Shown here in pieces: positions 1 to 64,000 of a stretch of 64,000 nucleotides of DNA (positions are counted from its first letter, which is position 1; every line of letters starts with the position of its first letter). Where the stretch lies: positions 1,350 to 65,349 of the forward strand of contig PLWS01000003.1 of the NCBI GenBank assembly GCA_003151115.1, given 5' to 3'. The notes beneath the pieces are model-generated. The model saw only the letters and a program-made list of their open reading frames with translations. It was not told where the DNA came from and searched no databases. A program made the translations under genes and the position numbers. The stretch comes from Vulcanimicrobiota bacterium (lineage in GTDB: Bacteria > Vulcanimicrobiota > Vulcanimicrobiia > Vulcanimicrobiales > Vulcanimicrobiaceae).

Positions 1-1110
<1,110 letters not shown>

Positions 1111-1212
1111 TGATTCACTTCATGCGTTTCGGCACTGAAAGTTCTTCTCTATGTAGCTTTCTCGCCGCGATCGGTTCGAGCTCCGGCTCGCCATCGCGGT
1201 GAGGATCAAGTT

Positions 1213-1328
1213 TCTGGCGCTCATAGCGGCGGGGCACCACCCGTTCCCATCCCGAACACGGCAGTTAAGCCCGCCAGCGCCGATGATAGTCGATTCGCAA
1301 GGATCCTCGAAAGTAGGTCGGCGCCAGA
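1213..1328 (+). rRNA. rrf: 5S rRNA
   Basis: The 116-nt segment has the terminal helix TCTGGCGC / GCGCCAGA and the conserved CCCGTTCCCATCCCGAACACGG core (two overlapping parts) followed by AGTTAAGCCCGCCAGCGCCGATGATAGT. It lies about 100 nt after the 23S 3' end in the same direction and is followed by a strong terminator, as expected for the last gene of an rRNA operon. No tRNA lies between 23S and 5S. Confidence 0.95.
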
Positions 1329-1340
1329 TTAAGTAAGAGA

Positions 1341-1371
1341 AGCCCGCCGGCAAAGTCCGGCGGGCTTTTTT
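1341..1371 (+). terminator. Rho-independent terminator of the rRNA operon
   Basis: Perfect stem AGCCCGCCGG / CCGGCGGGCT with loop CAAAGT followed by a run of T. It directly follows the 5S gene. Confidence 0.92.
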
Positions 1372-1389
1372 GTTTGAAGGAGGTTCGTC

Positions 1390-1628
1390 ATGCGAAAGAA
1401 CGATTGGGAGAACAGCGCCTGCTTTTGAGCGGAGCAGCAAACGCCGTAAGGGATACCCTTCGGAAACCCATGTCAAATATGGGGATCGAGTAGTTCATGG
1501 AGATAAGGAACTGCTAGAAAAGCTCGGGAGAAACGATCCTTGCCCGTGCGGTTCCGGCCGCCGGTTTCAAGAGATGTTGCCTTGCTAATGGAACTCGAGA
1601 TGGATCCAATCGGAACGATTTCTTTTAG
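1390..1628 (+). pseudogene. decayed small SEC-C zinc-binding protein
   Basis: A good ribosome-binding site (GAAGGAGG) precedes ATG at 1390, but that frame stops after 12 codons. Another frame then encodes [20 protein letters not shown], the SEC-C metal-binding motif also found at the SecA C-terminus. That frame ends before the motif is complete (RFQEMLPC), whereas a one-base shift near 1568-1572 restores the expected [10 protein letters not shown] and continues to a stop at 1626-1628. At least two frame breaks are therefore needed for an intact product of the CPCGSG...CC type. A decayed gene is the simplest reading; a sequencing error or recoding is possible. It sits between the rRNA terminator and the homing endonuclease gene. 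Confidence 0.6.
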
Positions 1629-1644
1629 GCAGAGGAAATAGAAG

Positions 1645-1678
1645 AAGGGGTCGGCGCTTTAAAGCGCCGACCCCTTTT
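1645..1678 (+). terminator. palindromic terminator upstream of the endonuclease gene
   Basis: A perfect 32-bp palindrome with 16-nt arms (AAGGGGTCGGCGCTTT and its complement) followed by TTTT. It can work in both directions and separates the SEC-C remnant from the endonuclease gene, so the latter is probably not read from the rRNA promoter. Confidence 0.8.
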
Positions 1679-1682
1679 GATT

Positions 1683-1700
1683 GTGCCAGACGTATGGCAC
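1683..1700 (+). promoter_or_regulatory. inverted repeat spanning the endonuclease start codon
   Basis: GTGCCA-GACGTA-TGGCAC, extendable to 8-nt arms TTGTGCCA/TGGCACAA (1681-1702). The ATG at 1694-1696 is in its right half. It could be an operator for autoregulation or an mRNA hairpin hiding the start codon; neither is shown. Confidence 0.5.
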
Positions 1701-2317
1701 AATTGGCGAGCAAACCTCAAGGTATGGAAACACGATTCGGGCGCGCCGCGCGGGCTCTTGATTTTACCGCTCGTGAAATGGAGATGTTCGCGGGCTCTCT
1801 ACTAGGAGATGCGACATTGCTGGAAACATCCTCCGGCTACTGCTTTCGTGTTCATCACGGGCTGAGTCAACGGTACTTTGTAGATTGGAAGCATCGCGCA
1901 TTTCAGCGATTTGTCAGAACCCCGCCGCGCATATCCGGGAAGGGCTACTATTTTCGTACGGTTACGCATCCTGGTTTTAGCGTTCTTCGCCGCGCATTTT
2001 ATCACGGTAACAGAAAAGTCGTGCCGATAGATTATCTCGACCGGCACCTAGGCGGGTTGGGCCTTGCCATATGGATTATGGATGACGGCGCGGCGGACGG
2101 CGGTCAATTGCGAATAAACACACCGAGCTTTACTGTTGCTGAAAACCAGGCTCTGGCAGCGCTTCTGGAACGAAAGTTTGGTCTAAAGATGACGCTCAAT
2201 TATGATAAAGGGCGCCCTCGGTTACGCTGCCGAGCCATGAGCATGAAGAGTTTGGTGGGGACCGTACGCGAGCATGTCCTTCCAGAGATGCATTACAAAC
2301 TGTCGCCGATCGCTTAA
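1694..2317 (+). CDS. free-standing LAGLIDADG homing endonuclease
   Basis: 207-aa protein with two LAGLIDADG-like helices: MFAGSLLGDATLLE (about residues 32-45) and LGGLGLAIWIMDDGAA (about 118-133), the acidic D and DD residues being the metal ligands of the family (LAGLIDADG_2-like). Such enzymes cut a long specific DNA site and drive copying of an intron or their own gene. Here the gene is not inside an intron: it stands 366 bp downstream of the 5S gene, while an ORF-less group I intron sits in the nearby 23S gene. It may mobilise that intron in trans; this is inference. The ATG at 1694 has no good Shine-Dalgarno; an in-frame ATG at 1724 is an alternative. Base composition looks less GC-rich than the flanks, consistent with transfer. 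Confidence 0.88.
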   Translation: MAQLASKPQGMETRFGRAARALDFTAREMEMFAGSLLGDATLLETSSGYCFRVHHGLSQRYFVDWKHRAFQRFVRTPPRISGKGYYFRTVTHPGFSVLRRAFYHGNRKVVPIDYLDRHLGGLGLAIWIMDDGAADGGQLRINTPSFTVAENQALAALLERKFGLKMTLNYDKGRPRLRCRAMSMKSLVGTVREHVLPEMHYKLSPIA

Positions 2318-2323
2318 ACCGGC

Positions 2324-2854
2324 TTAGCCCTGAAGCAAGTCCAACTTCGCGAAGATAACGGTTACGTCAAACGTAAGCCACGGCACGGCCGAATGTTCGA
2401 ATCTGTCGCCGGTAGCATAATTGCGCGCACCGTGCGAATCATGCGCGACAATGGTGCGCTTATCTGGATCGGCGACGAGAACCAGTACGCTCCCGGTTTG
2501 CAGATAGCGCTCGATTTTGCGCCGGAGGAAGGCAAGCTTGTCTGACGGCGAGCGAACTTCGACAGCAATGTCCGGTGCAAAGGGTGGTTCGTCGCGCTGC
2601 TTTTCCGGGATCGCGCGCAGACGTTCGAACGATACATATGCGACATCGGGAACGAACGTCGTGTTCGTGTCGTCGGCGCGACCGATCTTGAAGCGCCATT
2701 CCGGTCCGACGAAGCCGCGATCCCCGGCGAGATCCTCAATGGCGCGAATAAAGGCTGCCTGAACGCCCGCGTGGCGGGCTTTGGGACTCACCTTTGGGTA
2801 AGCTCGCCCGTCGAGCAGTTCGATTTCGGGCTTATCGGATAGTATTGGTGCCAT
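2324..2854 (-). CDS. Uma2 family (DUF820) restriction-endonuclease-fold protein
   Basis: About 176 aa. Pattern of the PD-(D/E)XK-fold Uma2 family: an early LLDGRAYPKVSPKARHAG segment, then FVPDVAYVS, APDIAVEVRSPSD (the D...E-x-K-like metal core) and KIERYLQTGSVLVLVADPD. The family is very abundant in cyanobacteria and Chloroflexi, often near mobile DNA, and its biological role is unknown. The start at 2854 is chosen because GGAG lies 8 nt upstream; the frame stays open to 2902. It lies tail to tail with the homing endonuclease gene, 6 bp apart. Confidence 0.85.
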   Translation of the reverse strand: MAPILSDKPEIELLDGRAYPKVSPKARHAGVQAAFIRAIEDLAGDRGFVGPEWRFKIGRADDTNTTFVPDVAYVSFERLRAIPEKQRDEPPFAPDIAVEVRSPSDKLAFLRRKIERYLQTGSVLVLVADPDKRTIVAHDSHGARNYATGDRFEHSAVPWLTFDVTVIFAKLDLLQG

Positions 2855-2911
2855 CGCGGATTCTCCACCGCATTCTATCACGACGGCGGATGGCTGCGGC
2901 AAGGGAACGAG

Positions 2912-3199
2912 CTAGCGGTTCTTCCAGAGTTCCGAAACGGGGCGGTTGAGCGCCGGGACGACGCCCAGCAGTCGCACCAAGAGCAGCAAGGCGATTATGC
3001 CCGTGATGCTAACCGGCGCCGGCCACGGCGGCGCGTGCAACACCCATTCCTGGCTGAAGACGCCGAAGACCGCGATAAGCAGGCCGGCATTCCACATTTT
3101 GTCGCCTTCGGCGCCTCTGTAGAACATGCCGAAGACCGCCAGGGCCACCCCGATGGCGACCATGATCGTTAGGTAATGAACGACATCGCTGACGATCAC
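2912..3199 (-). CDS. small membrane protein, hypothetical
   Basis: About 95 aa with three likely membrane helices (residues about 5-25, 35-55 and 65-85; hydrophobic runs such as IGVALAVFGMF and GIIALLLLVRLLGVV). I do not recognise a family. The GTG at 3199 overlaps the stop codon of the upstream S9 peptidase gene (GTGA), which suggests translational coupling and that it is the last gene of that operon; a TTG at 3223 is a longer alternative. Confidence 0.65.
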   Translation of the reverse strand: MIVSDVVHYLTIMVAIGVALAVFGMFYRGAEGDKMWNAGLLIAVFGVFSQEWVLHAPPWPAPVSITGIIALLLLVRLLGVVPALNRPVSELWKNR

Positions 3200-5145
3200 G
3201 ATCCCAAATACTTCACGAACCAAGCCTCCCAGCGGCGGTAGATGTCTTCGACACGGACGGGGTCTCGTGGAAAATGCCCTACGACGGGATAAATCACGAA
3301 CTCGACCGGCGTCCCTGTGGCGCGGACATCGTGGTAAAACTCATAGGCCAGCGGCGTCGGCACCCTGAAGTCGCCGGCGTCGCTCATGATTAGTGTCGGC
3401 GTTCGAACGTTGGAAGCGTAGCTCAAGGGCGACTCGGCTTCGTAAAGTTTGTATTCGGAAGGGCTAGACCAGGGCGATCTGCCGATAAACAGCGGCGCGA
3501 AGTCCTTAGAGTCGCTCATCGCGTCGTACTGCACCCAATCGTTGACAGCCGCGCCCGACACGGCGGCACGCCAGCGGCGGTCGTTTCCGATCAGCCACGA
3601 CGTCATGAGGCCGCCTTCGCTCCAGCCGGAAACCCCGATGCGGCTCGCGTCGATTGGCGCGGTCGCCAGAACCTTGGCGAGCCCCGCTTCGATGTCGCGC
3701 CCCGGGACGCTCGTGATGTGCGGCACCGTTGTGACCGCGTAACGCAGGCCTAAGTTGTCGCTGCCTCGATAATTCGGCTGGAAGACGTACCACCCGTGCG
3801 CGGCCATGACTTGCACGAAGCCGGAATATGCCGTCGTCGATGCCGACGTCGGCCCGCCGTGAATGTAAAGCACGAGCGGAGCTCTCCCGGACCGTTTGGC
3901 GGACGCGGGTGGCGCGGTGAGCACGCCGTCGGCGGTCAGTCCGTCGAACGTGCGCCAAGTTACAGGACGCGTGACTCCAATCTGGTAGTGCGCGATCCAG
4001 CCGTTGTAGTTCGTCAGGCGAACAGGCGACCGCGCACCCGGCGTGAGCAGATACAACTCGGCGGGATGATCCGGTGCCGTCGCCGTGAACGCGATCGTTC
4101 CGTTCTTAGAAACGCTCGACGCGCCCGCAGCGATATTGCCCAGCGGCAGCCTTGTTACCGCGCCGGTAGGGGTTACGCGAAAGAGGCGGCGCTGGGTGGC
4201 GTCGTTGGCGGTGAGAAGAAGCGATCCGCCTGGCAGAAATGAAGCGCCCGCGACGTTGCGATCGAGCCCCACGGTCACGCTGTGCGGGTGCGAGCCGTTT
4301 GCGTCCGCGAGCGCGATTTCAGTCTGCATGCGGCCGCGAGGATTGGCAAACGCAAAAGCAATCTGTCCGGAGGGAGCCCGCACGGGATCATTTTGCGTGC
4401 CGGAAAGTTGCGGAAGCGCGGCGACTGCTCCGCTCGAGACATTCACTCTTATCAGCTGAAGTGACAAGAACCGGTTGGGATGCCGGTCGTCCGTGATGCG
4501 CGTTACGAAGACGCTCTTGCCGTCACGGGCGTAGGTGAATCCGCCGCCGACTCTCCACGTGCTGCCGCCGATGCGGTGTGACTTTCCGCCTGAGCTCGCG
4601 ATTTGGTAGAGATATTCGGGCGTCGGAGCGGCTTGGTCGGTCCAGGCCTCATCGGTTACGTTGAATGCGTCGTCATGGGCTTTGATTGCCTTCGCATTCG
4701 GCGCTTCGATGTGCGCGCTGTAGGCGAATGCGCCGCCGTCGGGCCGCCAGGCGAATGCATCCACGCCCATCTTTTCATGCGTAACTTGAAATGCTTCGCC
4801 GCCGGTCATGGGCAGCACGAAGATCTGTGAAGTCTTTTCGGATGCGGGATCGTCGGGGTCGACGACGCCTTGCGCGATATACGCCAACTGCGAACCGTCG
4901 GGCGACCAGTCGATCTGTCCCAGGCCCGTTACGTCGCGAAGAAGGGTTCGAGCACCCCGCGTGCGCGCGTTAACGAGTACCAGGTCGGCTTTGGTGCGGT
5001 CCTTGTCGTAGTCGTTGCGCCGCACAATGATTGCGACGTTCTTTCCGTCCGGTGCGATCGCCGGCGAGGCGACCGCGACCGTCTTGCGAAGGTCTGCGAG
5101 CTTGAGCGTGAGCGCGGGCGGCGTGGTTAGGGCGAGAAGCATCAT
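3196..5145 (-). CDS. S9 family prolyl oligopeptidase (first of two tandem copies)
   Basis: About 649 aa: an N-terminal TolB/WD40-like beta-propeller (repeats such as SPAIAPDGKNVAIIV and IDWSPDGSQLAYIAQG) and a C-terminal alpha/beta-hydrolase domain. The catalytic triad is readable: Ser in GVSGWSEGGLMTS, Asp in SDAGDFRVP and His in VGHFPRDP; the oxyanion segment LYIHGGPTSA is present. Expected to cleave short peptides or acylaminoacyl peptides. The start at 5145 overlaps the stop of the upstream paralogue (ATGA); ATG at 5154 is also possible. Unlike its neighbour it has only a weak leader. The two copies align over their full length and probably arose by duplication. Confidence 0.93.
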   Translation of the reverse strand: MMLLALTTPPALTLKLADLRKTVAVASPAIAPDGKNVAIIVRRNDYDKDRTKADLVLVNARTRGARTLLRDVTGLGQIDWSPDGSQLAYIAQGVVDPDDPASEKTSQIFVLPMTGGEAFQVTHEKMGVDAFAWRPDGGAFAYSAHIEAPNAKAIKAHDDAFNVTDEAWTDQAAPTPEYLYQIASSGGKSHRIGGSTWRVGGGFTYARDGKSVFVTRITDDRHPNRFLSLQLIRVNVSSGAVAALPQLSGTQNDPVRAPSGQIAFAFANPRGRMQTEIALADANGSHPHSVTVGLDRNVAGASFLPGGSLLLTANDATQRRLFRVTPTGAVTRLPLGNIAAGASSVSKNGTIAFTATAPDHPAELYLLTPGARSPVRLTNYNGWIAHYQIGVTRPVTWRTFDGLTADGVLTAPPASAKRSGRAPLVLYIHGGPTSASTTAYSGFVQVMAAHGWYVFQPNYRGSDNLGLRYAVTTVPHITSVPGRDIEAGLAKVLATAPIDASRIGVSGWSEGGLMTSWLIGNDRRWRAAVSGAAVNDWVQYDAMSDSKDFAPLFIGRSPWSSPSEYKLYEAESPLSYASNVRTPTLIMSDAGDFRVPTPLAYEFYHDVRATGTPVEFVIYPVVGHFPRDPVRVEDIYRRWEAWFVKYLGS

Positions 5146-7157
5146 TTCATCCACCGATCGAACCAGCCGGCCCAGGCTCGAAGCGTTATCTCTCGTCCGA
5201 CCGGGTCGGTCGCGAAGTGGCCGTAACGCGGGATGGCTGTGAATTTCACGGTTGCTCCCCGATCGCGCAGCGCGTGATAGAACGTATAGGCTTGCGACAC
5301 CGGAACTCGCTGATCGCGGGTGTCGCTGAGAATCAGCGTCGGCGTCTTGACGTTCGCCGCGAACGTAATCGGCGATTCCGCCGCGTATGCCGCCCGGCCG
5401 GCTGGGCTAAATGGCAGCACGCCGTTGAAGAACGTCTGTACGAAATTCTCGTTGATGTCGGCGAGCACGGCTTGCTGATACCAATCGGTGACGGCGGCCC
5501 CCATCACAGCCGCGCGCCAGTTCGCGTGACCGATAAGCCACGAGGTTTGCAAACCTCCGCCCGACCAGCCGGATACGCCGATGCGGTTTTCGTCGATCAT
5601 TCCGGTCGCGCGCAACGCCGCTACCGCAGCGAGATTGTCACGCCCGGGCCCGCTCGTTACGTCGCCGACAATCGCTTGCAGGAACGCATCGCCGAGATTG
5701 TCACTGCCTCGATAATTCGGGCGGAAGACGAAGTAATCGCGCGCTGCCAAAATTTGGACGAGCGACAAACCTTCGAGCCCGCTCATATCCCAGGTCGAGG
5801 TCGACACCGGACCCCCATGAATGTCGAGGACAAGCGGATACTTGCGTCCGGCTACATAGTGTACCGGATACGTGAGAACGCCATCGGCCTTTGTGCCAAG
5901 ATCGGTTTGCCATTCGAACGCTTCCGATCGCGCGAGCGAAAAGTCGCCCATCCAAGCATTTTCATTAGTGATCCGCAGCGGCGTGGTAGAGAAAGGCGGC
6001 AGATAATATATTTCGCCGGGACGGTCGCGACGCAGACCTACAAAAGCCATAGCACTATCGCTCGTAACCGTAGCATCGGGCGCGACGTCGAGAGCTCCGA
6101 AATCCGTTTTCTTCGTTGGCTGGCTATTGCCGAGCTCATGCACCCAGAGCACGCTTCGAACGCCGTCGTTGGTCACGAGGAAATCGAGACCAAGTTTCGT
6201 GCAGTCATACCATTGAACGTTCCTATCAATCTCGGAGGCGGAATTCCATCCTTTTGCTAAGTCGCGGCTTCCATAGGAGACAAGATCATTCTGAAGATAG
6301 AGTGATCCGTGGCGAGGTTTCGTCGTCAGCAAATAGGCGCCGCTCGACGTAGGCCCACCGTAAATCCTAGTATGGCAAAGCTTCGGTTGAGAATCGACAC
6401 CAAAGCCCATATCGGTGCTGGTTTTGCTCGCTACGTCGTAAACGTAAGTCGTCTGGGAAACGAAGTGCGCAAAAATCGGATCCGGCTGCCGTTGATAATA
6501 AATCTTCGAGCCATCCGGCGCCCACACAGGCGCGCTCCCTTTGACCACGCTCCATGTCCCCGACGTCAGACGATTCGCAGTGCCTCCGGTCGCATCGACA
6601 AGCCAAAGGTGCGCGGGCTGCGGCGCTTCGCGCGTCAGGTAATCGTTGTCGGTAATGATGACGGCGTCGAGGTGTTTGTCGAGCGCCTTTTGGTTTGCCG
6701 GATCGTCGTCGGATACGTACGCGAGCGCATTGCCGTCCGGACGCCAGGCGTAGTCTTGCACGCCTGCCTTGTTGCTCGTGAGCTGCAACGAATCGCCGCC
6801 GTCCATGGGCATCACGAAGAGCTGCGCGGGCTTGCCGGTTTCAGGGGAGGCCAGGAACGCCAAACGGGTACCATCGGGAGACCACTGCGGGTTGCTCACG
6901 CCGTTCCGGTAGCGCGTCAAGGTTCGAGCGCCGGTGCCGTCGACGTTGACGAGAACCAGCTCCGTGCGGTTGCGATCGGCTTTCCAATCTACCGTCGAGC
7001 GAACGTAGACGATCTGAATACCGTTCGGGGAAATGCGCGGCTGGCTGACGCTGACGACGCGACGCAAATCCTCGAAGGTTAGCACACGCTGGGTAGCCGG
7101 CGACGTCGCGGCGGTTGCAAGCAATGCGAGTGGAAGAAGAATCAGCGCACGCATCAT
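5142..7157 (-). CDS. S9 family prolyl oligopeptidase (second tandem copy), probably exported
   Basis: About 671 aa with a signal peptide (MMRALILLPLALLATAATS), propeller repeats (SQPRISPNGIQIVYV, PQWSPDGTRLAFLAS, YAWRPDGNALAYVSD) and a hydrolase domain with Ser in GVSGWSGGGLQTS, Asp in LSDTRDQRVP and His in YGHFATDP. The start at 7157 overlaps the stop of the AttH-like gene (ATGA), so three genes in a row are translationally coupled. A role in scavenging extracellular peptides is likely from the family and the signal peptide, not shown. Confidence 0.93.
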   Translation of the reverse strand: MMRALILLPLALLATAATSPATQRVLTFEDLRRVVSVSQPRISPNGIQIVYVRSTVDWKADRNRTELVLVNVDGTGARTLTRYRNGVSNPQWSPDGTRLAFLASPETGKPAQLFVMPMDGGDSLQLTSNKAGVQDYAWRPDGNALAYVSDDDPANQKALDKHLDAVIITDNDYLTREAPQPAHLWLVDATGGTANRLTSGTWSVVKGSAPVWAPDGSKIYYQRQPDPIFAHFVSQTTYVYDVASKTSTDMGFGVDSQPKLCHTRIYGGPTSSGAYLLTTKPRHGSLYLQNDLVSYGSRDLAKGWNSASEIDRNVQWYDCTKLGLDFLVTNDGVRSVLWVHELGNSQPTKKTDFGALDVAPDATVTSDSAMAFVGLRRDRPGEIYYLPPFSTTPLRITNENAWMGDFSLARSEAFEWQTDLGTKADGVLTYPVHYVAGRKYPLVLDIHGGPVSTSTWDMSGLEGLSLVQILAARDYFVFRPNYRGSDNLGDAFLQAIVGDVTSGPGRDNLAAVAALRATGMIDENRIGVSGWSGGGLQTSWLIGHANWRAAVMGAAVTDWYQQAVLADINENFVQTFFNGVLPFSPAGRAAYAAESPITFAANVKTPTLILSDTRDQRVPVSQAYTFYHALRDRGATVKFTAIPRYGHFATDPVGREITLRAWAGWFDRWMK

Positions 7158-8788
7158 GAGGATAGTCCGTTCTTGGAGCAGCAATCTAGGACGCGTTTCA
7201 GTTCCTTAGCATTCGGCGGCCAAATCGTATACAGCAGAGCCGCGAGCTTATCGAGTGCCGACGGCACCGGCCGCTGCAAGAGTTTCATCGTCGCCTCGTC
7301 CGCGGGCAACCCGGCCAATTTCGCTTGGAAAGCTTGGGTGTTCGCGTAGTTCGTCGCTTCGGCAAAACCCGTACCGATTTGACGTCCGTCCGGGGCGCTG
7401 AGTTTAGTTCCGCCTTCCAAATATTCGGCGCCGTTTGCAAAGTAGCCCATTTGTCCGCCGGCGACCAGTGGCGTCATAACGACGTTTCGCAGATGGCTTG
7501 GAGCCGGCTCGTCAAACGTAAACTCCCAGCGATTCGGATACCACGATCCCGTCGGCGGATACGCGGCATCGTTGGAATGCGTGGCCTTGACCCACTCCGT
7601 GACGCTGAGCGTCCCTTTCAGATCGCTGGTTTCCGCCTGCGGGTTCATCAGTTTCCCCGCTACGGGAACCGTCATCACGCCGGGCGGTTCGGCGCCCGTT
7701 TGAAAATAGAACTGGGAATTGGCTTGCGCGTGCATCGCCGCCACTGTGATCTCGTAATTATCGTCGAACTGCAGCGGGAACCAATCCCAGCCTCCCGGGC
7801 TCGGCGTCGCCAGCACGGAAGCTGCTCGCAACGGCGCACTCATCGGTGCGCCCGACGGTAAGAAGCCGGTTCCCCATTGGTGATCCATCCAGAATATTCC
7901 GGATTGCAGTTCTACTCGGTTTCCGTCAGTTTCGAGCCAACTGCCGGGCTCGAGAACAAGGCCGGGAATCGAATAATACAGCGTTCCGATCCCGGCGCAG
8001 CATGGTGAGCAGCCGCTGCCGCCTTGGAGCAAGATGCCTTTGCCCTTTGAAAAGCGCAGGTCGATCGCGAGCTCCGCGTGGTCGCCCGTGCCGCGATCCC
8101 ATCCCTTGGCTTGTAAGTGGAGAGGAAAGAGATCGCCGCGCTGTTGCGCTTCTATGCTGTTCTTTCCGATCGCCCAGCGAAACGGATCGTCGCGAACGTC
8201 GATTAAGCTCGTCGTTCCGGCGATCAGCAGCGGCGCCGCGCGATAGTGGCGGCCGCCTTCCTCGGTAACGGCGAGGTGCATTTCCATGACTTGGTTTTCG
8301 ATGTCGCTCAAACCAAAACGCGCGGCCACCGGTGGCGGAAGAAGCGCCCACTGCCAAAACATGAGCTCGGCGCTGTAGGTCTTTCCGTTCGCGCCCTTCG
8401 CGGTGCCAACGAAAAAATGCCAGCCGACCTGATACTTCAAGAAGACGCGATGGTCGCGCGGAAACTGCAAGCCGGCCGTCTCGCCCAGCAATTCGTAACC
8501 CTCGACGGTGTCGCTGCCGAGCAGATTCGACATCACATAGGCTTGGTGGGCCGAGAGTTCCGCGCAATGTTCGATGAAGAACTCGTAGCGCCGGGCATAG
8601 CTCGGCACGAAGCTGATCGAGCGTTTTTTCAAATCTTGGAGATAGCCGCGCATGCGTTCGCCGAACGACGCATTCGAGTTTTTCGCGCTATTGACGAACT
8701 CGGCGGTTCGCGGCTCTAAGGTCGAAAGCTCGAACGTTTCGGTCCAGAGAGCGCGCGCAATGTTATCGGCAGTGTTCGCATCAAGCAC
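7154..8788 (-). CDS. AttH/CrtC-like (hydroxyneurosporene synthase-fold) protein
   Basis: 544 aa. The segment SGIFWMDHQWGTGFLPSG is the hallmark of the AttH/CrtC lipocalin-like family (carotenoid 1,2-hydratases and predicted secreted hydrolases), with SAELMFWQWALLPPP and VMEMHLAVTEEGGRHYRA earlier in the chain. There is an additional N-terminal helical region of about 100 aa and no obvious signal peptide, so it may be cytoplasmic. No other carotenoid gene lies nearby, so a carotenoid substrate is not supported. GTG start at 8788 with no clear ribosome-binding site. It is the first gene of the coupled operon with the two S9 peptidases. Confidence 0.72.
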   Translation of the reverse strand: MLDANTADNIARALWTETFELSTLEPRTAEFVNSAKNSNASFGERMRGYLQDLKKRSISFVPSYARRYEFFIEHCAELSAHQAYVMSNLLGSDTVEGYELLGETAGLQFPRDHRVFLKYQVGWHFFVGTAKGANGKTYSAELMFWQWALLPPPVAARFGLSDIENQVMEMHLAVTEEGGRHYRAAPLLIAGTTSLIDVRDDPFRWAIGKNSIEAQQRGDLFPLHLQAKGWDRGTGDHAELAIDLRFSKGKGILLQGGSGCSPCCAGIGTLYYSIPGLVLEPGSWLETDGNRVELQSGIFWMDHQWGTGFLPSGAPMSAPLRAASVLATPSPGGWDWFPLQFDDNYEITVAAMHAQANSQFYFQTGAEPPGVMTVPVAGKLMNPQAETSDLKGTLSVTEWVKATHSNDAAYPPTGSWYPNRWEFTFDEPAPSHLRNVVMTPLVAGGQMGYFANGAEYLEGGTKLSAPDGRQIGTGFAEATNYANTQAFQAKLAGLPADEATMKLLQRPVPSALDKLAALLYTIWPPNAKELKRVLDCCSKNGLSS

Positions 8789-8831
8789 GTTCCGGGCTAC
8801 GCTTCGCAGGGAGAAAGCGCCTGCTTCGTTC

Positions 8832-9932
8832 TTACTTGGGCCGGATGCGGTAGATCGTGCCGTTCACATCGTCGGCCAGGAAGATGTCGCTCTGGGGACC
8901 GATCGTGATGCCGGTGGGCCTGCCGATGCGCCGATCGGATCCATCGTCTTGATAGCTGCCGACGAATTGCGTCCACTGTTTGCGGGGATCGTTCCAGTCC
9001 ACGCCGGTCGCGGGCGAATCACCCGTCATGGGGACGAAGACCACCGCCGGAGCGACGTACGGCGGTCCGTGCCACGATCCGTGCAGCGTGACGAATGCGC
9101 CGCCTCTAAAGCGCGCCGGGAAAATATACCGCCCGCCGGGATCTTGCGGATAGAAGACGGCGCCGATCGGCGTGGCATACGCCGGAAACACCACTCGCGA
9201 TACGGTCACGCCGCCGCAGCCGCTGCCGCGATGATTTTCATAACAGGTGGGCCAGCCGTAATCGGCCTGGGGCGCGTGCGTGCTTACGTCGTCGAAGATT
9301 TCATAGGGGTGTCCTGCGGGGAGCTCGTCCTGTCCGGCGACGCCTGCCCAGATCGAACCCGTGTTTTCGTTCGCCGTTAGCGCGATCGCGTTACGAATAT
9401 TGCGGGCGATGATCTGATATCCGCCGCCGGAAATGCGGCCGACCGTCGCGCGCGTCTCATCCAAGTCGGGCCGGCAAGCGTTGCACGAGGATCCGACGCT
9501 TGCGTAGAGGACGCCCTTGGCAACGGCCACTGAAGTCGTGATGTGATCGCGCGCGACGCCCGAAGGACGAACGCTCGCAAGTTTCTGCGGCGCCGAACGG
9601 GTGCGCAAATCGCCGGTCCTGTAAGGTATGCGCCAAACCGCGAATTGCGTGCCGACATAGAGGGCGTTATCTGAAAAAGCGACGCCGGCGGCCGGCGAGT
9701 CGTCCAAATGCACGAAGACCCGCGGCGCTCCCGCGGAACCGGATGCGTCTGCGTGCGGAATGATGTAGACGTCCTGCCCCAACGTGCCCACGAAAAGATC
9801 GCCGTTCGGAGCGGCGGCGAGCTCGCGCGCGCGCTGTATCGTTGCGATTGGCTCGATCGAGAAGCCACCTATGACGACTGGAGTCGCTCCCAGGAGCGCG
9901 GCGGCAAGCACGGCGGCGCAAAGCACTCTCAC
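8832..9932 (-). CDS. glucose/sorbosone dehydrogenase-like beta-propeller, exported
   Basis: 366 aa with a signal peptide (MRVLCAAVLAAALLG). Propeller motifs include ARELAAAPNGDLFVGTLGQD, AVAKGVLYASVGSSCNAC, ARNIRNAIALTANENTGSIW and FVTLHGSWH, typical of the PQQ-dependent soluble aldose/sorbosone dehydrogenase family (L-sorbosone dehydrogenase-like). An oxidoreductase acting in the periplasm is expected; the substrate cannot be read. GTG start one base after the phosphofructokinase stop (TAA-C-GTG), so probably co-translated. Other NHL-type propellers remain possible. Confidence 0.8.
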   Translation of the reverse strand: MRVLCAAVLAAALLGATPVVIGGFSIEPIATIQRARELAAAPNGDLFVGTLGQDVYIIPHADASGSAGAPRVFVHLDDSPAAGVAFSDNALYVGTQFAVWRIPYRTGDLRTRSAPQKLASVRPSGVARDHITTSVAVAKGVLYASVGSSCNACRPDLDETRATVGRISGGGYQIIARNIRNAIALTANENTGSIWAGVAGQDELPAGHPYEIFDDVSTHAPQADYGWPTCYENHRGSGCGGVTVSRVVFPAYATPIGAVFYPQDPGGRYIFPARFRGGAFVTLHGSWHGPPYVAPAVVFVPMTGDSPATGVDWNDPRKQWTQFVGSYQDDGSDRRIGRPTGITIGPQSDIFLADDVNGTIYRIRPK

Positions 9933-9933
9933 G

Positions 9934-11172
9934 TTAGACGACCCTTTGAAAACGCTCGCGGAATTGCGCGGGAGTGAGATTTGTGTGTTCGGCGATTTGC
10001 GAGAGGTGCGGCTCTTGGAAGTCCTCGGATTCGAGCCGGATCATATAGGTGCGCGCAACTTCGTAAGATTCGGTCGTAACGTCAACCATGCGCACCCGCA
10101 CGCGCCCCGTGTTCGGATCCTGGAGTTCCGAAAGATGCACCGGAACGACGCGCCCTCCGGAAAGTGCGATGAGCGCGCCGCTGCCGCCGTTCAAAAGATA
10201 GCGCACGGCGCCGTAGCCGAGCGTGCGCGTGTATTCGACGTCGAACGGCACGGGCTTGGCGCAGCGCAGCTCGTAACCGATGTCTTTTGTGACGATGGTT
10301 GCCGTAACGCCGATGTCGTCCAAACTCTTGCGCACGGCGTCGCGCAGGACGGTTCCGATCGGTACGTCGGCCAAACGAACGTGCCCGTAGGCGTCGCGAG
10401 CGACATTTTCGAGTGCCGCCAGTTTTTCCGCGGAGAGCCGCTCGGCAATTCCTTCGGCGACGATGGCGACGCCGTAGCCATGATTATTTGCTACACGTTT
10501 CACGATAGCGCCGACGATCGTATCCACGACCGCTTGTAAATCCAATTCGGGTTCGGGGAATTCTTCCGGGATGACCGCCAGCGTCGCACCCGCGGCTTTG
10601 CACATTCCCAAAGCGAGCGCACCCGATTTCCTCCCCATGCTGACGACGAGATACCACCGTACGGTGGTGCGCGCGTCTTCCATAAGACTTTCGATGATGC
10701 CGGTGCCGACCGAGCGCGCGGTTTCGAAGCCGAACGTCGGCGCGTTGTCGGGAAGCGGAAGATCGTTGTCGATGGTTTTCGGGACGGTTGCCACGCCGAT
10801 GCCGCCGGCCGTGGCTTCGGCGATGCGCGTCGCACCATAGGTCGTGTCGTCGCCGCCGATTGCCATGAGGTAACGCACGCCGAGCGACCGCAGCGCTCCG
10901 ATGCATTTTTGCAGCGTTGCATCGTCTTTGGCCGGATTGGTCCGCGACGTACGCAGAATGGAACCGCCGGTTGCGTGGATGCGCGAGACGTCTTCGATCC
11001 GTAACTCGGTTACGTGCGACGTCTCGCCTTTGGCCAGATGGTGATACCCGTCGTAAATCCCGAGCACGCGCAGACCGCTATTCACGGCTTCGATGGTAGC
11101 CGAGGCGATCACGCCGTTGATTCCCGGCGCGGGCCCGCCGCCAACCAGGATGCCGAGCGTCTCTGTGGTCAT
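9934..11172 (-). CDS. pfp: 6-phosphofructokinase, pyrophosphate-dependent type
   Basis: 412 aa. Phosphorylates fructose 6-phosphate in glycolysis and, if PPi-linked, works reversibly. N-terminal GILVGGGPAPGINGVI is the phosphoryl-donor loop. Two positions that separate donor types are PPi-like: GGDDT (ATP enzymes have GGDGS) and PKTIDND (ATP enzymes have PGTIDND). SMGRKSGALALG and EGIAERLS follow as in the family. The ATG at 11172 gives the canonical N-terminus; its Shine-Dalgarno (AGGAG) lies in the 12-bp gap to the divergent HAD gene. With PEPCK next door this fits reversible glycolysis/gluconeogenesis. Confidence 0.93.
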   Translation of the reverse strand: MTTETLGILVGGGPAPGINGVIASATIEAVNSGLRVLGIYDGYHHLAKGETSHVTELRIEDVSRIHATGGSILRTSRTNPAKDDATLQKCIGALRSLGVRYLMAIGGDDTTYGATRIAEATAGGIGVATVPKTIDNDLPLPDNAPTFGFETARSVGTGIIESLMEDARTTVRWYLVVSMGRKSGALALGMCKAAGATLAVIPEEFPEPELDLQAVVDTIVGAIVKRVANNHGYGVAIVAEGIAERLSAEKLAALENVARDAYGHVRLADVPIGTVLRDAVRKSLDDIGVTATIVTKDIGYELRCAKPVPFDVEYTRTLGYGAVRYLLNGGSGALIALSGGRVVPVHLSELQDPNTGRVRVRMVDVTTESYEVARTYMIRLESEDFQEPHLSQIAEHTNLTPAQFRERFQRVV

Positions 11173-11184
11173 TACTCCTGGAGT
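11173..11184. promoter_or_regulatory. shared Shine-Dalgarno palindrome between divergent starts
   Basis: The whole gap between the two start codons is TACTCCTGGAGT, part of the near-palindrome TACTCC-T-GGAGTA. Read leftward it gives AGGAG for the phosphofructokinase, read rightward TGGAG for the HAD gene. There is no room for promoters, so each must start inside the other gene. Confidence 0.8.
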
Positions 11185-11607
11185 ATGCCCGCCCCGTACG
11201 ATGCCCTGCTCTTCGATCTCTATGGAACGCTCGTTGGCGACGACGGCGAGGCGCAAGAAGGCGCCGCGGAAGCGCTCCGGACCGCCTCGGCAGGCCGCTA
11301 TGCGGTCGTCACGTCGTGTCCGTTGCGGGTTGCGCGCCGCTTGCTGCAGCTCGCAGAGCTGCCCGAGCCAAAGATCCTCGTGACCGCCGAAGACGTCGCC
11401 AACTCAAAACCGGCGCCAGATTGCTACTTAGTGGCAGCCGAGCGCTTGGGTGCGCGGCCCGAGCGCTGCTTAGTGCTCGAAGATACCGACCACGGCGTTG
11501 CCGCAGCTAAGGCCGCGGGGATGGACGTGATCGTTGTCGGCCGCGAGCGGCAGCTGCGCGACGTAAAGTTCGAGGTAGAAAAAGACGGGGCCATCGCGCT
11601 GCGATAG
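11185..11607 (+). CDS. HAD-superfamily hydrolase (beta-phosphoglucomutase-like)
   Basis: 140 aa, short for the family because the cap domain is almost absent. Motif I LLFDLYGTLVGDD, motif II VVTSCPL, motif III lysine in NSKPAPDCYL and motif IV LVLEDTDHGVAAAKAAGM are in order. A phosphatase on a small phosphorylated metabolite is likely; the substrate is unknown. ATG at 11185 with GGAG 2-3 nt upstream, a very short spacing. Divergent from the phosphofructokinase gene. Confidence 0.87.
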   Translation: MPAPYDALLFDLYGTLVGDDGEAQEGAAEALRTASAGRYAVVTSCPLRVARRLLQLAELPEPKILVTAEDVANSKPAPDCYLVAAERLGARPERCLVLEDTDHGVAAAKAAGMDVIVVGRERQLRDVKFEVEKDGAIALR

Positions 11608-11635
11608 CTCCGTCTTGCTAGGAGATCGAACGGGT

Positions 11636-12037
11636 TTAGACTGACGGTGAGGGTGATGGCTGCGGGAAGCGGTTCTGCCCGTTGCGGCCGCCATACTCGG
11701 CGCGCCGTTTTTGCATGTCAGCCTTGAGCTGCGCTTGCTGCGCGGGCGTCAGGACTGCCATCATCTTGTCACGCATATCTTTCATGGCCTGCGGATCGCG
11801 AGCGCTGCCCTTGGGATGCGCTTGACGGTACTGCTGGCGGATCTGATCGATCTGCGCTTGCTGCTGTTGCGTCAGGTTAAGGTCTTTCAGAAAGCGGAAG
11901 CCGCCGCCGTGGCGCTGCGAGCCGGTCTCTTGCTGAGTTTGCCCGGGCGCCGGCTGCACTTGCGCGAAGCCGATGGCCGGAACTGCGAGCGCGGTTGCCA
12001 TGGCAGCCGGTACAAGCAGTGAACGAAAAGTGAACAC
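11636..12037 (-). CDS. Spy/CpxP-like LTxxQ periplasmic protein
   Basis: 133 aa with a signal peptide ending at GFAQ and a helical domain carrying LNLTQQQQAQIDQIRQQYRQ and VLTPAQQAQLKADMQKRR, the two LTxxQ-type repeats of the Spy/CpxP chaperone family. It has a Gln-rich, basic, low-complexity tail ending in PQPSPSPSV. Likely a periplasmic stress chaperone. GTG start with AAAGGAG 5 nt upstream. It follows pckA on the same strand after 93 bp. Confidence 0.82.
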   Translation of the reverse strand: MFTFRSLLVPAAMATALAVPAIGFAQVQPAPGQTQQETGSQRHGGGFRFLKDLNLTQQQQAQIDQIRQQYRQAHPKGSARDPQAMKDMRDKMMAVLTPAQQAQLKADMQKRRAEYGGRNGQNRFPQPSPSPSV

Positions 12038-12130
12038 GAGGACTCCTTTAGGGGGTTAGTGATGTCCCTATCGTAACGAACGGGTGCCCCAAAGGTTCTG
12101 AGAAACGGATTAGCCGTTGTTAAGGAATTG

Positions 12131-13699
12131 CTAAGGCCGCGGCTGGATAGCGGCCGCTCGCACGCTTTCCGAAGCCTGCGCTTCGAAGCGCAAGAAATTT
12201 TTCGCGAACAACTCGGCGAGTTTTTTCGCCTGCACGTCGTACGCAGCTTTGTCCGACCACATGTTCTTGGGGTTCAGTATCTCCGACGGAACGCCCGGGA
12301 CGCTGAGCGGTATCGAAAGTCCGAAGAACGGCTCGTCTTCGAATTGCACGTTGGCAAGCGCGCCTTCGATCGCGGCGTTGACCATCGCGCGAGTGTAGCC
12401 GATCGCCACGCGTTTGCCGACGCCGTAGGGGCCGCCGACCCACCCCGTGTTGACCAGCCAGCACGTGACGTTATGTTCGTCAATTTTCTTTCCGAGCAGT
12501 TTTGCGTAAACCGTCGGATGGTGCACCATGAACGGCGCGCCGAAACAGGTGGAAAACGTGGCTTGGGGCTCGGTGATCCCGCGCTCGGTGCCAGCAACTT
12601 TTGCCGTGTAGCCGGAGAGGAAGTGGTACATCGCCTGCTCTTTGGTGAGCTTGCTGATGGGCGGAAGCGTACCGAATGCGTCGGCCGTCAGCATGATGAT
12701 CGTGCGCGCGTGTCCCGCGCGGCTGCCGGGAACGACATTGGGGATGTATTCGATCGGATACGCGCCGCGCGTGTTCTCGGTCTTCGCTTCGGAATGGAGA
12801 TCGAGTTTGCGCGTCTTCTCGTCGTAGACGACGTTTTCCAAAACGGATCCGAAGCGATGCGTCGCTTCCCAGATCTCCGGCTCGGCGCTTTGCGAGAGAC
12901 GGATGACTTTCGCGTAGCAGCCGCCCTCGAAGTTGAAGACGCCGGTATCGGACCAGCCGTGCTCGTCATCGCCGATCAGCGGCCGGCGCGAATCGGCCGA
13001 AAGCGTCGTTTTGCCCGTCCCCGAAAGACCGAAGAAAACTGCGACATCGTCCTTGCCGGCGTTCGCCGACGAGTGCATCGGCAGAACGTCGCGCAGCGGA
13101 AGAAGATAATTCATGACGGTGAAGACCGATTTCTTGATCTCGCCGGCATACTTCGTGCCGCCAATCAGCACGACGCGTTCCTTAAAGTTGACGATGATGA
13201 ACGTGGAGGAGTTGGTGCCGTCGCGTTGCGGGTCGGCGGCGAAAAGCGCGGCGTCAACGACCGTGAACTCCGGCTTGAAATCTTTGGGAGTTTCTTCGGG
13301 CACGATGAAAAGATCGCGCGCGAAAAGACTGTGCCAGGCGAATTCGGTGACGATGCGGACCGGCAGCCGGTAGCGTTCGTCGGCTCCGACGAAGCAATCC
13401 AACGAGTAGACTTCCCGTTCCGAAAGGTAAGCCGCGACGCGATCCCAGAGCGCAGCGAAGATGGCCGGCTCCACGCCGCGGTTGGTCTCGCCCCAGTCGA
13501 TGTGTTTCTCGCTCGAGCTTTCGCGAACGAAAAACTTGTCCTTAGGAGACCGTCCGGTGTGCGGGCGCGTGTCGACGATCAGCTGGCCGTCGCTGCCCAA
13601 AACGCCTTCGCCGCGGCGGAGCGCGTGTTCGATGAGTTCGGCCGTCGACAAGTTTTCGTAGAGGCGCGCGGCTTTGATGCCTTCAGAAACGGTGATAAT
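12131..13699 (-). CDS. pckA: phosphoenolpyruvate carboxykinase (ATP)
   Basis: Converts oxaloacetate + ATP to PEP + CO2 + ADP, the first step of gluconeogenesis. Motifs: [12 protein letters not shown], the PEPCK P-loop [51 protein letters not shown] and the C-terminal [10 protein letters not shown]. Close to the Bacillus enzyme. The start is unusual: homology begins near [18 protein letters not shown], and there is no in-frame ATG, GTG or TTG just upstream. An ATT at 13699 has GGGAG 7 nt before it and gives 522 aa; the first standard codon is TTG at 13649, which would delete about 17 residues. The frame stays open to 14023, but that extension is not PEPCK-like and lies under the divergent P1 peptidase gene. 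Confidence 0.95.
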
Positions 13700-13750
13700 A
13701 GCGGTGCTCCCTGCAGGGCAGAAAGAGTGATTCGGGCTAAAACGTGAACG

Positions 13751-14896
13751 GTGAGATTCGCCGTCTTTGCCCTTCTGTGCCTGTTTGCCGGAGCTGCCGC
13801 CGCCTCGGCCGCGGTGCCGTTTCACGTGGGTTTTTACCAGTCCGGACCGCTCGACGGCATTACCGACGTTCCGGGCGTTTCGGTCGGCAATGTGACAAAA
13901 GTCGAAGGCACTTCCATCCGCACCGGGGCGACCGCAATCTTGCCCAACGCCGATCCTTGGAACCATAAAGTTTCCGCCTATGCGCTTTCGTTCAACGGCA
14001 ACGGCGAGATGACGGGGACGCATTGGGTGAACGAAGCCGGTTACCTAGAGACGCCGATCGTATTGACCGATACGCTGGACGTGGGGCGCGCCGACGACGG
14101 CGTGATCAGTTGGATGATTCAGCAGCACCCGCAGGTTGGCATTCGCGATGACGTGCCGCTGCCGATGGTCGCCGAATGCGACGATCAACTCTTGAACGAC
14201 ATCCAGGCGCGTGCAATCGGCGCGCAAGACGTCGTCGCGCTGCTCGACGATGCCAAGACCGGGCAATTCGCGCGCGGCAGCGTCGGCGCAGGCACGGGGA
14301 TGAAGGCATTCGGATTCAAGGCCGGCATCGGTTCGGCGTCGCGCGTGCTGCCGGCCAATCTCGGAGGCTATACCGTCGGCGTGCTCGTCAATGACAACAC
14401 CGGCTCGACACGCGATCAATTAACGATTGCCGGCGTTCGCGTCGGCGAAGCGCTGCGCAACGAATACAAGATGACGTTTCCCCAAAGTCTGACGCTTCAC
14501 GGCCGCATGGCGTCCGGCAGCATTATCATCGTGGTCGCCACCAATGCGCCGCTGGACTCGCGGCAACTGCGCGCAATTGCGCTGCGGGCGGGCATGGGCA
14601 TGTCACGCACGGGGCTAACGAGCGACATCGGAAGCGGCGACTTGTTCGTCGCCTTCAGTGCGGGCTATACGTTCGCGCGCACGGGAGATTTCGAAGTCAA
14701 AGCTCCCGCATCGCCAATCGTCGAAGACACCGGCGTTCTCAACGCCTTATATCGCGCTACCGCGGAGGCCACCGAGTACGCAATTTACGATGCGCTCTTC
14801 AGCGCGAAGACGATGACCGGCAAGGGCGGCGTCACGGTCTACGGGCTTCCGGCGGATCGCGTGCTCGACATGCTGCACGCAGCCGGAGTACGTTGA
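13751..14896 (+). CDS. P1 family (DmpA-type) aminopeptidase, exported
   Basis: 381 aa with a signal peptide ([20 protein letters not shown]). Ntn-type self-processing hydrolase: [45 protein letters not shown], and [15 protein letters not shown], whose Gly-Ser bond matches the DmpA autocleavage site with Ser becoming the nucleophile. Expected to release N-terminal D- or L-amino acids from peptides. GTG start with no Shine-Dalgarno; TAAAAC sits 7 nt upstream, so the message may be leaderless. Divergent from pckA with only 51 bp between. Confidence 0.9.
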
Positions 14897-15288
14897 TGCC
14901 GGTCGCACTCGGCGCGGTCGGGCATTTCTCGCTCGCGGTAAGAGACCCCGAACGTAGCGCAAAATTCTGGACCGGCAACTTCGATCTGAAGGAGATCTTT
15001 CGTTTCGAGGGCGGCATTGCCGTCAGCAACGACGCGATCACGATCGCGCTCTTTAAAGGGAAGCCCGATCCGCAAGTGATGGAACACATGTCGTTCCATC
15101 TGCAGAACATGCGCGAGTTGCGCGCCGCGCTCGAAGAGCTGCGTCAAAACGGCGTCACGCTCGAAGATCCCGGCGACGAGATCGGGCCCGAAGCGCCCGG
15201 CTCACCGCATATGGGCCTGTGGTTTCACGACCCAGATGGCTACCGCTGGGAGCTGTCGGTCCAGAACGGCGCCGCGAAGGGCGATTAG
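14896..15288 (+). CDS. VOC (glyoxalase/dioxygenase) superfamily protein
   Basis: 130 aa. N-terminal GHFSLAVRDPERSAKFW and C-terminal HMGLWFHDPDGYRWELSVQ bracket a paired beta-alpha-beta-beta-beta fold; His in GHFSL and Glu in WELSV are the usual metal ligands. Substrate unknown. The ATG at 14896 overlaps the P1 peptidase stop (TGATG), so the two are coupled. It ends tail to tail with the aldehyde-dehydrogenase-like gene, 4 bp overlapping. Confidence 0.88.
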   Translation: MPVALGAVGHFSLAVRDPERSAKFWTGNFDLKEIFRFEGGIAVSNDAITIALFKGKPDPQVMEHMSFHLQNMRELRAALEELRQNGVTLEDPGDEIGPEAPGSPHMGLWFHDPDGYRWELSVQNGAAKGD

Positions 15289-16739
15289 AGCGCGGCGGAA
15301 ATCACGCGCAGCGCGCCCAGCGGCGTGCGTGCCGCTTCGAAATCGCAGAGCAGGCGGCCCAGGCGTGCCTGTTTTTTGTTGGTCACGAACCACGGCGGCT
15401 TAGTGAGCGGCCTAAACGGGGCGCGCACGATGCTTTTTCGCGTGTTGGCCAGCAGGTACGAGTTATGTACGACTCCGTTGCCCTCGCCGCCCGCACGGTA
15501 ATCGCCCCACGGCGTCTCGCTTAAGAAGTAGCCGACGCCGGCCCATGCATTGATCGCCACGCAGCCGTAGCGCAGATCCGAGACTGCGTTAGCAATTGCC
15601 TGCGGCATCGAGCGTTCGGTCTGCGAAGAGACGATGAGGTTCGCGCCCAGCGTTCCGTAGAGACGCTCGTTAGCGAGCGCGACCGCACCGCGCAAAAACT
15701 CTTGCGGATCGCCCGGAAGCTCGACCGCAAACAAAACGCCGGAAAACGTTTCAGTTTGGAACGCCTCGGTCGCTGCATCGAAGTCGAGCCGTACAATGGT
15801 GCGGAGTTGCGATCGTACGCCGGCCGCGGCAGTTCGCCGTTGCGCTGCGCCCGGATAATATTCGGGGCGACATTCTATTTCGTTGAAAATGCGCTCGACC
15901 TCGCGCAGGAGTTTGTCTTTTAGTTCCCAGTTCCGCGGCAGCAGCAGCACTTGCGCGGCGATGCAATTAAATCCGGCATTATGCGCTTTTTGCGTGGCGA
16001 TGTTTTCGGCTTGAAAACGCAGGTCGCGGTCGCTCCATTCGCCGGGAACGACGATGGTTGGCGTGACGCTGCCGAGTTCGGCCGTGATTCTTTTGTGTGG
16101 AGCGATCGCGCGGATGGCCTGGAAAGTCGCTGCGCTTCCGGTCACATGTATCTCGTCGACCGCATTGTCGGCGCAGAGACGTGCGCCCAATTCCGCATCG
16201 CCTGAGACAAAGCGCAACCTACCGGCCTCGACGAACGGCGCGAGCGCTCGCTCCAAGACCGGGCGCAAGTATTCGTTGACGGTATTTAATTTCAGAACAC
16301 AACGAGCGTTCTCGGCGACGATCTTGTAGAGGACGTCGAGCGCGGGAATGCTCGAGATGTTCCCGGCGCCGAGCACGAGGACGTTACGCGATTCATCGGG
16401 CCGGTGAATGAACTCGAGCGAATTACCGTTGAGGACGACGTCGGCAGTGACGCCTTGGAGAAGAGCACGATCGTACAGATCGTAAGGGAAGACGCGCGTG
16501 CTCGTTACGGGTTGAAGGCCGCGCGCCATACGCTTGAGCGTGCGGATGTAACGGTTGACGGCGTAGAGCACCGCCCACGGTCCCGAGATCCACTCTTCGC
16601 CTTCGAGGTGAGAGCCGGGATCGAGGCCTTTGGCGCGGGCGGAGAGCGCGACCCACTCGGGCGCCGCGGCGTGCGTCAGCCGGCGCGTTTCCTCGAGCAT
16701 TCCGACGAGCTCCATCGGCGCCCACCGTTCCGCAAGCAT
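15285..16739 (-). CDS. aldehyde dehydrogenase-superfamily protein, divergent
   Basis: 484 aa. ALDH-fold features: LVLGAGNISSIPALDVLY and CVLKLN (NAD-binding region), DEIHVTGSAATFQAI, ITAELGSVTPTIVVPG (general-base Glu loop) and AHNAGFNCIAAQVLLLP (candidate catalytic Cys), then ETFSGVLFAVELPG. The usual ELGGKSP and GQxC forms are altered, so it is a distant branch and could be an acyl-CoA or acyl-phosphate reductase rather than a standard ALDH. The N-terminal 90 residues do not resemble a standard ALDH. ATG start; divergent from a small basic ORF. Confidence 0.78.
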   Translation of the reverse strand: MLAERWAPMELVGMLEETRRLTHAAAPEWVALSARAKGLDPGSHLEGEEWISGPWAVLYAVNRYIRTLKRMARGLQPVTSTRVFPYDLYDRALLQGVTADVVLNGNSLEFIHRPDESRNVLVLGAGNISSIPALDVLYKIVAENARCVLKLNTVNEYLRPVLERALAPFVEAGRLRFVSGDAELGARLCADNAVDEIHVTGSAATFQAIRAIAPHKRITAELGSVTPTIVVPGEWSDRDLRFQAENIATQKAHNAGFNCIAAQVLLLPRNWELKDKLLREVERIFNEIECRPEYYPGAAQRRTAAAGVRSQLRTIVRLDFDAATEAFQTETFSGVLFAVELPGDPQEFLRGAVALANERLYGTLGANLIVSSQTERSMPQAIANAVSDLRYGCVAINAWAGVGYFLSETPWGDYRAGGEGNGVVHNSYLLANTRKSIVRAPFRPLTKPPWFVTNKKQARLGRLLCDFEAARTPLGALRVISAAL

Positions 16740-16768
16740 CCGGAAAGGCCCCGGTCGAAGAGATCGCC

Positions 16769-16927
16769 ATGGCCGCCAAGCGTAAGCGCCGCCGGAAAGC
16801 CAAGATCAAGCCGCCCCTCGGGCCGGCCGTGAATTTGCGTCCGGCGGGCTCGCATAAGACGAAGAAACGGTACGATCGCAGGCAGAACCAGGAGATCATC
16901 GCCGCTGAGGCTGACGAACAGGAGTAG
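16769..16927 (+). CDS. small, strongly basic protein, hypothetical
   Basis: 52 aa, starting MAAKRKRRRKAKIKPP and ending in an acidic tail (IIAAEADEQE). About a third of the residues are Lys or Arg, suggesting nucleic-acid or ribosome association. GAAGAG lies before the ATG. It lies 46 bp before the next gene on the same strand. No family recognised. Confidence 0.6.
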   Translation: MAAKRKRRRKAKIKPPLGPAVNLRPAGSHKTKKRYDRRQNQEIIAAEADEQE

Positions 16928-16973
16928 CAGGCGCCGGCTGCGGGTATATTTGACCGCGTACCGGAGGTAGCAA

Positions 16974-17201
16974 TTGAGGTATTTTCCCGCCGATCTCGCC
17001 ATTACGTTGGACGACGGCCGCGTCGTAACCGAAGGCTTCAACCAGGAGCAGATGGCGCAGTTCACGCGTCACCGCATGCTGGCGCGTTTACAAGACGGGT
17101 TGCCGCTGGTGCATTATGACGGAGAGCGCATCGAGATTCCGGCCGAACGCGTTGTTTCTGTCGACGTGGTCGTGCGAGAGCGAGAGCTGACCGCCGTTTA
17201 A
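16974..17201 (+). CDS. hypothetical protein
   Basis: 75 aa, predicted cytoplasmic, with RYFPADLAITLDDGRVVTEG at the N-terminus and EIPAERVVSVDVVVRERELT at the end, mainly beta in character. TTG start with a good GGAGG 7 nt upstream. I do not recognise a family. It lies tail to tail with sdhE, 18 bp apart. Confidence 0.65.
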   Translation: MRYFPADLAITLDDGRVVTEGFNQEQMAQFTRHRMLARLQDGLPLVHYDGERIEIPAERVVSVDVVVRERELTAV

Positions 17202-17219
17202 GATTTCTGCTGCGCGCTT

Positions 17220-18170
17220 TTAGGCGATCAGTTCGCGTTCGACCAGAATCGTGCGCGGATCGATCAGGTGCTTGTTCAGCCCGAGTTTTTCGGCGGGTAC
17301 GCCGAGCGCGAGTGCGACCAGCTGCGGAAGATGGAACGTCGGTAAATCGGTCCGGCCCCAACGCGCGGCGGCATCTTGCTGGTATCCGTCGAGCGCTAAG
17401 TGGCAGAGCGGACACGGTGTAATCACCGCTTCCGCGCCGCGATCTTTCGCGATTCGCATGTTTTGGCCGACCATTGAGGTGGCGACCCCGTCTTTTTCGA
17501 GCTGGATGTGGAATCCGCAGCAGCGCGTCTTGCCGGCGTAATCAACGGGCTCGCCCCCGATTGCGGTAATGACGTCTTCGAGCGAATGAGGATTGCGCGC
17601 GGACTCCCAGCCGTTGACCTTTTCGGGCCGGATGATGTGACAGCCGTAGAACGGTGCGACGCGTAAGCCGTTGAGCGGGCGCACGACCATGCTGCTCAGC
17701 TTGTCCAAGCCGATGTCGTCGATGAGCAGCCACAACAGGTGGCGGACCATGACGCTGCCCTCGTACTTCGCGCCGAACTTTCCGAGAATCGAGTTCGCCT
17801 GGTTCATGCGCTCTTCGCTCTCGAGCAGTTCCATATTGGCTGCGCGCATGTGGCCGGTGCACGTCGAGCAGATCGTGATGACGTCGTCGAGCCCGAGCGC
17901 TTCGGCTTGGGCGTAGGTGCGCGCGTTGAGTACGCGCGCGATGTCGCGGTTCGTGTCGTTGACGACCGATGCGCCGCAGCACGAGGCCGCGGTCAGTTCG
18001 ATCAATTCGATGCCGAGTTTGTCGGCCAGCAGCATCGTCGAGTTGAAGAGCTCTTTGCACGACTCTTTGGCGACGCAGCCCGGGAAGAACCCGTAGCGGC
18101 GCATCTGCGAGCTTTTCGAATGGCGGTGAGAGTCGGTGGCTTGCTCTTCGGGCAGAAGCGTGCTGCTCAT
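17220..18170 (-). CDS. sdhE: succinate dehydrogenase CCG-domain subunit (SdhE-like, HdrB-like)
   Basis: 316 aa. Two cysteine-rich CCG motifs are present: SCCGASVVN with ICSTCTGHM, and RCCGFHIQ with TPCPLCHLALDG, with FFPGCVAKES at the start. This is the HdrB/SdhE fold that binds an unusual iron-sulfur cluster. In archaeal and some bacterial succinate:quinone reductases (non-classical type E) it replaces the haem-bearing membrane anchor and passes electrons to quinone at the membrane. The ATG overlaps the sdhB stop (ATGA) and has GGAGGT 6 nt upstream. No SdhC/SdhD-type anchor gene is nearby. Confidence 0.9.
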   Translation of the reverse strand: MSSTLLPEEQATDSHRHSKSSQMRRYGFFPGCVAKESCKELFNSTMLLADKLGIELIELTAASCCGASVVNDTNRDIARVLNARTYAQAEALGLDDVITICSTCTGHMRAANMELLESEERMNQANSILGKFGAKYEGSVMVRHLLWLLIDDIGLDKLSSMVVRPLNGLRVAPFYGCHIIRPEKVNGWESARNPHSLEDVITAIGGEPVDYAGKTRCCGFHIQLEKDGVATSMVGQNMRIAKDRGAEAVITPCPLCHLALDGYQQDAAARWGRTDLPTFHLPQLVALALGVPAEKLGLNKHLIDPRTILVERELIA

Positions 18171-19123
18171 GTGGGCACCTCCAACGATTCGAATATCGTC
18201 CGGACTTCGTCGACTTTGGGAATCGGCCGCAGGAACGGAGGCGGCATCTTACCTTTGACCGCCATGCGGATGGCGAGCGGCGTGATCTTTGCAAGGCCGC
18301 GGATGTTGAAGATTCCGACGGTTCCTTGAATGACTTCGGTTTCAGCGAGCATCCCGGTTTTCTTAATCGTTTTGTTGACAACCAGCGCGTGACGCGGTCC
18401 CGGATGGTCCATCATCACGCCTTCTTGGATGGTGGCGCGTTTGACGTCGACGATGCGGTCGTGCGGATCCACGTGCTTGGGGCAGTACGAACAGGCGTAG
18501 CAGTGCGCGCACAGCCAGAGATAATCTTCGTTGATCTGAGCGAGGCGCTCTTTTTTCTTGCCGTCGCGCACGTCTTCGATGAAGCGGTAGGCATACGCGA
18601 TGGCGGCCGGGCCGGCGAACGACGGATCGACGCTGACGACCGGGCAGAGCGCGTAGCAGGTCGCGCACATCACGCAGTTGGCCGCGTCCACGAGCTTCTT
18701 CATGTCGGCGGGGCTGACGCGACGCTCGGTCTCGTGGTCTTCGTCGCGGTCGGCCGGCTGAAGATAAGGCTTGAGCCGCGTGTACTTATCCCAGAACGGA
18801 TCCATGTGCACGACGAGATCTTTCATCGGCTGGAAATTTGGCATCGGATCGATCTGGATGACACCTTCGTCGTTCATGACGCTCTTGCACGGCGTCTTGC
18901 ACGCGAGGCCCGTCACGCCGTTAATGTTCATCGAGCACGAGCCGCAAATCGCCGAGCGGCAGGAACGGCGGAAGCTGATCGAGCCGTCTACTTCGGCCTT
19001 GGCGGTTTCGAGCGCATCGAGCACGGTCATCGTAACGGGTACGTCGACTTCAACGGTGTCGCGATGCGGTACGGCATCGACGGCTTCGTCGTAACGGAAG
19101 ATGTCGAGCTTAACTTGAGCCAT
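18167..19123 (-). CDS. sdhB: succinate dehydrogenase iron-sulfur subunit
   Basis: 318 aa. N-terminal plant-type ferredoxin domain with CRSAICGSCSMNINGV...C (2Fe-2S), then two cluster-binding motifs, CVMCATCYALCP and CAHCYACSYCPKHVDP, for the 4Fe-4S and 3Fe-4S/4Fe-4S centres. Transfers electrons from SdhA FADH2 toward SdhE. The ATG at 19123 overlaps the sdhA stop (TGATG); a longer frame up to 19150 is open but unlikely. The second motif has four Cys, unlike classic SdhB. Confidence 0.95.
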   Translation of the reverse strand: MAQVKLDIFRYDEAVDAVPHRDTVEVDVPVTMTVLDALETAKAEVDGSISFRRSCRSAICGSCSMNINGVTGLACKTPCKSVMNDEGVIQIDPMPNFQPMKDLVVHMDPFWDKYTRLKPYLQPADRDEDHETERRVSPADMKKLVDAANCVMCATCYALCPVVSVDPSFAGPAAIAYAYRFIEDVRDGKKKERLAQINEDYLWLCAHCYACSYCPKHVDPHDRIVDVKRATIQEGVMMDHPGPRHALVVNKTIKKTGMLAETEVIQGTVGIFNIRGLAKITPLAIRMAVKGKMPPPFLRPIPKVDEVRTIFESLEVPT

Positions 19124-20808
19124 CAGTACGATCTCACAGTGGGCGCCCACTTGGTGATAGTCACTTTGCGGGAGTAGTCGAGGCGCGGGTTCTGTCCCTC
19201 CTGGCGCCAGGCCAGCGTATGAACCATCCAGTTTTCGTCGTCGCGCTCGGGGTAATCCGTGCGTGCTTGCGCGCCACGCGACTCTTTACGCGCGAGCGCT
19301 CCGTTGGCGACGCACATGGCCGCGTCGATCAGGAAGTCGACCTCCATCGCGTGCACCAGGTCGGTGTTGAACGTCTTGGATTTATCCATCACGTAGACGT
19401 CGCGGTCGAACGCCTTGCGGATCTCCAGCAAGTCGTCGACAGCTTTCTTCAGTTCCTTTTCGTTGCGGAAGATGAAGACGTTGTCGCTCATCGTTTTGTT
19501 CATCTGCGCGCGGAGTTGCGGCGCGCGCACACCTTCGTTCTTGGAAAGCCAGCCGTCGATGCGCTCCTGTTCCGCCTTAAGCGTGCGCTCCGAAGGCCGC
19601 ACGTCGCCGCTTTCCTTTATATAGTCGCAGGCGTGGCGGGCCGCGCGCGCGCCGAAGACGATCGTCTCGAGCAGTGAGTTGCCGCCCAGACGGTTCGCGC
19701 CGTGCACGGAGACGCAGGCGGCTTCGCCGGCGGCGTAGATTCCGGGAACGCGCGTCGCGCCGAACTTGTCGGTTTCGATGCCGCCCATGGTGTAGTGCAT
19801 ACCCGGTAAAATGGGAATCGGCGTGTCGATCGCGTCCTTGCCCGTCGCGTCAAGCGCGAGTTCGCGAATCTGCGGAAGGCGCTCGAGAATTTTCTCGCGG
19901 CCGAGGTGGCGCAAGTCGAGCAGCACGCAGCCGTCGATGCCGCGCCCTTGCATGATCTCGGTCCAGCCCGCGCGCGAAACGACGTCGCGCGAAGCGAGCT
20001 CGCCCTTTTCGGGCGCATACTTGAACATGAAGCGCTCGCCCAGCGAATTGAGCAAGTGTGCGCCCTCGCCGCGCGCCGCTTCGGAAAGCAGCACGCCGTT
20101 TTCTTTGAGCGAGGTCGGATGAAACTGCACGAACTCCATATCCATGATCGGCACGCCGCCGCGGAACGCAATGCCGAGCCCGTCGGCGGTCGAGGCGTAG
20201 CCGTTGGTGGTCTTGGCGTACATGCGGCCGCAGCCGCCGGTTGCGAAGATCGTCGCCTTGGCCGTGATCAGTTCGAGTTGGCCGTTGAGCATGTTGTACG
20301 CGACGACTCCGGTTCCGACGCCGTCCTCGGTACAGAGCGCCGTGCAGAAATACTCTTCGTAGACTTTGACCTTGAAGCGCTCGAGCTGCTCCCAGAGCGT
20401 GTGCAGAATGACCAGGCCGGTGACGTCGGCGCTGTAGCACGTGCGGGGCGAGCCCGCGCCGCCGAAGGGGCGCTGCGCCAGCCTGCCGTCGGGGAGGCGC
20501 GAGAAGATGCAGCCGCGATGCTCGAGCCAAATGATTTGGCGAGGGGCGTCCTCGCACATGGCCTCGATTGCGTCCTGGTCGCCGAGGTAATCGGAGCCCT
20601 TGGCGGTGTCGAAGGCGTGGTTTTCGGGCGTATCCTCGGCCGTGTTGCCTAAAGCGGCGTTGATGCCGCCTTGGGCGGCGCCGGAATGGCTGCGGACCGG
20701 GTGCATCTTGCTGACGATGGCAACGTCGGCCCCGCGCTCGGCTGCTTCCACGGCGGCGCGCATGCCTGCCAGGCCGCCACCGATGACCACGACATCGTGC
20801 TTGATCAC
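19123..20808 (-). CDS. sdhA: succinate dehydrogenase/fumarate reductase flavoprotein subunit
   Basis: 561 aa. Oxidises succinate to fumarate with covalent FAD. Motifs: VVVIGGGLAGMRAAVEAAERG (Rossmann, FAD), SHSGAAQGGINAALGN with the FAD-linking His, TGGCGRMYAKTTNG, QFHPTSLKENGVLLSEAARGEGAHL (split over active-site His and Arg) and HGANRLGGNSLLETIVFGARA. Length is at the short end of the family. GTG start with AGAAGG upstream. First gene of the sdhABE operon, divergent from dnaE with 107 bp between. Confidence 0.96.
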   Translation of the reverse strand: MIKHDVVVIGGGLAGMRAAVEAAERGADVAIVSKMHPVRSHSGAAQGGINAALGNTAEDTPENHAFDTAKGSDYLGDQDAIEAMCEDAPRQIIWLEHRGCIFSRLPDGRLAQRPFGGAGSPRTCYSADVTGLVILHTLWEQLERFKVKVYEEYFCTALCTEDGVGTGVVAYNMLNGQLELITAKATIFATGGCGRMYAKTTNGYASTADGLGIAFRGGVPIMDMEFVQFHPTSLKENGVLLSEAARGEGAHLLNSLGERFMFKYAPEKGELASRDVVSRAGWTEIMQGRGIDGCVLLDLRHLGREKILERLPQIRELALDATGKDAIDTPIPILPGMHYTMGGIETDKFGATRVPGIYAAGEAACVSVHGANRLGGNSLLETIVFGARAARHACDYIKESGDVRPSERTLKAEQERIDGWLSKNEGVRAPQLRAQMNKTMSDNVFIFRNEKELKKAVDDLLEIRKAFDRDVYVMDKSKTFNTDLVHAMEVDFLIDAAMCVANGALARKESRGAQARTDYPERDDENWMVHTLAWRQEGQNPRLDYSRKVTITKWAPTVRSY

Positions 20809-20915
20809 GTGACCTTCTTTATACTACTGTGGCCGCCCGGCCCCCATGACCTTAGTATGGGCAAGGCGGGCAGGCTACACGGTTTTGGGGGAGTCGCGCC
20901 GAACTGCGCGGGCAA

Positions 20916-23900
20916 GTGAGTCAATTCGTCCACCTGCACGTCCATAGCGAATACTCTTTGTTGGACGGAGCGTGCCGCATCTCAGAACTCTGCCGGCGCG
21001 CCGCTGAAAACGGAAGCCCCGCTATCGCGTTGACCGACCACGGCGTCATGTACGGCGCCATGGAGTTCTATTATGCGGCTCGCGAGCACGGCCTCACGCC
21101 GATCTTGGGCTGCGAAGCCTACCTCGCGCCGCGCGGTCGCCTCGACCGCACCGCCCGCGAAGAAGCGCACATCACGCTGCTCGCCGCGGACTTCATCGGC
21201 TACCGGAATTTGAGCGCGCTCGTCTCCAAAGGCTTTCTTGAAGGTTATTACTACAAACCGCGCATCGACATGGAGTTGCTGGCCAAACATAACGAAGGCC
21301 TGATTGCGCTCTCCGGCTGTCTTTCCGGGCTTGTCGCCGCGCCGCTGCTGCGCAATGACTACGAAACGGCGAAAAAGAACGCGAAGGCGTACTCGGATAT
21401 TTTCGGCGATCGCTTTTATCTGGAGATGATGCGCCACGGCATGCCCGAGGAAGAGTCGATCAATCCGGGGATCGTCAAAATCTCCAAAGAATTGAATCTG
21501 CCGATCGTTGCGACCAACGATTCGCATTACCTCGAACGCAAAGACGCGGCCGCACACGACGTGCTGCTCTGCATCGGCACAGGCAAGACCGTCGCGGACA
21601 CGAACCGCATGAAGTTTTATTCCGACGAGTTCTACGTCAAGTCGAACGACGAGATGCGCGCCGCCTGGGCCGACCTGCCCGAAGCGTGCGATGCAACCGA
21701 AGAGATTGCCAAGCGCGTCGATATCCGCATTCCGGAGCGCATTTTCAACGTTCCGGAGTTTCCGGTCCCGCAAGAGAGCTTGCTCAAAGAGAAAACCGCC
21801 GAAGAGTACCTGCGAGAGCAGTGCGAGCGGGGACTGATCGAGCGCTACGGCGAGGAGCGAGCGAGCAGCGACACCGCGTTGCGCGAGCGACTCGACTACG
21901 AGCTCTCGATCATCAACAAGATGGGTTACGCCTCGTACTTCTTGATCGTTTGGGACTTCATCAAGTACGCAAGAGATAACGATATACCGGTCGGGCCGGG
22001 GCGTGGTTCGGCGGTCGGGTCGGTCGTTTCGTACTGTCTGCACATCACCGATCTCGATCCGCTGAAGTTCAATCTGCTCTTCGAACGCTTTTTGAATCCC
22101 GACCGTATCTCGATGCCCGATATCGACACCGACTTTTGCGTCGAGCGGCGCGACGAAGTGATCGCCTACGTCTCGAAAAAGTACGGCGAAGATCGCGTCG
22201 CGCAGATCGTGACCTTCGGAACGATGGCCGCGCGCGCGGCCGTGCGCGATGCGGGACGCGCGCTGGGCGTACCGCTGCCCGACGTCGATCGCGTCGCCAA
22301 GATGATTCCGTCGGGGCCGACGGGCTTGACCATCGGTCAGGCGCTGGAACAGATTCCCGAATTGAAAACGCTCTATCGCGGTTCGCCGGAGATGCGCAAA
22401 TGGCTCGATACGGCTAAGTCGATCGAGGGGCTGGCGCGCAATGCCGGCACGCACGCGGCGGGCGTCGTGATTTCAGCCGGGCCGCTCATCGATTACGCGC
22501 CGCTGGCCAAGAGCGACACCGGCATCAACACGCAGTATGACATGGAGTGGGTCGAGCGCATCGGTCTGCTCAAGATGGATTTCTTAGGACTGCGCAACTT
22601 GACCGTCATGAAGAATGCGGTCGACGAAATCAAACGCACCTCGGACCCGCAATTCGATCTGGCCAAGATTCAAGACGATGATAAGCGGACCTACGACATG
22701 CTCAGCCGCGGTGATACGATCGGCGTCTTTCAGTTAGAATCGGAAGGCATGGTGCGCGTATGCATGGAGCTGCGCCCCAACGAATTCAAGGAGATCATCG
22801 CGCTGGTCGCGCTGTTCCGGCCCGGACCGATGGAGTGGATCCCGCAGTACATCAACGCCAAACACGGGCGCACCAAGCCGAAGTATCTGCATCCGAAACT
22901 GGAATCGATTCTCTCCGACACGTACGGAGTTGGATGTTACCAAGAGCAGATCATGGAGATCGCACGCAATGTCGCCGGCTTTTCGATGGGTGAAGTCGAC
23001 GAGTTGCGCAAGGTCATGAGCAAGAAGCAGAAAGAGAAGATCCCGGTCTATCGCAAAAAGTTCATCGAAGGCGCCAAACAGCATTCGGACATCAGCGAGA
23101 AACTCGCGGCCGAGATTTTCGCCTACATCGAACCGTTCGCGGGCTACGGTTTTCCCAAGGCGCACGCGGCCGCATACGCCTGGATCGCCTATCAGACGGC
23201 GTTCCTTAAAGCCAACCATCCGCTGCCGTACTTTAGCGCGCTGATGACGTCGGTGCGCGATCGCACCGATAAACTCGTCGAATACATTGAAGAAGCAAAA
23301 CATATCGGCATCGCGGTGCTGCCTCCCGACGTCAATGCGTCGCTGATCGACTTCGGTGTCGTCAATGGCGAGGTTCGCTTTGGGCTCTCGGCCATCAAGG
23401 GCGTGGGCGAAGGCGCGGTGCGCGTTATCCTGGAGGCGCGAGACAAAGGCGGTCCGTTCATCGATCTCTTCGACTTCGCTCGCCGCGTGGACAGCAAACA
23501 AGTGAATCGCCGCGTCTTCGAGTCACTCATAAAATGCGGCGCATTGGATTGCATGTCTGGGAATCGCGCGCAACAATTGGCGGCACTCGATGTGGCACTG
23601 AGAATTGCCGCTGCGGAAACGCGCGATGCCGAGCTTGGACAAGTCTCGCTGTTCGGCGAAAGCGATCCGGCTTCGGTCGAGGGATTGGCGCCGTCACTCC
23701 CTTCGGTCGCACCGCCCACGACGCTGCAGATGCTGCAGTGGGAGAAGGAGACGCTTGGAATTTTCGTCTCGGGACATCCGCTGGCGGACGTTGCCGAAGC
23801 GCTCGACCGTACCGGAGCCGTGCCGGTCAAAGATTTGCGCGAGCGCGAAGACGATACGTTTATCTGCGTTGCGGGCATGGTGACGGGCGTGCGGCGCACG

Positions 23901-24365
23901 CTCACCAAAGCCGGCCAGCAAATACTGATCGCGACGATCGAAGATATGACCGGAAGCGTCGAGGCCGTCGTCTTTTCGAAAGTTTATCCGCAGGTTCAAG
24001 GCTTTTTTGAAACCGATAAAATTCTGATTGTGAAAGGACGTTTGCGCACGCGCGAACGCGTCGGCGGACCGGTGGGTCAAGAGGGGCCGATGGAAACGAC
24101 GATTGCGGTCGGCGAAGTCTCCGTCTTCGAGCGGCCCGCGATCGCCTCGCGCGCCCCCGGCTGGCACGTGAACGTGACGCAGCGCGATCAAGTCGACCGG
24201 CTCGTCGCGGTCTTGGATGAGTGGCCCGGCACGGTTCCGCTGGTGTTGCGCGTCGGCGAGCGGGAGCAGAAACTCTCGCGCGGCATCGCGTCGGACTATC
24301 GCGTGAAACTCGAACTCGAACGGATTGTCGGCGCCGGAAACGTGCAAGAAGGCCTGCCGACCTGA
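20916..24365 (+). CDS. dnaE: DNA polymerase III alpha subunit
   Basis: 1149 aa replicative polymerase. N-terminal PHP domain (FVHLHVHSEYSLLDGA, LTDHGVMYGAMEFYYA), polymerase core with the catalytic aspartates in MPDIDTDFCVERRDEV, GRGSAVGSVVSYCL, and FPKAHAAAYAWIAYQ, then a helix-hairpin-helix region and an OB domain (VAGMVTGVRRTLTK). A clamp-binding motif QVSLFGE lies near residue 908. GTG start. The end overlaps the following phosphatase gene if that uses CTG. DnaE of this type (DnaE1) rather than PolC. Confidence 0.97.
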   Translation: MSQFVHLHVHSEYSLLDGACRISELCRRAAENGSPAIALTDHGVMYGAMEFYYAAREHGLTPILGCEAYLAPRGRLDRTAREEAHITLLAADFIGYRNLSALVSKGFLEGYYYKPRIDMELLAKHNEGLIALSGCLSGLVAAPLLRNDYETAKKNAKAYSDIFGDRFYLEMMRHGMPEEESINPGIVKISKELNLPIVATNDSHYLERKDAAAHDVLLCIGTGKTVADTNRMKFYSDEFYVKSNDEMRAAWADLPEACDATEEIAKRVDIRIPERIFNVPEFPVPQESLLKEKTAEEYLREQCERGLIERYGEERASSDTALRERLDYELSIINKMGYASYFLIVWDFIKYARDNDIPVGPGRGSAVGSVVSYCLHITDLDPLKFNLLFERFLNPDRISMPDIDTDFCVERRDEVIAYVSKKYGEDRVAQIVTFGTMAARAAVRDAGRALGVPLPDVDRVAKMIPSGPTGLTIGQALEQIPELKTLYRGSPEMRKWLDTAKSIEGLARNAGTHAAGVVISAGPLIDYAPLAKSDTGINTQYDMEWVERIGLLKMDFLGLRNLTVMKNAVDEIKRTSDPQFDLAKIQDDDKRTYDMLSRGDTIGVFQLESEGMVRVCMELRPNEFKEIIALVALFRPGPMEWIPQYINAKHGRTKPKYLHPKLESILSDTYGVGCYQEQIMEIARNVAGFSMGEVDELRKVMSKKQKEKIPVYRKKFIEGAKQHSDISEKLAAEIFAYIEPFAGYGFPKAHAAAYAWIAYQTAFLKANHPLPYFSALMTSVRDRTDKLVEYIEEAKHIGIAVLPPDVNASLIDFGVVNGEVRFGLSAIKGVGEGAVRVILEARDKGGPFIDLFDFARRVDSKQVNRRVFESLIKCGALDCMSGNRAQQLAALDVALRIAAAETRDAELGQVSLFGESDPASVEGLAPSLPSVAPPTTLQMLQWEKETLGIFVSGHPLADVAEALDRTGAVPVKDLREREDDTFICVAGMVTGVRRTLTKAGQQILIATIEDMTGSVEAVVFSKVYPQVQGFFETDKILIVKGRLRTRERVGGPVGQEGPMETTIAVGEVSVFERPAIASRAPGWHVNVTQRDQVDRLVAVLDEWPGTVPLVLRVGEREQKLSRGIASDYRVKLELERIVGAGNVQEGLPT

Positions 24366-25165
24366 CGCGCCCGCAGTTGGTCGCGTTCGACCTCGACGGT
24401 ACGCTGATCGGCGAGGATTTGCAAATCCGACCGCGCGTGATTCAAGCCATCGGCGCGATGCGTGATCGCGGTGTTCAGGGCTGCATCGTTACGGGACGCA
24501 TGTTTCGCGCCGCACTCCCGTTCGCGCGTTCATTGGGTTTCGAGGCGCCGATCATTTGCTATCAAGGTGCGGCGGTCGTCGACCCGGTGAAGGACGAAGT
24601 GCTGCTAGATACGCCTTTACCGAACGCCGCGGCGCTCGAGGTCGCGGCCTATGCGAAGTCCCGCCGTCTTCACGTGCAGCTCTATAAGAACGACCGCTAT
24701 TACTGCGAGGAGCGCAACCGCTACTCCGACTATTATGCGCGCCTTTCCGATTCGGAACCGATCGTCGTGTCTTCGCTGGCCGAAGAGTTCCGGTTCAGCG
24801 ACGCTACCAAGGCGTGCATCATCGCAGAACCCGAGGTCGTGGACCGAGAAATCGACGGAGTGCGGCAAGCGATGGGTGATCGCGCGTATGTAACGCGCAG
24901 CATTTCGTGGTTCATCGAAGTAATGGATCCGAAGGTCGATAAGGGCAAGGCGTTCGAGCTCGTTGCCCGGACCGTCGGGGTGCCGCTCGAAGCGACGATG
25001 GCGATCGGCGACTCCTGGAACGACGTGCCGCTTTTGCGCGCGGCGGGTTTCGGCGTCGCCATGGGATCATCGCCGGCGGAATTGCGCGCTGTCAGTGGTG
25101 CGGTGGTTGCCGATGTGGCCAACGACGGCGTGGCCGAAGCTATCGAACGGTACGTGCTGCAATGA
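24362..25165 (+). CDS. Cof-type HAD phosphatase
   Basis: About 267 aa. Motif I VAFDLDGTLIGEDLQI, motif II IVTGRMF, C2-type cap domain, and motif III/IV DKGKAFELVA and AIGDSWNDVPLLRAAG. Dephosphorylates sugar phosphates or similar small molecules. There is no ATG or GTG at the expected start. CTG at 24362 overlaps the dnaE stop (CTGA) with AGAAGG about 9 nt upstream; TTG at 24377 would begin directly at VAFDLDGT. The end overlaps ftsQ (ATGA). Confidence 0.9.
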   Translation: MTRPQLVAFDLDGTLIGEDLQIRPRVIQAIGAMRDRGVQGCIVTGRMFRAALPFARSLGFEAPIICYQGAAVVDPVKDEVLLDTPLPNAAALEVAAYAKSRRLHVQLYKNDRYYCEERNRYSDYYARLSDSEPIVVSSLAEEFRFSDATKACIIAEPEVVDREIDGVRQAMGDRAYVTRSISWFIEVMDPKVDKGKAFELVARTVGVPLEATMAIGDSWNDVPLLRAAGFGVAMGSSPAELRAVSGAVVADVANDGVAEAIERYVLQ

Positions 25166-25905
25166 GCCGCCCGCGTAAACCGGTGGCCCGGCGCAAACGT
25201 TCGGCCGCCGCGCGCTTGCGGCCGTTTTGGATCTTGCTGGTGCTGTTGATCGCCGTCGGCGGTTTGGGCGGTTACTATGCGGCGACGTGGCCCGGATTTC
25301 GCGCGCACCAGATCATCGTCATCGGCAACCGTCGCGTGACCGCGAAAGCCATCCTCCACCATGCCGCGATAAACCGGCGCCTTAACATCTGGCTGCAAAA
25401 TATGCGCGCCGCCGCGGATCGGGTCGCGACGATACCTGACGTGGGAAACGTCACGATTGGGCGTTCATTTCCGGCGTCCGTCTCGATCGTCGTACGCGAG
25501 AGGCACCCGTTTGCTGTCATTCTATCCGCCAACAAGAAGATCGTCGTGGATCGCGACCTGCGCGTTCTCGACTTTGAGCCGGCTCCGACGCTCCCGCAAT
25601 TTGTCGTGTCGATACAGCCTCTGGCGCCTGGGAAAGACGTGAAGGACGAACGCGTCGTCCGGCTTCGCGACGATTACGATCAGCTGGAAGGTGCACACGT
25701 CATCTTGAAGTCGATGCGCTACGACAGATTTGGTGACTTAATAGCGGTCACGCCGCGCGGCGTGCAAATATTACTCGGCGGCGACGACGAGGAGTTCGCG
25801 CGCAAGATATCACTGATCGGCCCGATACTCTCGCAGATCGCCGGAAAGAAGATCGCAGCGATCGATCTGCGCGCCCCCGGCACACCCGTGGTGCGGTATA
25901 AATGA
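25162..25905 (+). CDS. ftsQ: cell division protein FtsQ/DivIB
   Basis: 247 aa. Basic cytoplasmic tail (residues 1-22), one membrane helix (FWILLVLLIAVGGLGGYYA, about 23-41), POTRA domain starting at FRAHQIIVIGNRRVTAKAI, then a beta domain. Connects FtsZ-ring assembly to septal peptidoglycan synthesis. ATG overlaps the HAD phosphatase stop. ftsA follows only after a 570-bp gap that holds an opposing small gene. Confidence 0.88.
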   Translation: MSRPRKPVARRKRSAAARLRPFWILLVLLIAVGGLGGYYAATWPGFRAHQIIVIGNRRVTAKAILHHAAINRRLNIWLQNMRAAADRVATIPDVGNVTIGRSFPASVSIVVRERHPFAVILSANKKIVVDRDLRVLDFEPAPTLPQFVVSIQPLAPGKDVKDERVVRLRDDYDQLEGAHVILKSMRYDRFGDLIAVTPRGVQILLGGDDEEFARKISLIGPILSQIAGKKIAAIDLRAPGTPVVRYK

Positions 25906-25917
25906 GTCGGCTGGTTC

Positions 25918-26226
25918 TTATTGCTGAGAGTCGGGAGCGTATACTGCGACCAGACCGTTAATCAGCGAAAAACGGATCGCTTCGTTGGTCTGGCATTTGC
26001 TGAAGTCGACGCTGTCTCTGGTCGTTTTAAGAGTGGCTTGAGTTCCGTTGGAAAATTTGACGACGACGTCTTTGTTGTCAATCACCTTTTGCACGACGCC
26101 GGTGTACGTGCCGTCGGGCAGTTGCGCGGGGTTGGTGACGGCGGTGCGCGTGGTCGTCGTGGTTTGAGCGGCCACCGCGGGCGCGGCCAGAGCCGCGACG
26201 AAAGCTAGCAGGCTGATTGTTCGCAC
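25918..26226 (-). CDS. small exported protein, hypothetical
   Basis: About 102 aa: signal peptide (MRTISLLAFVAALAAPAVAAQ), Thr-rich linker, then LPDGTYTGVVQKVIDNKDVV and KFSNGTQATLKTTRDSVDF, a small beta-barrel-like domain with a single Cys. GTG start at 26226 with GGAG 5 nt upstream. It is inserted on the opposite strand between ftsQ and ftsA. No family recognised. Confidence 0.7.
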   Translation of the reverse strand: MRTISLLAFVAALAAPAVAAQTTTTTRTAVTNPAQLPDGTYTGVVQKVIDNKDVVVKFSNGTQATLKTTRDSVDFSKCQTNEAIRFSLINGLVAVYAPDSQQ

Positions 26227-26475
26227 GAAAACTCCATCAAAGCGTCCGAGTAGTCTTAGCATGGGATTTTACCCCAGGTGGGGCGCTTCGCGCCAGCGGG
26301 GCAGTGAAAAGTTTCCGCCTTTTCTCCACACCGCTGCACAGGTTGCTCGCAAGGAGCGGGCCCGCGGCGCTCAAACCTCTGGGCTTCAGTCGTTCAGGGC
26401 CCTTGCCAACACCCGCTATACGTTGTAGGGTTTAGGCAGCCGGGCCACAATATATTGGGCTTGAGGGGATCGCGG

Positions 26476-27690
26476 ATGAAGCATGGCACCGTTGCGGGGC
26501 TAGACATAGGCACGACCAAGACGTGCGCTGTTGTCGCCTCCGACGGACCCCAAGGCCTGGAGATTATCGGCTACGGGGAAGCGCCTTCGCTGGGGATGCG
26601 CAAGGGCGTTGTGACCGACCTCGAGGAGACCATCAAGTCGATTGAGGCCGCCACCGAAAAGGCCGAGCGCATGGCCGGCGTCCATATCGGCGACGTGTAC
26701 GTCGCCATCACCGGCGAGCATATCCGCAGCACCAATAACCGCGCCGTGGTGGCCGTGCAGAACGAAGACCGCGAGGTCAGCAGCAACGACGTGCACCGCG
26801 TGGTCGAAGCCAGCAAGATTATCAGTGTCCCGAGCGACCGGCAGATCATCCATGCGCTCCCGCGCTTCTTTACCGTCGACGGACAGGACGGCGTCGAGGA
26901 TCCGATCGGCATGGCCGGCGGACGGCTCGAAGTCGACACGCACATCGTCACCGGCGGAACCTCGTTCATCACCAATGTCTTGAAATGCGTGCACCGCGCG
27001 GGGCTCGAGGCCTCCGGGCTCGTCTTCGAACCGCTGGCCAGTTCGGCGGCAACGCTTCTGCCCGAAGAAAAACAGGTCGGCGTGGTACTGCTCGACATCG
27101 GCGGCGGCACGACCGATATCGCCGTCTACAGCGGGGGCGGCGCGATCTACACCGCGACGATTCCGATCGGCGGCAACATCCTGACCAACGACATCTCGCT
27201 CGGGCTGAAAACCACCGCGGGCGAAGCCGAGCAGATCAAACGCGTCTACGGTTCGGGGTCGCCGGAATTGGAAGAGCAGTTCTTTCCGGTCAAGACGCTC
27301 GACGGACGCAGCACGCGCGAGTCGGCGACCTCGCAGCTGCGCGCGATCGTCGTCCCGCGAGTGATCGAGACGTTCCGCATGTGCAAGAACAAGATCATCG
27401 AGAACGTGCCGCGCGATCTCGTTTTGGGCGAGATCGTGCTGACCGGCGGCGGCGCGCACCTCAAAGGCATCGAGCCGCTGGCGGAAGAGGTCTTCGGCTT
27501 GCCGGTGCGCGTCGGCACGCCCGATGCGATCGGCGGCCTGACCGATGCGATGAAGCAGCCCGAATACGCCACCGCCATCGGATTACTTCTCTTCGGTCCC
27601 AACGGCGGGACCGAAAACCACCGCTATGTAAAACGCAGCCCGTCGATGTTCGGCAAATTCCGCTCGTGGCTGGGCGATCTATGGAACTAA
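26476..27690 (+). CDS. ftsA: cell division protein FtsA
   Basis: 404 aa actin-like ATPase that tethers FtsZ to the membrane. Phosphate-1 GLDIGTTKTCAVV, SHS2/1C subdomain with VYVAITGEHIRSTNNRAVV, phosphate-2 VVLLDIGGGTTDIAVY, adenosine motif VLTGGGAHLKGIEPLA, and a C-terminal amphipathic segment FGKFRSWLGDLWN for membrane attachment. ATG at 26476. Followed by ftsZ after 18 bp. Confidence 0.95.
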   Translation: MKHGTVAGLDIGTTKTCAVVASDGPQGLEIIGYGEAPSLGMRKGVVTDLEETIKSIEAATEKAERMAGVHIGDVYVAITGEHIRSTNNRAVVAVQNEDREVSSNDVHRVVEASKIISVPSDRQIIHALPRFFTVDGQDGVEDPIGMAGGRLEVDTHIVTGGTSFITNVLKCVHRAGLEASGLVFEPLASSAATLLPEEKQVGVVLLDIGGGTTDIAVYSGGGAIYTATIPIGGNILTNDISLGLKTTAGEAEQIKRVYGSGSPELEEQFFPVKTLDGRSTRESATSQLRAIVVPRVIETFRMCKNKIIENVPRDLVLGEIVLTGGGAHLKGIEPLAEEVFGLPVRVGTPDAIGGLTDAMKQPEYATAIGLLLFGPNGGTENHRYVKRSPSMFGKFRSWLGDLWN

Positions 27691-27708
27691 ATAAAGGAGA
27701 CGACTACC

Positions 27709-28782
27709 ATGGCTGAAGCGAAGCGCTACGTACCCGAGCATGCGGCGACGATTAAAGTGGTCGGCGTCGGCGGTGGCGGATGCAACGCGGTCAATCGCAT
27801 GATCGAAGCCGGGCTGACCGGCGTGGAGTTTTATGCCGTCAACTCCGACGTGCAAGCGCTCCGCAATTCATTGACCGAAAACACCGTGCAGATCGGCACG
27901 GGACTGACGCGCGGCTTGGGCGCCGGCGCCAACCCGGTGCTCGCACGTGAAGCGGCCGAAGATTCGCGCGAAGACCTTTCGCTAATTCTCGAAGGCGCGG
28001 ACCTGGTCTTCATTACGTCGGGCATGGGCGGCGGCACCGGGACCGGTGCGACGCCGATCATCGCGGAACTCGCGCACGACGCGGGCGCGCTGACGATTGC
28101 CGTGGTCACCAAGCCGTTCGCGTTCGAAGGGCGCAAGCGCATGCAAGTCGCCGAGAACGGCATCGCCGAGCTCGAGCCCAAAGTCGACACGATGATCACG
28201 ATTCCCAACGAGCGCATTCTGCAAGTGATCGAAAAGCGCACCCCGCTCAACGAAGCCTTTGCGTATGCCGATGACGTGCTGCGACAGGGCATCGCGGGCA
28301 TCTCGGATCTGATCACGCAGCCCGGTCTCATCAATCTGGACTTCGCCGACGTGAAGACGGTGATGACCGATGCCGGCACCGCGATGATGGGCATCGGCGA
28401 AGGCACGGGCGAGCATCGCGCGGCCGACGCGGCGCAAAAGGCGATCGCCTCACCGCTGCTCGAGACGACGATCGAAGGCGCGCGCGGAGTGATCTTCAAC
28501 ATCACCGGCGGCGCCGATATGGCGATGTATGAAGTCAACGAAGCCGCTGAAATGATCAGCCGCGCCGTTGACGGCGATGCGCAGATCATCTTCGGCGCGA
28601 GCATCGATCCGACGATGACGGGTAAAGTGCGCGTCACGGTGCTGGCCGCGGGCTTCGGTTCGCAGCGCGGCTACGGGCGTTCGCAGTCCTCGTTCAACTT
28701 CGCCGACACGCGCTTCGACGCGGTTTCGCCGGTGAACATGGACGATATCGAGGTGCCGGCCTTCCTGCGCTATCGCGGCTAA
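27709..28782 (+). CDS. ftsZ: cell division protein FtsZ
   Basis: 357 aa tubulin homologue forming the division ring. IKVVGVGGGGCNAVNRMIE, the GTP-binding tubulin signature GMGGGTGTGATPIIAEL, T7-loop NLDFADVKTVM, and a conserved C-terminal peptide DIEVPAFLRYRG that binds FtsA and others. The variable linker before it is short. Strong AAAGGAGA 9 nt before the ATG. Second gene after ftsA. Confidence 0.98.
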   Translation: MAEAKRYVPEHAATIKVVGVGGGGCNAVNRMIEAGLTGVEFYAVNSDVQALRNSLTENTVQIGTGLTRGLGAGANPVLAREAAEDSREDLSLILEGADLVFITSGMGGGTGTGATPIIAELAHDAGALTIAVVTKPFAFEGRKRMQVAENGIAELEPKVDTMITIPNERILQVIEKRTPLNEAFAYADDVLRQGIAGISDLITQPGLINLDFADVKTVMTDAGTAMMGIGEGTGEHRAADAAQKAIASPLLETTIEGARGVIFNITGGADMAMYEVNEAAEMISRAVDGDAQIIFGASIDPTMTGKVRVTVLAAGFGSQRGYGRSQSSFNFADTRFDAVSPVNMDDIEVPAFLRYRG

Positions 28783-28791
28783 CGGTCCCGA

Positions 28792-29208
28792 ATGGGTGAC
28801 GCTATGCAACGTCTATTTAGTCATGTCGATCTGCGGGTCAAAGACGTTGCGCCGTCGACCGAATTTTACGACGTGCTCTTAGCCGAGTTCGGCTTCGTGC
28901 GCGTCAAGGGACTATTTCCCGACGACGAGCCGACGTGGCGGCGCGAACGCTGGAAGGCCAACGACGAGTTCATCGGCCTCACCGTCGATCCGAAGTTCAT
29001 CCCGAATGCAAACCGGATCGCTTTTCACGCCACATCGCGCGAGCAAGTCGACCGGGCTACAGCAGCCTTGTGGAAGGCGGGCGCGCGCGATATCGATGGG
29101 CCGCAAGACTATAGCGGTTACTACGCAACGTTTTGCGAGGATCTCGCCGGCAACAAACTCGAGGTGTGTTTTCTGACGCACCACCGTTTCGTCGAAGGGC
29201 AGCCGTGA
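28792..29208 (+). CDS. VOC (glyoxalase/dioxygenase) superfamily protein
   Basis: 138 aa. LFSHVDLRVKDVAPSTEFYD at the N-terminus (metal-binding His) and ATFCEDLAGNKLEVCFLTHH at the C-terminus (metal-binding Glu). Resembles predicted ring-cleaving dioxygenases or glyoxalases; substrate unknown. Ten bp downstream of ftsZ, so probably co-transcribed without a functional link. Confidence 0.85.
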   Translation: MGDAMQRLFSHVDLRVKDVAPSTEFYDVLLAEFGFVRVKGLFPDDEPTWRRERWKANDEFIGLTVDPKFIPNANRIAFHATSREQVDRATAALWKAGARDIDGPQDYSGYYATFCEDLAGNKLEVCFLTHHRFVEGQP

Positions 29209-29269
29209 GCGATCCCAAGACGAACTTGGGGCAGATCTTCGCGGTTCGACCGAAAGCAAAACAGTGCGC

Positions 29270-29884
29270 CTAGGGAGCCTGCAGTAGCGCAAACTGGTGA
29301 ACGGCGCCGAGTACCGCGCAGAGCCATGCAGTGCCCAGGAGCGTGCCGCCGGCGATGTCGGTGAGGTAATGCGCGCCTAACGCGAGCCGAGACCAGTCTA
29401 CGGCGACGGCCCAGGCGAGGAGTAACCCGACGAGGGCATATTTCAGATCGGGGGCCAGCGCGCTGAACGCGATCACGTACGCCCAGCCGCAGAAGTAGAC
29501 CATCGCCGTCACGGCGTGTCCGCTCGGATATGATTTGCCGAGATCCAGCCCGACAATCCAATACTCCGGCCGTACGCGCCGGTAATGCGCTTTAAAGAGC
29601 TCGGACAGCGCTTGTGTGATCATCTGCGAGAGGACGAGCAACGCCGGGATGACGAGTCCGCGATGCGTATGCATGTAGATGTACGTCGCGATGACGGAGC
29701 AAACGGTAATGAAAACCCAGCGGCCGGAGAAGGTGAAGAAGCGGGCCAACGGCGTGGCGTCAGCGTGAAAGAGCGCCTCCGAATCCACGCGCAGAGCGGG
29801 CTTGCGCGTCACAAACTCGCCGAGCGCAACGAATGCGACGAACAGGGCCGCGGCCGCGATGTAATATTCGGCGGATCGGGTCAA
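29270..29884 (-). CDS. PAP2-family membrane phosphatase
   Basis: 204 aa with about five membrane helices. The three acid-phosphatase motifs are intact: KAHYRRVRP, SYPSGHAVT and SRLALGAHYLTD. Dephosphorylates lipid phosphates such as phosphatidic acid or undecaprenyl diphosphate. The TTG start overlaps the stop of the upstream lipid-kinase gene (TTGA), so the opposing kinase and phosphatase are made together. Confidence 0.93.
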   Translation of the reverse strand: MTRSAEYYIAAAALFVAFVALGEFVTRKPALRVDSEALFHADATPLARFFTFSGRWVFITVCSVIATYIYMHTHRGLVIPALLVLSQMITQALSELFKAHYRRVRPEYWIVGLDLGKSYPSGHAVTAMVYFCGWAYVIAFSALAPDLKYALVGLLLAWAVAVDWSRLALGAHYLTDIAGGTLLGTAWLCAVLGAVHQFALLQAP

Positions 29885-30747
29885 GGCACGAGAACGCGCA
29901 GCGCCTTGGTCTCGACTTTGAATTTGGCGGGCGTTTTCCCCAGCGCGTGGCCATCGATATCGAGCTGCTGTTTGGGTTCGGTCTTAATCTGAATCTTGCG
30001 GGCGGAGAAATAGTGCGCGCCCTCGAGTTTCACCTGATCGCCGCGCAGCAATGCGGTACTGGTTTTCAGCGCGTCGGCCCTTGAGACGCCCTCTACGGCA
30101 AAGAAGGCGAGCTGCCCGCTGTGCACGCCGGCATCGGGCGTGAGTGGCTGCCATCCGAAGTAGCGTCCGTTTGCAACGATCGCTTGGTAGGTTTCGATGT
30201 CGAGTACGCCGCTTTCCCAGGAAACATGCAGCTTGAAAGGCTTGCTTCTCAGAAGACTGCGCATGAAAGATACGCCGTACGCAACCGGGCCCACGATGCG
30301 CTTCAGCGGACGGCTGGTCTCTTCGGCCGCGCCCGCTAACAATCCGACGGTCGCGAAGTTCGCGAAATACGTGCCGTTGAGCACGCCCACATCTATGCGT
30401 TCTTCGCTCCCTGCAGCGATCGCTTCGAGCGCGCTTTCGAAGTCCTTGATCCCGATGCTGAGCGCAAAGCTGTTACCGGTGCCCGCCGGCACGACCGCGA
30501 GCGTGGATTTGGTGTGCGCGATCTCGGAGACCGCCGCGGTTTGGGAGCCGTCGCCGCCGACCACGACGATCGTTTCGGCTTGCGCCTTCACGGCGCTGCG
30601 GACCGCGCGAATGAGATCTTTTCGCTTCTGTGCGGTGTGAGCCGCGACGACCCCGATGCCGCGCTTAGGCAGCTCGTCGTGGAGGCGCTGGTAAAAGGCC
30701 AGGCCATTACGAGATTCGAGCCGACAGATAATCGTAACTTCACGCAT
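29881..30747 (-). CDS. diacylglycerol/sphingosine kinase-family lipid kinase
   Basis: 288 aa. DAGK catalytic domain with VVVGGDGSQTAAV (nucleotide-binding GGDGS), LAVVPAGTGNSFALSIGI and the C-terminal beta-sandwich ending in QQLDIDGHALGKTPAKF. Phosphorylates a lipid hydroxyl with ATP. Coupled to the PAP2 phosphatase, suggesting a phospho-lipid cycle at the inner membrane. Confidence 0.93.
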   Translation of the reverse strand: MREVTIICRLESRNGLAFYQRLHDELPKRGIGVVAAHTAQKRKDLIRAVRSAVKAQAETIVVVGGDGSQTAAVSEIAHTKSTLAVVPAGTGNSFALSIGIKDFESALEAIAAGSEERIDVGVLNGTYFANFATVGLLAGAAEETSRPLKRIVGPVAYGVSFMRSLLRSKPFKLHVSWESGVLDIETYQAIVANGRYFGWQPLTPDAGVHSGQLAFFAVEGVSRADALKTSTALLRGDQVKLEGAHYFSARKIQIKTEPKQQLDIDGHALGKTPAKFKVETKALRVLVP

Positions 30748-31014
30748 TATGGATAACTACATACCACAAAAACACACCGAGACCGAAATGTCGAGACATG
30801 GCGGATATTTTCGCAGTCATGAACGGGAGGCTTGCACCCGGCGAGTATTCGATGACCGCAGTTCTGGACGTGGGGAACACCAGGCAATTCGGATGGCCAA
30901 ACTACGCAAATGGCGTGACCCCATTGATGATTTATCGACGCCTTAGGGCAAGGCCGGCAGCAGGCTTGGTGCGCGTAGGCGGACGTGCTGCTAACTAGTT
31001 GTGCGCGTGACGAG
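30748..31014. other. no confident gene
   Basis: Less GC-rich stretch upstream of the lipid kinase. A frame at 30798-30998 (66 aa) starts with ATG and has no visible family or good ribosome-binding site; I do not call it. It may hold the kinase promoter. Confidence 0.4.
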
Positions 31015-31455
31015 TTATTCGGTAGAAGGTGCCTCCAAGGCTTCTTGCAGGCTCGCGGCGCCGGGCGGATTACCGGCGTCCTGCAGAGCGGGGGCTGGCT
31101 CCGGGGACGATTGCCATTCGCTAATGCGTACGACTACAGCGCAGGCCTTCTCCTCTCCGAAAATCGTTCTCTTTCTGTTCCAGTAGTAAAAATAGTCTTT
31201 TTTTCCGTCCGGCGCCTCTCTAACAAACTTACTTCCAGGGCCAGTATAGAGAATGATTCTATCGCCGGCGAGAACCTTCTGCGGTTCAAACCAATAAGCG
31301 TTCGATGAAATGTTGTAAAAAGTGCTCGGGCGAACAAAATACGTTCCCAATACCAAGCAGGACACGAGATCGCCGTCTGTCTCGACTGCGAGATGCACGC
31401 GTTCCTTGTGCGGTACTCCGCGATCGGCAATCTGAACTATTTTCAAGATCATCAT
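31015..31455 (-). CDS. hypothetical protein
   Basis: 146 aa, no signal peptide or membrane helix. Starts MMILKIVQIADRGVPHKERV; aromatic-rich middle (KDYFYYWNRKRTIFGEEKA) and an acidic, Pro/Ala-rich tail. The ATG overlaps the upstream stop (ATGA), so it is coupled to the membrane protein before it. No family recognised; the composition differs from the flanking housekeeping genes. Confidence 0.7.
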   Translation of the reverse strand: MMILKIVQIADRGVPHKERVHLAVETDGDLVSCLVLGTYFVRPSTFYNISSNAYWFEPQKVLAGDRIILYTGPGSKFVREAPDGKKDYFYYWNRKRTIFGEEKACAVVVRISEWQSSPEPAPALQDAGNPPGAASLQEALEAPSTE

Positions 31456-31919
31456 TTAAGTATTATGCGCACCGCAATCGACGTGATGAAAAGTACAATT
31501 CCAATCCCCAGAAGAATCGGCCCCAAGGGCTTATAGGCCCACATCGAAGGCGTCATGCCGACGATGACCCCGCCGGCGGCCAAGCCTACTCCGTACAGCA
31601 CCTCTAGCGCGTTTTGAGTCTTGAGTCTGCTTTGAAGAACCGCAGCAGATTTGTCCGCAGCGTGAAATCGATCAACGTAGGCCCGGTTTTCCAGCGCCTG
31701 AGCTTCGGCACGATCCAAGTTGGCGAGAAGCATTTTTTGCGCGCCGGATTGCTTTAACTCGTCGTCGTCTAACTGGCGCTGAACATTCAAGTATGCGGGT
31801 TCCCACGTGCCCGTCGGCACGCCACCGGTCTTTGTTTTCTCCGCGAGGGCAGCCTCAAGGGTATCCGCCCCTTGGATTTGCGCGTTTTCGGGGCTTTGGT
31901 CTTGTGGGGCTATAGACAT
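31452..31919 (-). CDS. membrane protein with coiled-coil, hypothetical
   Basis: 155 aa. Polar, probably helical N-terminal half (residues about 40-105, Gln/Ala/Asp-rich) and two C-terminal membrane helices (VLYGVGLAAGGVIVG and PILLGIGIVLFITSIAV). Possibly a small membrane anchor for its coupled partner. Divergent from the DUF2442-like gene. No family recognised. Confidence 0.7.
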   Translation of the reverse strand: MSIAPQDQSPENAQIQGADTLEAALAEKTKTGGVPTGTWEPAYLNVQRQLDDDELKQSGAQKMLLANLDRAEAQALENRAYVDRFHAADKSAAVLQSRLKTQNALEVLYGVGLAAGGVIVGMTPSMWAYKPLGPILLGIGIVLFITSIAVRIILK

Positions 31920-32085
31920 CCTGGCATTGGCTCTTGTACCTCGTCAACGGGTAGTACCTGCACGGGAGGCACCGCGGCGGCAGCGACCGAGTTTTGGCCC
32001 TTGCAAAAACCCAGCATGTTCGGTAAGGTTAGAAAAGCAGACAACGAAGGGCGAATTGAAAGACAGAGGCAGGCAATTTGGCAGC

Positions 32086-32502
32086 ATGCCGACTGTAAGA
32101 ATTACCGGGCTAGGGAACAAAAATCTGGAGCGTGCGCGCGTCGAGGGTGAGCGCGAAATAGCACGTAGCCCTATAGCGCTATTGTATTCGCCAAGCGCTG
32201 ATACCCTGAAAATAAAAATGCCGACCGGCACTACGGTGATAATTCCGCGACGCTGGATGGAAGAGTTCCGCGGCCTCTCCAAGACGGACATGAAAAAGGT
32301 CCGGCTTAATAACGTTCGCGATGCGATCGAGATCGATCATCTGGATATTCAGATCTCAGCGATGGGACTTCTGCGCGATGCCGTGTTCGGTGACGATCCT
32401 TATGCGCGGGCGGGGCGCGTCTCGTCGCCAGCTAAAGCGCGGGCGGCGCGGCGTAATGGGGCTAGGGGCGGCAGGCCTAAGAAGAAGCGCGTGTCGCGCT
32501 AG
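32086..32502 (+). CDS. DUF2442-like protein with basic tail
   Basis: 138 aa. The segment TTVIIPRRWMEEFRGLSKTD to IEIDHLDIQISAMGLLRDAV resembles the DUF2442 family (small proteins, often in mobile or toxin-antitoxin-like settings). The C-terminal 30 residues are Arg/Lys/Ala-rich (ARRNGARGGRPKKKRVSR), likely nucleic-acid binding. ATG at 32086; the frame is open upstream to 31807 but that part looks non-coding. Confidence 0.68.
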   Translation: MPTVRITGLGNKNLERARVEGEREIARSPIALLYSPSADTLKIKMPTGTTVIIPRRWMEEFRGLSKTDMKKVRLNNVRDAIEIDHLDIQISAMGLLRDAVFGDDPYARAGRVSSPAKARAARRNGARGGRPKKKRVSR

Positions 32503-32538
32503 ACGGGTAAGTCGCGGCGCAGCCGCTAAAACAGCCGT

Positions 32539-33702
32539 ATGTTCCGGTATTTAACGGCGGGCGAATCGCACGGGCCCGCGCTCATCGGCGTCCTGGATGG
32601 GCTGCCTGCAAAATTGCGCATCGACGTCGAGCAGATCGACGCGGTCCTTGCTCGGCGCCAAGGTGGTTACGGGCGCGGCAAGCGGATGAAGATCGAACTC
32701 GATCAAGTCGAGTTTCTGGCCGGCTTGCGCGGATCGTATACGCTGGGCTCGCCGATCGCAGTAATGATCCGAAACCGTGACTATAAAAACAATCGCGATA
32801 TGATGGATCCGGTGACGGGTCACGGCCAGCCGCTTACAAACCCGCGCCCCGGGCACGCTGACTACGCGGGCGCTTTGAAATACCGGCAGCGCGATCTTCG
32901 CAACGTCTTGGAACGTGCGAGCGCGCGTGAAACGGCGATGCGGGTTTGCCTTGGCGAGATCTGCGCGCAGTTTTTGCAAGCGCTCGGAATCACCACGCGC
33001 TCATACGTGCACCGTATCGGTCCGGTCGAAGCCGGCGAGATCGACGAATTCTCCCAAGAAGACGTCGAGAAGAGCGATGTGCGCTGCCCAGACCCGATGG
33101 CCGAGCGCGCCATGATTGAGGAGATCGATAAAGCCAAAGCCGCCGGCGACACGCTCGGCGGGCAATACGTTGTCCGGGTCGATGGTATGCCGGTTGGGAT
33201 CGGCAGCAACCGCCAACCCTACACGCGACTCGATGGTGTGCTAGCCGGCGCCCTGATGGGCATGCAGACGGTGAAGGCGGTCGAAGTTGGGTTAGGCGCC
33301 GACGTGGCCTCGCGTCCCGGCTCAGCTGCACACGATCCGTTTGCTTTAAATGAAGATCAGGTCGTTCGCACCAGCAATCGCGCGGGCGGCATCGAGGGCG
33401 GCATGAGCAACGGCCAGCCGATCGTACTGCGCGTCAGCGTCAAGCCGATACCGACGCTCGTGCGCGCGCTACCTTCGGTAAATCTGCAAGAGATGACCAC
33501 GGCGCCGGCGACGGTCGTGCGCAGCGACGTCTGCGTGGTGCCGGCCGCGGCGATCGTCGGCGAAGCGATGGTGAGGCTGGCGCTGGTTCAGCCGGTGCTC
33601 GAGAAATTCGGCGGCGATTCGATCGAAGAAACGCTCGAGAATCTGGTGCGCAGCAAAGCTGCTGCCGAAGTGCTCTTCGATCGCTCCACCACCGAGGCGT
33701 GA
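32539..33702 (+). CDS. aroC: chorismate synthase
   Basis: 387 aa. Converts EPSP to chorismate with reduced FMN, the last shikimate-pathway step. FRYLTAGESHGPALIGVLDG at the start, GGYGRGKRM, RPGHADYAGALKY, RASARETAMR, and RTSNRAGGIEGGMSNGQPI are family signatures. No clear Shine-Dalgarno; TAAAAC lies 6 nt before the ATG. First gene of aroC-aroK-aroB-priA; overlaps aroK by 4 bp. Confidence 0.97.
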   Translation: MFRYLTAGESHGPALIGVLDGLPAKLRIDVEQIDAVLARRQGGYGRGKRMKIELDQVEFLAGLRGSYTLGSPIAVMIRNRDYKNNRDMMDPVTGHGQPLTNPRPGHADYAGALKYRQRDLRNVLERASARETAMRVCLGEICAQFLQALGITTRSYVHRIGPVEAGEIDEFSQEDVEKSDVRCPDPMAERAMIEEIDKAKAAGDTLGGQYVVRVDGMPVGIGSNRQPYTRLDGVLAGALMGMQTVKAVEVGLGADVASRPGSAAHDPFALNEDQVVRTSNRAGGIEGGMSNGQPIVLRVSVKPIPTLVRALPSVNLQEMTTAPATVVRSDVCVVPAAAIVGEAMVRLALVQPVLEKFGGDSIEETLENLVRSKAAAEVLFDRSTTEA

Positions 33703-34217
33703 GGCGGCACATTGCGCTCAACGGCTTCATGGGCGCGGGCAAGACGACGGTCGGCAAGAGACTCGCAAATCGTCTGGGCGTACAGTTTTTTGATCTCGAC
33801 GCGCTGATCGTGCAAGAGCACGGTCCCATCGAGGTCATCTTCGAGCGTCACGGCAAGGCCGCGTTCCGGAACTTCGAGCTCGAGGCGTTGTCAAAGACCG
33901 TCGAAAACGCGCAGCCCGGCGTGATCGCGCTGGGCGGCGGCGCCGTCACCTATCCGCCGACGCTCGAAGTCGTTAAAGCAAAAACATTTAGTATCTGGCT
34001 CTACCTTTCAATCGAAGACACGATCAAGCGCGTGAGAAGTGCGAAGCGCGTGCGTCCGCTTCTCGGCCCCAATCCGAAGAATTCAAAGATCATTGGCTTG
34101 TACACGGGGCGGCTTTCGGTCTACCGGCAATCCGATCTCATCGTCGAGGCGGCCGGAAAAACGACTTCCAAGCTCGTCACCGCCATCGTCGAGCACCTTC
34201 CGAAAGAGCTGTTATGA
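33699..34217 (+). CDS. aroK: shikimate kinase
   Basis: 172 aa. P-loop LNGFMGAGKTTVGKRLA, shikimate-binding FFDLDALI and ALGGGAVTYP, LID region RPLLG. ATP-dependent phosphorylation of shikimate. GTG start overlapping aroC stop; overlaps aroB by 4 bp. Confidence 0.96.
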   Translation: MRRHIALNGFMGAGKTTVGKRLANRLGVQFFDLDALIVQEHGPIEVIFERHGKAAFRNFELEALSKTVENAQPGVIALGGGAVTYPPTLEVVKAKTFSIWLYLSIEDTIKRVRSAKRVRPLLGPNPKNSKIIGLYTGRLSVYRQSDLIVEAAGKTTSKLVTAIVEHLPKELL

Positions 34218-35293
34218 GCGCGCTCGGCTCCGAAAATCACGATCTCGGTTATCCGATCGTCGTCGCGCCGTCGGTTCGCGCAGGATTAAGGGAGTTTTTT
34301 GCCCGGGACGGCGGACGGTTCGTCGTCCTTTGCGATGCGAACGTCACATCGTATGGCCGGCATCTGACCAACGGAGTGCGCGACCGTTTGGCGTTCATCC
34401 CGGTGAAGCTAGGAGAACGCTGCAAGCGCCTCTCTACCGTGGAAGACGTGCTGCGCGCCTTAATCCACGCCGGTGCGGATCGCAAAACGCTCGTTCTGGG
34501 CATCGGGGGCGGCGTCGCCTCGGACCTTTTCGGTTTCGCGGCTTCAATCTATATGCGCGGTGTGGCGTACGCGCATGTCGCCACGTCGCTGGTGGCGATG
34601 GTCGATGCGGCGATCGGCGGCAAGACCGGCGTCGATCTGCCGGAGGGGAAAAACCTCGCCGGGACGTTCTCCAATCCGGTTGCGGTGTTCGCGCACATCG
34701 ACGCGCTCGCAACGCTGCCCTACCGCAATCTGCGCGAAGGTTTGGCGGAGATGGTGAAGCATGCCGTCATCGAAGGTGGCGAGCTCTTCGAAAGTCTCGA
34801 GACCTTGGCGCCGCACGCATTTTGGCGTTGGCCGTGGGAAAACGTCGTCGCCGATTCGCTCAAAGTGAAGACGATGATCGTCGCCGACGACCGGCTGGAA
34901 AAAGGCGAGCGCGAGCTGCTCAATCTCGGCCATACGTTCGGTCACGCGATCGAGCGCGCGTCGGGCTATCGCGTCTCGCATGGCGCCGGCGTCTCGATCG
35001 GGCTGCGCGCCGCCGGACTGCTCGCGCTGCGCACCGGGCGCTTTTCGCGCGACGAGCACCTGCGGTTGCTCACTCTGCTTACGCTGCTCAAACTGCCGGT
35101 CGTGACCCGGCGTTCGCAAGCGGGCATTTTCTCGGCGATGCAAGCCGATAAGAAGAAGCGGGACGGGCGCTTGCGATTCGTGCTGCCGCGCGCCATCGGG
35201 GACGTGGAGTACGGCGTCGAAGCCTCTGATGCAGCCGTGAAAGCCGTCCTCAAACGCATCGCTCAGTTGCCGGGAGGCGCCGAATTCCGCTAG
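34214..35293 (+). CDS. aroB: 3-dehydroquinate synthase
   Basis: 359 aa. NAD-dependent cyclisation of DAHP to dehydroquinate. LGIGGGVASDLFGFAASIYM, ATSLVAMVDAAIGGKTGVDL, GLAEMVKHAVI and LGHTFGHAIE (zinc His residues) are present. ATG overlapping aroK stop. Its 3' end is overlapped by the likely start of priA. Confidence 0.96.
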   Translation: MSALGSENHDLGYPIVVAPSVRAGLREFFARDGGRFVVLCDANVTSYGRHLTNGVRDRLAFIPVKLGERCKRLSTVEDVLRALIHAGADRKTLVLGIGGGVASDLFGFAASIYMRGVAYAHVATSLVAMVDAAIGGKTGVDLPEGKNLAGTFSNPVAVFAHIDALATLPYRNLREGLAEMVKHAVIEGGELFESLETLAPHAFWRWPWENVVADSLKVKTMIVADDRLEKGERELLNLGHTFGHAIERASGYRVSHGAGVSIGLRAAGLLALRTGRFSRDEHLRLLTLLTLLKLPVVTRRSQAGIFSAMQADKKKRDGRLRFVLPRAIGDVEYGVEASDAAVKAVLKRIAQLPGGAEFR

Positions 35294-37677
35294 TTCGTTC
35301 GATCGATGCGCTGGCCGCGATTCGCTCGCCGCGTTTCGATCTGCCCCTGAGTTACGACGCGCGCGATCTGCAGTTGCGCATCGGCGACGTCGTGCGCGTG
35401 CCCATGGGCAGCCGCGAGCACGTGGCGTTTGTCGTTTCGGAGCCGCGCACCGTTGAAGCCGACCGCCCGTTGCGCGCCGTCAACGAGCACGTCGACGTTC
35501 CGCGTGCGTTCGACGAGATCGGGCTGCAACTGGCCAAGTTTGTCGCGGCGCATTATCTCTGTACGTTAGGAGAAGCGCTTTCCACGGTCGTGCTGAGCGG
35601 CGCGGTGCCGCGCACGGTCGACACGTTCGTGCGCACGACGCTGCAGCCCACGCCCGAGCGTTACCCGTCGGTTCCCGAGCGTTTGCTCGCGCTCATCTGG
35701 GAAGATCTCGGCGAAGGGTTTACGGCCGAGCAATTATCGCGCCATCCCGAAGCGCGCCGCGCGGGCGACCGGATCGGGCTCATGCGCTACCTCACGGCGC
35801 TCGTGCGCAGCGGCGACCTGACGCGCGAACGGCGCTTTATCGACGCGCGCACGCACGAGTACCGCATCAAGGTTCTGTTTCCGGGCGACGGCGCGATCAC
35901 GGGTCCTAAGGCCAAGGCGCTCGTGGCCTTCGTTCGCGAGCAGCCCGGCGTGCCGCGCGCGGATGCGTTGCTGGCCGGCTTCTCCGGCGCAATCCTGGCG
36001 CGCGCACTTAAAGCCGGCGTTATCCGCGAGGAAGAGATCGTGCCTACGCGGTTGTCTCGACGCGAGGCGCTCCCACCGCCGCTCTTCGAGCCGACCGCCG
36101 AACAACAATCGGTGATCGAAGCGATCCGCGCGAGGATCGACGAGCATACGCATTCGGAGATATTGCTTCAAGGCATTACGGGCAGCGGGAAGACGTTCGT
36201 TTACATCGAGACGATCAAACATGTACTGCGCGCGGGCGGCAACGCGATCGTGCTCGTGCCGGAGATTTCGCTGACGCCGCAGATCGCGCGCCGCTTCGAA
36301 CAAGCCTTCGGCGAGCGCGTCGCCGTCCTGCACTCGGCGTTATCCGAGCGGGAGCGCTTTGATGCCTGGCAAGCGTGCGCCAACGGCGATGTCGATGTTG
36401 TCGTCGGAGCGCGCAGCGCCGTCTTCGCGCCGCTGCACGACGTGCGCCTGCTGGTCGTCGACGAAGCGCATGAGACATCGTACAAACAGGACAGCTCGCC
36501 GCGCTATCATGCAGTGCGTGTCGGGCGGGAACGAATGCGGCTCGAAAGTGGTTTACTGCTGCTCGGAAGCGCGACGCCGCCGCTGGAAAGCTTCGCCGAC
36601 GTCTTAGCGGGTCGCGTGGAATTGCACGAACTGCGCACGCGCGCGACCAAACAGGAGCTGCCGGCAGTCCGGGTCGTGGACATGGCCCAGGAATTCGAAG
36701 CCGGCAACCGGAGAATTTTCAGCAGCGCCCTAATCCAGGCACTCGACGAGCGCATGCAGCGCGGCGAGAAGACGGTGCTCTTCGTGAACCGCCGGGGAAG
36801 CGGGAATTTCTTGCTCTGCCGGGCGTGCGGCCACGTGCCGATGTGCGCGCGGTGCAGCGTCTCCCTGACGGTCCACCGCGCCGATCGCAAACTGCGCTGC
36901 CACTACTGCGATGCGCAGCGCGCGATTCCCGAACGCTGCGAAACGTGCGGAAACGAAGCGATCAAGGAACTCGGCGTCGGTACGCAGCGCGTGGCCGAAG
37001 AAGTGCAGAAGCTTTACCCCAACGCGCGCGTGGTTCGAATGGACAGCGACACGACCACACGCATCGGCGAGCACGCGCGTTTGCTCGACGCGTTCGGAGA
37101 AGAAGGCGACGTGCTGGTCGGCACGCAGATGGTCGCAAAAGGTTTGGATTTTCCGACGGTTACGCTGGTCGGCGTGGTCGCGGCCGACATCGGCTTGCAC
37201 GCGCCCGAGTTTCGCGCCTCGGAGCGCACGTTTGCGCTGGTGATGCAGGTCTGTGGGCGGAGCGGACGCGCGAGTCCGGGCGAAGCGATCGTGCAAACGT
37301 ATTCCCCGAATCATCCGGCCATCGTCTATGCCGCCGCGCACGATTACACCGGCTTTGCGCGGCAAGAGCTCGCCGACCGCGTGGCGATGCGTTACCCGCC
37401 GTCATGCGAGTTGCTCTATTTGGGCGTCTTCGGAAGAAACCGGCCCGTGGTTTTGGAGCAGGCGCGCAAGTATGCAGCTCTGCTGGAGGCTGCCGGCGTT
37501 GGAGAAGTCCTTGGACCCGCACCGTTTCCGATTGCGCGACTCAACGACGAGTGGCGTTTCCGGATTGCGGTCAAAGGCATGCAAGGCGAACCGATGCGCG
37601 CGGCCGTGCGTGCCCGGGTATTTCCGCCGGCACGAAAGAATCGCACGACGCGGCTTGCGGTCAACATCGATCCGTGA
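35284..37677 (+). CDS. priA: primosomal protein N' (replication restart helicase)
   Basis: About 797 aa. N-terminal DNA-binding domain, then superfamily-2 helicase: ILLQGITGSGKTFVYIE (Walker A), LLVVDEAHETSYK (DEAH box), cysteine zinc motifs LCRACGHVPMCARCS and CHYCDAQRAIPERCETCG, and MVAKGLDFPTVTLVGVV. Restarts stalled replication forks. The first standard start in frame is TTG at 35374, but homology to other PriA proteins reaches further back (PRFDLPLSYDARDLQLRIGD matches the FDY...GxxVxVPFG region). An ATT at 35284 lies 6 nt after GGGAGG and would add 30 residues; GTT and CTG codons are other candidates. It overlaps the aroB stop. Confidence 0.95.
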   Translation: MPLVRSIDALAAIRSPRFDLPLSYDARDLQLRIGDVVRVPMGSREHVAFVVSEPRTVEADRPLRAVNEHVDVPRAFDEIGLQLAKFVAAHYLCTLGEALSTVVLSGAVPRTVDTFVRTTLQPTPERYPSVPERLLALIWEDLGEGFTAEQLSRHPEARRAGDRIGLMRYLTALVRSGDLTRERRFIDARTHEYRIKVLFPGDGAITGPKAKALVAFVREQPGVPRADALLAGFSGAILARALKAGVIREEEIVPTRLSRREALPPPLFEPTAEQQSVIEAIRARIDEHTHSEILLQGITGSGKTFVYIETIKHVLRAGGNAIVLVPEISLTPQIARRFEQAFGERVAVLHSALSERERFDAWQACANGDVDVVVGARSAVFAPLHDVRLLVVDEAHETSYKQDSSPRYHAVRVGRERMRLESGLLLLGSATPPLESFADVLAGRVELHELRTRATKQELPAVRVVDMAQEFEAGNRRIFSSALIQALDERMQRGEKTVLFVNRRGSGNFLLCRACGHVPMCARCSVSLTVHRADRKLRCHYCDAQRAIPERCETCGNEAIKELGVGTQRVAEEVQKLYPNARVVRMDSDTTTRIGEHARLLDAFGEEGDVLVGTQMVAKGLDFPTVTLVGVVAADIGLHAPEFRASERTFALVMQVCGRSGRASPGEAIVQTYSPNHPAIVYAAAHDYTGFARQELADRVAMRYPPSCELLYLGVFGRNRPVVLEQARKYAALLEAAGVGEVLGPAPFPIARLNDEWRFRIAVKGMQGEPMRAAVRARVFPPARKNRTTRLAVNIDP

Positions 37678-37690
37678 ATAGAATGACGCA

Positions 37691-38650
37691 ATGAGTCTAA
37701 CGAACACTGCTTGGGTTCCATTGGCCTGGGTTGCGGGCGGCGCCGCCGCGGGCCTGATTCTGCAATTCGGCGTGCTGGCGCCTTTGGCGAAGCTCGCCAA
37801 ACGGCAGGGCTGGGACGCGGTTGGAACGATCGCTTCAATAACGGTGTCGGTCATCGTGCTGTGGTGCGCGCTCGCCGGACTCTACATCGGCCTGGGCAGC
37901 GTCGTCCTAACGCCGCGTTCCGGAACCTTTCTCGACCGCGTTATTTCGTCGCTCGCCATTCTCTCGGTCACCTGGGTGCTGGCGCGCTTTTTGGGAGCCG
38001 CGGTGGCCGCGTACGGGCGGCAAGCCGACAAACGCATTTTCTCAGCTTCGCTCTACGCGAATGTGGTGCAAGGCGTGGTGCTGGTTGTCGGCATCATCAC
38101 GGTCCTCAGCACCTTCGGCGTTTCGATCGCGCCGCTGCTCACTACGCTCGGCCTGGGCGGGCTAGCCGTCGCGATCGCGCTACGTGATACGCTGGCGAAC
38201 CTGTTTTCGGGCGTGCACATCGTCGCGTCGCGTCAGATCCGTCCGGGCGATTCGGTCAAGTTCGATTTCGGCGTCGAGGGTGAGGTGAGCGACATTCAGT
38301 GGCGCAGCACCACGATCCGCGACGCGCAAAACAACACGGTTATCGTGCCGAACGAAAAAGTCGCGGGATCGGTGCTCGTCAACTACTCGCTCGGATCCAA
38401 CGATCAGCTCGTCCCCGTGAGTGCGACCGTGCCTTGGAAAGGGAACTACCACGAATTGGAAGGGATCGCGAGCCGCGCTTCGCGCGGCGCTGCGGTGGCA
38501 TTGACGGGCGTGAACGAAGCGAGCCTCGAGGTGACCGCGTATCTGCCTGTGGAAAGCGCGAAAGACCGGGCACAAGCCGCGGCCGAGTTTCGCCGGCGGC
38601 TCTACGACGCCGTCAGGACGGCCAACATAGGAGATCGCGCCGAAACATAA
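37691..38650 (+). CDS. mscS: MscS-family mechanosensitive channel
   Basis: 319 aa. About four membrane helices, the pore helix TLGLGGLAVAIALRDTLANL and the cytoplasmic beta domain start FSGVHIVASRQIRPGDSVKF, then VIVPNEKVAGSVLVNYS. Releases solutes on hypo-osmotic shock. Weak ribosome-binding site. 13 bp after priA. Confidence 0.9.
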   Translation: MSLTNTAWVPLAWVAGGAAAGLILQFGVLAPLAKLAKRQGWDAVGTIASITVSVIVLWCALAGLYIGLGSVVLTPRSGTFLDRVISSLAILSVTWVLARFLGAAVAAYGRQADKRIFSASLYANVVQGVVLVVGIITVLSTFGVSIAPLLTTLGLGGLAVAIALRDTLANLFSGVHIVASRQIRPGDSVKFDFGVEGEVSDIQWRSTTIRDAQNNTVIVPNEKVAGSVLVNYSLGSNDQLVPVSATVPWKGNYHELEGIASRASRGAAVALTGVNEASLEVTAYLPVESAKDRAQAAAEFRRRLYDAVRTANIGDRAET

Positions 38651-38673
38651 TAAGGTTTCCGCCGGAGGCTAAT

Positions 38674-39102
38674 ATGCGTCGTTCGATTCTTATCTCGGCG
38701 TTCTTCGTCTTTGCAACGCTGGTCTTTCACCCTGCTCTCGCCCGCGCGGGAATGCACTTTTGCAACAAGACGAGCAATACCGTCAATGTTGCCATGGCAA
38801 CGCTGGACTCGGTTGCCTACGCTCACGTCTGGGGTTGGTGGCAAGTCGAGCCGAGCGCCTGCAAGACGGCGATCGGGGTCGACTTGGACACGACCGGGGA
38901 CACCGATTATTACTATTATGCCTATGACACGGCGGGCGGTACGTGGTCAGACAGCAGTCACTACGCCTTTTGCATCGATTCCAACTACGCGTTCGACTAC
39001 AATGATTCACAGGATAACGATTGTGCGAGCGGCACGCGCCGGCATTTCAAAATCATTAATACGAATTCCAACAGTGACTTCACGGTGGATTTGACCGACT
39101 AA
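38674..39102 (+). CDS. exported DUF1036-like protein
   Basis: 142 aa: signal peptide (MRRSILISAFFVFATLVFHPALARA), then MHFCNKTSNTVNVAMATLD and YAHVWGWWQVEPSACKTAIG, the DUF1036 pattern of small secreted proteins with Cys pairs (four Cys after the leader). Function unknown. ATG with GGAGG 5 nt upstream; followed directly by a terminator. Confidence 0.83.
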   Translation: MRRSILISAFFVFATLVFHPALARAGMHFCNKTSNTVNVAMATLDSVAYAHVWGWWQVEPSACKTAIGVDLDTTGDTDYYYYAYDTAGGTWSDSSHYAFCIDSNYAFDYNDSQDNDCASGTRRHFKIINTNSNSDFTVDLTD

Positions 39103-39106
39103 GAAG

Positions 39107-39132
39107 AAGCCGCCTATTTGGCGGCTTTTTTC
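39107..39132. terminator. bidirectional terminator between the DUF1036 gene and rpsT
   Basis: AAGCCGCC-TATTT-GGCGGCTTTTTT: a GC-rich stem with T-run on the right and A-run on the left, so it can end transcription from both converging genes. It overlaps the rpsT stop codon. Confidence 0.85.
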
Positions 39133-39431
39133 TTGCGTGATGTTTTCGGCGCAGCGGCCTTTTTTCGCGCCGTCTTCTTGACCGGCGGACTCGAGGATAT
39201 CTTGGCGACGGCTTTAGCAAGGCGCGATTTCTTGCGCGCGGCTTTGTTGGGGTGAATGATTCCCTTGCGCGCAGCCTTGTCGAATTGGCTTTCGACCGGC
39301 TGCACGAGCTCGCCGCCTTCGGCCGCAGCTTTCTTGTAAACGGTTTTCAAACGCGTTTTGACGTCGAGGTTGCGTTTGGTGCGGCGCTGGGTTGCGCGCA
39401 TCCATTTTTCGGCTGCTTTTATGTTAGGCAC
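39114..39431 (-). CDS. rpsT: 30S ribosomal protein S20
   Basis: 105 aa, start PNIKAAEKWMRATQRRTKRN, KTRLKTVYKKA and the conserved GIIHPNKAARKKSRLAKAV end of S20. It has an extra Lys/Ala-rich tail of about 25 residues (PPVKKTARKKAAAPKTSRKK). GTG start; no Shine-Dalgarno but a perfect TATACT 7 nt upstream, so translation is probably leaderless. The start lies 8 bp inside the end of rsgA. Confidence 0.95.
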   Translation of the reverse strand: MPNIKAAEKWMRATQRRTKRNLDVKTRLKTVYKKAAAEGGELVQPVESQFDKAARKGIIHPNKAARKKSRLAKAVAKISSSPPVKKTARKKAAAPKTSRKKKAAK

Positions 39432-40320
39432 GAGGCGGAGTATAGCACATTTCCAGGATCCGTAGGTAGCTCTCGTAGCGGCTGGGCGAGATGGCCCCGG
39501 CCTCGACCGAAGAGCGCACCGCGCACCCGGGTTCGGTGCGGTGGGCGCAGTCCCTGAAGCGGCAGGCTGCCGCCCGTTCACGCAGCTCGGGAAAGCCCTG
39601 GAGTATTTCTGCCGGCGTCGCCTCTCCCAGGCCGAATTCGGCCACGCCCGGGCTATCTATAAGGAAGCCCGAGGGAAGGCGGTAAAGGCGCGCGGTGCTG
39701 GTCGTCTGCTTGCCCAACCCGGCGCGCGAAAGTTCACCGACGGTCGCGATGCCGCCGAGCGCGCGGAAGATCGAGCTCTTGCCCACGCCCGAAACGCCGG
39801 CGAGCATGGCTTTGCGGCCGGCCAGGCTTGCGCGCAGCGCGTCCATGTTCTGGCCGGTCTTGGGATTCACGACCAGGGTGGTGTAGCCGAGCGACTCGTA
39901 GAGCGAGGCCAGCTCGCTGCGCAAACTCGGTGCAGCGCGGTCGGGTTTGGTGAAGATCACGATCGCGGCGATCGATTCGAGTTCGGAATACACCAATAAC
40001 TGGTCGAGCGTCGTCAGCCGGGGCGGCGGATCCGCCAGCGACGTTACCGTGACCAGCGTGTCAACGTTTGCCGCCATTACTTTGGAGCGTCCGCGCGCGA
40101 TGCGCCGCGTCAGCGTCGACTCCCGCGGCAGAATGCGCTCGATCAGCGCGGTCTCGTCTTCGAGAACGCGCGCTTCCACGCGATCGCCCGAAACGGGCAT
40201 TTCGCGTTTACCACGCATCCGCTTGAGCGCCGCCATGCGTGGCTCCCCTTCGCCGTCCAAGGCTATCCAAGCGGAGTTCTTGCCGATGCCGAGCACGAGG
40301 CCCGGGAAGAGCTCGTTCAC
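39424..40320 (-). CDS. rsgA: ribosome small-subunit-dependent GTPase RsgA
   Basis: 298 aa. N-terminal OB fold, circularly permuted GTPase with VIFTKPD (G4), AGVSGVGKSSIFRALGG (P-loop, G1) and LIDSPGVAEFGL (G3), and a C-terminal zinc finger CRFRDCAHRTEPGCAV. Aids 30S maturation. GTG start; 3' end overlaps rpsT, another small-subunit gene. Confidence 0.95.
   Translation of the reverse strand: MNELFPGLVLGIGKNSAWIALDGEGEPRMAALKRMRGKREMPVSGDRVEARVLEDETALIERILPRESTLTRRIARGRSKVMAANVDTLVTVTSLADPPPRLTTLDQLLVYSELESIAAIVIFTKPDRAAPSLRSELASLYESLGYTTLVVNPKTGQNMDALRASLAGRKAMLAGVSGVGKSSIFRALGGIATVGELSRAGLGKQTTSTARLYRLPSGFLIDSPGVAEFGLGEATPAEILQGFPELRERAAACRFRDCAHRTEPGCAVRSSVEAGAISPSRYESYLRILEMCYTPPRA
39439..39444 (-). 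promoter_or_regulatory. -10 element of a likely leaderless rpsT promoter
   Basis: Complement reads TATACT, 7 nt before the GTG start, so transcription would begin at or next to the start codon. No convincing -35 box. The promoter lies inside rsgA. Confidence 0.55.
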
Positions 40321-40341
40321 GCGCCTAACGATTGATACGTC

Positions 40342-40890
40342 GTGAATTGGTCGCGAACGGTTCGTTTCGACGGAATCATTGACGACGCAACGCAGCGGAA
40401 GATGTCGGCATCCTTACCGGGCGGTTCGTCGTTGCAGTTCGGCGCGCCTTACGTGCCCGCCGACCGCACGTACGGGCTCGTCCAAGGGCCTGCCTCGGTC
40501 GAGCCGGACGCTGCCGCGCAAGCACTTTCCGGCGCGCGATGGTATGAAGAGACGATCATCGCTCTGGCAGTTGAACCGACACCTGCCGATGCCTTGCCCG
40601 CGATTGCGGCCCCGTTTTCACCCGATGCAGGCGTCGCCGGCATGCTCGAGTGCACGGTTTTGGAGAAGGGCATCGTCGTCGAGTTTCAGCCCGCGCGCTC
40701 CATGCCGTCGCTGATACTTAACCTCGCCGACGTTGAACTGCGCCGTTTTCATGGCTATCGCAAGGTAACGCTGCTAAATCCGCTGCCGACGGAGATCATC
40801 GCGTTGATCGCTGCGAGCGGTTTGCACGCCGCCGAGATCGGCCCGGATCGCATTCTCGAAACCCTGTTGGAGCAGAGCGGTGTGGAATAA
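40342..40890 (+). CDS. hypothetical protein upstream of cdaA
   Basis: 182 aa, mostly beta with a Pro/Ala-rich middle, no signal peptide or membrane helix; segments FDGIIDDATQRKMSASLPGG and LNLADVELRRFHGYRKVTLL. GTG start; overlaps cdaA by 11 bp so it is the first gene of that operon. No family recognised. Confidence 0.72.
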   Translation: MNWSRTVRFDGIIDDATQRKMSASLPGGSSLQFGAPYVPADRTYGLVQGPASVEPDAAAQALSGARWYEETIIALAVEPTPADALPAIAAPFSPDAGVAGMLECTVLEKGIVVEFQPARSMPSLILNLADVELRRFHGYRKVTLLNPLPTEIIALIAASGLHAAEIGPDRILETLLEQSGVE

Positions 40891-41755
40891 CCTGCTGCAT
40901 TCGTTCGCGCCGACCGATGCTTTAGATATCGTCGCAACCAGCGTCCTGATCTACTATCTGGTGCTGTTGATCCGCGGAACGCGCGCCGTCCAAATTCTGA
41001 CCGGCGTGCTGGTACTGGTCGCGCTGCTCGGTTTTGCGACGCTCTTGAATCTGGCGCTGCTGGGCACGATTTTAAAACTTGCGTCGCTGGGCGCGGCCGT
41101 TTCACTGCTGATTATTTTTCAGCCGGAGATGCGCCGCGCCTTGGAACGCCTCGGACGCGGCGGCTTTTTCCGTTCGGAAGACGTCGAACACCAAAACCGG
41201 ACCGAGGACCGCGCCATGTCGATCGTCGCGCGTACGGCGTTCTTGCTCTCGCGCGAAAAGATCGGCGCGCTCATCGTCATCGAACAGCAGACCGGGCTCA
41301 AGGAATACGTGGAGAGCGGCTCGGTACTTAACGCGAGCCTGTCGGCGGAACTGCTGCTTTCGATTTTTTCGCCGCGCTCGCCGCTGCACGACGGCGCCGC
41401 GATCGTTCGCGAAGATAAAATCGAAGCTGCCGCCTGTCTTTTGCCGCTCGCGGAACAGTCGCTGCGCGAACCGCGGCTGGGCACACGCCACCGCGCGGCC
41501 CTCGGCCTTTCGGAACAAACCGACGCGGTAGTGATCGTCGTTTCTGAAAGCGGCACCGTTGCGGTTGCACGCGACGGGAAACTGACCCGCGCTATAGAGG
41601 AAGAGCCGCGCCTGTTTCGATTTCTGCTGGCGGCAACGCGGCCGCACCGCGATCCGGGCGCGATGCGCCGCGATCTCGTGCGCAATTTGAGAGCGCGGCT
41701 GACGCCGCCGCGTAAGACAGCACCCCGAGACCATGCTGCAGATCGTCCGTCATAA
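40880..41755 (+). CDS. cdaA: diadenylate cyclase CdaA
   Basis: 291 aa. Three membrane helices (about 20-100), then a DAC domain with the catalytic motifs LHDGAAIV (DGA) and GTRHRAALGLSE (RHR). Makes c-di-AMP from two ATP. The next genes are cdaR and glmM, its known regulator and partner, and a c-di-AMP riboswitch follows at 43.9 kb. GTG start in the overlap with the preceding gene. Confidence 0.95.
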   Translation: MWNNLLHSFAPTDALDIVATSVLIYYLVLLIRGTRAVQILTGVLVLVALLGFATLLNLALLGTILKLASLGAAVSLLIIFQPEMRRALERLGRGGFFRSEDVEHQNRTEDRAMSIVARTAFLLSREKIGALIVIEQQTGLKEYVESGSVLNASLSAELLLSIFSPRSPLHDGAAIVREDKIEAAACLLPLAEQSLREPRLGTRHRAALGLSEQTDAVVIVVSESGTVAVARDGKLTRAIEEEPRLFRFLLAATRPHRDPGAMRRDLVRNLRARLTPPRKTAPRDHAADRPS

Positions 41756-42401
41756 CTTCGCGCTCAAGGCGCTCTCGGTTTTGCTCGCACTCATAGGCTG
41801 GTCGTACGTCCGGCTCACTAGCAACGCGTTCGTGCCCACCTTCGAAGAGCACTTCACCGTGCCGATCACGGCGGCGAATCTGCCGGCGGGTCTGGTCGCA
41901 ACGTATTCCGACAAGTTCGCGACCGTCGCCATTCTTCCGAAAACCGGCGAACCGCCGATAAAGCCGGAAGAGATCAAGGCGGTGCTCGATCTTTCGAACC
42001 GCACCGCGGGCGTCTATAACGTGCCTGTTCAGCTTGTTGCACCAAACGTCGTCGTGCAGTCGCTCAGCCCGGCTTCGGTCTCGCTCACGATCTCGAAGAT
42101 GGACCAAAAGACGTTCCCGCTGGCCGTGCATTACGGCGGCCAGGGCGACGTCGTCGTGAGCCACTTTACGCTGACGCCTTCGGCCGCGGTCGTTCGCGGT
42201 CCGACAGACGCGCTCTCGCAGGTCGCCACGGTGCGCGTCGATATTCAACTCGCCAGCGGAAAAGCCAAACTCGACGCGATGATCCGTCCGATGGCGGTAA
42301 ATTCGGCCGGACAAGAAATTTCCAACGTGCAGGTCGTCCCGAATCTCGTGCGCGTGCAAGCCAGCTTTCTTCCGGGGACTGCCGCCGCGCGTGGCCGCTA
42401 A
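41733..42401 (+). CDS. cdaR: YbbR-domain protein CdaR, regulator of CdaA
   Basis: 222 aa. One N-terminal membrane helix (FALKALSVLLALIGWSYVRL) and two YbbR-like beta domains on the outer side of the membrane (EEHFTVPITAANLPAGLVA and KTFPLAVHYGGQGDVVV). Shorter than Bacillus CdaR, which has four domains. Overlaps cdaA by 23 bp and glmM by 11 bp. Confidence 0.88.
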   Translation: MLQIVRHNFALKALSVLLALIGWSYVRLTSNAFVPTFEEHFTVPITAANLPAGLVATYSDKFATVAILPKTGEPPIKPEEIKAVLDLSNRTAGVYNVPVQLVAPNVVVQSLSPASVSLTISKMDQKTFPLAVHYGGQGDVVVSHFTLTPSAAVVRGPTDALSQVATVRVDIQLASGKAKLDAMIRPMAVNSAGQEISNVQVVPNLVRVQASFLPGTAAARGR

Positions 42402-43770
42402 AGACCGGCTCTTCGGAACCGACGGCATCCGCGGGGTTGCCAATGTCGACCTGACGCCCGAGCTCGCTTTCGCGGTTGGACGCGCGGGGGCAACTGTGCT
42501 GGCTCGCAGCAGCGATCGCCACCGCCCGATCATCGTAGGGCGCGATACGCGGCTTTCGGGGCCGATGCTCGAGGCGGCCATTATCGGCGGCATTACGTCG
42601 GTAGGGCGCGACGCGTTAACGGTCGGCGTTCTGCCGACGCCCGCGGTTGCCGCCATCACGGTACGGACCGGCGCAGCAGCCGGCGTGATGATCAGCGCGT
42701 CGCATAACCCCATCGCCGATAACGGTATCAAATTCTTCGGGCCCGACGGATTCAAACTCTCCGATGCGACCGAAGACGAAATCGAAGCGCTCGTCGAGCG
42801 GCATGATCTGCCGCGGCCTTCCGGTACTGCCGTGGGCGCGTCCAAGAACGCGATGAATCTGGGCAAGCACTATTACGAAGAATTGTACGCGGGCGCTGAA
42901 AATCTATCGGGTCTAACCGTCGTCGTCGATGGAGCTTTCGGCGCAGCCTACGCTTACGCACCGTATGCGTTGCGCAAGCTCGGCGCAGAAGTTCACGAGA
43001 TAAACTGCGAAGACGACGGGTCGCGGATCAACGTCGAGTGCGGCGCGACCGATCTGCGCGCGCTTCAGCAGCGCGTGAGCGAATTAAACGCCGGCGGCGG
43101 CAAAGCGATAGGCGTCGCGTTCGACGGCGACGCGGACCGCGCGCTGTTCGTCGACGAAACGGGCGCCGTCTGCAACGGCGATCACATCATGCTGATCCTT
43201 GGCGGTGAACTGCACGATCGCGGCGAGCTCACCGGCGAGACCGTTGTGGGAACGGTGATGAGCAATCTCGGCCTCGAGAAAGCGCTGGCCGCGCGCGGGA
43301 TCACACTCGTGCGCGCAACGGTCGGCGACCGTTACGTGCTGGAGAAGATGCGCGAAGGCGGCTATGTCTTCGGCGGCGAGCAGTCCGGGCACATCATCAA
43401 CTTGCGCAACAACACGACAGGCGACGGGCCGAAAACGGCCATCGAGCTCTTTTCGGTCATGGTCCGCCGGGGAAAAACGCTGCACGACCTAGCAAGCGAG
43501 CTGGCGGTGTACCCTCAGATATTGATCAACGTCCGGACCGGCCGCAAAGAGGTGCTCGACCGGCCCGAAATCAGGCGCGCCATACAGGAAGTTGAGGCGA
43601 ACTTAACAGGATCTGGACGTTTGCTGATACGTCCGTCGGGTACCGAGCCCCTCATCCGTGTTATGGTCGAGGGCGACGACCGGACCCGAGTCGAGGCGTA
43701 CGCGCGCGACTTGGCCGGCCGCATAGAAGAGGCAGCGGCTACACTTATGGAGCCCGCTGCCGAATACTAG
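42391..43770 (+). CDS. glmM: phosphoglucosamine mutase
   Basis: 459 aa. FGTDGIRGVANVDLTPE, active-site serine loop GVMISASHNPIADNGIKFFG, metal loop AFDGDADRALFVDE, GEQSGHII and RPSGTEPLIRVMVEG. Makes glucosamine-1-phosphate for peptidoglycan and in Firmicutes binds and inhibits CdaA. GTG start in overlap with cdaR. Confidence 0.97.
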   Translation: MAAKDRLFGTDGIRGVANVDLTPELAFAVGRAGATVLARSSDRHRPIIVGRDTRLSGPMLEAAIIGGITSVGRDALTVGVLPTPAVAAITVRTGAAAGVMISASHNPIADNGIKFFGPDGFKLSDATEDEIEALVERHDLPRPSGTAVGASKNAMNLGKHYYEELYAGAENLSGLTVVVDGAFGAAYAYAPYALRKLGAEVHEINCEDDGSRINVECGATDLRALQQRVSELNAGGGKAIGVAFDGDADRALFVDETGAVCNGDHIMLILGGELHDRGELTGETVVGTVMSNLGLEKALAARGITLVRATVGDRYVLEKMREGGYVFGGEQSGHIINLRNNTTGDGPKTAIELFSVMVRRGKTLHDLASELAVYPQILINVRTGRKEVLDRPEIRRAIQEVEANLTGSGRLLIRPSGTEPLIRVMVEGDDRTRVEAYARDLAGRIEEAAATLMEPAAEY

Positions 43771-43875
43771 GTCAGGCGCCAAGGAAGAGCCCCGGGGGAG
43801 GACACCCGAGCCTGGGGGGAAAGTAGGGCGCTAAGGACGCCGGCTCTTATGAGTCCCGGCGTAGGAACCTGCCAG
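43771..43875 (+). other. structured leader upstream of the c-di-AMP riboswitch
   Basis: A GC-rich 105-nt segment with complementary parts, for example GACGCCGG with CCCGGCGT around CTCTTATGAGT (about 43838-43862). It contains GGGGGA and GTAGGGCG, seen also in the riboswitch, but not the CGAACCCGTCAACTAACC core, so it is not a second copy. I cannot assign it. Confidence 0.35.
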
Positions 43876-43876
43876 T

Positions 43877-43991
43877 AATCACTGAGTCCGGGAGCAGCCC
43901 GGAGCGGGGGATTCTCCGGTGGGGTGAATGGGCCGGTCGGCCCTAGGGCGATCTTTCACGTCCGAACCCGTCAACTAACCCCGCAAGTGTT
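43877..43991 (+). promoter_or_regulatory. c-di-AMP riboswitch (ydaO/yuaA type)
   Basis: Family blocks appear in order: AGCGGGGGA (43903-43911), GGGGTGAATG (43921-43930), AGGGCGAT (43945-43952) and CCGAACCCGTCAACTAACC (43962-43980), closed by P1 between CACT (43880-43883) and AGTG (43986-43989). In Bacillus this motif turns off osmolyte and cell-wall hydrolase genes when c-di-AMP is high. Here it precedes an NlpC/P60 hydrolase; its closeness to cdaA-cdaR-glmM links maker and sensor. No terminator lies before the start codon, so control of translation seems likelier. Confidence 0.92.
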
Positions 43992-44008
43992 TTGAAAGAG
44001 GAGCAGTC

Positions 44009-44611
44009 TTGCGTTATCTTTTAGCATCTGCGGCTTTGGCGCTTATACTCGCCGGCAGCAGTGCATTTGCCCAGGCCAGCCCGACAGCCGGCGTTTCATC
44101 GGCATCCCGCGCGGCGGCCCTTGCGGAAAATAGTCCCGACGTCTATCAATGGACCGGCATCGCCCCGCGCCCGGCAGCCCACGCCGTCAAACACCGCGAT
44201 ATCGCGAAGTTTGCGAGCCGGCTGTTTGCGCGCAGCGCACGAATCGCCAATACGCTGACGCGGAGCGCGCTGCGCTTCCTCGGCACCCCTTATGTTTTCG
44301 GTGGAACCAGCGGCTACGGATTTGACTGCTCGGGCTACGTGCAGCACGTCTACGCGATGCTCGGCGTTCATCTTCCCAGGACGGCCGACGCGCAGTACTA
44401 TGCCGGCAGCCGCACCGTCGGCGGCATCAAAACCGGCGACCTGGTATTCTTCCAGACCTACGAGCCCGGCCCGTCGCACGTCGGCATCTACTTGGGCAAC
44501 GGCCACTTCGCCCACGCCAGTTCTAGCCACGGCGTCATGGTCAGCAGCCTCTCCGACTCATACTGGTCGGCGCGCTATATCGGCGCAAAACGGGTGATGT
44601 CGCTGCACTAA
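44009..44611 (+). CDS. NlpC/P60 family peptidoglycan endopeptidase, exported
   Basis: 200 aa: signal peptide (MRYLLASAALALILAGSSAFA), about 70 residues of linker, then the NlpC/P60 domain: YVFGGTSGYGFDCSGYVQHV (catalytic Cys), TGDLVFFQTYEPGPSHVGIY (catalytic His). Cleaves peptide cross-links in the wall. TTG start with AGAGGAG upstream. Regulated by the c-di-AMP riboswitch in its leader; followed by a terminator. Confidence 0.94.
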   Translation: MRYLLASAALALILAGSSAFAQASPTAGVSSASRAAALAENSPDVYQWTGIAPRPAAHAVKHRDIAKFASRLFARSARIANTLTRSALRFLGTPYVFGGTSGYGFDCSGYVQHVYAMLGVHLPRTADAQYYAGSRTVGGIKTGDLVFFQTYEPGPSHVGIYLGNGHFAHASSSHGVMVSSLSDSYWSARYIGAKRVMSLH

Positions 44612-44634
44612 GGGCAACAAAACGCTCTCCCCAG

Positions 44635-44661
44635 AAAAGGCGCCCATTTGGGCGCCTTTTT
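44635..44661 (+). terminator. Rho-independent terminator after the NlpC/P60 gene
   Basis: Perfect 11-bp stem AAAAGGCGCCC / GGGCGCCTTTT with loop ATTT and T-run; able to act both ways. Confidence 0.93.
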
Positions 44662-44669
44662 GATATAAT
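44661..44669 (+). promoter_or_regulatory. extended -10 promoter of tRNA-Gln
   Basis: TGATATAAT: consensus TATAAT with the TG extension, 14 nt before the tRNA. No good -35 because the position falls in the terminator stem. Confidence 0.65.
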
Positions 44670-44683
44670 CCAGGTCGCGCCGC

Positions 44684-44755
44684 TGGGGCGTCGCCAAGTG
44701 GTAAGGCAGCGGGCTTTGAATCCGCCATTCGTTGGTTCGAATCCAGCCGCCCCAG
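44684..44755 (+). tRNA. tRNA-Gln (anticodon TTG)
   Basis: 72 nt cloverleaf: acceptor TGGGGCG / CGCCCCA with discriminator G, D arm GCCAAGTGGTAAGGC, anticodon arm GCGGG-CTTTGAA-TCCGC (anticodon TTG at 44716-44718), and T arm with GGTTCGAATCC. CCA is not encoded. Confidence 0.97.
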
Positions 44756-44835
44756 TAATGCATTGTCAATGCCTGTCATCCTGAGTAGCGTCCGCCCTTG
44801 GCGGGCGGGCGCGTGTCGAAGGGCAGCCGCCCCAG
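44744..44835 (+). repeat. 12-bp direct repeat of the tRNA 3' end flanking a palindromic element
   Basis: CAGCCGCCCCAG occurs at 44744-44755 (tRNA 3' end) and again at 44824-44835. Between them lies TGTCATCCTGAGTAGCGTCC...GGCGGGCGGGC...GTGTCGAAGGGC, which resembles short TGTCATCCTGAG...CGAAGG dispersed repeats common in environmental bacteria, with an internal hairpin (CCGCCC-TTG-GGCGGG). Confidence 0.6.
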
Positions 44836-44864
44836 AGTTCTTTTAAGGAGTCCCGCGGACTGTT

Positions 44865-45812
44865 GTGAGTACGAATAGCCTCCACATTACGAACGGAGAC
44901 TCTGTTCTTTACACCTGGAAGAAGGCGGGGCTCCTCGGCACGCATTTAGCGTGGCGCGACGTGTTGTTCGAAGGTCCGGTGCCTGCGGGGCTATCACTCG
45001 AGGAACTCAGCCGCGTGCGGGCGCAGTTTCTGTGCGATCGCGGGTACGGAAATCCAATCAAGATCCATCACGATTTCGAAAAGCGCGATGCGACGCTGCG
45101 GCGTGCGAGCGAGTTCGACGAAGTCGTGTTGTGGTTCGAGCACGATCTCTACGACCAGCTGCATTTGCTGCAGATACTCACGACGCTACGCGACATGGGA
45201 ATGGGTTCCGGCAGCGTTCAACTCGTGCAATCGGATCAGTACCTCGGAACGCTTGTCGCCGAGGAGCTGATGTCGCTCTTTAGTAAGCGCCGCTTCGTGA
45301 CCTCGGCCACGTCCGATGCCGCTGCACGGGCGTGGAACGCTTTTACGAGCGGCGATCCCGCTGCGCTGCAGACGGCATCGTTCGATCGATTCGCCGGGTT
45401 ACCGTACCTGCACGACGCGTTCAAGCGCTTGTGCGAAGAATATCCCGCCCTTTCGAGCGGCTTGTCGCGCTCGCAAAAGCATGTGCTGGAGGCGGCTGCG
45501 CAGGGCACGGCTTCGGCTGAAGAGCTTTTCAAGCGTTCGCAAAACAGAGAAGAAGCGGCATTCATGGGCGACATGTCTTGCTATCGCGTCGTTGCCGACT
45601 TGAGCGCGCAGCCTGCGCCACTTTTGGCGCAGCTGGAAAACGGCTACGACGTTACGGTACTCGGGAGGCGCGTTCTGGGGGGCGATGCGGATTGGCTCGA
45701 TCAAAAGCCGCTGGATAGATGGATCGGCGGGGTCAGGCTCACTTCGGAGCATCACTGGCGCTGGAATGAAACTGCGAACGCCTTCGAGAAGGCCGAAAAA
45801 CATGGCGCATGA
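44865..45812 (+). CDS. DUF1835 domain protein
   Basis: 315 aa. N-terminal LHITNGDSVLYTWKKAG and WRDVLFEGPVPAG with VVLWFEHDLYDQLHLLQIL are the DUF1835 pattern, a nucleotide-fold domain of unknown role; the C-terminal part (LYDQ... to RLTSEHHWRWN) fits a DUF3658-like region. GTG/ATG-type start near 44865 with AAGGAG upstream. Overlaps the STAS gene by 11 bp. Confidence 0.82.
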   Translation: MSTNSLHITNGDSVLYTWKKAGLLGTHLAWRDVLFEGPVPAGLSLEELSRVRAQFLCDRGYGNPIKIHHDFEKRDATLRRASEFDEVVLWFEHDLYDQLHLLQILTTLRDMGMGSGSVQLVQSDQYLGTLVAEELMSLFSKRRFVTSATSDAAARAWNAFTSGDPAALQTASFDRFAGLPYLHDAFKRLCEEYPALSSGLSRSQKHVLEAAAQGTASAEELFKRSQNREEAAFMGDMSCYRVVADLSAQPAPLLAQLENGYDVTVLGRRVLGGDADWLDQKPLDRWIGGVRLTSEHHWRWNETANAFEKAEKHGA

Positions 45813-46176
45813 AGCCCTTTCCGTCGATATTAAACCGGAGCACGACGGTGACGCGATAGTCTATAAGCTCAAAGGAAGTTTGGATTTCGAAACTGCGCCG
45901 TCGCTTCGCGCCGCACTGATGGAAGCTGCCGATGAGGGCAAGCACGATATCGTCGTCGACCTCACACACCTTGAGTTTCTGGATTCCAGCGGACTCGGCG
46001 CCGTGATCGGCGCGCATAAGCGTGCGCTGGAACACGACGGCAGGGTGCGGCTGATCATATCGCCCGGGCCGATCGAAAGATTGCTGACGATTACCGGCTT
46101 AATGAATGTGCTGGCGGTCTATCCCTCGACCGACGCGGCGCTCGAAGATCGCGACCGGCTCGTTCCGTCACTGTAG
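45802..46176 (+). CDS. STAS-domain anti-sigma factor antagonist
   Basis: 124 aa. KLKGSLDFETAPSLRAAL and VVDLTHLEFLDSSGLGAVIG with the phosphorylatable Ser (DSSG) as in SpoIIAA/RsbV. Would bind an anti-sigma kinase when unphosphorylated. No partner kinase or sigma gene is in the window. Overlaps glcF by 58 bp tail to tail. Confidence 0.9.
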   Translation: MAHEALSVDIKPEHDGDAIVYKLKGSLDFETAPSLRAALMEAADEGKHDIVVDLTHLEFLDSSGLGAVIGAHKRALEHDGRVRLIISPGPIERLLTITGLMNVLAVYPSTDAALEDRDRLVPSL

Positions 46177-47432
46177 TTGCGGTAAGCCTCGTCCAAGAGT
46201 TCGACGACATGTCTAACGCGGGCACTGTAGCCGGCGTTTTTTAAGCCTGCCGTAACCTGCATGTCGCAGCCGGGATTCGCCGTTGCGACGACCTGCGCGT
46301 CCGTTTCGATAATGTTCGCCACTTTGCGCTCGCGCAGGCGTTTGGACATCGCCGGTTCGGTCAGATTGTAGATGCCGGCGCTTCCGCAACAGACCGAACT
46401 TTCGTTCATTTCGAGCAACTGCAAGCCGGGGATCTGCGCGAGCAGCCGCCGCGGAGCCCCGGAAATCCGCTGCGCGTGCACCAGGTGGCATGGTTCTTGA
46501 TAGGTGACGGTTTCATCAAGCTTGCCGATACACGGATTGAGTTGCAGCTGATCCAAGAATTCCAGCACGTCACGCACACGCGCGGAGAATGCCTCGGCGC
46601 GATCGGCCCAACGCGGATCGCCGGAAAGCAGCTCGGCGTACTCTTTCAGTGCCGAACCGCAGCCGGCTGCGTTGACGATATAGAAGTCTGCGCCCGACTT
46701 TTCGAACGCCTCGATATTGCGCTGGGCGAGTGTCTCGGCAAATTCCGGCTCGCCGGCGTGCACGGCGATCGCGCCGCAGCAGCCTTGCTCCGCAGGAACG
46801 ACGACCGTGCAGCGGTTCGCTGTTAAGACGCGCACCGTCGCGTCGTGGACATGCGCGAACGCGACCTGCATGACGCACCCCGCATGCAGCATGACTTTCA
46901 AACGCGCGCCCGCGGCTTCGAAAACTTGATCGTCCGGGATAAAATAGCGTTTGGAAATCGGCGGCGCAAATGCCTCGGTTTCGCTGAGACGAAAGAGCCG
47001 CAGCAGGCCGGTCGCGCGAACCAACCTCTGCAATCCCGAACGCTGGTAGAATCGCAGCAGCGTCGCGCAAAAGCGCATAAGTTCCAGATTTCCGAAGAGC
47101 GCTTTGAGCGTGAACCAGCGGCCAAAGCGGGAGAAGAAGCCGCGTTTCGGTGCGGCCGCGCGTTCGATGCGTGCGCGCGCCGATTCCACCAAAGTCCCAT
47201 ATTGAACGCCGCTCGGACAAACCGCCGCGCAGGCCCGGCAATCCAAACATTCCGACATCTGATGGACGAAGCCGGGCGAAAGAACGTCCAGCCGGCCTTC
47301 GGCGACGTCCCTGATCAAACTGATGCGTCCGCGCGGGCCTGACGTTTCCGTAAGCGTTTCAATATACGTCGGGCAGGTCGGCAAGCAAAGGCCGCACCGA
47401 ACACACTGGTTGTAGAGCGCGGCCTCGATCAT
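46119..47432 (-). CDS. glcF: glycolate oxidase iron-sulfur subunit-like protein
   Basis: 437 aa. Two ferredoxin motifs (CVRCGLCLPTCPTY, CLDCRACAAVCPSG) and two CCG domains (GCCGAIAVHAGEPEFAE; VCCGSAGIYNLTEPAMSKRL). Passes electrons from a flavoprotein such as GlcD. No glcD or glcE gene is in the window, so the partner is elsewhere; a lactate-oxidase type is an alternative. 17 bp after citrate synthase on the same strand. Confidence 0.88.
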   Translation of the reverse strand: MIEAALYNQCVRCGLCLPTCPTYIETLTETSGPRGRISLIRDVAEGRLDVLSPGFVHQMSECLDCRACAAVCPSGVQYGTLVESARARIERAAAPKRGFFSRFGRWFTLKALFGNLELMRFCATLLRFYQRSGLQRLVRATGLLRLFRLSETEAFAPPISKRYFIPDDQVFEAAGARLKVMLHAGCVMQVAFAHVHDATVRVLTANRCTVVVPAEQGCCGAIAVHAGEPEFAETLAQRNIEAFEKSGADFYIVNAAGCGSALKEYAELLSGDPRWADRAEAFSARVRDVLEFLDQLQLNPCIGKLDETVTYQEPCHLVHAQRISGAPRRLLAQIPGLQLLEMNESSVCCGSAGIYNLTEPAMSKRLRERKVANIIETDAQVVATANPGCDMQVTAGLKNAGYSARVRHVVELLDEAYRNYSDGTSRSRSSSAASVEG

Positions 47433-47449
47433 TCACCGCCCTTCGGCGG

Positions 47450-48610
47450 TTAGACGGTGATGTCTTGGCTGCGCTCCGCGATCGGCACGTACGCGACTCC
47501 GCGTCCGCCCACGTAATTCGCTCGCGGACGGATCAGCTTGTTATCTGCGTACTGCTCCATGCAGTGTGCCGCCCAGCCTGAAACGCGGCTGATCGCAAAG
47601 ACCGGCGTGAAGTACTGCGTGGGGATGCCCAGCGTGTAGTAGACCGAAGCCGAGTACAGGTCGACGTTGGGATAGAGTTGTTTGATCTTCCAGACCGCCT
47701 GTTCCATGCGTTCGGTCATCTCGACCCATTTGGTGCTGCCGGCTTTCGAACCAACCTCCAACGCGATTTTCTTGAGCTCGGTCGCACGTGGATCGTACGC
47801 TTTGTAGACGGCGTGTCCGAAGCCCATGATCTTTTCGTGTGCGCCGATCTTCTTTTCGACCCATGCCTCGACTGCGCCGATCTCGCCGATCTCGAGCAGA
47901 TTATGGATCACGCCTTCGTTGGCGCCGCCGTGTAGCGGGCCTTTGAGCGTACCGATGGCCGACGTAATCGCCGCATACATGTCGGAGAGCGTCGCGGCGG
48001 TGACGATCGCGGAGAACGTGGATGCGTTCATGCCGTGGTCGGCGTGCAAAATCAGCGAGACGTCGAGAACGCGCGCCGCCTGCGCGTCGGGCTGCTTCCC
48101 GTTGAACATGTAGAGAAAATTCGCGGCGGTGTCGAGGTTCGGATCGGGATCGATCGGGTCAAGGTTTTCGGAGATGCGGTGATAGGCCGCCAGTATCGTC
48201 GGAAAGATTGCGGTCAAGCGGACGGCTTTTTCGATCTGCGATTCGTAGGACGTGGCGTTCACGTCGGGATCGAAGAGACCGAGCGCCGACACGGCCGTGC
48301 GCAGCGCGTCCATTGGGCTGCCATTCTTGGGCAGATCGCGAAGCAGCGCGAGCAGCTGCGGCGGAAGGGCGCGATGTTTGTTCAATCGGGCCCGAAACTC
48401 GTCCAAGTGCGCTTGCGTCGGTAGGGAACCGAACCACAGCAGATACGTGATCTCTTCAAACGTTGAGTGCCGGGCGAGGTCGTGGATATCGATGCCCCGA
48501 TAGATGAGCTTGCCTTCCTCGCCGTTGATCGACGAGAGGCGGGTGTCGCCCACGACGGCGCCCCGCAGGCCGGACTGTCCGGCCGCCGGCGGTGTGATGG
48601 TGGTATTCAT
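47450..48610 (-). CDS. gltA: citrate synthase
   Basis: 386 aa, short dimeric Bacillus type. [34 protein letters not shown] (active His), [15 protein letters not shown] (active His), [16 protein letters not shown] and the C-terminal Arg RPRANYVG. Condenses oxaloacetate and acetyl-CoA. Divergent from mdh, which supplies oxaloacetate. Confidence 0.96.
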
Positions 48611-48682
48611 ACCATGCTAGCTTTCCCCAGATGCGGCGTTCCCGCGATGACTTTTGGCAGATTTTACGGAAAAGACCGTTCC

Positions 48683-49606
48683 GTGCGAAATAAAGTGACA
48701 ATCGTCGGCGCCGGCAACGTAGGCGCCACCGCCGCCCATTGGGTCGCGGCCGAGGAATTGGCCGACATCGTCTTAGTCGACATCGTCGAGGGCATTCCCC
48801 AGGGCAAGGCGCTGGATCTGCTTGAGTCCATGCCCGTGGAGAAGAGCGACGTCAGCATCGTCGGCAGCAACAGCTACGAGCCGACTGCAGGTTCCGACAT
48901 CGTCGTCATCACTGCGGGGTTCCCCAGAAAACCCGGCATGAGCCGCGACGACCTCGTTCGGGCCAACGCCGACATCGTCGGGAAGGCCACCGAACAGGCC
49001 GTCAAATACTCGCCCGACTGCATCTTGATTATCGTCACCAACCCGCTCGACGCCATGTGCGAGGTCGCTAGGCGCGTCAGCAAGTTCCCGCGCGAGCTGG
49101 TCTTAGGAATGGCGGGCGTGCTCGATTCGGCCCGCTTTTCGACGTTCGTGGCGATGGAGCTCGGCGTCAGCGTCGAGAACGTCCATACGTTTGTATTGGG
49201 TGGACACGGAGATCAAATGGTTCCGCTACCGCGCTACAGTACGGTGGCCGGCGTTCCAATTACCGAACTGCTCGACAAAGCCGTGATCGACCGGCTGGTG
49301 GAACGCACGGCCAAAGGCGGCGGCGAGATCGTGAATCTTCTCAAGGCCGGAAGCGCATACTATGCGCCTGGCCGCTCCATCATGGAGATGATCGAAGCGA
49401 TCCTCAAAGACAAACACAAGATTCTTCCATGTGCGGCATACCTGCAAGGGGAATATGGCATCAAGGATCTCTTCATCGGCGTCCCCTGCCAACTCGGCGC
49501 GAAAGGCCTAGAAAAAATCATCGAGATCAAATTGACGGCCGAAGAAAAAGCCGCCTTGCACAAGAGTGCCGAAGCGGTCGAGTCGCTCGTGAAAGCGCTG
49601 CCGTAG
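48683..49606 (+). CDS. mdh: malate dehydrogenase
   Basis: 307 aa from GTG 48683; an in-frame ATG at 48647 would add 12 residues. [18 protein letters not shown] (NAD), [16 protein letters not shown] (Arg residues choosing malate), VTNPLDAM and [16 protein letters not shown] (catalytic His). LDH-like MDH type. Its divergent partner encodes citrate synthase, the next TCA enzyme. Confidence 0.95.
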
Positions 49607-49610
49607 CGCT

Positions 49611-50063
49611 TTGGACTATTCAAACGGCGAGCTCGAAAGCGTCCATATCAGCGTCACGTCGCCGGCCGGTGCTTTCACTGTAGGCAATGCGTCGTTTTTC
49701 CGCTACATCGTTAAGCTCACCGGGTCGGGAGTGCGCCTGCAATTGCACGAACGCGAGGCGCTGGAAATGCTGGCAGCGATTCCGCATGCCTTTTACGATG
49801 AAGAGGACGACGCCCAATCGGGGCTCGGCTGGCGCGTCGTTCCACCGGCGTCGCTCGACGATTGGCCCGTTTTGGAATCGACGCCGCAACGCTTTCGCGC
49901 CGCATTGCAAACCGCGCGCCGGTTGTTGTGGGAACAGGCTGAGCCCGTCGGCGTAAGCGCGAGCGAAATCGTCGCGATCGAAGACGAGCTCGACGAACTC
50001 TTTTCGGTTCTGCGCAGTGCAGAAGAAGCAGGCTTCCCCGTAAACGTCAGCTACGTCACGTAG
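49611..50063 (+). CDS. hypothetical protein
   Basis: 150 aa, soluble. HISVTSPAGAFTVGNASFFR then an alpha-helical acid-rich end (ASEIVAIEDELDELFSVLRS). TTG start 4 bp after mdh. Followed at once by the glycosylase gene. No family recognised. Confidence 0.7.
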   Translation: MDYSNGELESVHISVTSPAGAFTVGNASFFRYIVKLTGSGVRLQLHEREALEMLAAIPHAFYDEEDDAQSGLGWRVVPPASLDDWPVLESTPQRFRAALQTARRLLWEQAEPVGVSASEIVAIEDELDELFSVLRSAEEAGFPVNVSYVT

Positions 50064-50070
50064 CCCGGTT

Positions 50071-50937
50071 CTGCGCCTGCCGCTGCGCGGTGCGGGCGGC
50101 GAGCCGATCGATTTCACGCGAACGCTGCGGTCGCACGGCTGCGCAGAGTTGCCGCCCGCTATTATCCCTGAAGACAACTCATATTACGGTGTGGCGTTGC
50201 GTTTGGACGGACGCGTCCGGCACGTCACGATCACCGTGGAATCGAGTGAGCTCCGGGTTCGCGTTACCGGTCCGCGGCCGGCCGCGCGGGCGCGCACGCA
50301 ACTTGCTGCAGCGGTGCGGCGCATGTTCCGGCTGGACGAAGACTTCGCGCCGTTTTACGCGATGATCGAAAATGATGCCGTGTTGTCGTGGGCCGCAAGC
50401 GGCGCGGGGCGGATGCTCGCGGCGCCGGCCGTTTTCGAAGACGTCGTCAAGACGATCTGTACGACAAATTGCGCCTGGTCGGGCACCGTGCGCATGGTGT
50501 CGGCGCTGGTAAACGATCTCGGCGGCGGAGCCTTTCCAGAACCGCAGACGATGGCGAAGGCGCCCGAAAAGTTCTATCGCGACACCGCGCGTGCCGGATA
50601 CCGCGGCGCATATCTCAAGGCGTTGGCGAAAGACGTGGCTTCCGGCAAACTCGACCTCGAAGCGCTTCGTCCGGAACACGGACTTCCGGATGCGGACGTC
50701 GAGGAGCGCCTTTTGGCATTGCCCGGTGTCGGTCCGTACGCATGCGCGCACGCCATGATGCTACTTGGCCGGTACCACCGTTTGGTATTCGATTCGTGGA
50801 CGCGTCCCGCGTATTTGCGCATCACCGGGAGGCGGCGGGCCTCCGATCGCACCATCGAAAGAGCGTTCCGCCCCTACGGTGCTTTCGCTGGCCTCGCATT
50901 CTGGTTGACGCTAACGCGAGGGTGGCTTCCCGGCTGA
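50071..50937 (+). CDS. HhH-GPD DNA glycosylase (AlkA/OGG-like)
   Basis: About 288 aa. TATA-like N-terminal domain, FEDVVKTICTTNCAWSGTVR, hairpin GVGPYACAHAMMLLGRYHRL and catalytic-region Asp FDSWTRPAYL (HhH-GPD). Removes damaged bases. The family start (LRLPLRGAGGEPIDFTRTLR) lies before the first standard codon (TTG 50149); CTG 50071, 7 bp after the preceding stop, is the best guess. Confidence 0.83.
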   Translation: MRLPLRGAGGEPIDFTRTLRSHGCAELPPAIIPEDNSYYGVALRLDGRVRHVTITVESSELRVRVTGPRPAARARTQLAAAVRRMFRLDEDFAPFYAMIENDAVLSWAASGAGRMLAAPAVFEDVVKTICTTNCAWSGTVRMVSALVNDLGGGAFPEPQTMAKAPEKFYRDTARAGYRGAYLKALAKDVASGKLDLEALRPEHGLPDADVEERLLALPGVGPYACAHAMMLLGRYHRLVFDSWTRPAYLRITGRRRASDRTIERAFRPYGAFAGLAFWLTLTRGWLPG

Positions 50938-50994
50938 AAGGGTGACGGCGGAACGGCGCGCAAGGGTCCACCTGGTAACGCGCCAGGAGAGAGT

Positions 50995-51552
50995 ATGCGA
51001 GTATTCATCACCGCGATTATTGCTTTTGCCGTCGGTTCCGGCCCGGCGAGTGCTGCGGCCGTAAACCTCATAAAGAACGGCGGCTTCGACATGGGGCCGC
51101 AGCCGTCGTATTTCGCGACGTATGCTAAGGGCTCGACCGCGATTCCCGGCTGGATAGTTACGATGGGAACCGTCGATCTGATTGGACCCAACTGGCACGA
51201 CGCCGACCGCGGAAAAAGCAGCGTGGATCTCGACGGCACGCCCGGTCCGGGGGCAATCGCGCAATCGTTCGCAACAAAAAAGGGCGCGAAATACACCGTA
51301 TCGTTCGCCCTGGCCGCCAATCCCGAATGCGGGCCCGCAGTGAAACATCTGATGGTGACCTTGGGATCGGCAAGGCGGCTCTATGCTTTCGATTCCTCAC
51401 ATACGAGCGGCGCGCACATGGGCTGGCAAACCAAGTCGTTTTCATTCACGGCGAACGGATCCAGAAGCGCTCTGACGTTCGCTTCGCTTGACCCAAAGGG
51501 CTCGCTCTGCGGCCCCGCCATCGACGCGGTCCGCGTCTGGAAAACCAATTAG
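50995..51552 (+). CDS. exported DUF642/choice-of-anchor C-like protein
   Basis: 185 aa: signal peptide ending ASAAA, NLIKNGGFDMGPQPSYF, IPGWIVTMGTVDLIGPNWH and GKSSVDLDGTPGPGAIAQSF, typical of galactose-binding-like DUF642 domains. Possible carbohydrate binding outside the cell. ATG with AGGAGAG upstream. Confidence 0.83.
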   Translation: MRVFITAIIAFAVGSGPASAAAVNLIKNGGFDMGPQPSYFATYAKGSTAIPGWIVTMGTVDLIGPNWHDADRGKSSVDLDGTPGPGAIAQSFATKKGAKYTVSFALAANPECGPAVKHLMVTLGSARRLYAFDSSHTSGAHMGWQTKSFSFTANGSRSALTFASLDPKGSLCGPAIDAVRVWKTN

Positions 51553-51561
51553 GAGAAGAAG

Positions 51562-52434
51562 ATGTATTTGCGCACCGCAACACTGGTGGGGATAGCGCTG
51601 CTGGGGCTCGCCGCCTGCTCAGGCGGGAATGGACAGTCGCAAGCCACTGCCTCGCCGCAGGCCTCGCCCACCACAGCGGCCGCTGCGGCATCGCCGGCTG
51701 CGACTACGGCCGCAACAGCGCCGGCCGCTGCCGCAGTCGCAACGCCGACGCCTACGCCGAACCCGACGGCTTCGGTTCATTACACCGACATCGCCGGCAT
51801 TTACGCGGAGAGCGCAATCAAACAAGAAGCACAGCTCGGTGTTTTCGGAAACGCGACGTCTGGCAAGTTTAATCCTTACGGCACACTGCCGCGCGCGGAC
51901 TACGTGCGTTGGCTCGTAATCGCAAACAATACTTATTTCAGGACGCAACCCGACAAGCAAATCCGATTAGCGGAAGCAAACAGCGATCAGAGCTTCGTCG
52001 ACGTGCCGAAATCCAATCCCGACTTCAAGTACATCCAGGGGATGGTTAACTCGGGCTTTGTGATCGGAATCGACAAGAAGCATTTCGCGCCGAGCCGCCC
52101 CCTGACACGCGAGGAGATGGTCGCGATCCTTATGTCACGCGACGCAAACAGCTCGCCTCTGCCCAACGCCGGCCCACCGTCAACGTGGAATTACTCATCC
52201 GGCGGCGGAACGCTTTCGGTCGACTTCACCGACCGCGACAAAGTTTCCAAGCCGTACTGGGGCGCTTTCCAACTCAACAACGGCTGGGGTAACAGCCTCG
52301 CGCTTCAAGAGATCAAGCGAATCTACGGAAACACGAAAATCTTCTATCCGCAGAAGACAGTAACGCGAGGAGACGCTGCCGTCGCGCTCCAGGTGATCGA
52401 TCAGAAGAACGCGGGCTCGCTGCTCGGGATGTAG
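51562..52434 (+). CDS. SLH-domain lipoprotein
   Basis: 290 aa. Lipobox LGLAAC with Cys19, a Thr/Ala/Pro linker (about 25-72), then an SLH-like repeat: HYTDIAGIYAESAIKQEAQLG, FNPYGTLPRADYVRWLVI and APSRPLTREEMVAIL (with FVDVP). SLH domains bind secondary wall polymers; in diderms they tie outer membrane to peptidoglycan. AGGAGAAG before ATG. Confidence 0.85.
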   Translation: MYLRTATLVGIALLGLAACSGGNGQSQATASPQASPTTAAAAASPAATTAATAPAAAAVATPTPTPNPTASVHYTDIAGIYAESAIKQEAQLGVFGNATSGKFNPYGTLPRADYVRWLVIANNTYFRTQPDKQIRLAEANSDQSFVDVPKSNPDFKYIQGMVNSGFVIGIDKKHFAPSRPLTREEMVAILMSRDANSSPLPNAGPPSTWNYSSGGGTLSVDFTDRDKVSKPYWGAFQLNNGWGNSLALQEIKRIYGNTKIFYPQKTVTRGDAAVALQVIDQKNAGSLLGM

Positions 52435-52440
52435 TTTACT

Positions 52441-53418
52441 CTAACGATCTTTCATTCGGTCGCGCGGATGGGCTTCGTCATACGCCCGGCGTTTGTGCGC
52501 CATCGACATTTGCAGGTATACGCCCGTCGTTGCAAGGCTCGCGTGTCCAAGCAATTCGCGTATCGTTTCCAGGTCCACGCCATTTTCGGCAAGATGAGTG
52601 GCGAAAGAGTGACGCAGCGTGTGAGGCGTTGCGCGGTCTTCGATTTTGCTGATGTTGTAGAGGTCTCGAAATATTCTCCACACGTGTTTCGGCGTGAGCC
52701 TTTTGCCTCCACGACCCAGAAAAAGCGCGTCGTCGGCGCTCCTTTGCCGAACTCTTAAATACGCCTGAATGGCGCTCTCCGTTGCCTCATTAAAGAGAAC
52801 TTTGCGCTGTTTTTTCCCCTTTCCGTGAATGAGGATGACCCGGTTGCGTAGATCCACATCGCTCATATTGATAGTGGTGACCTCGGCGCGGCGAATGCCT
52901 GAAGCGTAAAGTAGCTCCATGATCGCGAGATCGCGAAGTCTTTGGGGCTCCGTTTTGCCGGCTATTGACGCGCGCAACAGTTTCCCTATATCCGGAGCAT
53001 CGAGGTGGTGAGGTATTTTTGACTCAATGCTCGGGCCCGGGACCGCAGTCGCGGGGTTATCTGAGCGTATTGCGGCGTAAACCAGATACTTATAGAACGC
53101 CTTAAGCGAAGAGAGTTTCCTACGAATCGACACGGGGCTATAGTCGCGCCTGGATGCAAGCTGTGTTATGTAGCGGCGTATGTCCGAAGTAGTTGCTTTG
53201 CGCAGGTCCGGATAGAGGCGTCCTATTGGGCTCTCCGATTTCGGCAACCCGGCAAGATATGCGCCGAATTCCTGAAGATCGCGTGCATATGCCTCAACCG
53301 TAAGCAGGCTGCGATTTCTTTCGAGAAGCAAATAGGACATCGTATCCAAAATGAGTGGGTCGGCAGGCCGTTTGGGCTCTTTTTTCTTTTTGGTGACTTT
53401 CCGTGGGCGTGCGGCCAT
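52441..53418 (-). CDS. XerC/XerD-like tyrosine recombinase
   Basis: 325 aa. SAM-like N-domain (YLLLERNRSLLTVEAYARDL) and catalytic domain with all residues: Arg in YASGIRRAEVT, Lys in IHGKGKKQRKV, HTLRHSFATHLAENG (His-x-x-Arg), LGHASLATTGVYLQ (His) and Tyr in VYLQMS. Has a Lys-rich 20-residue N-terminal extension. Starts directly at the stop of the GIY-YIG-like gene (TAAATG). Could be the chromosome-dimer resolvase or a mobile-element integrase. Confidence 0.9.
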   Translation of the reverse strand: MAARPRKVTKKKKEPKRPADPLILDTMSYLLLERNRSLLTVEAYARDLQEFGAYLAGLPKSESPIGRLYPDLRKATTSDIRRYITQLASRRDYSPVSIRRKLSSLKAFYKYLVYAAIRSDNPATAVPGPSIESKIPHHLDAPDIGKLLRASIAGKTEPQRLRDLAIMELLYASGIRRAEVTTINMSDVDLRNRVILIHGKGKKQRKVLFNEATESAIQAYLRVRQRSADDALFLGRGGKRLTPKHVWRIFRDLYNISKIEDRATPHTLRHSFATHLAENGVDLETIRELLGHASLATTGVYLQMSMAHKRRAYDEAHPRDRMKDR

Positions 53419-53784
53419 TTACGGCTGATTTTCCTGGAAGTAAGTCAGTATCTCCTGGGCCGGCTGAAACCATTCGCCACGAACGCGGTGAGCTGCGAAA
53501 CGAGTGTGAAGCTCGTGCTCGTCCTCAACAGTTCCCAACGTATAACCGAGAAGTTCCAAAGTTTTTTCGGTCGCGGCCTGCAGCTGCACCAGGCGACCTT
53601 TAGCGGGGTGTTTTGCTGTCCACCCGATCGCGCGTTGCGTAATTCGAGATTGCTCAGCCAGCCGGGCCTGTAACAGAGTCATTTCGTGCCGCAGCACGGG
53701 GCCGACCGTTTGCCTAACGCCCTGGCAATAATGACTCCGGACCCCTTGCTGGTTAAGCCCGGCCTGCCTGACCACGATTTGCAT
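53419..53784 (-). CDS. GIY-YIG-like (T5orf172/MUG113) protein, divergent N-terminus
   Basis: About 121 aa. The C-terminal half AIGWTAKHPAKGRLVQLQAA and ELHTRFAAHRVRGEWFQPAQ matches T5orf172/MUG113 GIY-YIG nucleases, with the Arg/Lys and Glu regions. The usual GIY...YIG N-terminal strand is not clear. ATG at 53784 with GGAG 8 nt upstream; the frame is open to 53922. It reads directly into the recombinase gene. Confidence 0.6.
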   Translation of the reverse strand: MQIVVRQAGLNQQGVRSHYCQGVRQTVGPVLRHEMTLLQARLAEQSRITQRAIGWTAKHPAKGRLVQLQAATEKTLELLGYTLGTVEDEHELHTRFAAHRVRGEWFQPAQEILTYFQENQP

Positions 53785-53961
53785 GCGCTCACTCTCCTCG
53801 TGGTGAATGCGACATAATAACAGTTTTATCGTATTCGAACAGAAGAGGGCACGCTCCTTGAGCGCCCGTGTCGCGTTCAAATGCGCCCTCGCAAACACGG
53901 CCTTCTGCTGCCGCGGGAGCACGCTTCCGTCTGAGGAATCGAATGCTGCGGAGGCAATACT

Positions 53962-54360
53962 ATGCAGCGGATTTCGTTCGCCGCGATTGCGGCATTTTTG
54001 CTGGGGATAGCGGGCGGGTTGGCGGCGGAAGCCATGCCCATCCAGCCGCTCACGGTGACGCTTTGGGATGTGCCGCCCAGCGGACAGGTGCGCGGGACCG
54101 CAAGCTTTCAGGGCCTGCCCAAAGGCGTGGCGGTCCAGGTGTCTCTGAAAGTCGCCGGGCCCGGCCCCGACAGCGCGGTGATCGCGACCGGCACCTGCAC
54201 GGCCTACAAGAAACTCTACGCGCTAAAGCCTATCCGGAACGGGCTCTCAAACACGACGCTCCCAGCCGCAGACATGGTCGCGCTCTTCAAGGGCCAGAAC
54301 GTCGTTGTCGTGCCCGGGCTGAAATATTGCGGGGCCTTGAAAAACAAGTACGTGCATTAG
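53962..54360 (+). CDS. small exported protein, hypothetical
   Basis: 132 aa: signal peptide (MQRISFAAIAAFLLGIAGGLAAEA), then a beta-rich domain with VTLWDVPPSGQVRGTASF and two Cys (GTCTAY, KYCGAL) that may form a disulfide. ATG; ribosome-binding GGAGG 5-10 nt upstream. No family recognised. Confidence 0.72.
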   Translation: MQRISFAAIAAFLLGIAGGLAAEAMPIQPLTVTLWDVPPSGQVRGTASFQGLPKGVAVQVSLKVAGPGPDSAVIATGTCTAYKKLYALKPIRNGLSNTTLPAADMVALFKGQNVVVVPGLKYCGALKNKYVH

Positions 54361-54369
54361 GAAGCGATC

Positions 54370-54876
54370 ATGCAGAACTTTGTAGCCCGAGCTTTGATCC
54401 TGGCTTTTCTTTTAGTGCCGCTGACAGCCGCCGCGCAGACGTCCACGCCTTTCGTCGATCCGAATAACCCGTCGCTGACCGGTATGCAGACCGTCACGAC
54501 GACAAAGCTGGACAACGGGAATACGTTGGAGACGACCACCGCCGAGGCGACGGGCGTTATCGACCGCAAATATGTAACCGAGACGTACACCTACTCCACC
54601 GAAAAGGATAAAGACGGTAACAAGGTCCGCTACAACCGGAAGCTCGTGCGCACTACGTTTGACAAGAAAGGCGAGAAACAACTCGCGCGCGACGGCTGGA
54701 CGGAAAAGGACACGTACAACGAAGCCGGCGGCGCTGCTCGGCTCGAAGACGGCAGCCAAACCACGAGCGCTCCCGTCATAGACGGGATCGCTCAGGTTCG
54801 CATTCGCGGCATCTCTGCCGGCGCCGCGCTAGTGAAGTTCAAACTCCAGGCGCGGATAAACGGATTTTGGACTTAG
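54370..54876 (+). CDS. small exported protein, hypothetical
   Basis: 168 aa: signal peptide (MQNFVARALILAFLLVPLTAAAQ) and a Thr/Lys-rich beta-type region (VTTTKLDNGNTLETTTAEAT, YVTETYTYSTEKDKDGNKVR). 9 bp after the preceding gene, same strand. Tail to tail with the next gene, 4 bp overlap. No family recognised. Confidence 0.7.
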   Translation: MQNFVARALILAFLLVPLTAAAQTSTPFVDPNNPSLTGMQTVTTTKLDNGNTLETTTAEATGVIDRKYVTETYTYSTEKDKDGNKVRYNRKLVRTTFDKKGEKQLARDGWTEKDTYNEAGGAARLEDGSQTTSAPVIDGIAQVRIRGISAGAALVKFKLQARINGFWT

Positions 54877-55232
54877 GCTTTGAAGCCGAAAAGACCGTGC
54901 CCCTTAGGATTGGCCACGTAGATTTTATATGCGTGGCGGAGACCTAAGGATTGTGAAAAAATCACGTGCACGGGCGTTCCGGGTTTCAAACTGTTCGTCT
55001 GCACGGTCTTCCCATCCGGAAGATCCGTGAATTTCGGCCAGGAGAGAAAAGACAGGTCGGCCGGAACGCCGTCGATGCAATGCACGCGAACGTTGTTCAA
55101 GCTGACGTGCAGCATATAGCCGTGACAGTCTTTGTACTTGCCGCCCGGCGGCAGGCTGCCGGCCGCTGAGGCCGAGCTGAATACCGTGGCTGCCATTGCC
55201 AGGCTGACGATAAGGGATGAGACCAAGCGCAT
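54873..55232 (-). CDS. small exported protein, hypothetical
   Basis: 119 aa: signal peptide ending SASAAG, two Cys (KDCHGYMLH, VHCIDGV), KFTDLPDGKTVQTNSLKPGT. GGAGGT 8 nt before ATG. Divergent from the DUF4097-like lipoprotein, starts 31 bp apart. No family recognised. Confidence 0.7.
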   Translation of the reverse strand: MRLVSSLIVSLAMAATVFSSASAAGSLPPGGKYKDCHGYMLHVSLNNVRVHCIDGVPADLSFLSWPKFTDLPDGKTVQTNSLKPGTPVHVIFSQSLGLRHAYKIYVANPKGHGLFGFKA

Positions 55233-55263
55233 AAAAGGCTACCTCCGCCTGGCTTGTACCCGC

Positions 55264-55959
55264 GTGGGGGTTCTTCTTCTCGCCGTGGCCGCAGCGTGCG
55301 CTCCGGCGCCGCCTGGCCTCGAGCAGACCGGCACGCTGCCTCCGGGCGGCGTGATCAGCGTCACCAATCTGCGCGGAAACGTCAGCGTCTACGCTCCGGC
55401 GCGGGGCCAGCCGCCGTCGGCTTTTACGCTCGACGCCTGGGGAGCCGGCGTTTCGCGCGACGTCACCGTGCGGCGAAGCGGCAACCGGGTTACGATTGCG
55501 ACCCGCGGGCTCGGGAGCGATCTGCTGATTCGGGCGCCAAAGGCGACCGTCGTAAACGTCACCGCGGCGAACGGCAACATCAACGCGGCCGACTTCGAGG
55601 GCATCGTGAACGCGAGGAGCGATCGAGGCGACATCAAGATGCTTCTCCCGCAATATGGAAACGCGAGCGTGGGGACCGGCAACGTCAGCGTTATCTTCGC
55701 GAGCACGAACTGGCCGGGAACGCTGCACTTTACGGCGGCGCACGGCGACGTCGAACTCTACGTCAACGAAACCGCCTCGGCTCGAATCCGTCTGCGAGCC
55801 CTCAATGGAACAATTTTTACTGACTTCCCGCTCAAAGGCACAGCGCACGGTACCAGCGAGGAAATACAAGGCGCGATCAATGGAGGCGCTAAACGCGCAA
55901 TAGACGTGCTCGTCCGGACCGGATCGATCCGTCTGCTTCAGTTAAAACCGCAGGTGTAG
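55264..55959 (+). CDS. DUF4097-like lipoprotein
   Basis: About 231 aa. GTG start gives MGVLLLAVAAAC with lipobox Cys12. Repeating beta-strand turns (VVNVTAANGNINAADFEGIV, GDIKMLLPQYGNASVGTGNV, GDVELYVNETASARIRLRA) fit the DUF4097 beta-helix-like fold, often envelope-stress linked. No good ribosome-binding site, so start is uncertain. Tail to tail with the alpha-2-macroglobulin gene. Confidence 0.72.
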   Translation: MGVLLLAVAAACAPAPPGLEQTGTLPPGGVISVTNLRGNVSVYAPARGQPPSAFTLDAWGAGVSRDVTVRRSGNRVTIATRGLGSDLLIRAPKATVVNVTAANGNINAADFEGIVNARSDRGDIKMLLPQYGNASVGTGNVSVIFASTNWPGTLHFTAAHGDVELYVNETASARIRLRALNGTIFTDFPLKGTAHGTSEEIQGAINGGAKRAIDVLVRTGSIRLLQLKPQV

Positions 55960-55960
55960 T

Positions 55961-58900
55961 TTAGACTTTGACGCTGCGGAACGCGCTGCGGCCAAACTGT
56001 TCGGGCGCGTCGAGCAGATAGGCATTCGCCCCCGGCCAGAGATACGTTCCGGGCGTAACGGATCGAACGAGGTAGTGCAGCATGTAAACGCCGGGGTCGA
56101 GGTGTTCGGCGAACGCCGTGATCCGGTCGCGGTAGATCTGCTGATAGTCGATCTGCCACGCTTGCGTCAAAGGCTGATAATACGACGCGGTGGTTTGGAA
56201 CGATGTATCCAGCGCTTCGAAGCCGGCCGGCAGCGGATCGGTAATGACGACGCGATCCACCGGGTGATCGACCGCAACTTCAACGCCGATGTCGTACACG
56301 TTTCCAGCCGGGAGATCGAGCGGATCGCTCTGCGAGGCAATGTCGACCGTGGCGAGCACGGTCTGCTGATTCGCCGGATGAATGGTGCGGATCACGCGCA
56401 ACCCGTTGAGCCTTCCCGGCGCATTTGCGTCGAGTCTGTACGTGTACGAAACGACGTAGTGCAGCGTTCCCGTTCCGGTCTTGCGCAACGTCAGGTTGTG
56501 TTTACCGCTCGCAAGCGAAAGCGGCAACGCAAATGTTTTCGAAGCTGCGGCGGCGGTGAACGAAGCCGTACCGACGGTCTTGCCGTCGACCGCGATCTGT
56601 GCGGTAAACTTCGGAGTGCTTTCCTTGGACGCATAGGCGCTAATCGCACGCAACGCCGCCGCGGTATCCCCGAGCGACGGCCATCCGCAGCGGCAGCTTT
56701 GCGCGACCAGCGCGCGCAACGCGCGATCTTGATCTTCGGCGGACGCACCGCGCGCCACGAGCAACTCGAGGTAGGCGGCCTGCGCTTGCGGCAGCGAGCC
56801 GTACCAAGGACCCGGCGGCTGAACGTTGGCGTAGCGGCCCGTGAGGTAGACGCGCTGGGAGAGTTCGGATGCCACCGTGTCCGCCTGTGAACGCCACCCG
56901 GGGGTCTGCTGCAGAAAGACGCCCAGGGCCGCTTCTTCTGCTAGCCCCAGATTCGCGCGCTGCGCGAAGATGCTCTGTAAGAAGTCCGTTCGCCGGTCGC
57001 CCGCCGCGGCCAATGCGCGCAGTGCGGCCAGCCGCAGCGACGTACGGCACGCGAGCGTCGTGCATGTCTTATCGGCCCGCGCCGGATCGTCCAATACGCT
57101 TGCGACATAACTGCGGGCGCGCGAAAGCATGGACGTTGAAACGGGTGCTCCCGCGGCGCGCGCATAGCCAAGCGATGCGAGTGCGTCTGCGCTGCCGGAC
57201 GCGTCCGAGGACCGGTCGCCGGGCCAGAACGCAAATCCGCCGTCAATGCGTTGCAGTGCTGCAAGTTGAGCGACATCAGCCGCAGCTTCGGCCTTGGCAT
57301 CGACGCCGCCGGAAAGCGCGCCAGTCTTCACCTGCAGCGAAAGCAGCGACCCCGCAATGCTCATGCGATCGGCGATGGCAGGAAGCAGCGTCAGTTGATC
57401 GTCCGAAAGCGCCCGCGCGGCGGGAACGGCAACTTGCGGAAGGAGCGAGCCCGCAACGTCAACCTTCACCGTGCCGCCGCCGCTGCCGATTTGCAGGGGG
57501 ACCTGCGTCTGCGTCGCGGTCGCGCCGGAATCGATCACCGACTCCGTTACGTCGGTATTGCGAATCGCAAACGGCACGCTGAAAGCATCGGAGCTCCCTG
57601 CGAGCGTGCGGAACTGCACCGTTGCTGCGTCGCCGCTTCCGGCCAGCATGCCGAAACGCCACGCGTTCATCCCCGGAGCGAATGATTGCTGGGCTTGCAC
57701 CGTGCCGCTTGGCGCCGACGCGAAACTCAGCGCGCCGGTCAGCGTCCCTTGCGTGCGCGCGTCGAGCGAGCCGGCCGTTCCATTTAAGAGCAGCAATCCG
57801 CCGTCAAAGCGATCTCCCGCGCGCGCGAATTGCGGCAGCAGCGGATCGGTGACCAGCGGCTTGGTCGCGATGAAGGTCGTATCGGCGTTTCCAAATCGGG
57901 GCGTCGCATCCGCGGTCATCGCGACCGCCATGACGCGCCACGTGGTCAAGTTATCGGGGACGCTGAACGAAACGTCTGCGTTGCCGTTGCCGTCGGTTTG
58001 GACCGAGCCGTTGAAATAGGCGAGTTGCACGAAGTGCGTGCGCACGCGCGTGCTCGCCGCGCCCGCCAGGAAGCCGCCGCCGTACCCCCAGCCCTTCTGA
58101 GCGATGTCACTTGGTTGCGTCAACGTGACCTGCGGGCGGTTGTCGGCGTAGCGTGTCGAGATCGGCTGCGCCTGGAAAACGGTTTGCACCAAGTCGGGCG
58201 GACGGTATCCGCTCAACCGGAGGATCGCATCGTCGGCAACGATGACCGTAAATTGCCCTTGCGCCGCTTTTCCGCTGCGGTCGCGCAACTGCAGGCGAAC
58301 GGTTTGGCGCTGCCCGGGCTGCACTTTCGCCTGACCGGGCACAATGCGCACCGATAGATAACGCGGGCGGAGATCGAGCTGCAGCGGGGTCATTCCTAAG
58401 CGCACGAGGCTATCCGGTTTCTGAACCGTATGCGATGAGAGCGGAGCTCCGCGCCGCACCAGCACGCCCTCGACTGCGGCGTTCGGAAACATCGCCTGCA
58501 CGATCGGTATGCGCACCCGCGGCGCGCTGCCGTTGATATGGATCAGTGTCTTGTAGAGCACGCGATCTCTCACAACCGACAGGTAGAGATCGGCCCGAGC
58601 GTAGGGCGAAGCGACGGCCACCGTTGCCGTGTCGCCGGGCGCATAGAGCTGCCGGTCGAGCTTCATCTGCAGCTGTGATGGGTTCTGGTCGCCCCAAAGT
58701 GCCTGGCCCGGGCCGGAGATCCACACTTGCGCATCGGTTGCCGTAGCATCGCTTCCCGCGCCCGCGAAATTCGCCCGGATCCGGTAGCTGCCGGGGTCTT
58801 TGGCCACGAGCGTCACCGTCTGCGCGGCATTGCCGCTCGTCGTATCGGTCTGCGCTACGGTGGAATACTGGACTTGGTTGCGGGCCGATTCGGCTCCCTC

Positions 58901-61561
58901 AACGAGCTGCGTGACGCCGCTGTATTGCATCTTCTGCAGCTCGAGATGCACGCGCGTTCCGCTTTGCGCTTTGCCCGACGGATCGGTCACGATCACGCCG
59001 ACGGATACCGGCGCATTCACCGTGCCGACGAAGTCGCTGCGCAATCCGATGAGCGCGGCGTTCGGAACCGCGGTAAAGCTCTGCGTTGCGCTGCTGGTCA
59101 GATGCGACGCATCGGTGGCCTCGAGATCGACGCGGTAGGTCATTGTGTAGGGCAGATCCTGCGGCACGGCAATCGCGTACGATGCCTTACCTGCAGAATC
59201 GAGCGTCACGTTTTGCTGGCTCACGTCGCCTGAGACGTCGGGTTGCTGTTCGGGCCAGAACCATTGACGCCCGAACGAAAACTCATCCCAGCCCTTGGGT
59301 GTGAACGACGTTTGTTCGCGCGTTACGTGGAACGTCGCGTTGGCGCCGCCCATCGGCGCGCCGAAAAGATACTGCGCGACGCCCGCAGCGTTTATCGAGC
59401 TCCCGGCGGCCGCGTACTGCCGGTCGAGGTTCAAGTCGACGCTGAAATTCGGCGGATGAAACTCTGCGACCCTGAAGTTGCCGGTCATCTGCACGCCGCT
59501 GGGACCGGTTGCGGTTACCGTGTAGTAACCGAGCGGCTGCGTTTTCGAGAACGTTACCGGGAACGAAAAACTTCCGTAGCGGTTGGTCGTCTGCGCGGTC
59601 AGCGTGTGCTTCCCGCCGTTGGGATCGGTCAGCACGATCGAATACTGCGCGTTCGTGTCCGCCTTGAGCGCCCCGCTCTGCAACACGTAGCAGACGGCGG
59701 TGAGCCAGCCGCGCTCTCCGGGCTGGTACATCTGGCGATCGGAGTAGATGACGCCGCGCGAGATCGGCTGGCCGTTGGACCAGGTCGAATCCAGATTGCC
59801 GATGGTGTACGTGTACGATCCGCTCCACGCATAGGTTCGCACGAAACTCCAGTCGGAACCGGAACGCGCGACGGTGAGCAGTTCGGGCGCTTGATCGGCC
59901 GGACGGTTACCGGCGTAGCAGCGAGCGAGATCGATCCCTTGCAGCGCGAGCACGCCGCCGGCTCCGGTGGTTCCCGTGGCGCACGGCTGCGGGTTGGAAA
60001 CGTGGGGCTGCTGATCGTAGACGTGCATGACGTACACGGAAACCGGCGCGCCCGCCACCGGAGCGCCGTCGCTCAGACGCTGCACCATGATATTCGCGCT
60101 CTGCGGAAACCATTGCGCGAAGACGCCGAGGTTCGTCAGCGCGACGCTTCCGCTGAAGCTGTTTCCGGTGTTGGTTCCGGCCTGCGCGCCGTACGCGAGC
60201 AATCCCGTGCTATTTCCTAAACGATCGCGTATCGGGACGTTCACCGAGGTTTGCGTGTCGGCCGGAGCGTTTACGCCGAAAGCCGCCCAAGCCATCGGAT
60301 CGGGCAGCAGTTTAGAAACGTCGGATTCGTCGGTGTAAACAAGGTCGGCGGGTGCCATCGGACGGTAGGCCGCGCGGTAGCTGTTGCCGGGAAGATTGAC
60401 CGCGCTGTACTGCAACTGCAGATTCTGGCCGGCGACGAACATGTTGAATCCCGACGGCGCCCAGAAGTACGGCGCGAGATTTCCCGCCGCAAACTGCGCG
60501 CGCGCGTCGCGTCCCAACTGCTGACCGTAAACATCTTGCAAGCCGGCGTCGGCCGAGAGCGTGTAGTTCGTCTTTGGCGCGAGTGCGTAGGGGTTGACGG
60601 AGACGGTGGTTCCATCGTCGGAAAGCGAGTAGAGTTGTCCGACCGGACGCGGTGACGGCTGCACGGCGACGTGCTGGGCGTAGGTCTTCGGATCGAGCGC
60701 GTTGTTGAAAATCAGCACCGGATCGCCGCCGGAGAATCGCGGATTGCCGGTCGAGGTCATCGGATCGGCGGTCGGCCGCACCGAGACGAATGCGAGCGGT
60801 GAATACGTGTGCATCGCCACGGACAATGCGCGTGCACTGGGCAGATTGCCGTTCTTCGGGAGCACGCCGGGCTTCACCGTCAGCGTGTAGTCCGTCGCTT
60901 TTTGCAGATCGCTTTGCGGGGAAACGGCGTAGGTCCAACTGCCGTCGTCAGTATTCGGGCTCTCTTTTGCCGTTGCAGGCGTGTCGCCCGAACCCGAGTG
61001 AAAAACTGCGGCCGAGCTCAGCGAGTCCGCGTCGAGCTGCGTGTTCGAAGAAAGTTGTACGACCGGACGCAGCGCGACGGTTGCGGGCGTCGGCGTCGCA
61101 TCCGGAGACTGATCGGCATTTTTCAGAACGATCGGGTCGGTCTCGAAGGTCCAAGCCAGATCGCGATCGAGGGCGTGCCCCGAGAGATCGCGCAGTCCGG
61201 CGGTCAACGTGACCCGGACGCGCGTGGCGCGCGGCAGTGCGGAGTCGGATTCAAAGCCGATCATGCGCGGGGTCAGCACGACGAACGCGCCCGTAAGCGC
61301 CGGCGTCACTTGGAAGTGCGCGAGAAGATCCTTTTCGGAAGCCGAGCCGAGCTGCGCGACCGGAATGACCGGATTGGCGAATATGACGCGGATCTGTGCC
61401 GAACTCGTCACTTTTCCGATCGGGGCGATCTGTTTGATCCAGGCCGGTGCGGAGGGTGCGGGCAGCGGAGCGACGGCCTCGAGCGTCTGCGGCGCGGGTT
61501 TGCCGCAGGCTGAAACCACGGCTAAAATGCCGATTGCCGCGACTCCTAAACGGCCACGCAC
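55961..61561 (-). CDS. bacterial alpha-2-macroglobulin lipoprotein
   Basis: 1866 aa. Lipobox ILAVVSAC (Cys19), N-terminal Big/MG domains, bait region, MG7-MG10-like part (AYFNGSVQTDGNGNADVSFS, PDNLTTWRVMAVAMTADATP, LVTDPLLPQFARAGDRF) and an alpha-helical thioester-like domain (LRALAAAGDRRTDFL). The CxEQ thioester motif is absent: the site reads RALSDDQLTLLPAIADRM. The family traps proteases in the periplasm. Divergent from pbpC, its usual partner (E. coli yfhM-pbpC), with 34 bp between. Confidence 0.92.
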   Translation of the reverse strand: MRGRLGVAAIGILAVVSACGKPAPQTLEAVAPLPAPSAPAWIKQIAPIGKVTSSAQIRVIFANPVIPVAQLGSASEKDLLAHFQVTPALTGAFVVLTPRMIGFESDSALPRATRVRVTLTAGLRDLSGHALDRDLAWTFETDPIVLKNADQSPDATPTPATVALRPVVQLSSNTQLDADSLSSAAVFHSGSGDTPATAKESPNTDDGSWTYAVSPQSDLQKATDYTLTVKPGVLPKNGNLPSARALSVAMHTYSPLAFVSVRPTADPMTSTGNPRFSGGDPVLIFNNALDPKTYAQHVAVQPSPRPVGQLYSLSDDGTTVSVNPYALAPKTNYTLSADAGLQDVYGQQLGRDARAQFAAGNLAPYFWAPSGFNMFVAGQNLQLQYSAVNLPGNSYRAAYRPMAPADLVYTDESDVSKLLPDPMAWAAFGVNAPADTQTSVNVPIRDRLGNSTGLLAYGAQAGTNTGNSFSGSVALTNLGVFAQWFPQSANIMVQRLSDGAPVAGAPVSVYVMHVYDQQPHVSNPQPCATGTTGAGGVLALQGIDLARCYAGNRPADQAPELLTVARSGSDWSFVRTYAWSGSYTYTIGNLDSTWSNGQPISRGVIYSDRQMYQPGERGWLTAVCYVLQSGALKADTNAQYSIVLTDPNGGKHTLTAQTTNRYGSFSFPVTFSKTQPLGYYTVTATGPSGVQMTGNFRVAEFHPPNFSVDLNLDRQYAAAGSSINAAGVAQYLFGAPMGGANATFHVTREQTSFTPKGWDEFSFGRQWFWPEQQPDVSGDVSQQNVTLDSAGKASYAIAVPQDLPYTMTYRVDLEATDASHLTSSATQSFTAVPNAALIGLRSDFVGTVNAPVSVGVIVTDPSGKAQSGTRVHLELQKMQYSGVTQLVEGAESARNQVQYSTVAQTDTTSGNAAQTVTLVAKDPGSYRIRANFAGAGSDATATDAQVWISGPGQALWGDQNPSQLQMKLDRQLYAPGDTATVAVASPYARADLYLSVVRDRVLYKTLIHINGSAPRVRIPIVQAMFPNAAVEGVLVRRGAPLSSHTVQKPDSLVRLGMTPLQLDLRPRYLSVRIVPGQAKVQPGQRQTVRLQLRDRSGKAAQGQFTVIVADDAILRLSGYRPPDLVQTVFQAQPISTRYADNRPQVTLTQPSDIAQKGWGYGGGFLAGAASTRVRTHFVQLAYFNGSVQTDGNGNADVSFSVPDNLTTWRVMAVAMTADATPRFGNADTTFIATKPLVTDPLLPQFARAGDRFDGGLLLLNGTAGSLDARTQGTLTGALSFASAPSGTVQAQQSFAPGMNAWRFGMLAGSGDAATVQFRTLAGSSDAFSVPFAIRNTDVTESVIDSGATATQTQVPLQIGSGGGTVKVDVAGSLLPQVAVPAARALSDDQLTLLPAIADRMSIAGSLLSLQVKTGALSGGVDAKAEAAADVAQLAALQRIDGGFAFWPGDRSSDASGSADALASLGYARAAGAPVSTSMLSRARSYVASVLDDPARADKTCTTLACRTSLRLAALRALAAAGDRRTDFLQSIFAQRANLGLAEEAALGVFLQQTPGWRSQADTVASELSQRVYLTGRYANVQPPGPWYGSLPQAQAAYLELLVARGASAEDQDRALRALVAQSCRCGWPSLGDTAAALRAISAYASKESTPKFTAQIAVDGKTVGTASFTAAAASKTFALPLSLASGKHNLTLRKTGTGTLHYVVSYTYRLDANAPGRLNGLRVIRTIHPANQQTVLATVDIASQSDPLDLPAGNVYDIGVEVAVDHPVDRVVITDPLPAGFEALDTSFQTTASYYQPLTQAWQIDYQQIYRDRITAFAEHLDPGVYMLHYLVRSVTPGTYLWPGANAYLLDAPEQFGRSAFRSVKV

Positions 61562-61595
61562 CTAACGCTTCTTCAACAAGGCGGCGGAAAAGCAC

Positions 61596-63809
61596 TTGAG
61601 TTGCGGGAAGCAATTTTCCGTGGCTTGGAAAGGCTTCTGGGTTGCCGCCGTGCTGCTAGTTGCGTGGCTCTTTTGGCGCGCCTTTGCGCTGAGTGCGGCC
61701 GATATCGAGCCGCGCAGTTCGGCCGTCAGTTTTACCGATCGCGCGGGTATTTCATTGGGTGTCGTGCTCAGTAGCGGAAGCGAAAGCTCGGTGGCAGTCC
61801 CGCTCGCGCGCGTATCGCCCTTCTTCCTCGAAGCCATACTGTCAGCCGAGGATCGCCGTTTTTTTGGTCACGGCGCCGTTGACTGGCAGGCTGCCGCGCG
61901 CGCGGGCTGGCAGAGTCTGCGCTGTTTGTGCGGGGCGGGCGGCGCTTCGAGCATCACGATGCAGCTCGCCCGCGAGCACTTCAACCTCCCGTCCGGAGTG
62001 CGCGGCAAACTTCTGCAGATCTGGGACGCCGCGCGCATCGAAGCCGGCGCGAGCAAAGCTCAGATTCTCAACGCCTACGTCAACCGGGTTGCCATGGGAG
62101 GAAACGTTTACGGCGTCGAGGCCGCTGCACGCACGTATTTCGGCGTGCCGGCGAGCGACTTGGATCTCGCGCAAGCCGCCTTGTTGGCAGGCCTTCCAAA
62201 CGATCCGGCGGGATTGCAGCCGCGCACGCATTGGCGGCGAGCTCGCGCGCGTATGCGCGCCGTGCTGAACGCGATGGTTTCGGCCGGGTACATCACGCGC
62301 GGCCAGGCGCAGACTGCGGCGCGCGAAACGTTGCACGTGCGCAGCGCGGGCGGCGAACTGGTTGCAGCACAGCAGCTTCTCTTCCGCCTGGCGCCTAGAG
62401 CAACATCAAGCCCCGTTCGCACGACGATCGATCTTCCGCTTCAGCTCTTCGTGCAGGCGCAAGCGCGCGATGTAGTGGCTGCGCTCGCCGGGCGCAACGT
62501 AACCCAAGCCGCGGCGCTCGTTATCGACAACCGCAGCGGCGAAGTGCTGGCGTACGTCGGGTCGACCGATTACTTCGACGACGCGTATTTAGGAAAGAAC
62601 GACGGCGTCCGCACGCTTCGCCAGCCCGGCTCGACGCTCAAGCCGTTCTTATACGAGTACGCGCTGGAGCGCAGAACGGTCCGTCCGTACACGATCTTGG
62701 CCGACGTGCCGACCTCGTATGCGATTCCAAACGGCCAAGCATACTCACCCGAAGATTACAGTTCGAGTTTTTCGGGGCCGGTCTCCGTCCGCATCGCACT
62801 TGCGAATTCGCTCAACGTTCCCGCGGTGCGCGTACTCTCGTCGATCGGCGTTCCGTCGTTTCTGGAGCGGCTGCAAACGCTTGGATTTTCGGATCTGAAG
62901 CGCTCGCCCGATTACTACGGGCTGGGGCTAACGCTCGGAGCGGGCGAGGTAACGCTTTGGGATCTCGCGCACGCTTACGTGACTTTGGCTCGCGGAGGCA
63001 GCGCGATTCCGCTTCGAACCGTCCTAGACGCCGGCGCGCCGGCCGCCGTACAAGTCGGCGACCGCGCCAGCTGGGAACTCGTCGCGGACATCCTCGCCGA
63101 TCGCTATGCGCGCGCAAAATCGTTCGGCATCGGATCGGTTATCGACACGCCGTTTCCGTCGCTGGTAAAAACCGGAACCTCATCGGATTACCGCGACACT
63201 TGGACCGTCGGAGCGACGCCCGAATACACCGTTGCCGTTTGGGTGGGAAATTTCTCCGGCGCGCCGATGCGGCGCATCGCCGGCGTGACGGGCGCGGGTC
63301 CGCTTTGGAACAGAATCATGCTGCATCTCTACGAGCAACGCGATCCGCCGCGGTTTGCGCCGCCGTCCGGCTATCGCGTCGTAAGCTGGGCGGGAGTGAG
63401 CGAATACGCCGACGCAGCCGACCTGCGCGCGATGCGCACGGCGCCGCGTTTAGCGGCATCCGCAGCGTACGACGAATGGCGAGCGCGCCAAGGCGACACA
63501 GTCGGCGTGTTGCGTGTGCTCTTCCCGAATGACGGTGACGTCTTTGAGGACAATCTGGCCGCGAACGACCGGCGCCGTGCGCAGCAGCAAATTGAGTTTC
63601 GCATCAGCCGTCCCCGTCACGCGACGGCGGTTTGGGACCTCAACGGCAGGCGCATCGCCGCCGGCGGCGGCGATGCCTATTTCTGGCCGGTGCGAACCGG
63701 CGATTGGGTACTGACCGTACGGTCTACGCGCGCTGTCCGAACGGTACATTTCCGCGTCGTTCGCGGCAGCACGCACGGCCCGCGCGGCTTTGCCGTTAGC
63801 CGCCGGTGA
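61596..63809 (+). CDS. pbpC: penicillin-binding protein 1C
   Basis: 737 aa. One membrane helix (about 12-30), transglycosylase domain with catalytic Glu in ILSAEDRRFFGHGAVDW and GGASSITMQLAREHFN, transpeptidase with Ser in RQPGSTLKPFLYEYAL, ANSLNVPAV and LVKTGTSSDYRDTW, then a C-terminal BiPBP_C-like domain. Builds peptidoglycan; with A2M it may repair damage made by attackers. TTG start at 61596; the exact start is uncertain. Overlaps the partial gene at the edge by 14 bp. Confidence 0.93.
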   Translation: MSCGKQFSVAWKGFWVAAVLLVAWLFWRAFALSAADIEPRSSAVSFTDRAGISLGVVLSSGSESSVAVPLARVSPFFLEAILSAEDRRFFGHGAVDWQAAARAGWQSLRCLCGAGGASSITMQLAREHFNLPSGVRGKLLQIWDAARIEAGASKAQILNAYVNRVAMGGNVYGVEAAARTYFGVPASDLDLAQAALLAGLPNDPAGLQPRTHWRRARARMRAVLNAMVSAGYITRGQAQTAARETLHVRSAGGELVAAQQLLFRLAPRATSSPVRTTIDLPLQLFVQAQARDVVAALAGRNVTQAAALVIDNRSGEVLAYVGSTDYFDDAYLGKNDGVRTLRQPGSTLKPFLYEYALERRTVRPYTILADVPTSYAIPNGQAYSPEDYSSSFSGPVSVRIALANSLNVPAVRVLSSIGVPSFLERLQTLGFSDLKRSPDYYGLGLTLGAGEVTLWDLAHAYVTLARGGSAIPLRTVLDAGAPAAVQVGDRASWELVADILADRYARAKSFGIGSVIDTPFPSLVKTGTSSDYRDTWTVGATPEYTVAVWVGNFSGAPMRRIAGVTGAGPLWNRIMLHLYEQRDPPRFAPPSGYRVVSWAGVSEYADAADLRAMRTAPRLAASAAYDEWRARQGDTVGVLRVLFPNDGDVFEDNLAANDRRRAQQQIEFRISRPRHATAVWDLNGRRIAAGGGDAYFWPVRTGDWVLTVRSTRAVRTVHFRVVRGSTHGPRGFAVSRR

Positions 63810-64000
63810 CTTGGAAGTCGACTTTCTTGTCGGGTGCGCCATTAAGCGTGAGCGCGCACTGGTATTTTCCGAGCGGCCACGGGCGCGGCAACGAGAACTT
63901 TCCATCGCCGGTGTTGGTGATGCCGTTGGTCGTCAGGACGGTCGAAAGGATCGATTGATTTTTCGCGCCGCCGGCGTCGACGGCGATCAGTGAAATTCCA
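63796..64000 (-). CDS. partial gene, Ig-like or beta-rich C-terminus, hypothetical
   Basis: The last 67 or so residues of a protein whose start is beyond the window: GISLIAVDAGGAKNQSILST, GKFSLPRPWPLGKYQCALTL and ending DKKVDFQVTGG. Beta-sandwich-like, as in extracellular proteins. Too little to name. Tail to tail with pbpC. Confidence 0.65.
   Translation of the reverse strand, partial: GISLIAVDAGGAKNQSILSTVLTTNGITNTGDGKFSLPRPWPLGKYQCALTLNGAPDKKVDFQVTGG

Follow-up and report, generated by a model that had tools for sequence, protein, structure and literature searches.

The rRNA operon of an Eremiobacterota genome (G000; 2.56 Mb in 8 contigs) probably harbors an SOS-inducible split mobile element of the collaborative, trans-homing kind. 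Its two parts are an ORF-less group I intron at site L2473 of the 23S rRNA gene and a LAGLIDADG endonuclease encoded by a free-standing gene behind the 5S rRNA gene; cleavage by the enzyme and LexA binding upstream of its gene are both predicted. The window, i.e. the whole analyzed stretch of 64,000 nucleotides (G000:C2:1350-65349), contains the following features at this locus:

1-1117, plus strand: 23S rRNA gene, 3' part, interrupted by an intron (Rfam RF02541, 869 bits; the contig begins inside the 23S gene)
419-692, plus strand: ORF-less group I intron at L2473, 274 nt (junctions, covariation, IGS pairing)
1213-1329, plus strand: 5S rRNA (Rfam RF00001, 98 bits)
1340-1372, plus strand: terminator-like hairpin after 5S, GCCCGCCGG...CCGGCGGGC TTTTTTG (sequence, scan)
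1645-1680, plus strand: second terminator-like hairpin, between 5S and the endonuclease gene (sequence, scan)
1682-1701, no strand assigned: LexA (SOS)-box palindrome TGTGCCAGACGTATGGCACA, 22 nt before the start codon (lexA/recA-site matrix, 22.6 bits)
1724-2317, plus strand: free-standing LAGLIDADG_2 endonuclease gene, 197 aa (profile, PDB sequence comparison, alignment, AF2 model, dN/dS)

The 274-nt intron is inserted exactly after U2473 (E. coli numbering). Its junctions are U/C...G/C, with a 5' exon ending in ...CCAAGAGT, a terminal G of the intron and a 3' exon beginning with CCACATCGAC..., and the IGS GGGCUCU pairs with the exon sequence AGAGU. The Rfam Intron_gpI score is low (18 bits). 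An alignment of eight L2473 introns from G000, G003, G110, CPR bacteria and a gammaproteobacterium, from which the ORFs had been removed, contains 18 covarying pairs in the group I core. Judged by core helices, covariation, exon U and terminal G, the insert is a group I intron with putative self-splicing activity. In all ORF-bearing L2473 relatives, the P6 loop is taken up by the ORF, whose stop codon falls within the conserved core sequence CCCTGTAACGACT; G000 and G003 have a short P6a hairpin in place of the ORF.

Further introns were observed in the 23S genes under study. In G000 itself, a second ORF-less group I intron (Rfam 74 bits) is located at L1931, just upstream of the window (L005:1035-1305), and inserts at this site are also present in G003, G004, and G110. 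Introns at about L2593-2600 were found in G072 (L068, ~3003-3302), G065 (L071, ~6834-7108), and G098 (L069, ~7330-7556). Over 140 nt, the G098 intron shows 91% identity to the 3' portion of the L2473 intron found in G110, a likeness that suggests intron movement between 23S sites. A gammaproteobacterial locus (L021) carries stacked inserts in a single 23S gene (2484-4182, 4705-5510, and 5526-6343), which comprise two LAGLIDADG ORFs near L1919-1952 together with an L2473 enzyme disrupted by a frameshift and an L2500 enzyme that is intact. G024 has two distinct 23S genes (L036 and L039 on contigs C4 and C35), one of which alone contains an ORF-bearing L2500 intron; this genome represents either two operons or a mixed bin, and its L2500 intron may not belong to Eremiobacterota.

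Behind the 5S gene, the endonuclease gene follows the intron at a distance of ~1.03 kb. A scan for a sigma-70 promoter found none. The DNA between 5S and the endonuclease gene also contains a small ORF with a SEC-C-like motif at its end (1370-1588); this DNA is shared with G005 and missing from G003. Elsewhere in the window, a c-di-AMP (ydaO/yuaA) riboswitch was detected at 43870-44005 (87 bits), here in a member of the Eremiobacterota.

The initial annotation had placed a LAGLIDADG endonuclease ORF at 1694-2317, outside any intron and after the rRNA operon, next to a 23S intron lacking an ORF. The ORF proved to be real: it matches the Pfam family LAGLIDADG_2 with E = 2.2e-33 (116 bits versus a cut-off of 25), and its closest PDB entry by sequence is I-SceI (4e-14). 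The AF2 model (mean pLDDT 95.1) has the pseudo-twofold LAGLIDADG fold with both catalytic acidic motifs and superimposes on I-SceI (1r7m) with a TM score of 0.88, the range for I-SceI and I-WcaI being 0.88-0.89. The motifs GSLLGDA (D29) and WIMDDG (D120/D121) are intact and of the catalytic type, and these acidic residues are invariant in 18 relatives. The gene thus encodes an I-SceI-type LAGLIDADG_2 endonuclease, for which site-specific cleavage is predicted. Its position outside any intron was likewise borne out, as a search with Rfam over the gene revealed no intron or other RNA family; the gene is therefore regarded as free-standing. The absence of an ORF from the intron was confirmed as well. 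The start codon had to be revised from 1694 to ATG 1724, because the N-terminus METRFGRAAR aligns there with VETRLAREAR, the start of intron-encoded relatives, and because position 1694 lies inside the LexA-type palindrome. Comparison of the free-standing genes of G000 and its genus-mate G005 yielded a dN/dS of ~0.17 (0.138/0.804), and that of G051 and G025 a value of 0.12 (0.064/0.55), so these genes are under purifying selection. The G025 gene (L031:7593-8123) is shorter at its C-terminal end than that of G051, perhaps because it recently became a pseudogene or because of a fault in the assembly.

The nearest intron-encoded relatives of the enzyme are all located in L2473 introns. The closest of them (61% identity; G110, L047) is from the same bacterial family, and those at ~47% are from L017-L020, which are partly CPR bacteria, and from the frameshifted gammaproteobacterial copy at L021. 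Intron-encoded 23S relatives with an identity of 38% or less reside at L2500, L2504, or L2586. As the nearest relatives sit exactly at L2473, the ancestral target of the enzyme was most likely the site that is now occupied by the ORF-less intron. At 18 alignment columns that separate the enzymes of L2473 introns from those of L2500 introns, the window protein has the L2473 residue in 15 cases and the L2500 residue in 2. For these comparisons, the 23S genes of relatives were located by BLAST against the E. coli 23S gene, since the Rfam LSU search is lossy on intron-split genes; most of the comparison genomes are probably MAGs.

Eremiobacterota are the only group in which free-standing copies next to an rRNA operon were found, and all of them lie just 3' of 5S. 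Copies of the L2473 type occur in G000, G005 (77%), G003 (62%), and, in inverted orientation, G051 and G025 (53%); the 5S gene of G025 is off the contig, and the placement of its copy rests on likeness to G051. L2500-type copies occur in G001, G009, and G070. A free-standing endonuclease gene and an ORF-less intron are linked in one genome in G000 and G003 for L2473 and in G009 for L2500. The genus-mate G003 is the strongest replicate, because its whole array of ORF-less L2473 intron and gene after 5S lies within a 1.22-Mb contig. G009 represents a parallel split, with an ORF-less intron of ~290 nt at L2500 and an L2500-type enzyme behind 5S. The phylogenetic tree separates an L2473 clade from an L2500 clade, and both contain free-standing as well as intron-encoded members. 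A single clade of all free-standing genes is rejected (AU, p = 7e-48), which implies at least two relocations. Within the L2473 clade, the tree is compatible with either order of events: a single free-standing clade agrees with the data (AU, p = 0.12), and the intron-encoded G110 gene nests beside free-standing G003 with a support of 83-89. A phage as vector of the endonuclease was ruled out, relatives in viral collections being only 23-33% identical.

In a survey of 149 genomes of the phylum, an endonuclease homolog of any kind was present in 11. The L2473 site could be scored in 41 Eremiobacterota genomes, the L2473/L2500 region of 23S being unassembled in G005, G001, G051, G025, and G070. 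Eleven of the scored genomes contain the L2473 intron (G000, G003, G110, G134, G128, G054, G106, G072, G071, G065, and G108), and the site is intact in the other 30. The L2473-type enzyme was found in 3 of the 11 intron genomes and in none of the 30 with an intact site (Fisher p = 0.015, to be taken as a guide because the genomes are related; they are few and mostly MAGs). In the remaining eight, the intron occurs with no enzyme at all and is thus able to persist by itself. A nested distribution of this kind would be expected of an enzyme acting in trans, which can be retained only in genomes whose site is shielded by the intron. The initial annotation had suggested that gene and intron are parts of a split element, had proposed their co-occurrence in relatives as a check, and had named wide occurrence of the gene in genomes without the intron as evidence against it. 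The co-occurrence and the repeated layout in G003 now lend support to this idea, as does the exclusive L2473 location of the nearest intron-encoded relatives, and the gene is absent from all intact-site genomes. Added to that first description are the SOS box, the revised start codon, the example of an intact element provided by G110, and the parallel case at L2500.

Upstream of the endonuclease gene lies a palindrome of the form TGTGCCA-N6-TGGCAC. A matrix built exclusively from sites upstream of lexA and recA scores it with 22.6 bits, which is the best value in the 64-kb window; the next site reaches 8.0 bits and the best of five shuffled sequences 15.4 bits. Of 30 genomes of the family, 24 have the box upstream of lexA (at most 2 mismatches in 12 positions), and all six genomes of the genus, G000 included, have it before recA; random windows from lexA/recA loci reach the same match level in ~5% of cases. 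Five of the six lexA exceptions belong to genus g19 (L132, L138, L139, L142, and L143), implying a changed operator in that genus. In the phylum, the palindrome pattern occurs in 51 of 149 genomes, with a reversed control near zero. A repeat private to the cassette was ruled out, as the palindrome also precedes lexA, recA, ssb, a RecB-like gene, and others (recA and ssb were identified from sequence, without a profile search). A general feature of the DNA downstream of 5S was dismissed as well, because 12 operons that have no free-standing gene lack the palindrome behind 5S.

Five of the eight free-standing copies (G000, G005, G003, G001, and G009) have the box 21-22 nt before the start, which for G009 is counted from a GTG one codon into the open frame. 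These copies include enzymes of both site types, which are mutually only ~36% identical. The box is missing from the free-standing copies of G051, G025, and G070 and upstream of the intron-encoded copies examined (G110, G024, and G023). The match of 1682-1701 to the lexA/recA operator of the lineage points to control of the endonuclease gene by LexA. Seven exact boxes occur in G000, five of which precede stand-alone nuclease genes, namely the LAGLIDADG gene, one Endo VII-type gene, and three HNH-type genes, two of the HNH matches being slightly below the Pfam curated cut-off. The boxes of the Endo VII-type and HNH genes are located at G000:C2:294784 (L103) and at G000:C6:312860 (L104), 447611 (L105), and 798978 (L106). 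Similar pairs of box and nuclease gene were observed in G005, G003, G001, G045, G101, G104, and G023.

In the proposed mechanism, the endonuclease would formerly have been encoded in the P6 loop of an L2473 group I intron, as it still is in relatives, before its gene came to lie behind 5S. The L2473 location of these relatives and the absence of the enzyme from genomes with intact sites suggest the insertion site of the intron as its putative target. When an intronless 23S allele is brought in or met through recombination, the enzyme would cut this allele at L2473 or close to it. Repair with the donor operon as template would then copy the intron, which would block further cutting. Co-conversion could also copy the linked gene, 0.7-1.0 kb downstream of the cut site. 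Since the gene follows a LexA-type operator, its expression is expected to rise along with the RecA-dependent repair that the SOS response induces. The endonuclease probably still cuts the target site of the intron, and intron and enzyme would be copied together.

The present-day mechanism would be the same if a stand-alone enzyme beside the operon had been preadapted to L2473 and had entered an ORF-less intron later, as in G110. This order is the one proposed in models of collaborative homing in phages, and it agrees with the nesting of G110 beside G003, with the compatibility of a single free-standing L2473 clade, and with the wide distribution of ORF-less L2473 introns in Eremiobacterota. 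Nevertheless, it appears unlikely, given that the L2473 enzymes of CPR bacteria and the gammaproteobacterium are intron-encoded and that the copies of G000/G003 and G051/G025 differ in orientation and leader, which suggests separate relocations. Somewhat more doubtful is domestication, in which the host would have recruited the gene for a nuclease induced by damage and the intron would no longer be mobilized by it. The LexA box, the purifying selection, and the other SOS-boxed stand-alone nucleases of G000 would fit such a role; the patchy distribution of homologs in the phylum, the retained L2473-type residues, the location of the gene next to the operon with its putative site, and the fact that the enzyme was never seen together with an intact site speak against it.

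Some LAGLIDADG proteins are maturase-like, including the one of the Thermotoga 23S intron (reviewed in PMC3984707), and the protein could accordingly assist splicing of the L2473 intron in trans instead of its movement. This role is very improbable, as many ORF-less L2473 introns persist without such a protein, both LAGLIDADG catalytic motifs are intact, and an SOS operator is ill-suited to constitutive rRNA splicing. Least credible of all is a chance neighborhood of gene and intron with an enzyme acting at another site, for which the second ORF-less intron in the same operon might be cited. Its site, L1931, was ruled out as the target by the site-specific phylogeny; moreover, L1931-type sites of CPR bacteria have LAGLIDADG_1 and not LAGLIDADG_2 enzymes (PMC11270868), and the genus of G000 yielded no LAGLIDADG_1 enzyme. 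The repetition of the layout in G003 and, for L2500, in G009 also argues against coincidence.

The split element, which is the preferred reading, resembles several known systems. With I-SceI and the omega intron of the yeast mitochondrial 21S rRNA it shares the enzyme fold, the Pfam family, and, as predicted here, a target in domain V of LSU rRNA. The omega intron is inserted at L2449. The element described here differs from it by the L2473 site, a smaller enzyme, a free-standing gene, and a bacterial host. Trans homing has been described from phages, where it is used to explain the formation of mobile introns, with F-CphI and the cyanophage psbA intron as well as T4 MobE and the nrdB intron as examples (PMC3984707, PMC2988022, PMC6083498). 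As in these pairs, a free-standing endonuclease is linked to a group I intron that lacks an ORF or has a defective endonuclease. A target at or near the intron site and its protection by the intron are known from the phage pairs and predicted for the present one. In contrast to the phage pairs, which involve phage protein genes and HNH or Endo VII-type enzymes, a LAGLIDADG_2 enzyme is encoded here behind 5S in a bacterial rRNA operon, the gene is preceded by a LexA box, and two intron sites show the split. The rRNA insertions of CPR bacteria with LAGLIDADG enzymes belong to the same intron and enzyme lineages, and ORF-bearing and ORF-less introns occur side by side at several of their 23S sites (PMC11270868). 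The ORFs of that survey lie inside the insertions and the word "free-standing" is nowhere in its text, whereas the gene described here is free-standing. A LexA operator that ties recombination activity to DNA damage is also a feature of SOS-controlled mobile elements such as integron integrases, according to abstracts. The titles and abstracts of a partial literature collection contain no SOS-controlled homing endonuclease.

A broader reading, for which the chances appear about even, is that Eremiobacterota possess an SOS-controlled set of stand-alone homing-type endonucleases, comprising LAGLIDADG enzymes of two site specificities at rRNA operons and HNH and Endo VII-type enzymes elsewhere. 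Each of these would have acquired a LexA box, and homing of linked or split introns would be timed to coincide with DNA damage and the induction of RecA. A natural series of states exists within a single bacterial family and the class to which it belongs, from an intron with the ORF inside (G110) via split pairs (G000, G003, and G009) and the intron alone (eight scored genomes) to empty sites (30 genomes), so that the order of events becomes testable. The LexA box suggests a way to keep a risky nuclease silent until repair is induced. If true, its presence on homing enzymes would be a direct tie of selfish DNA cutting to the DNA-damage response of the host.
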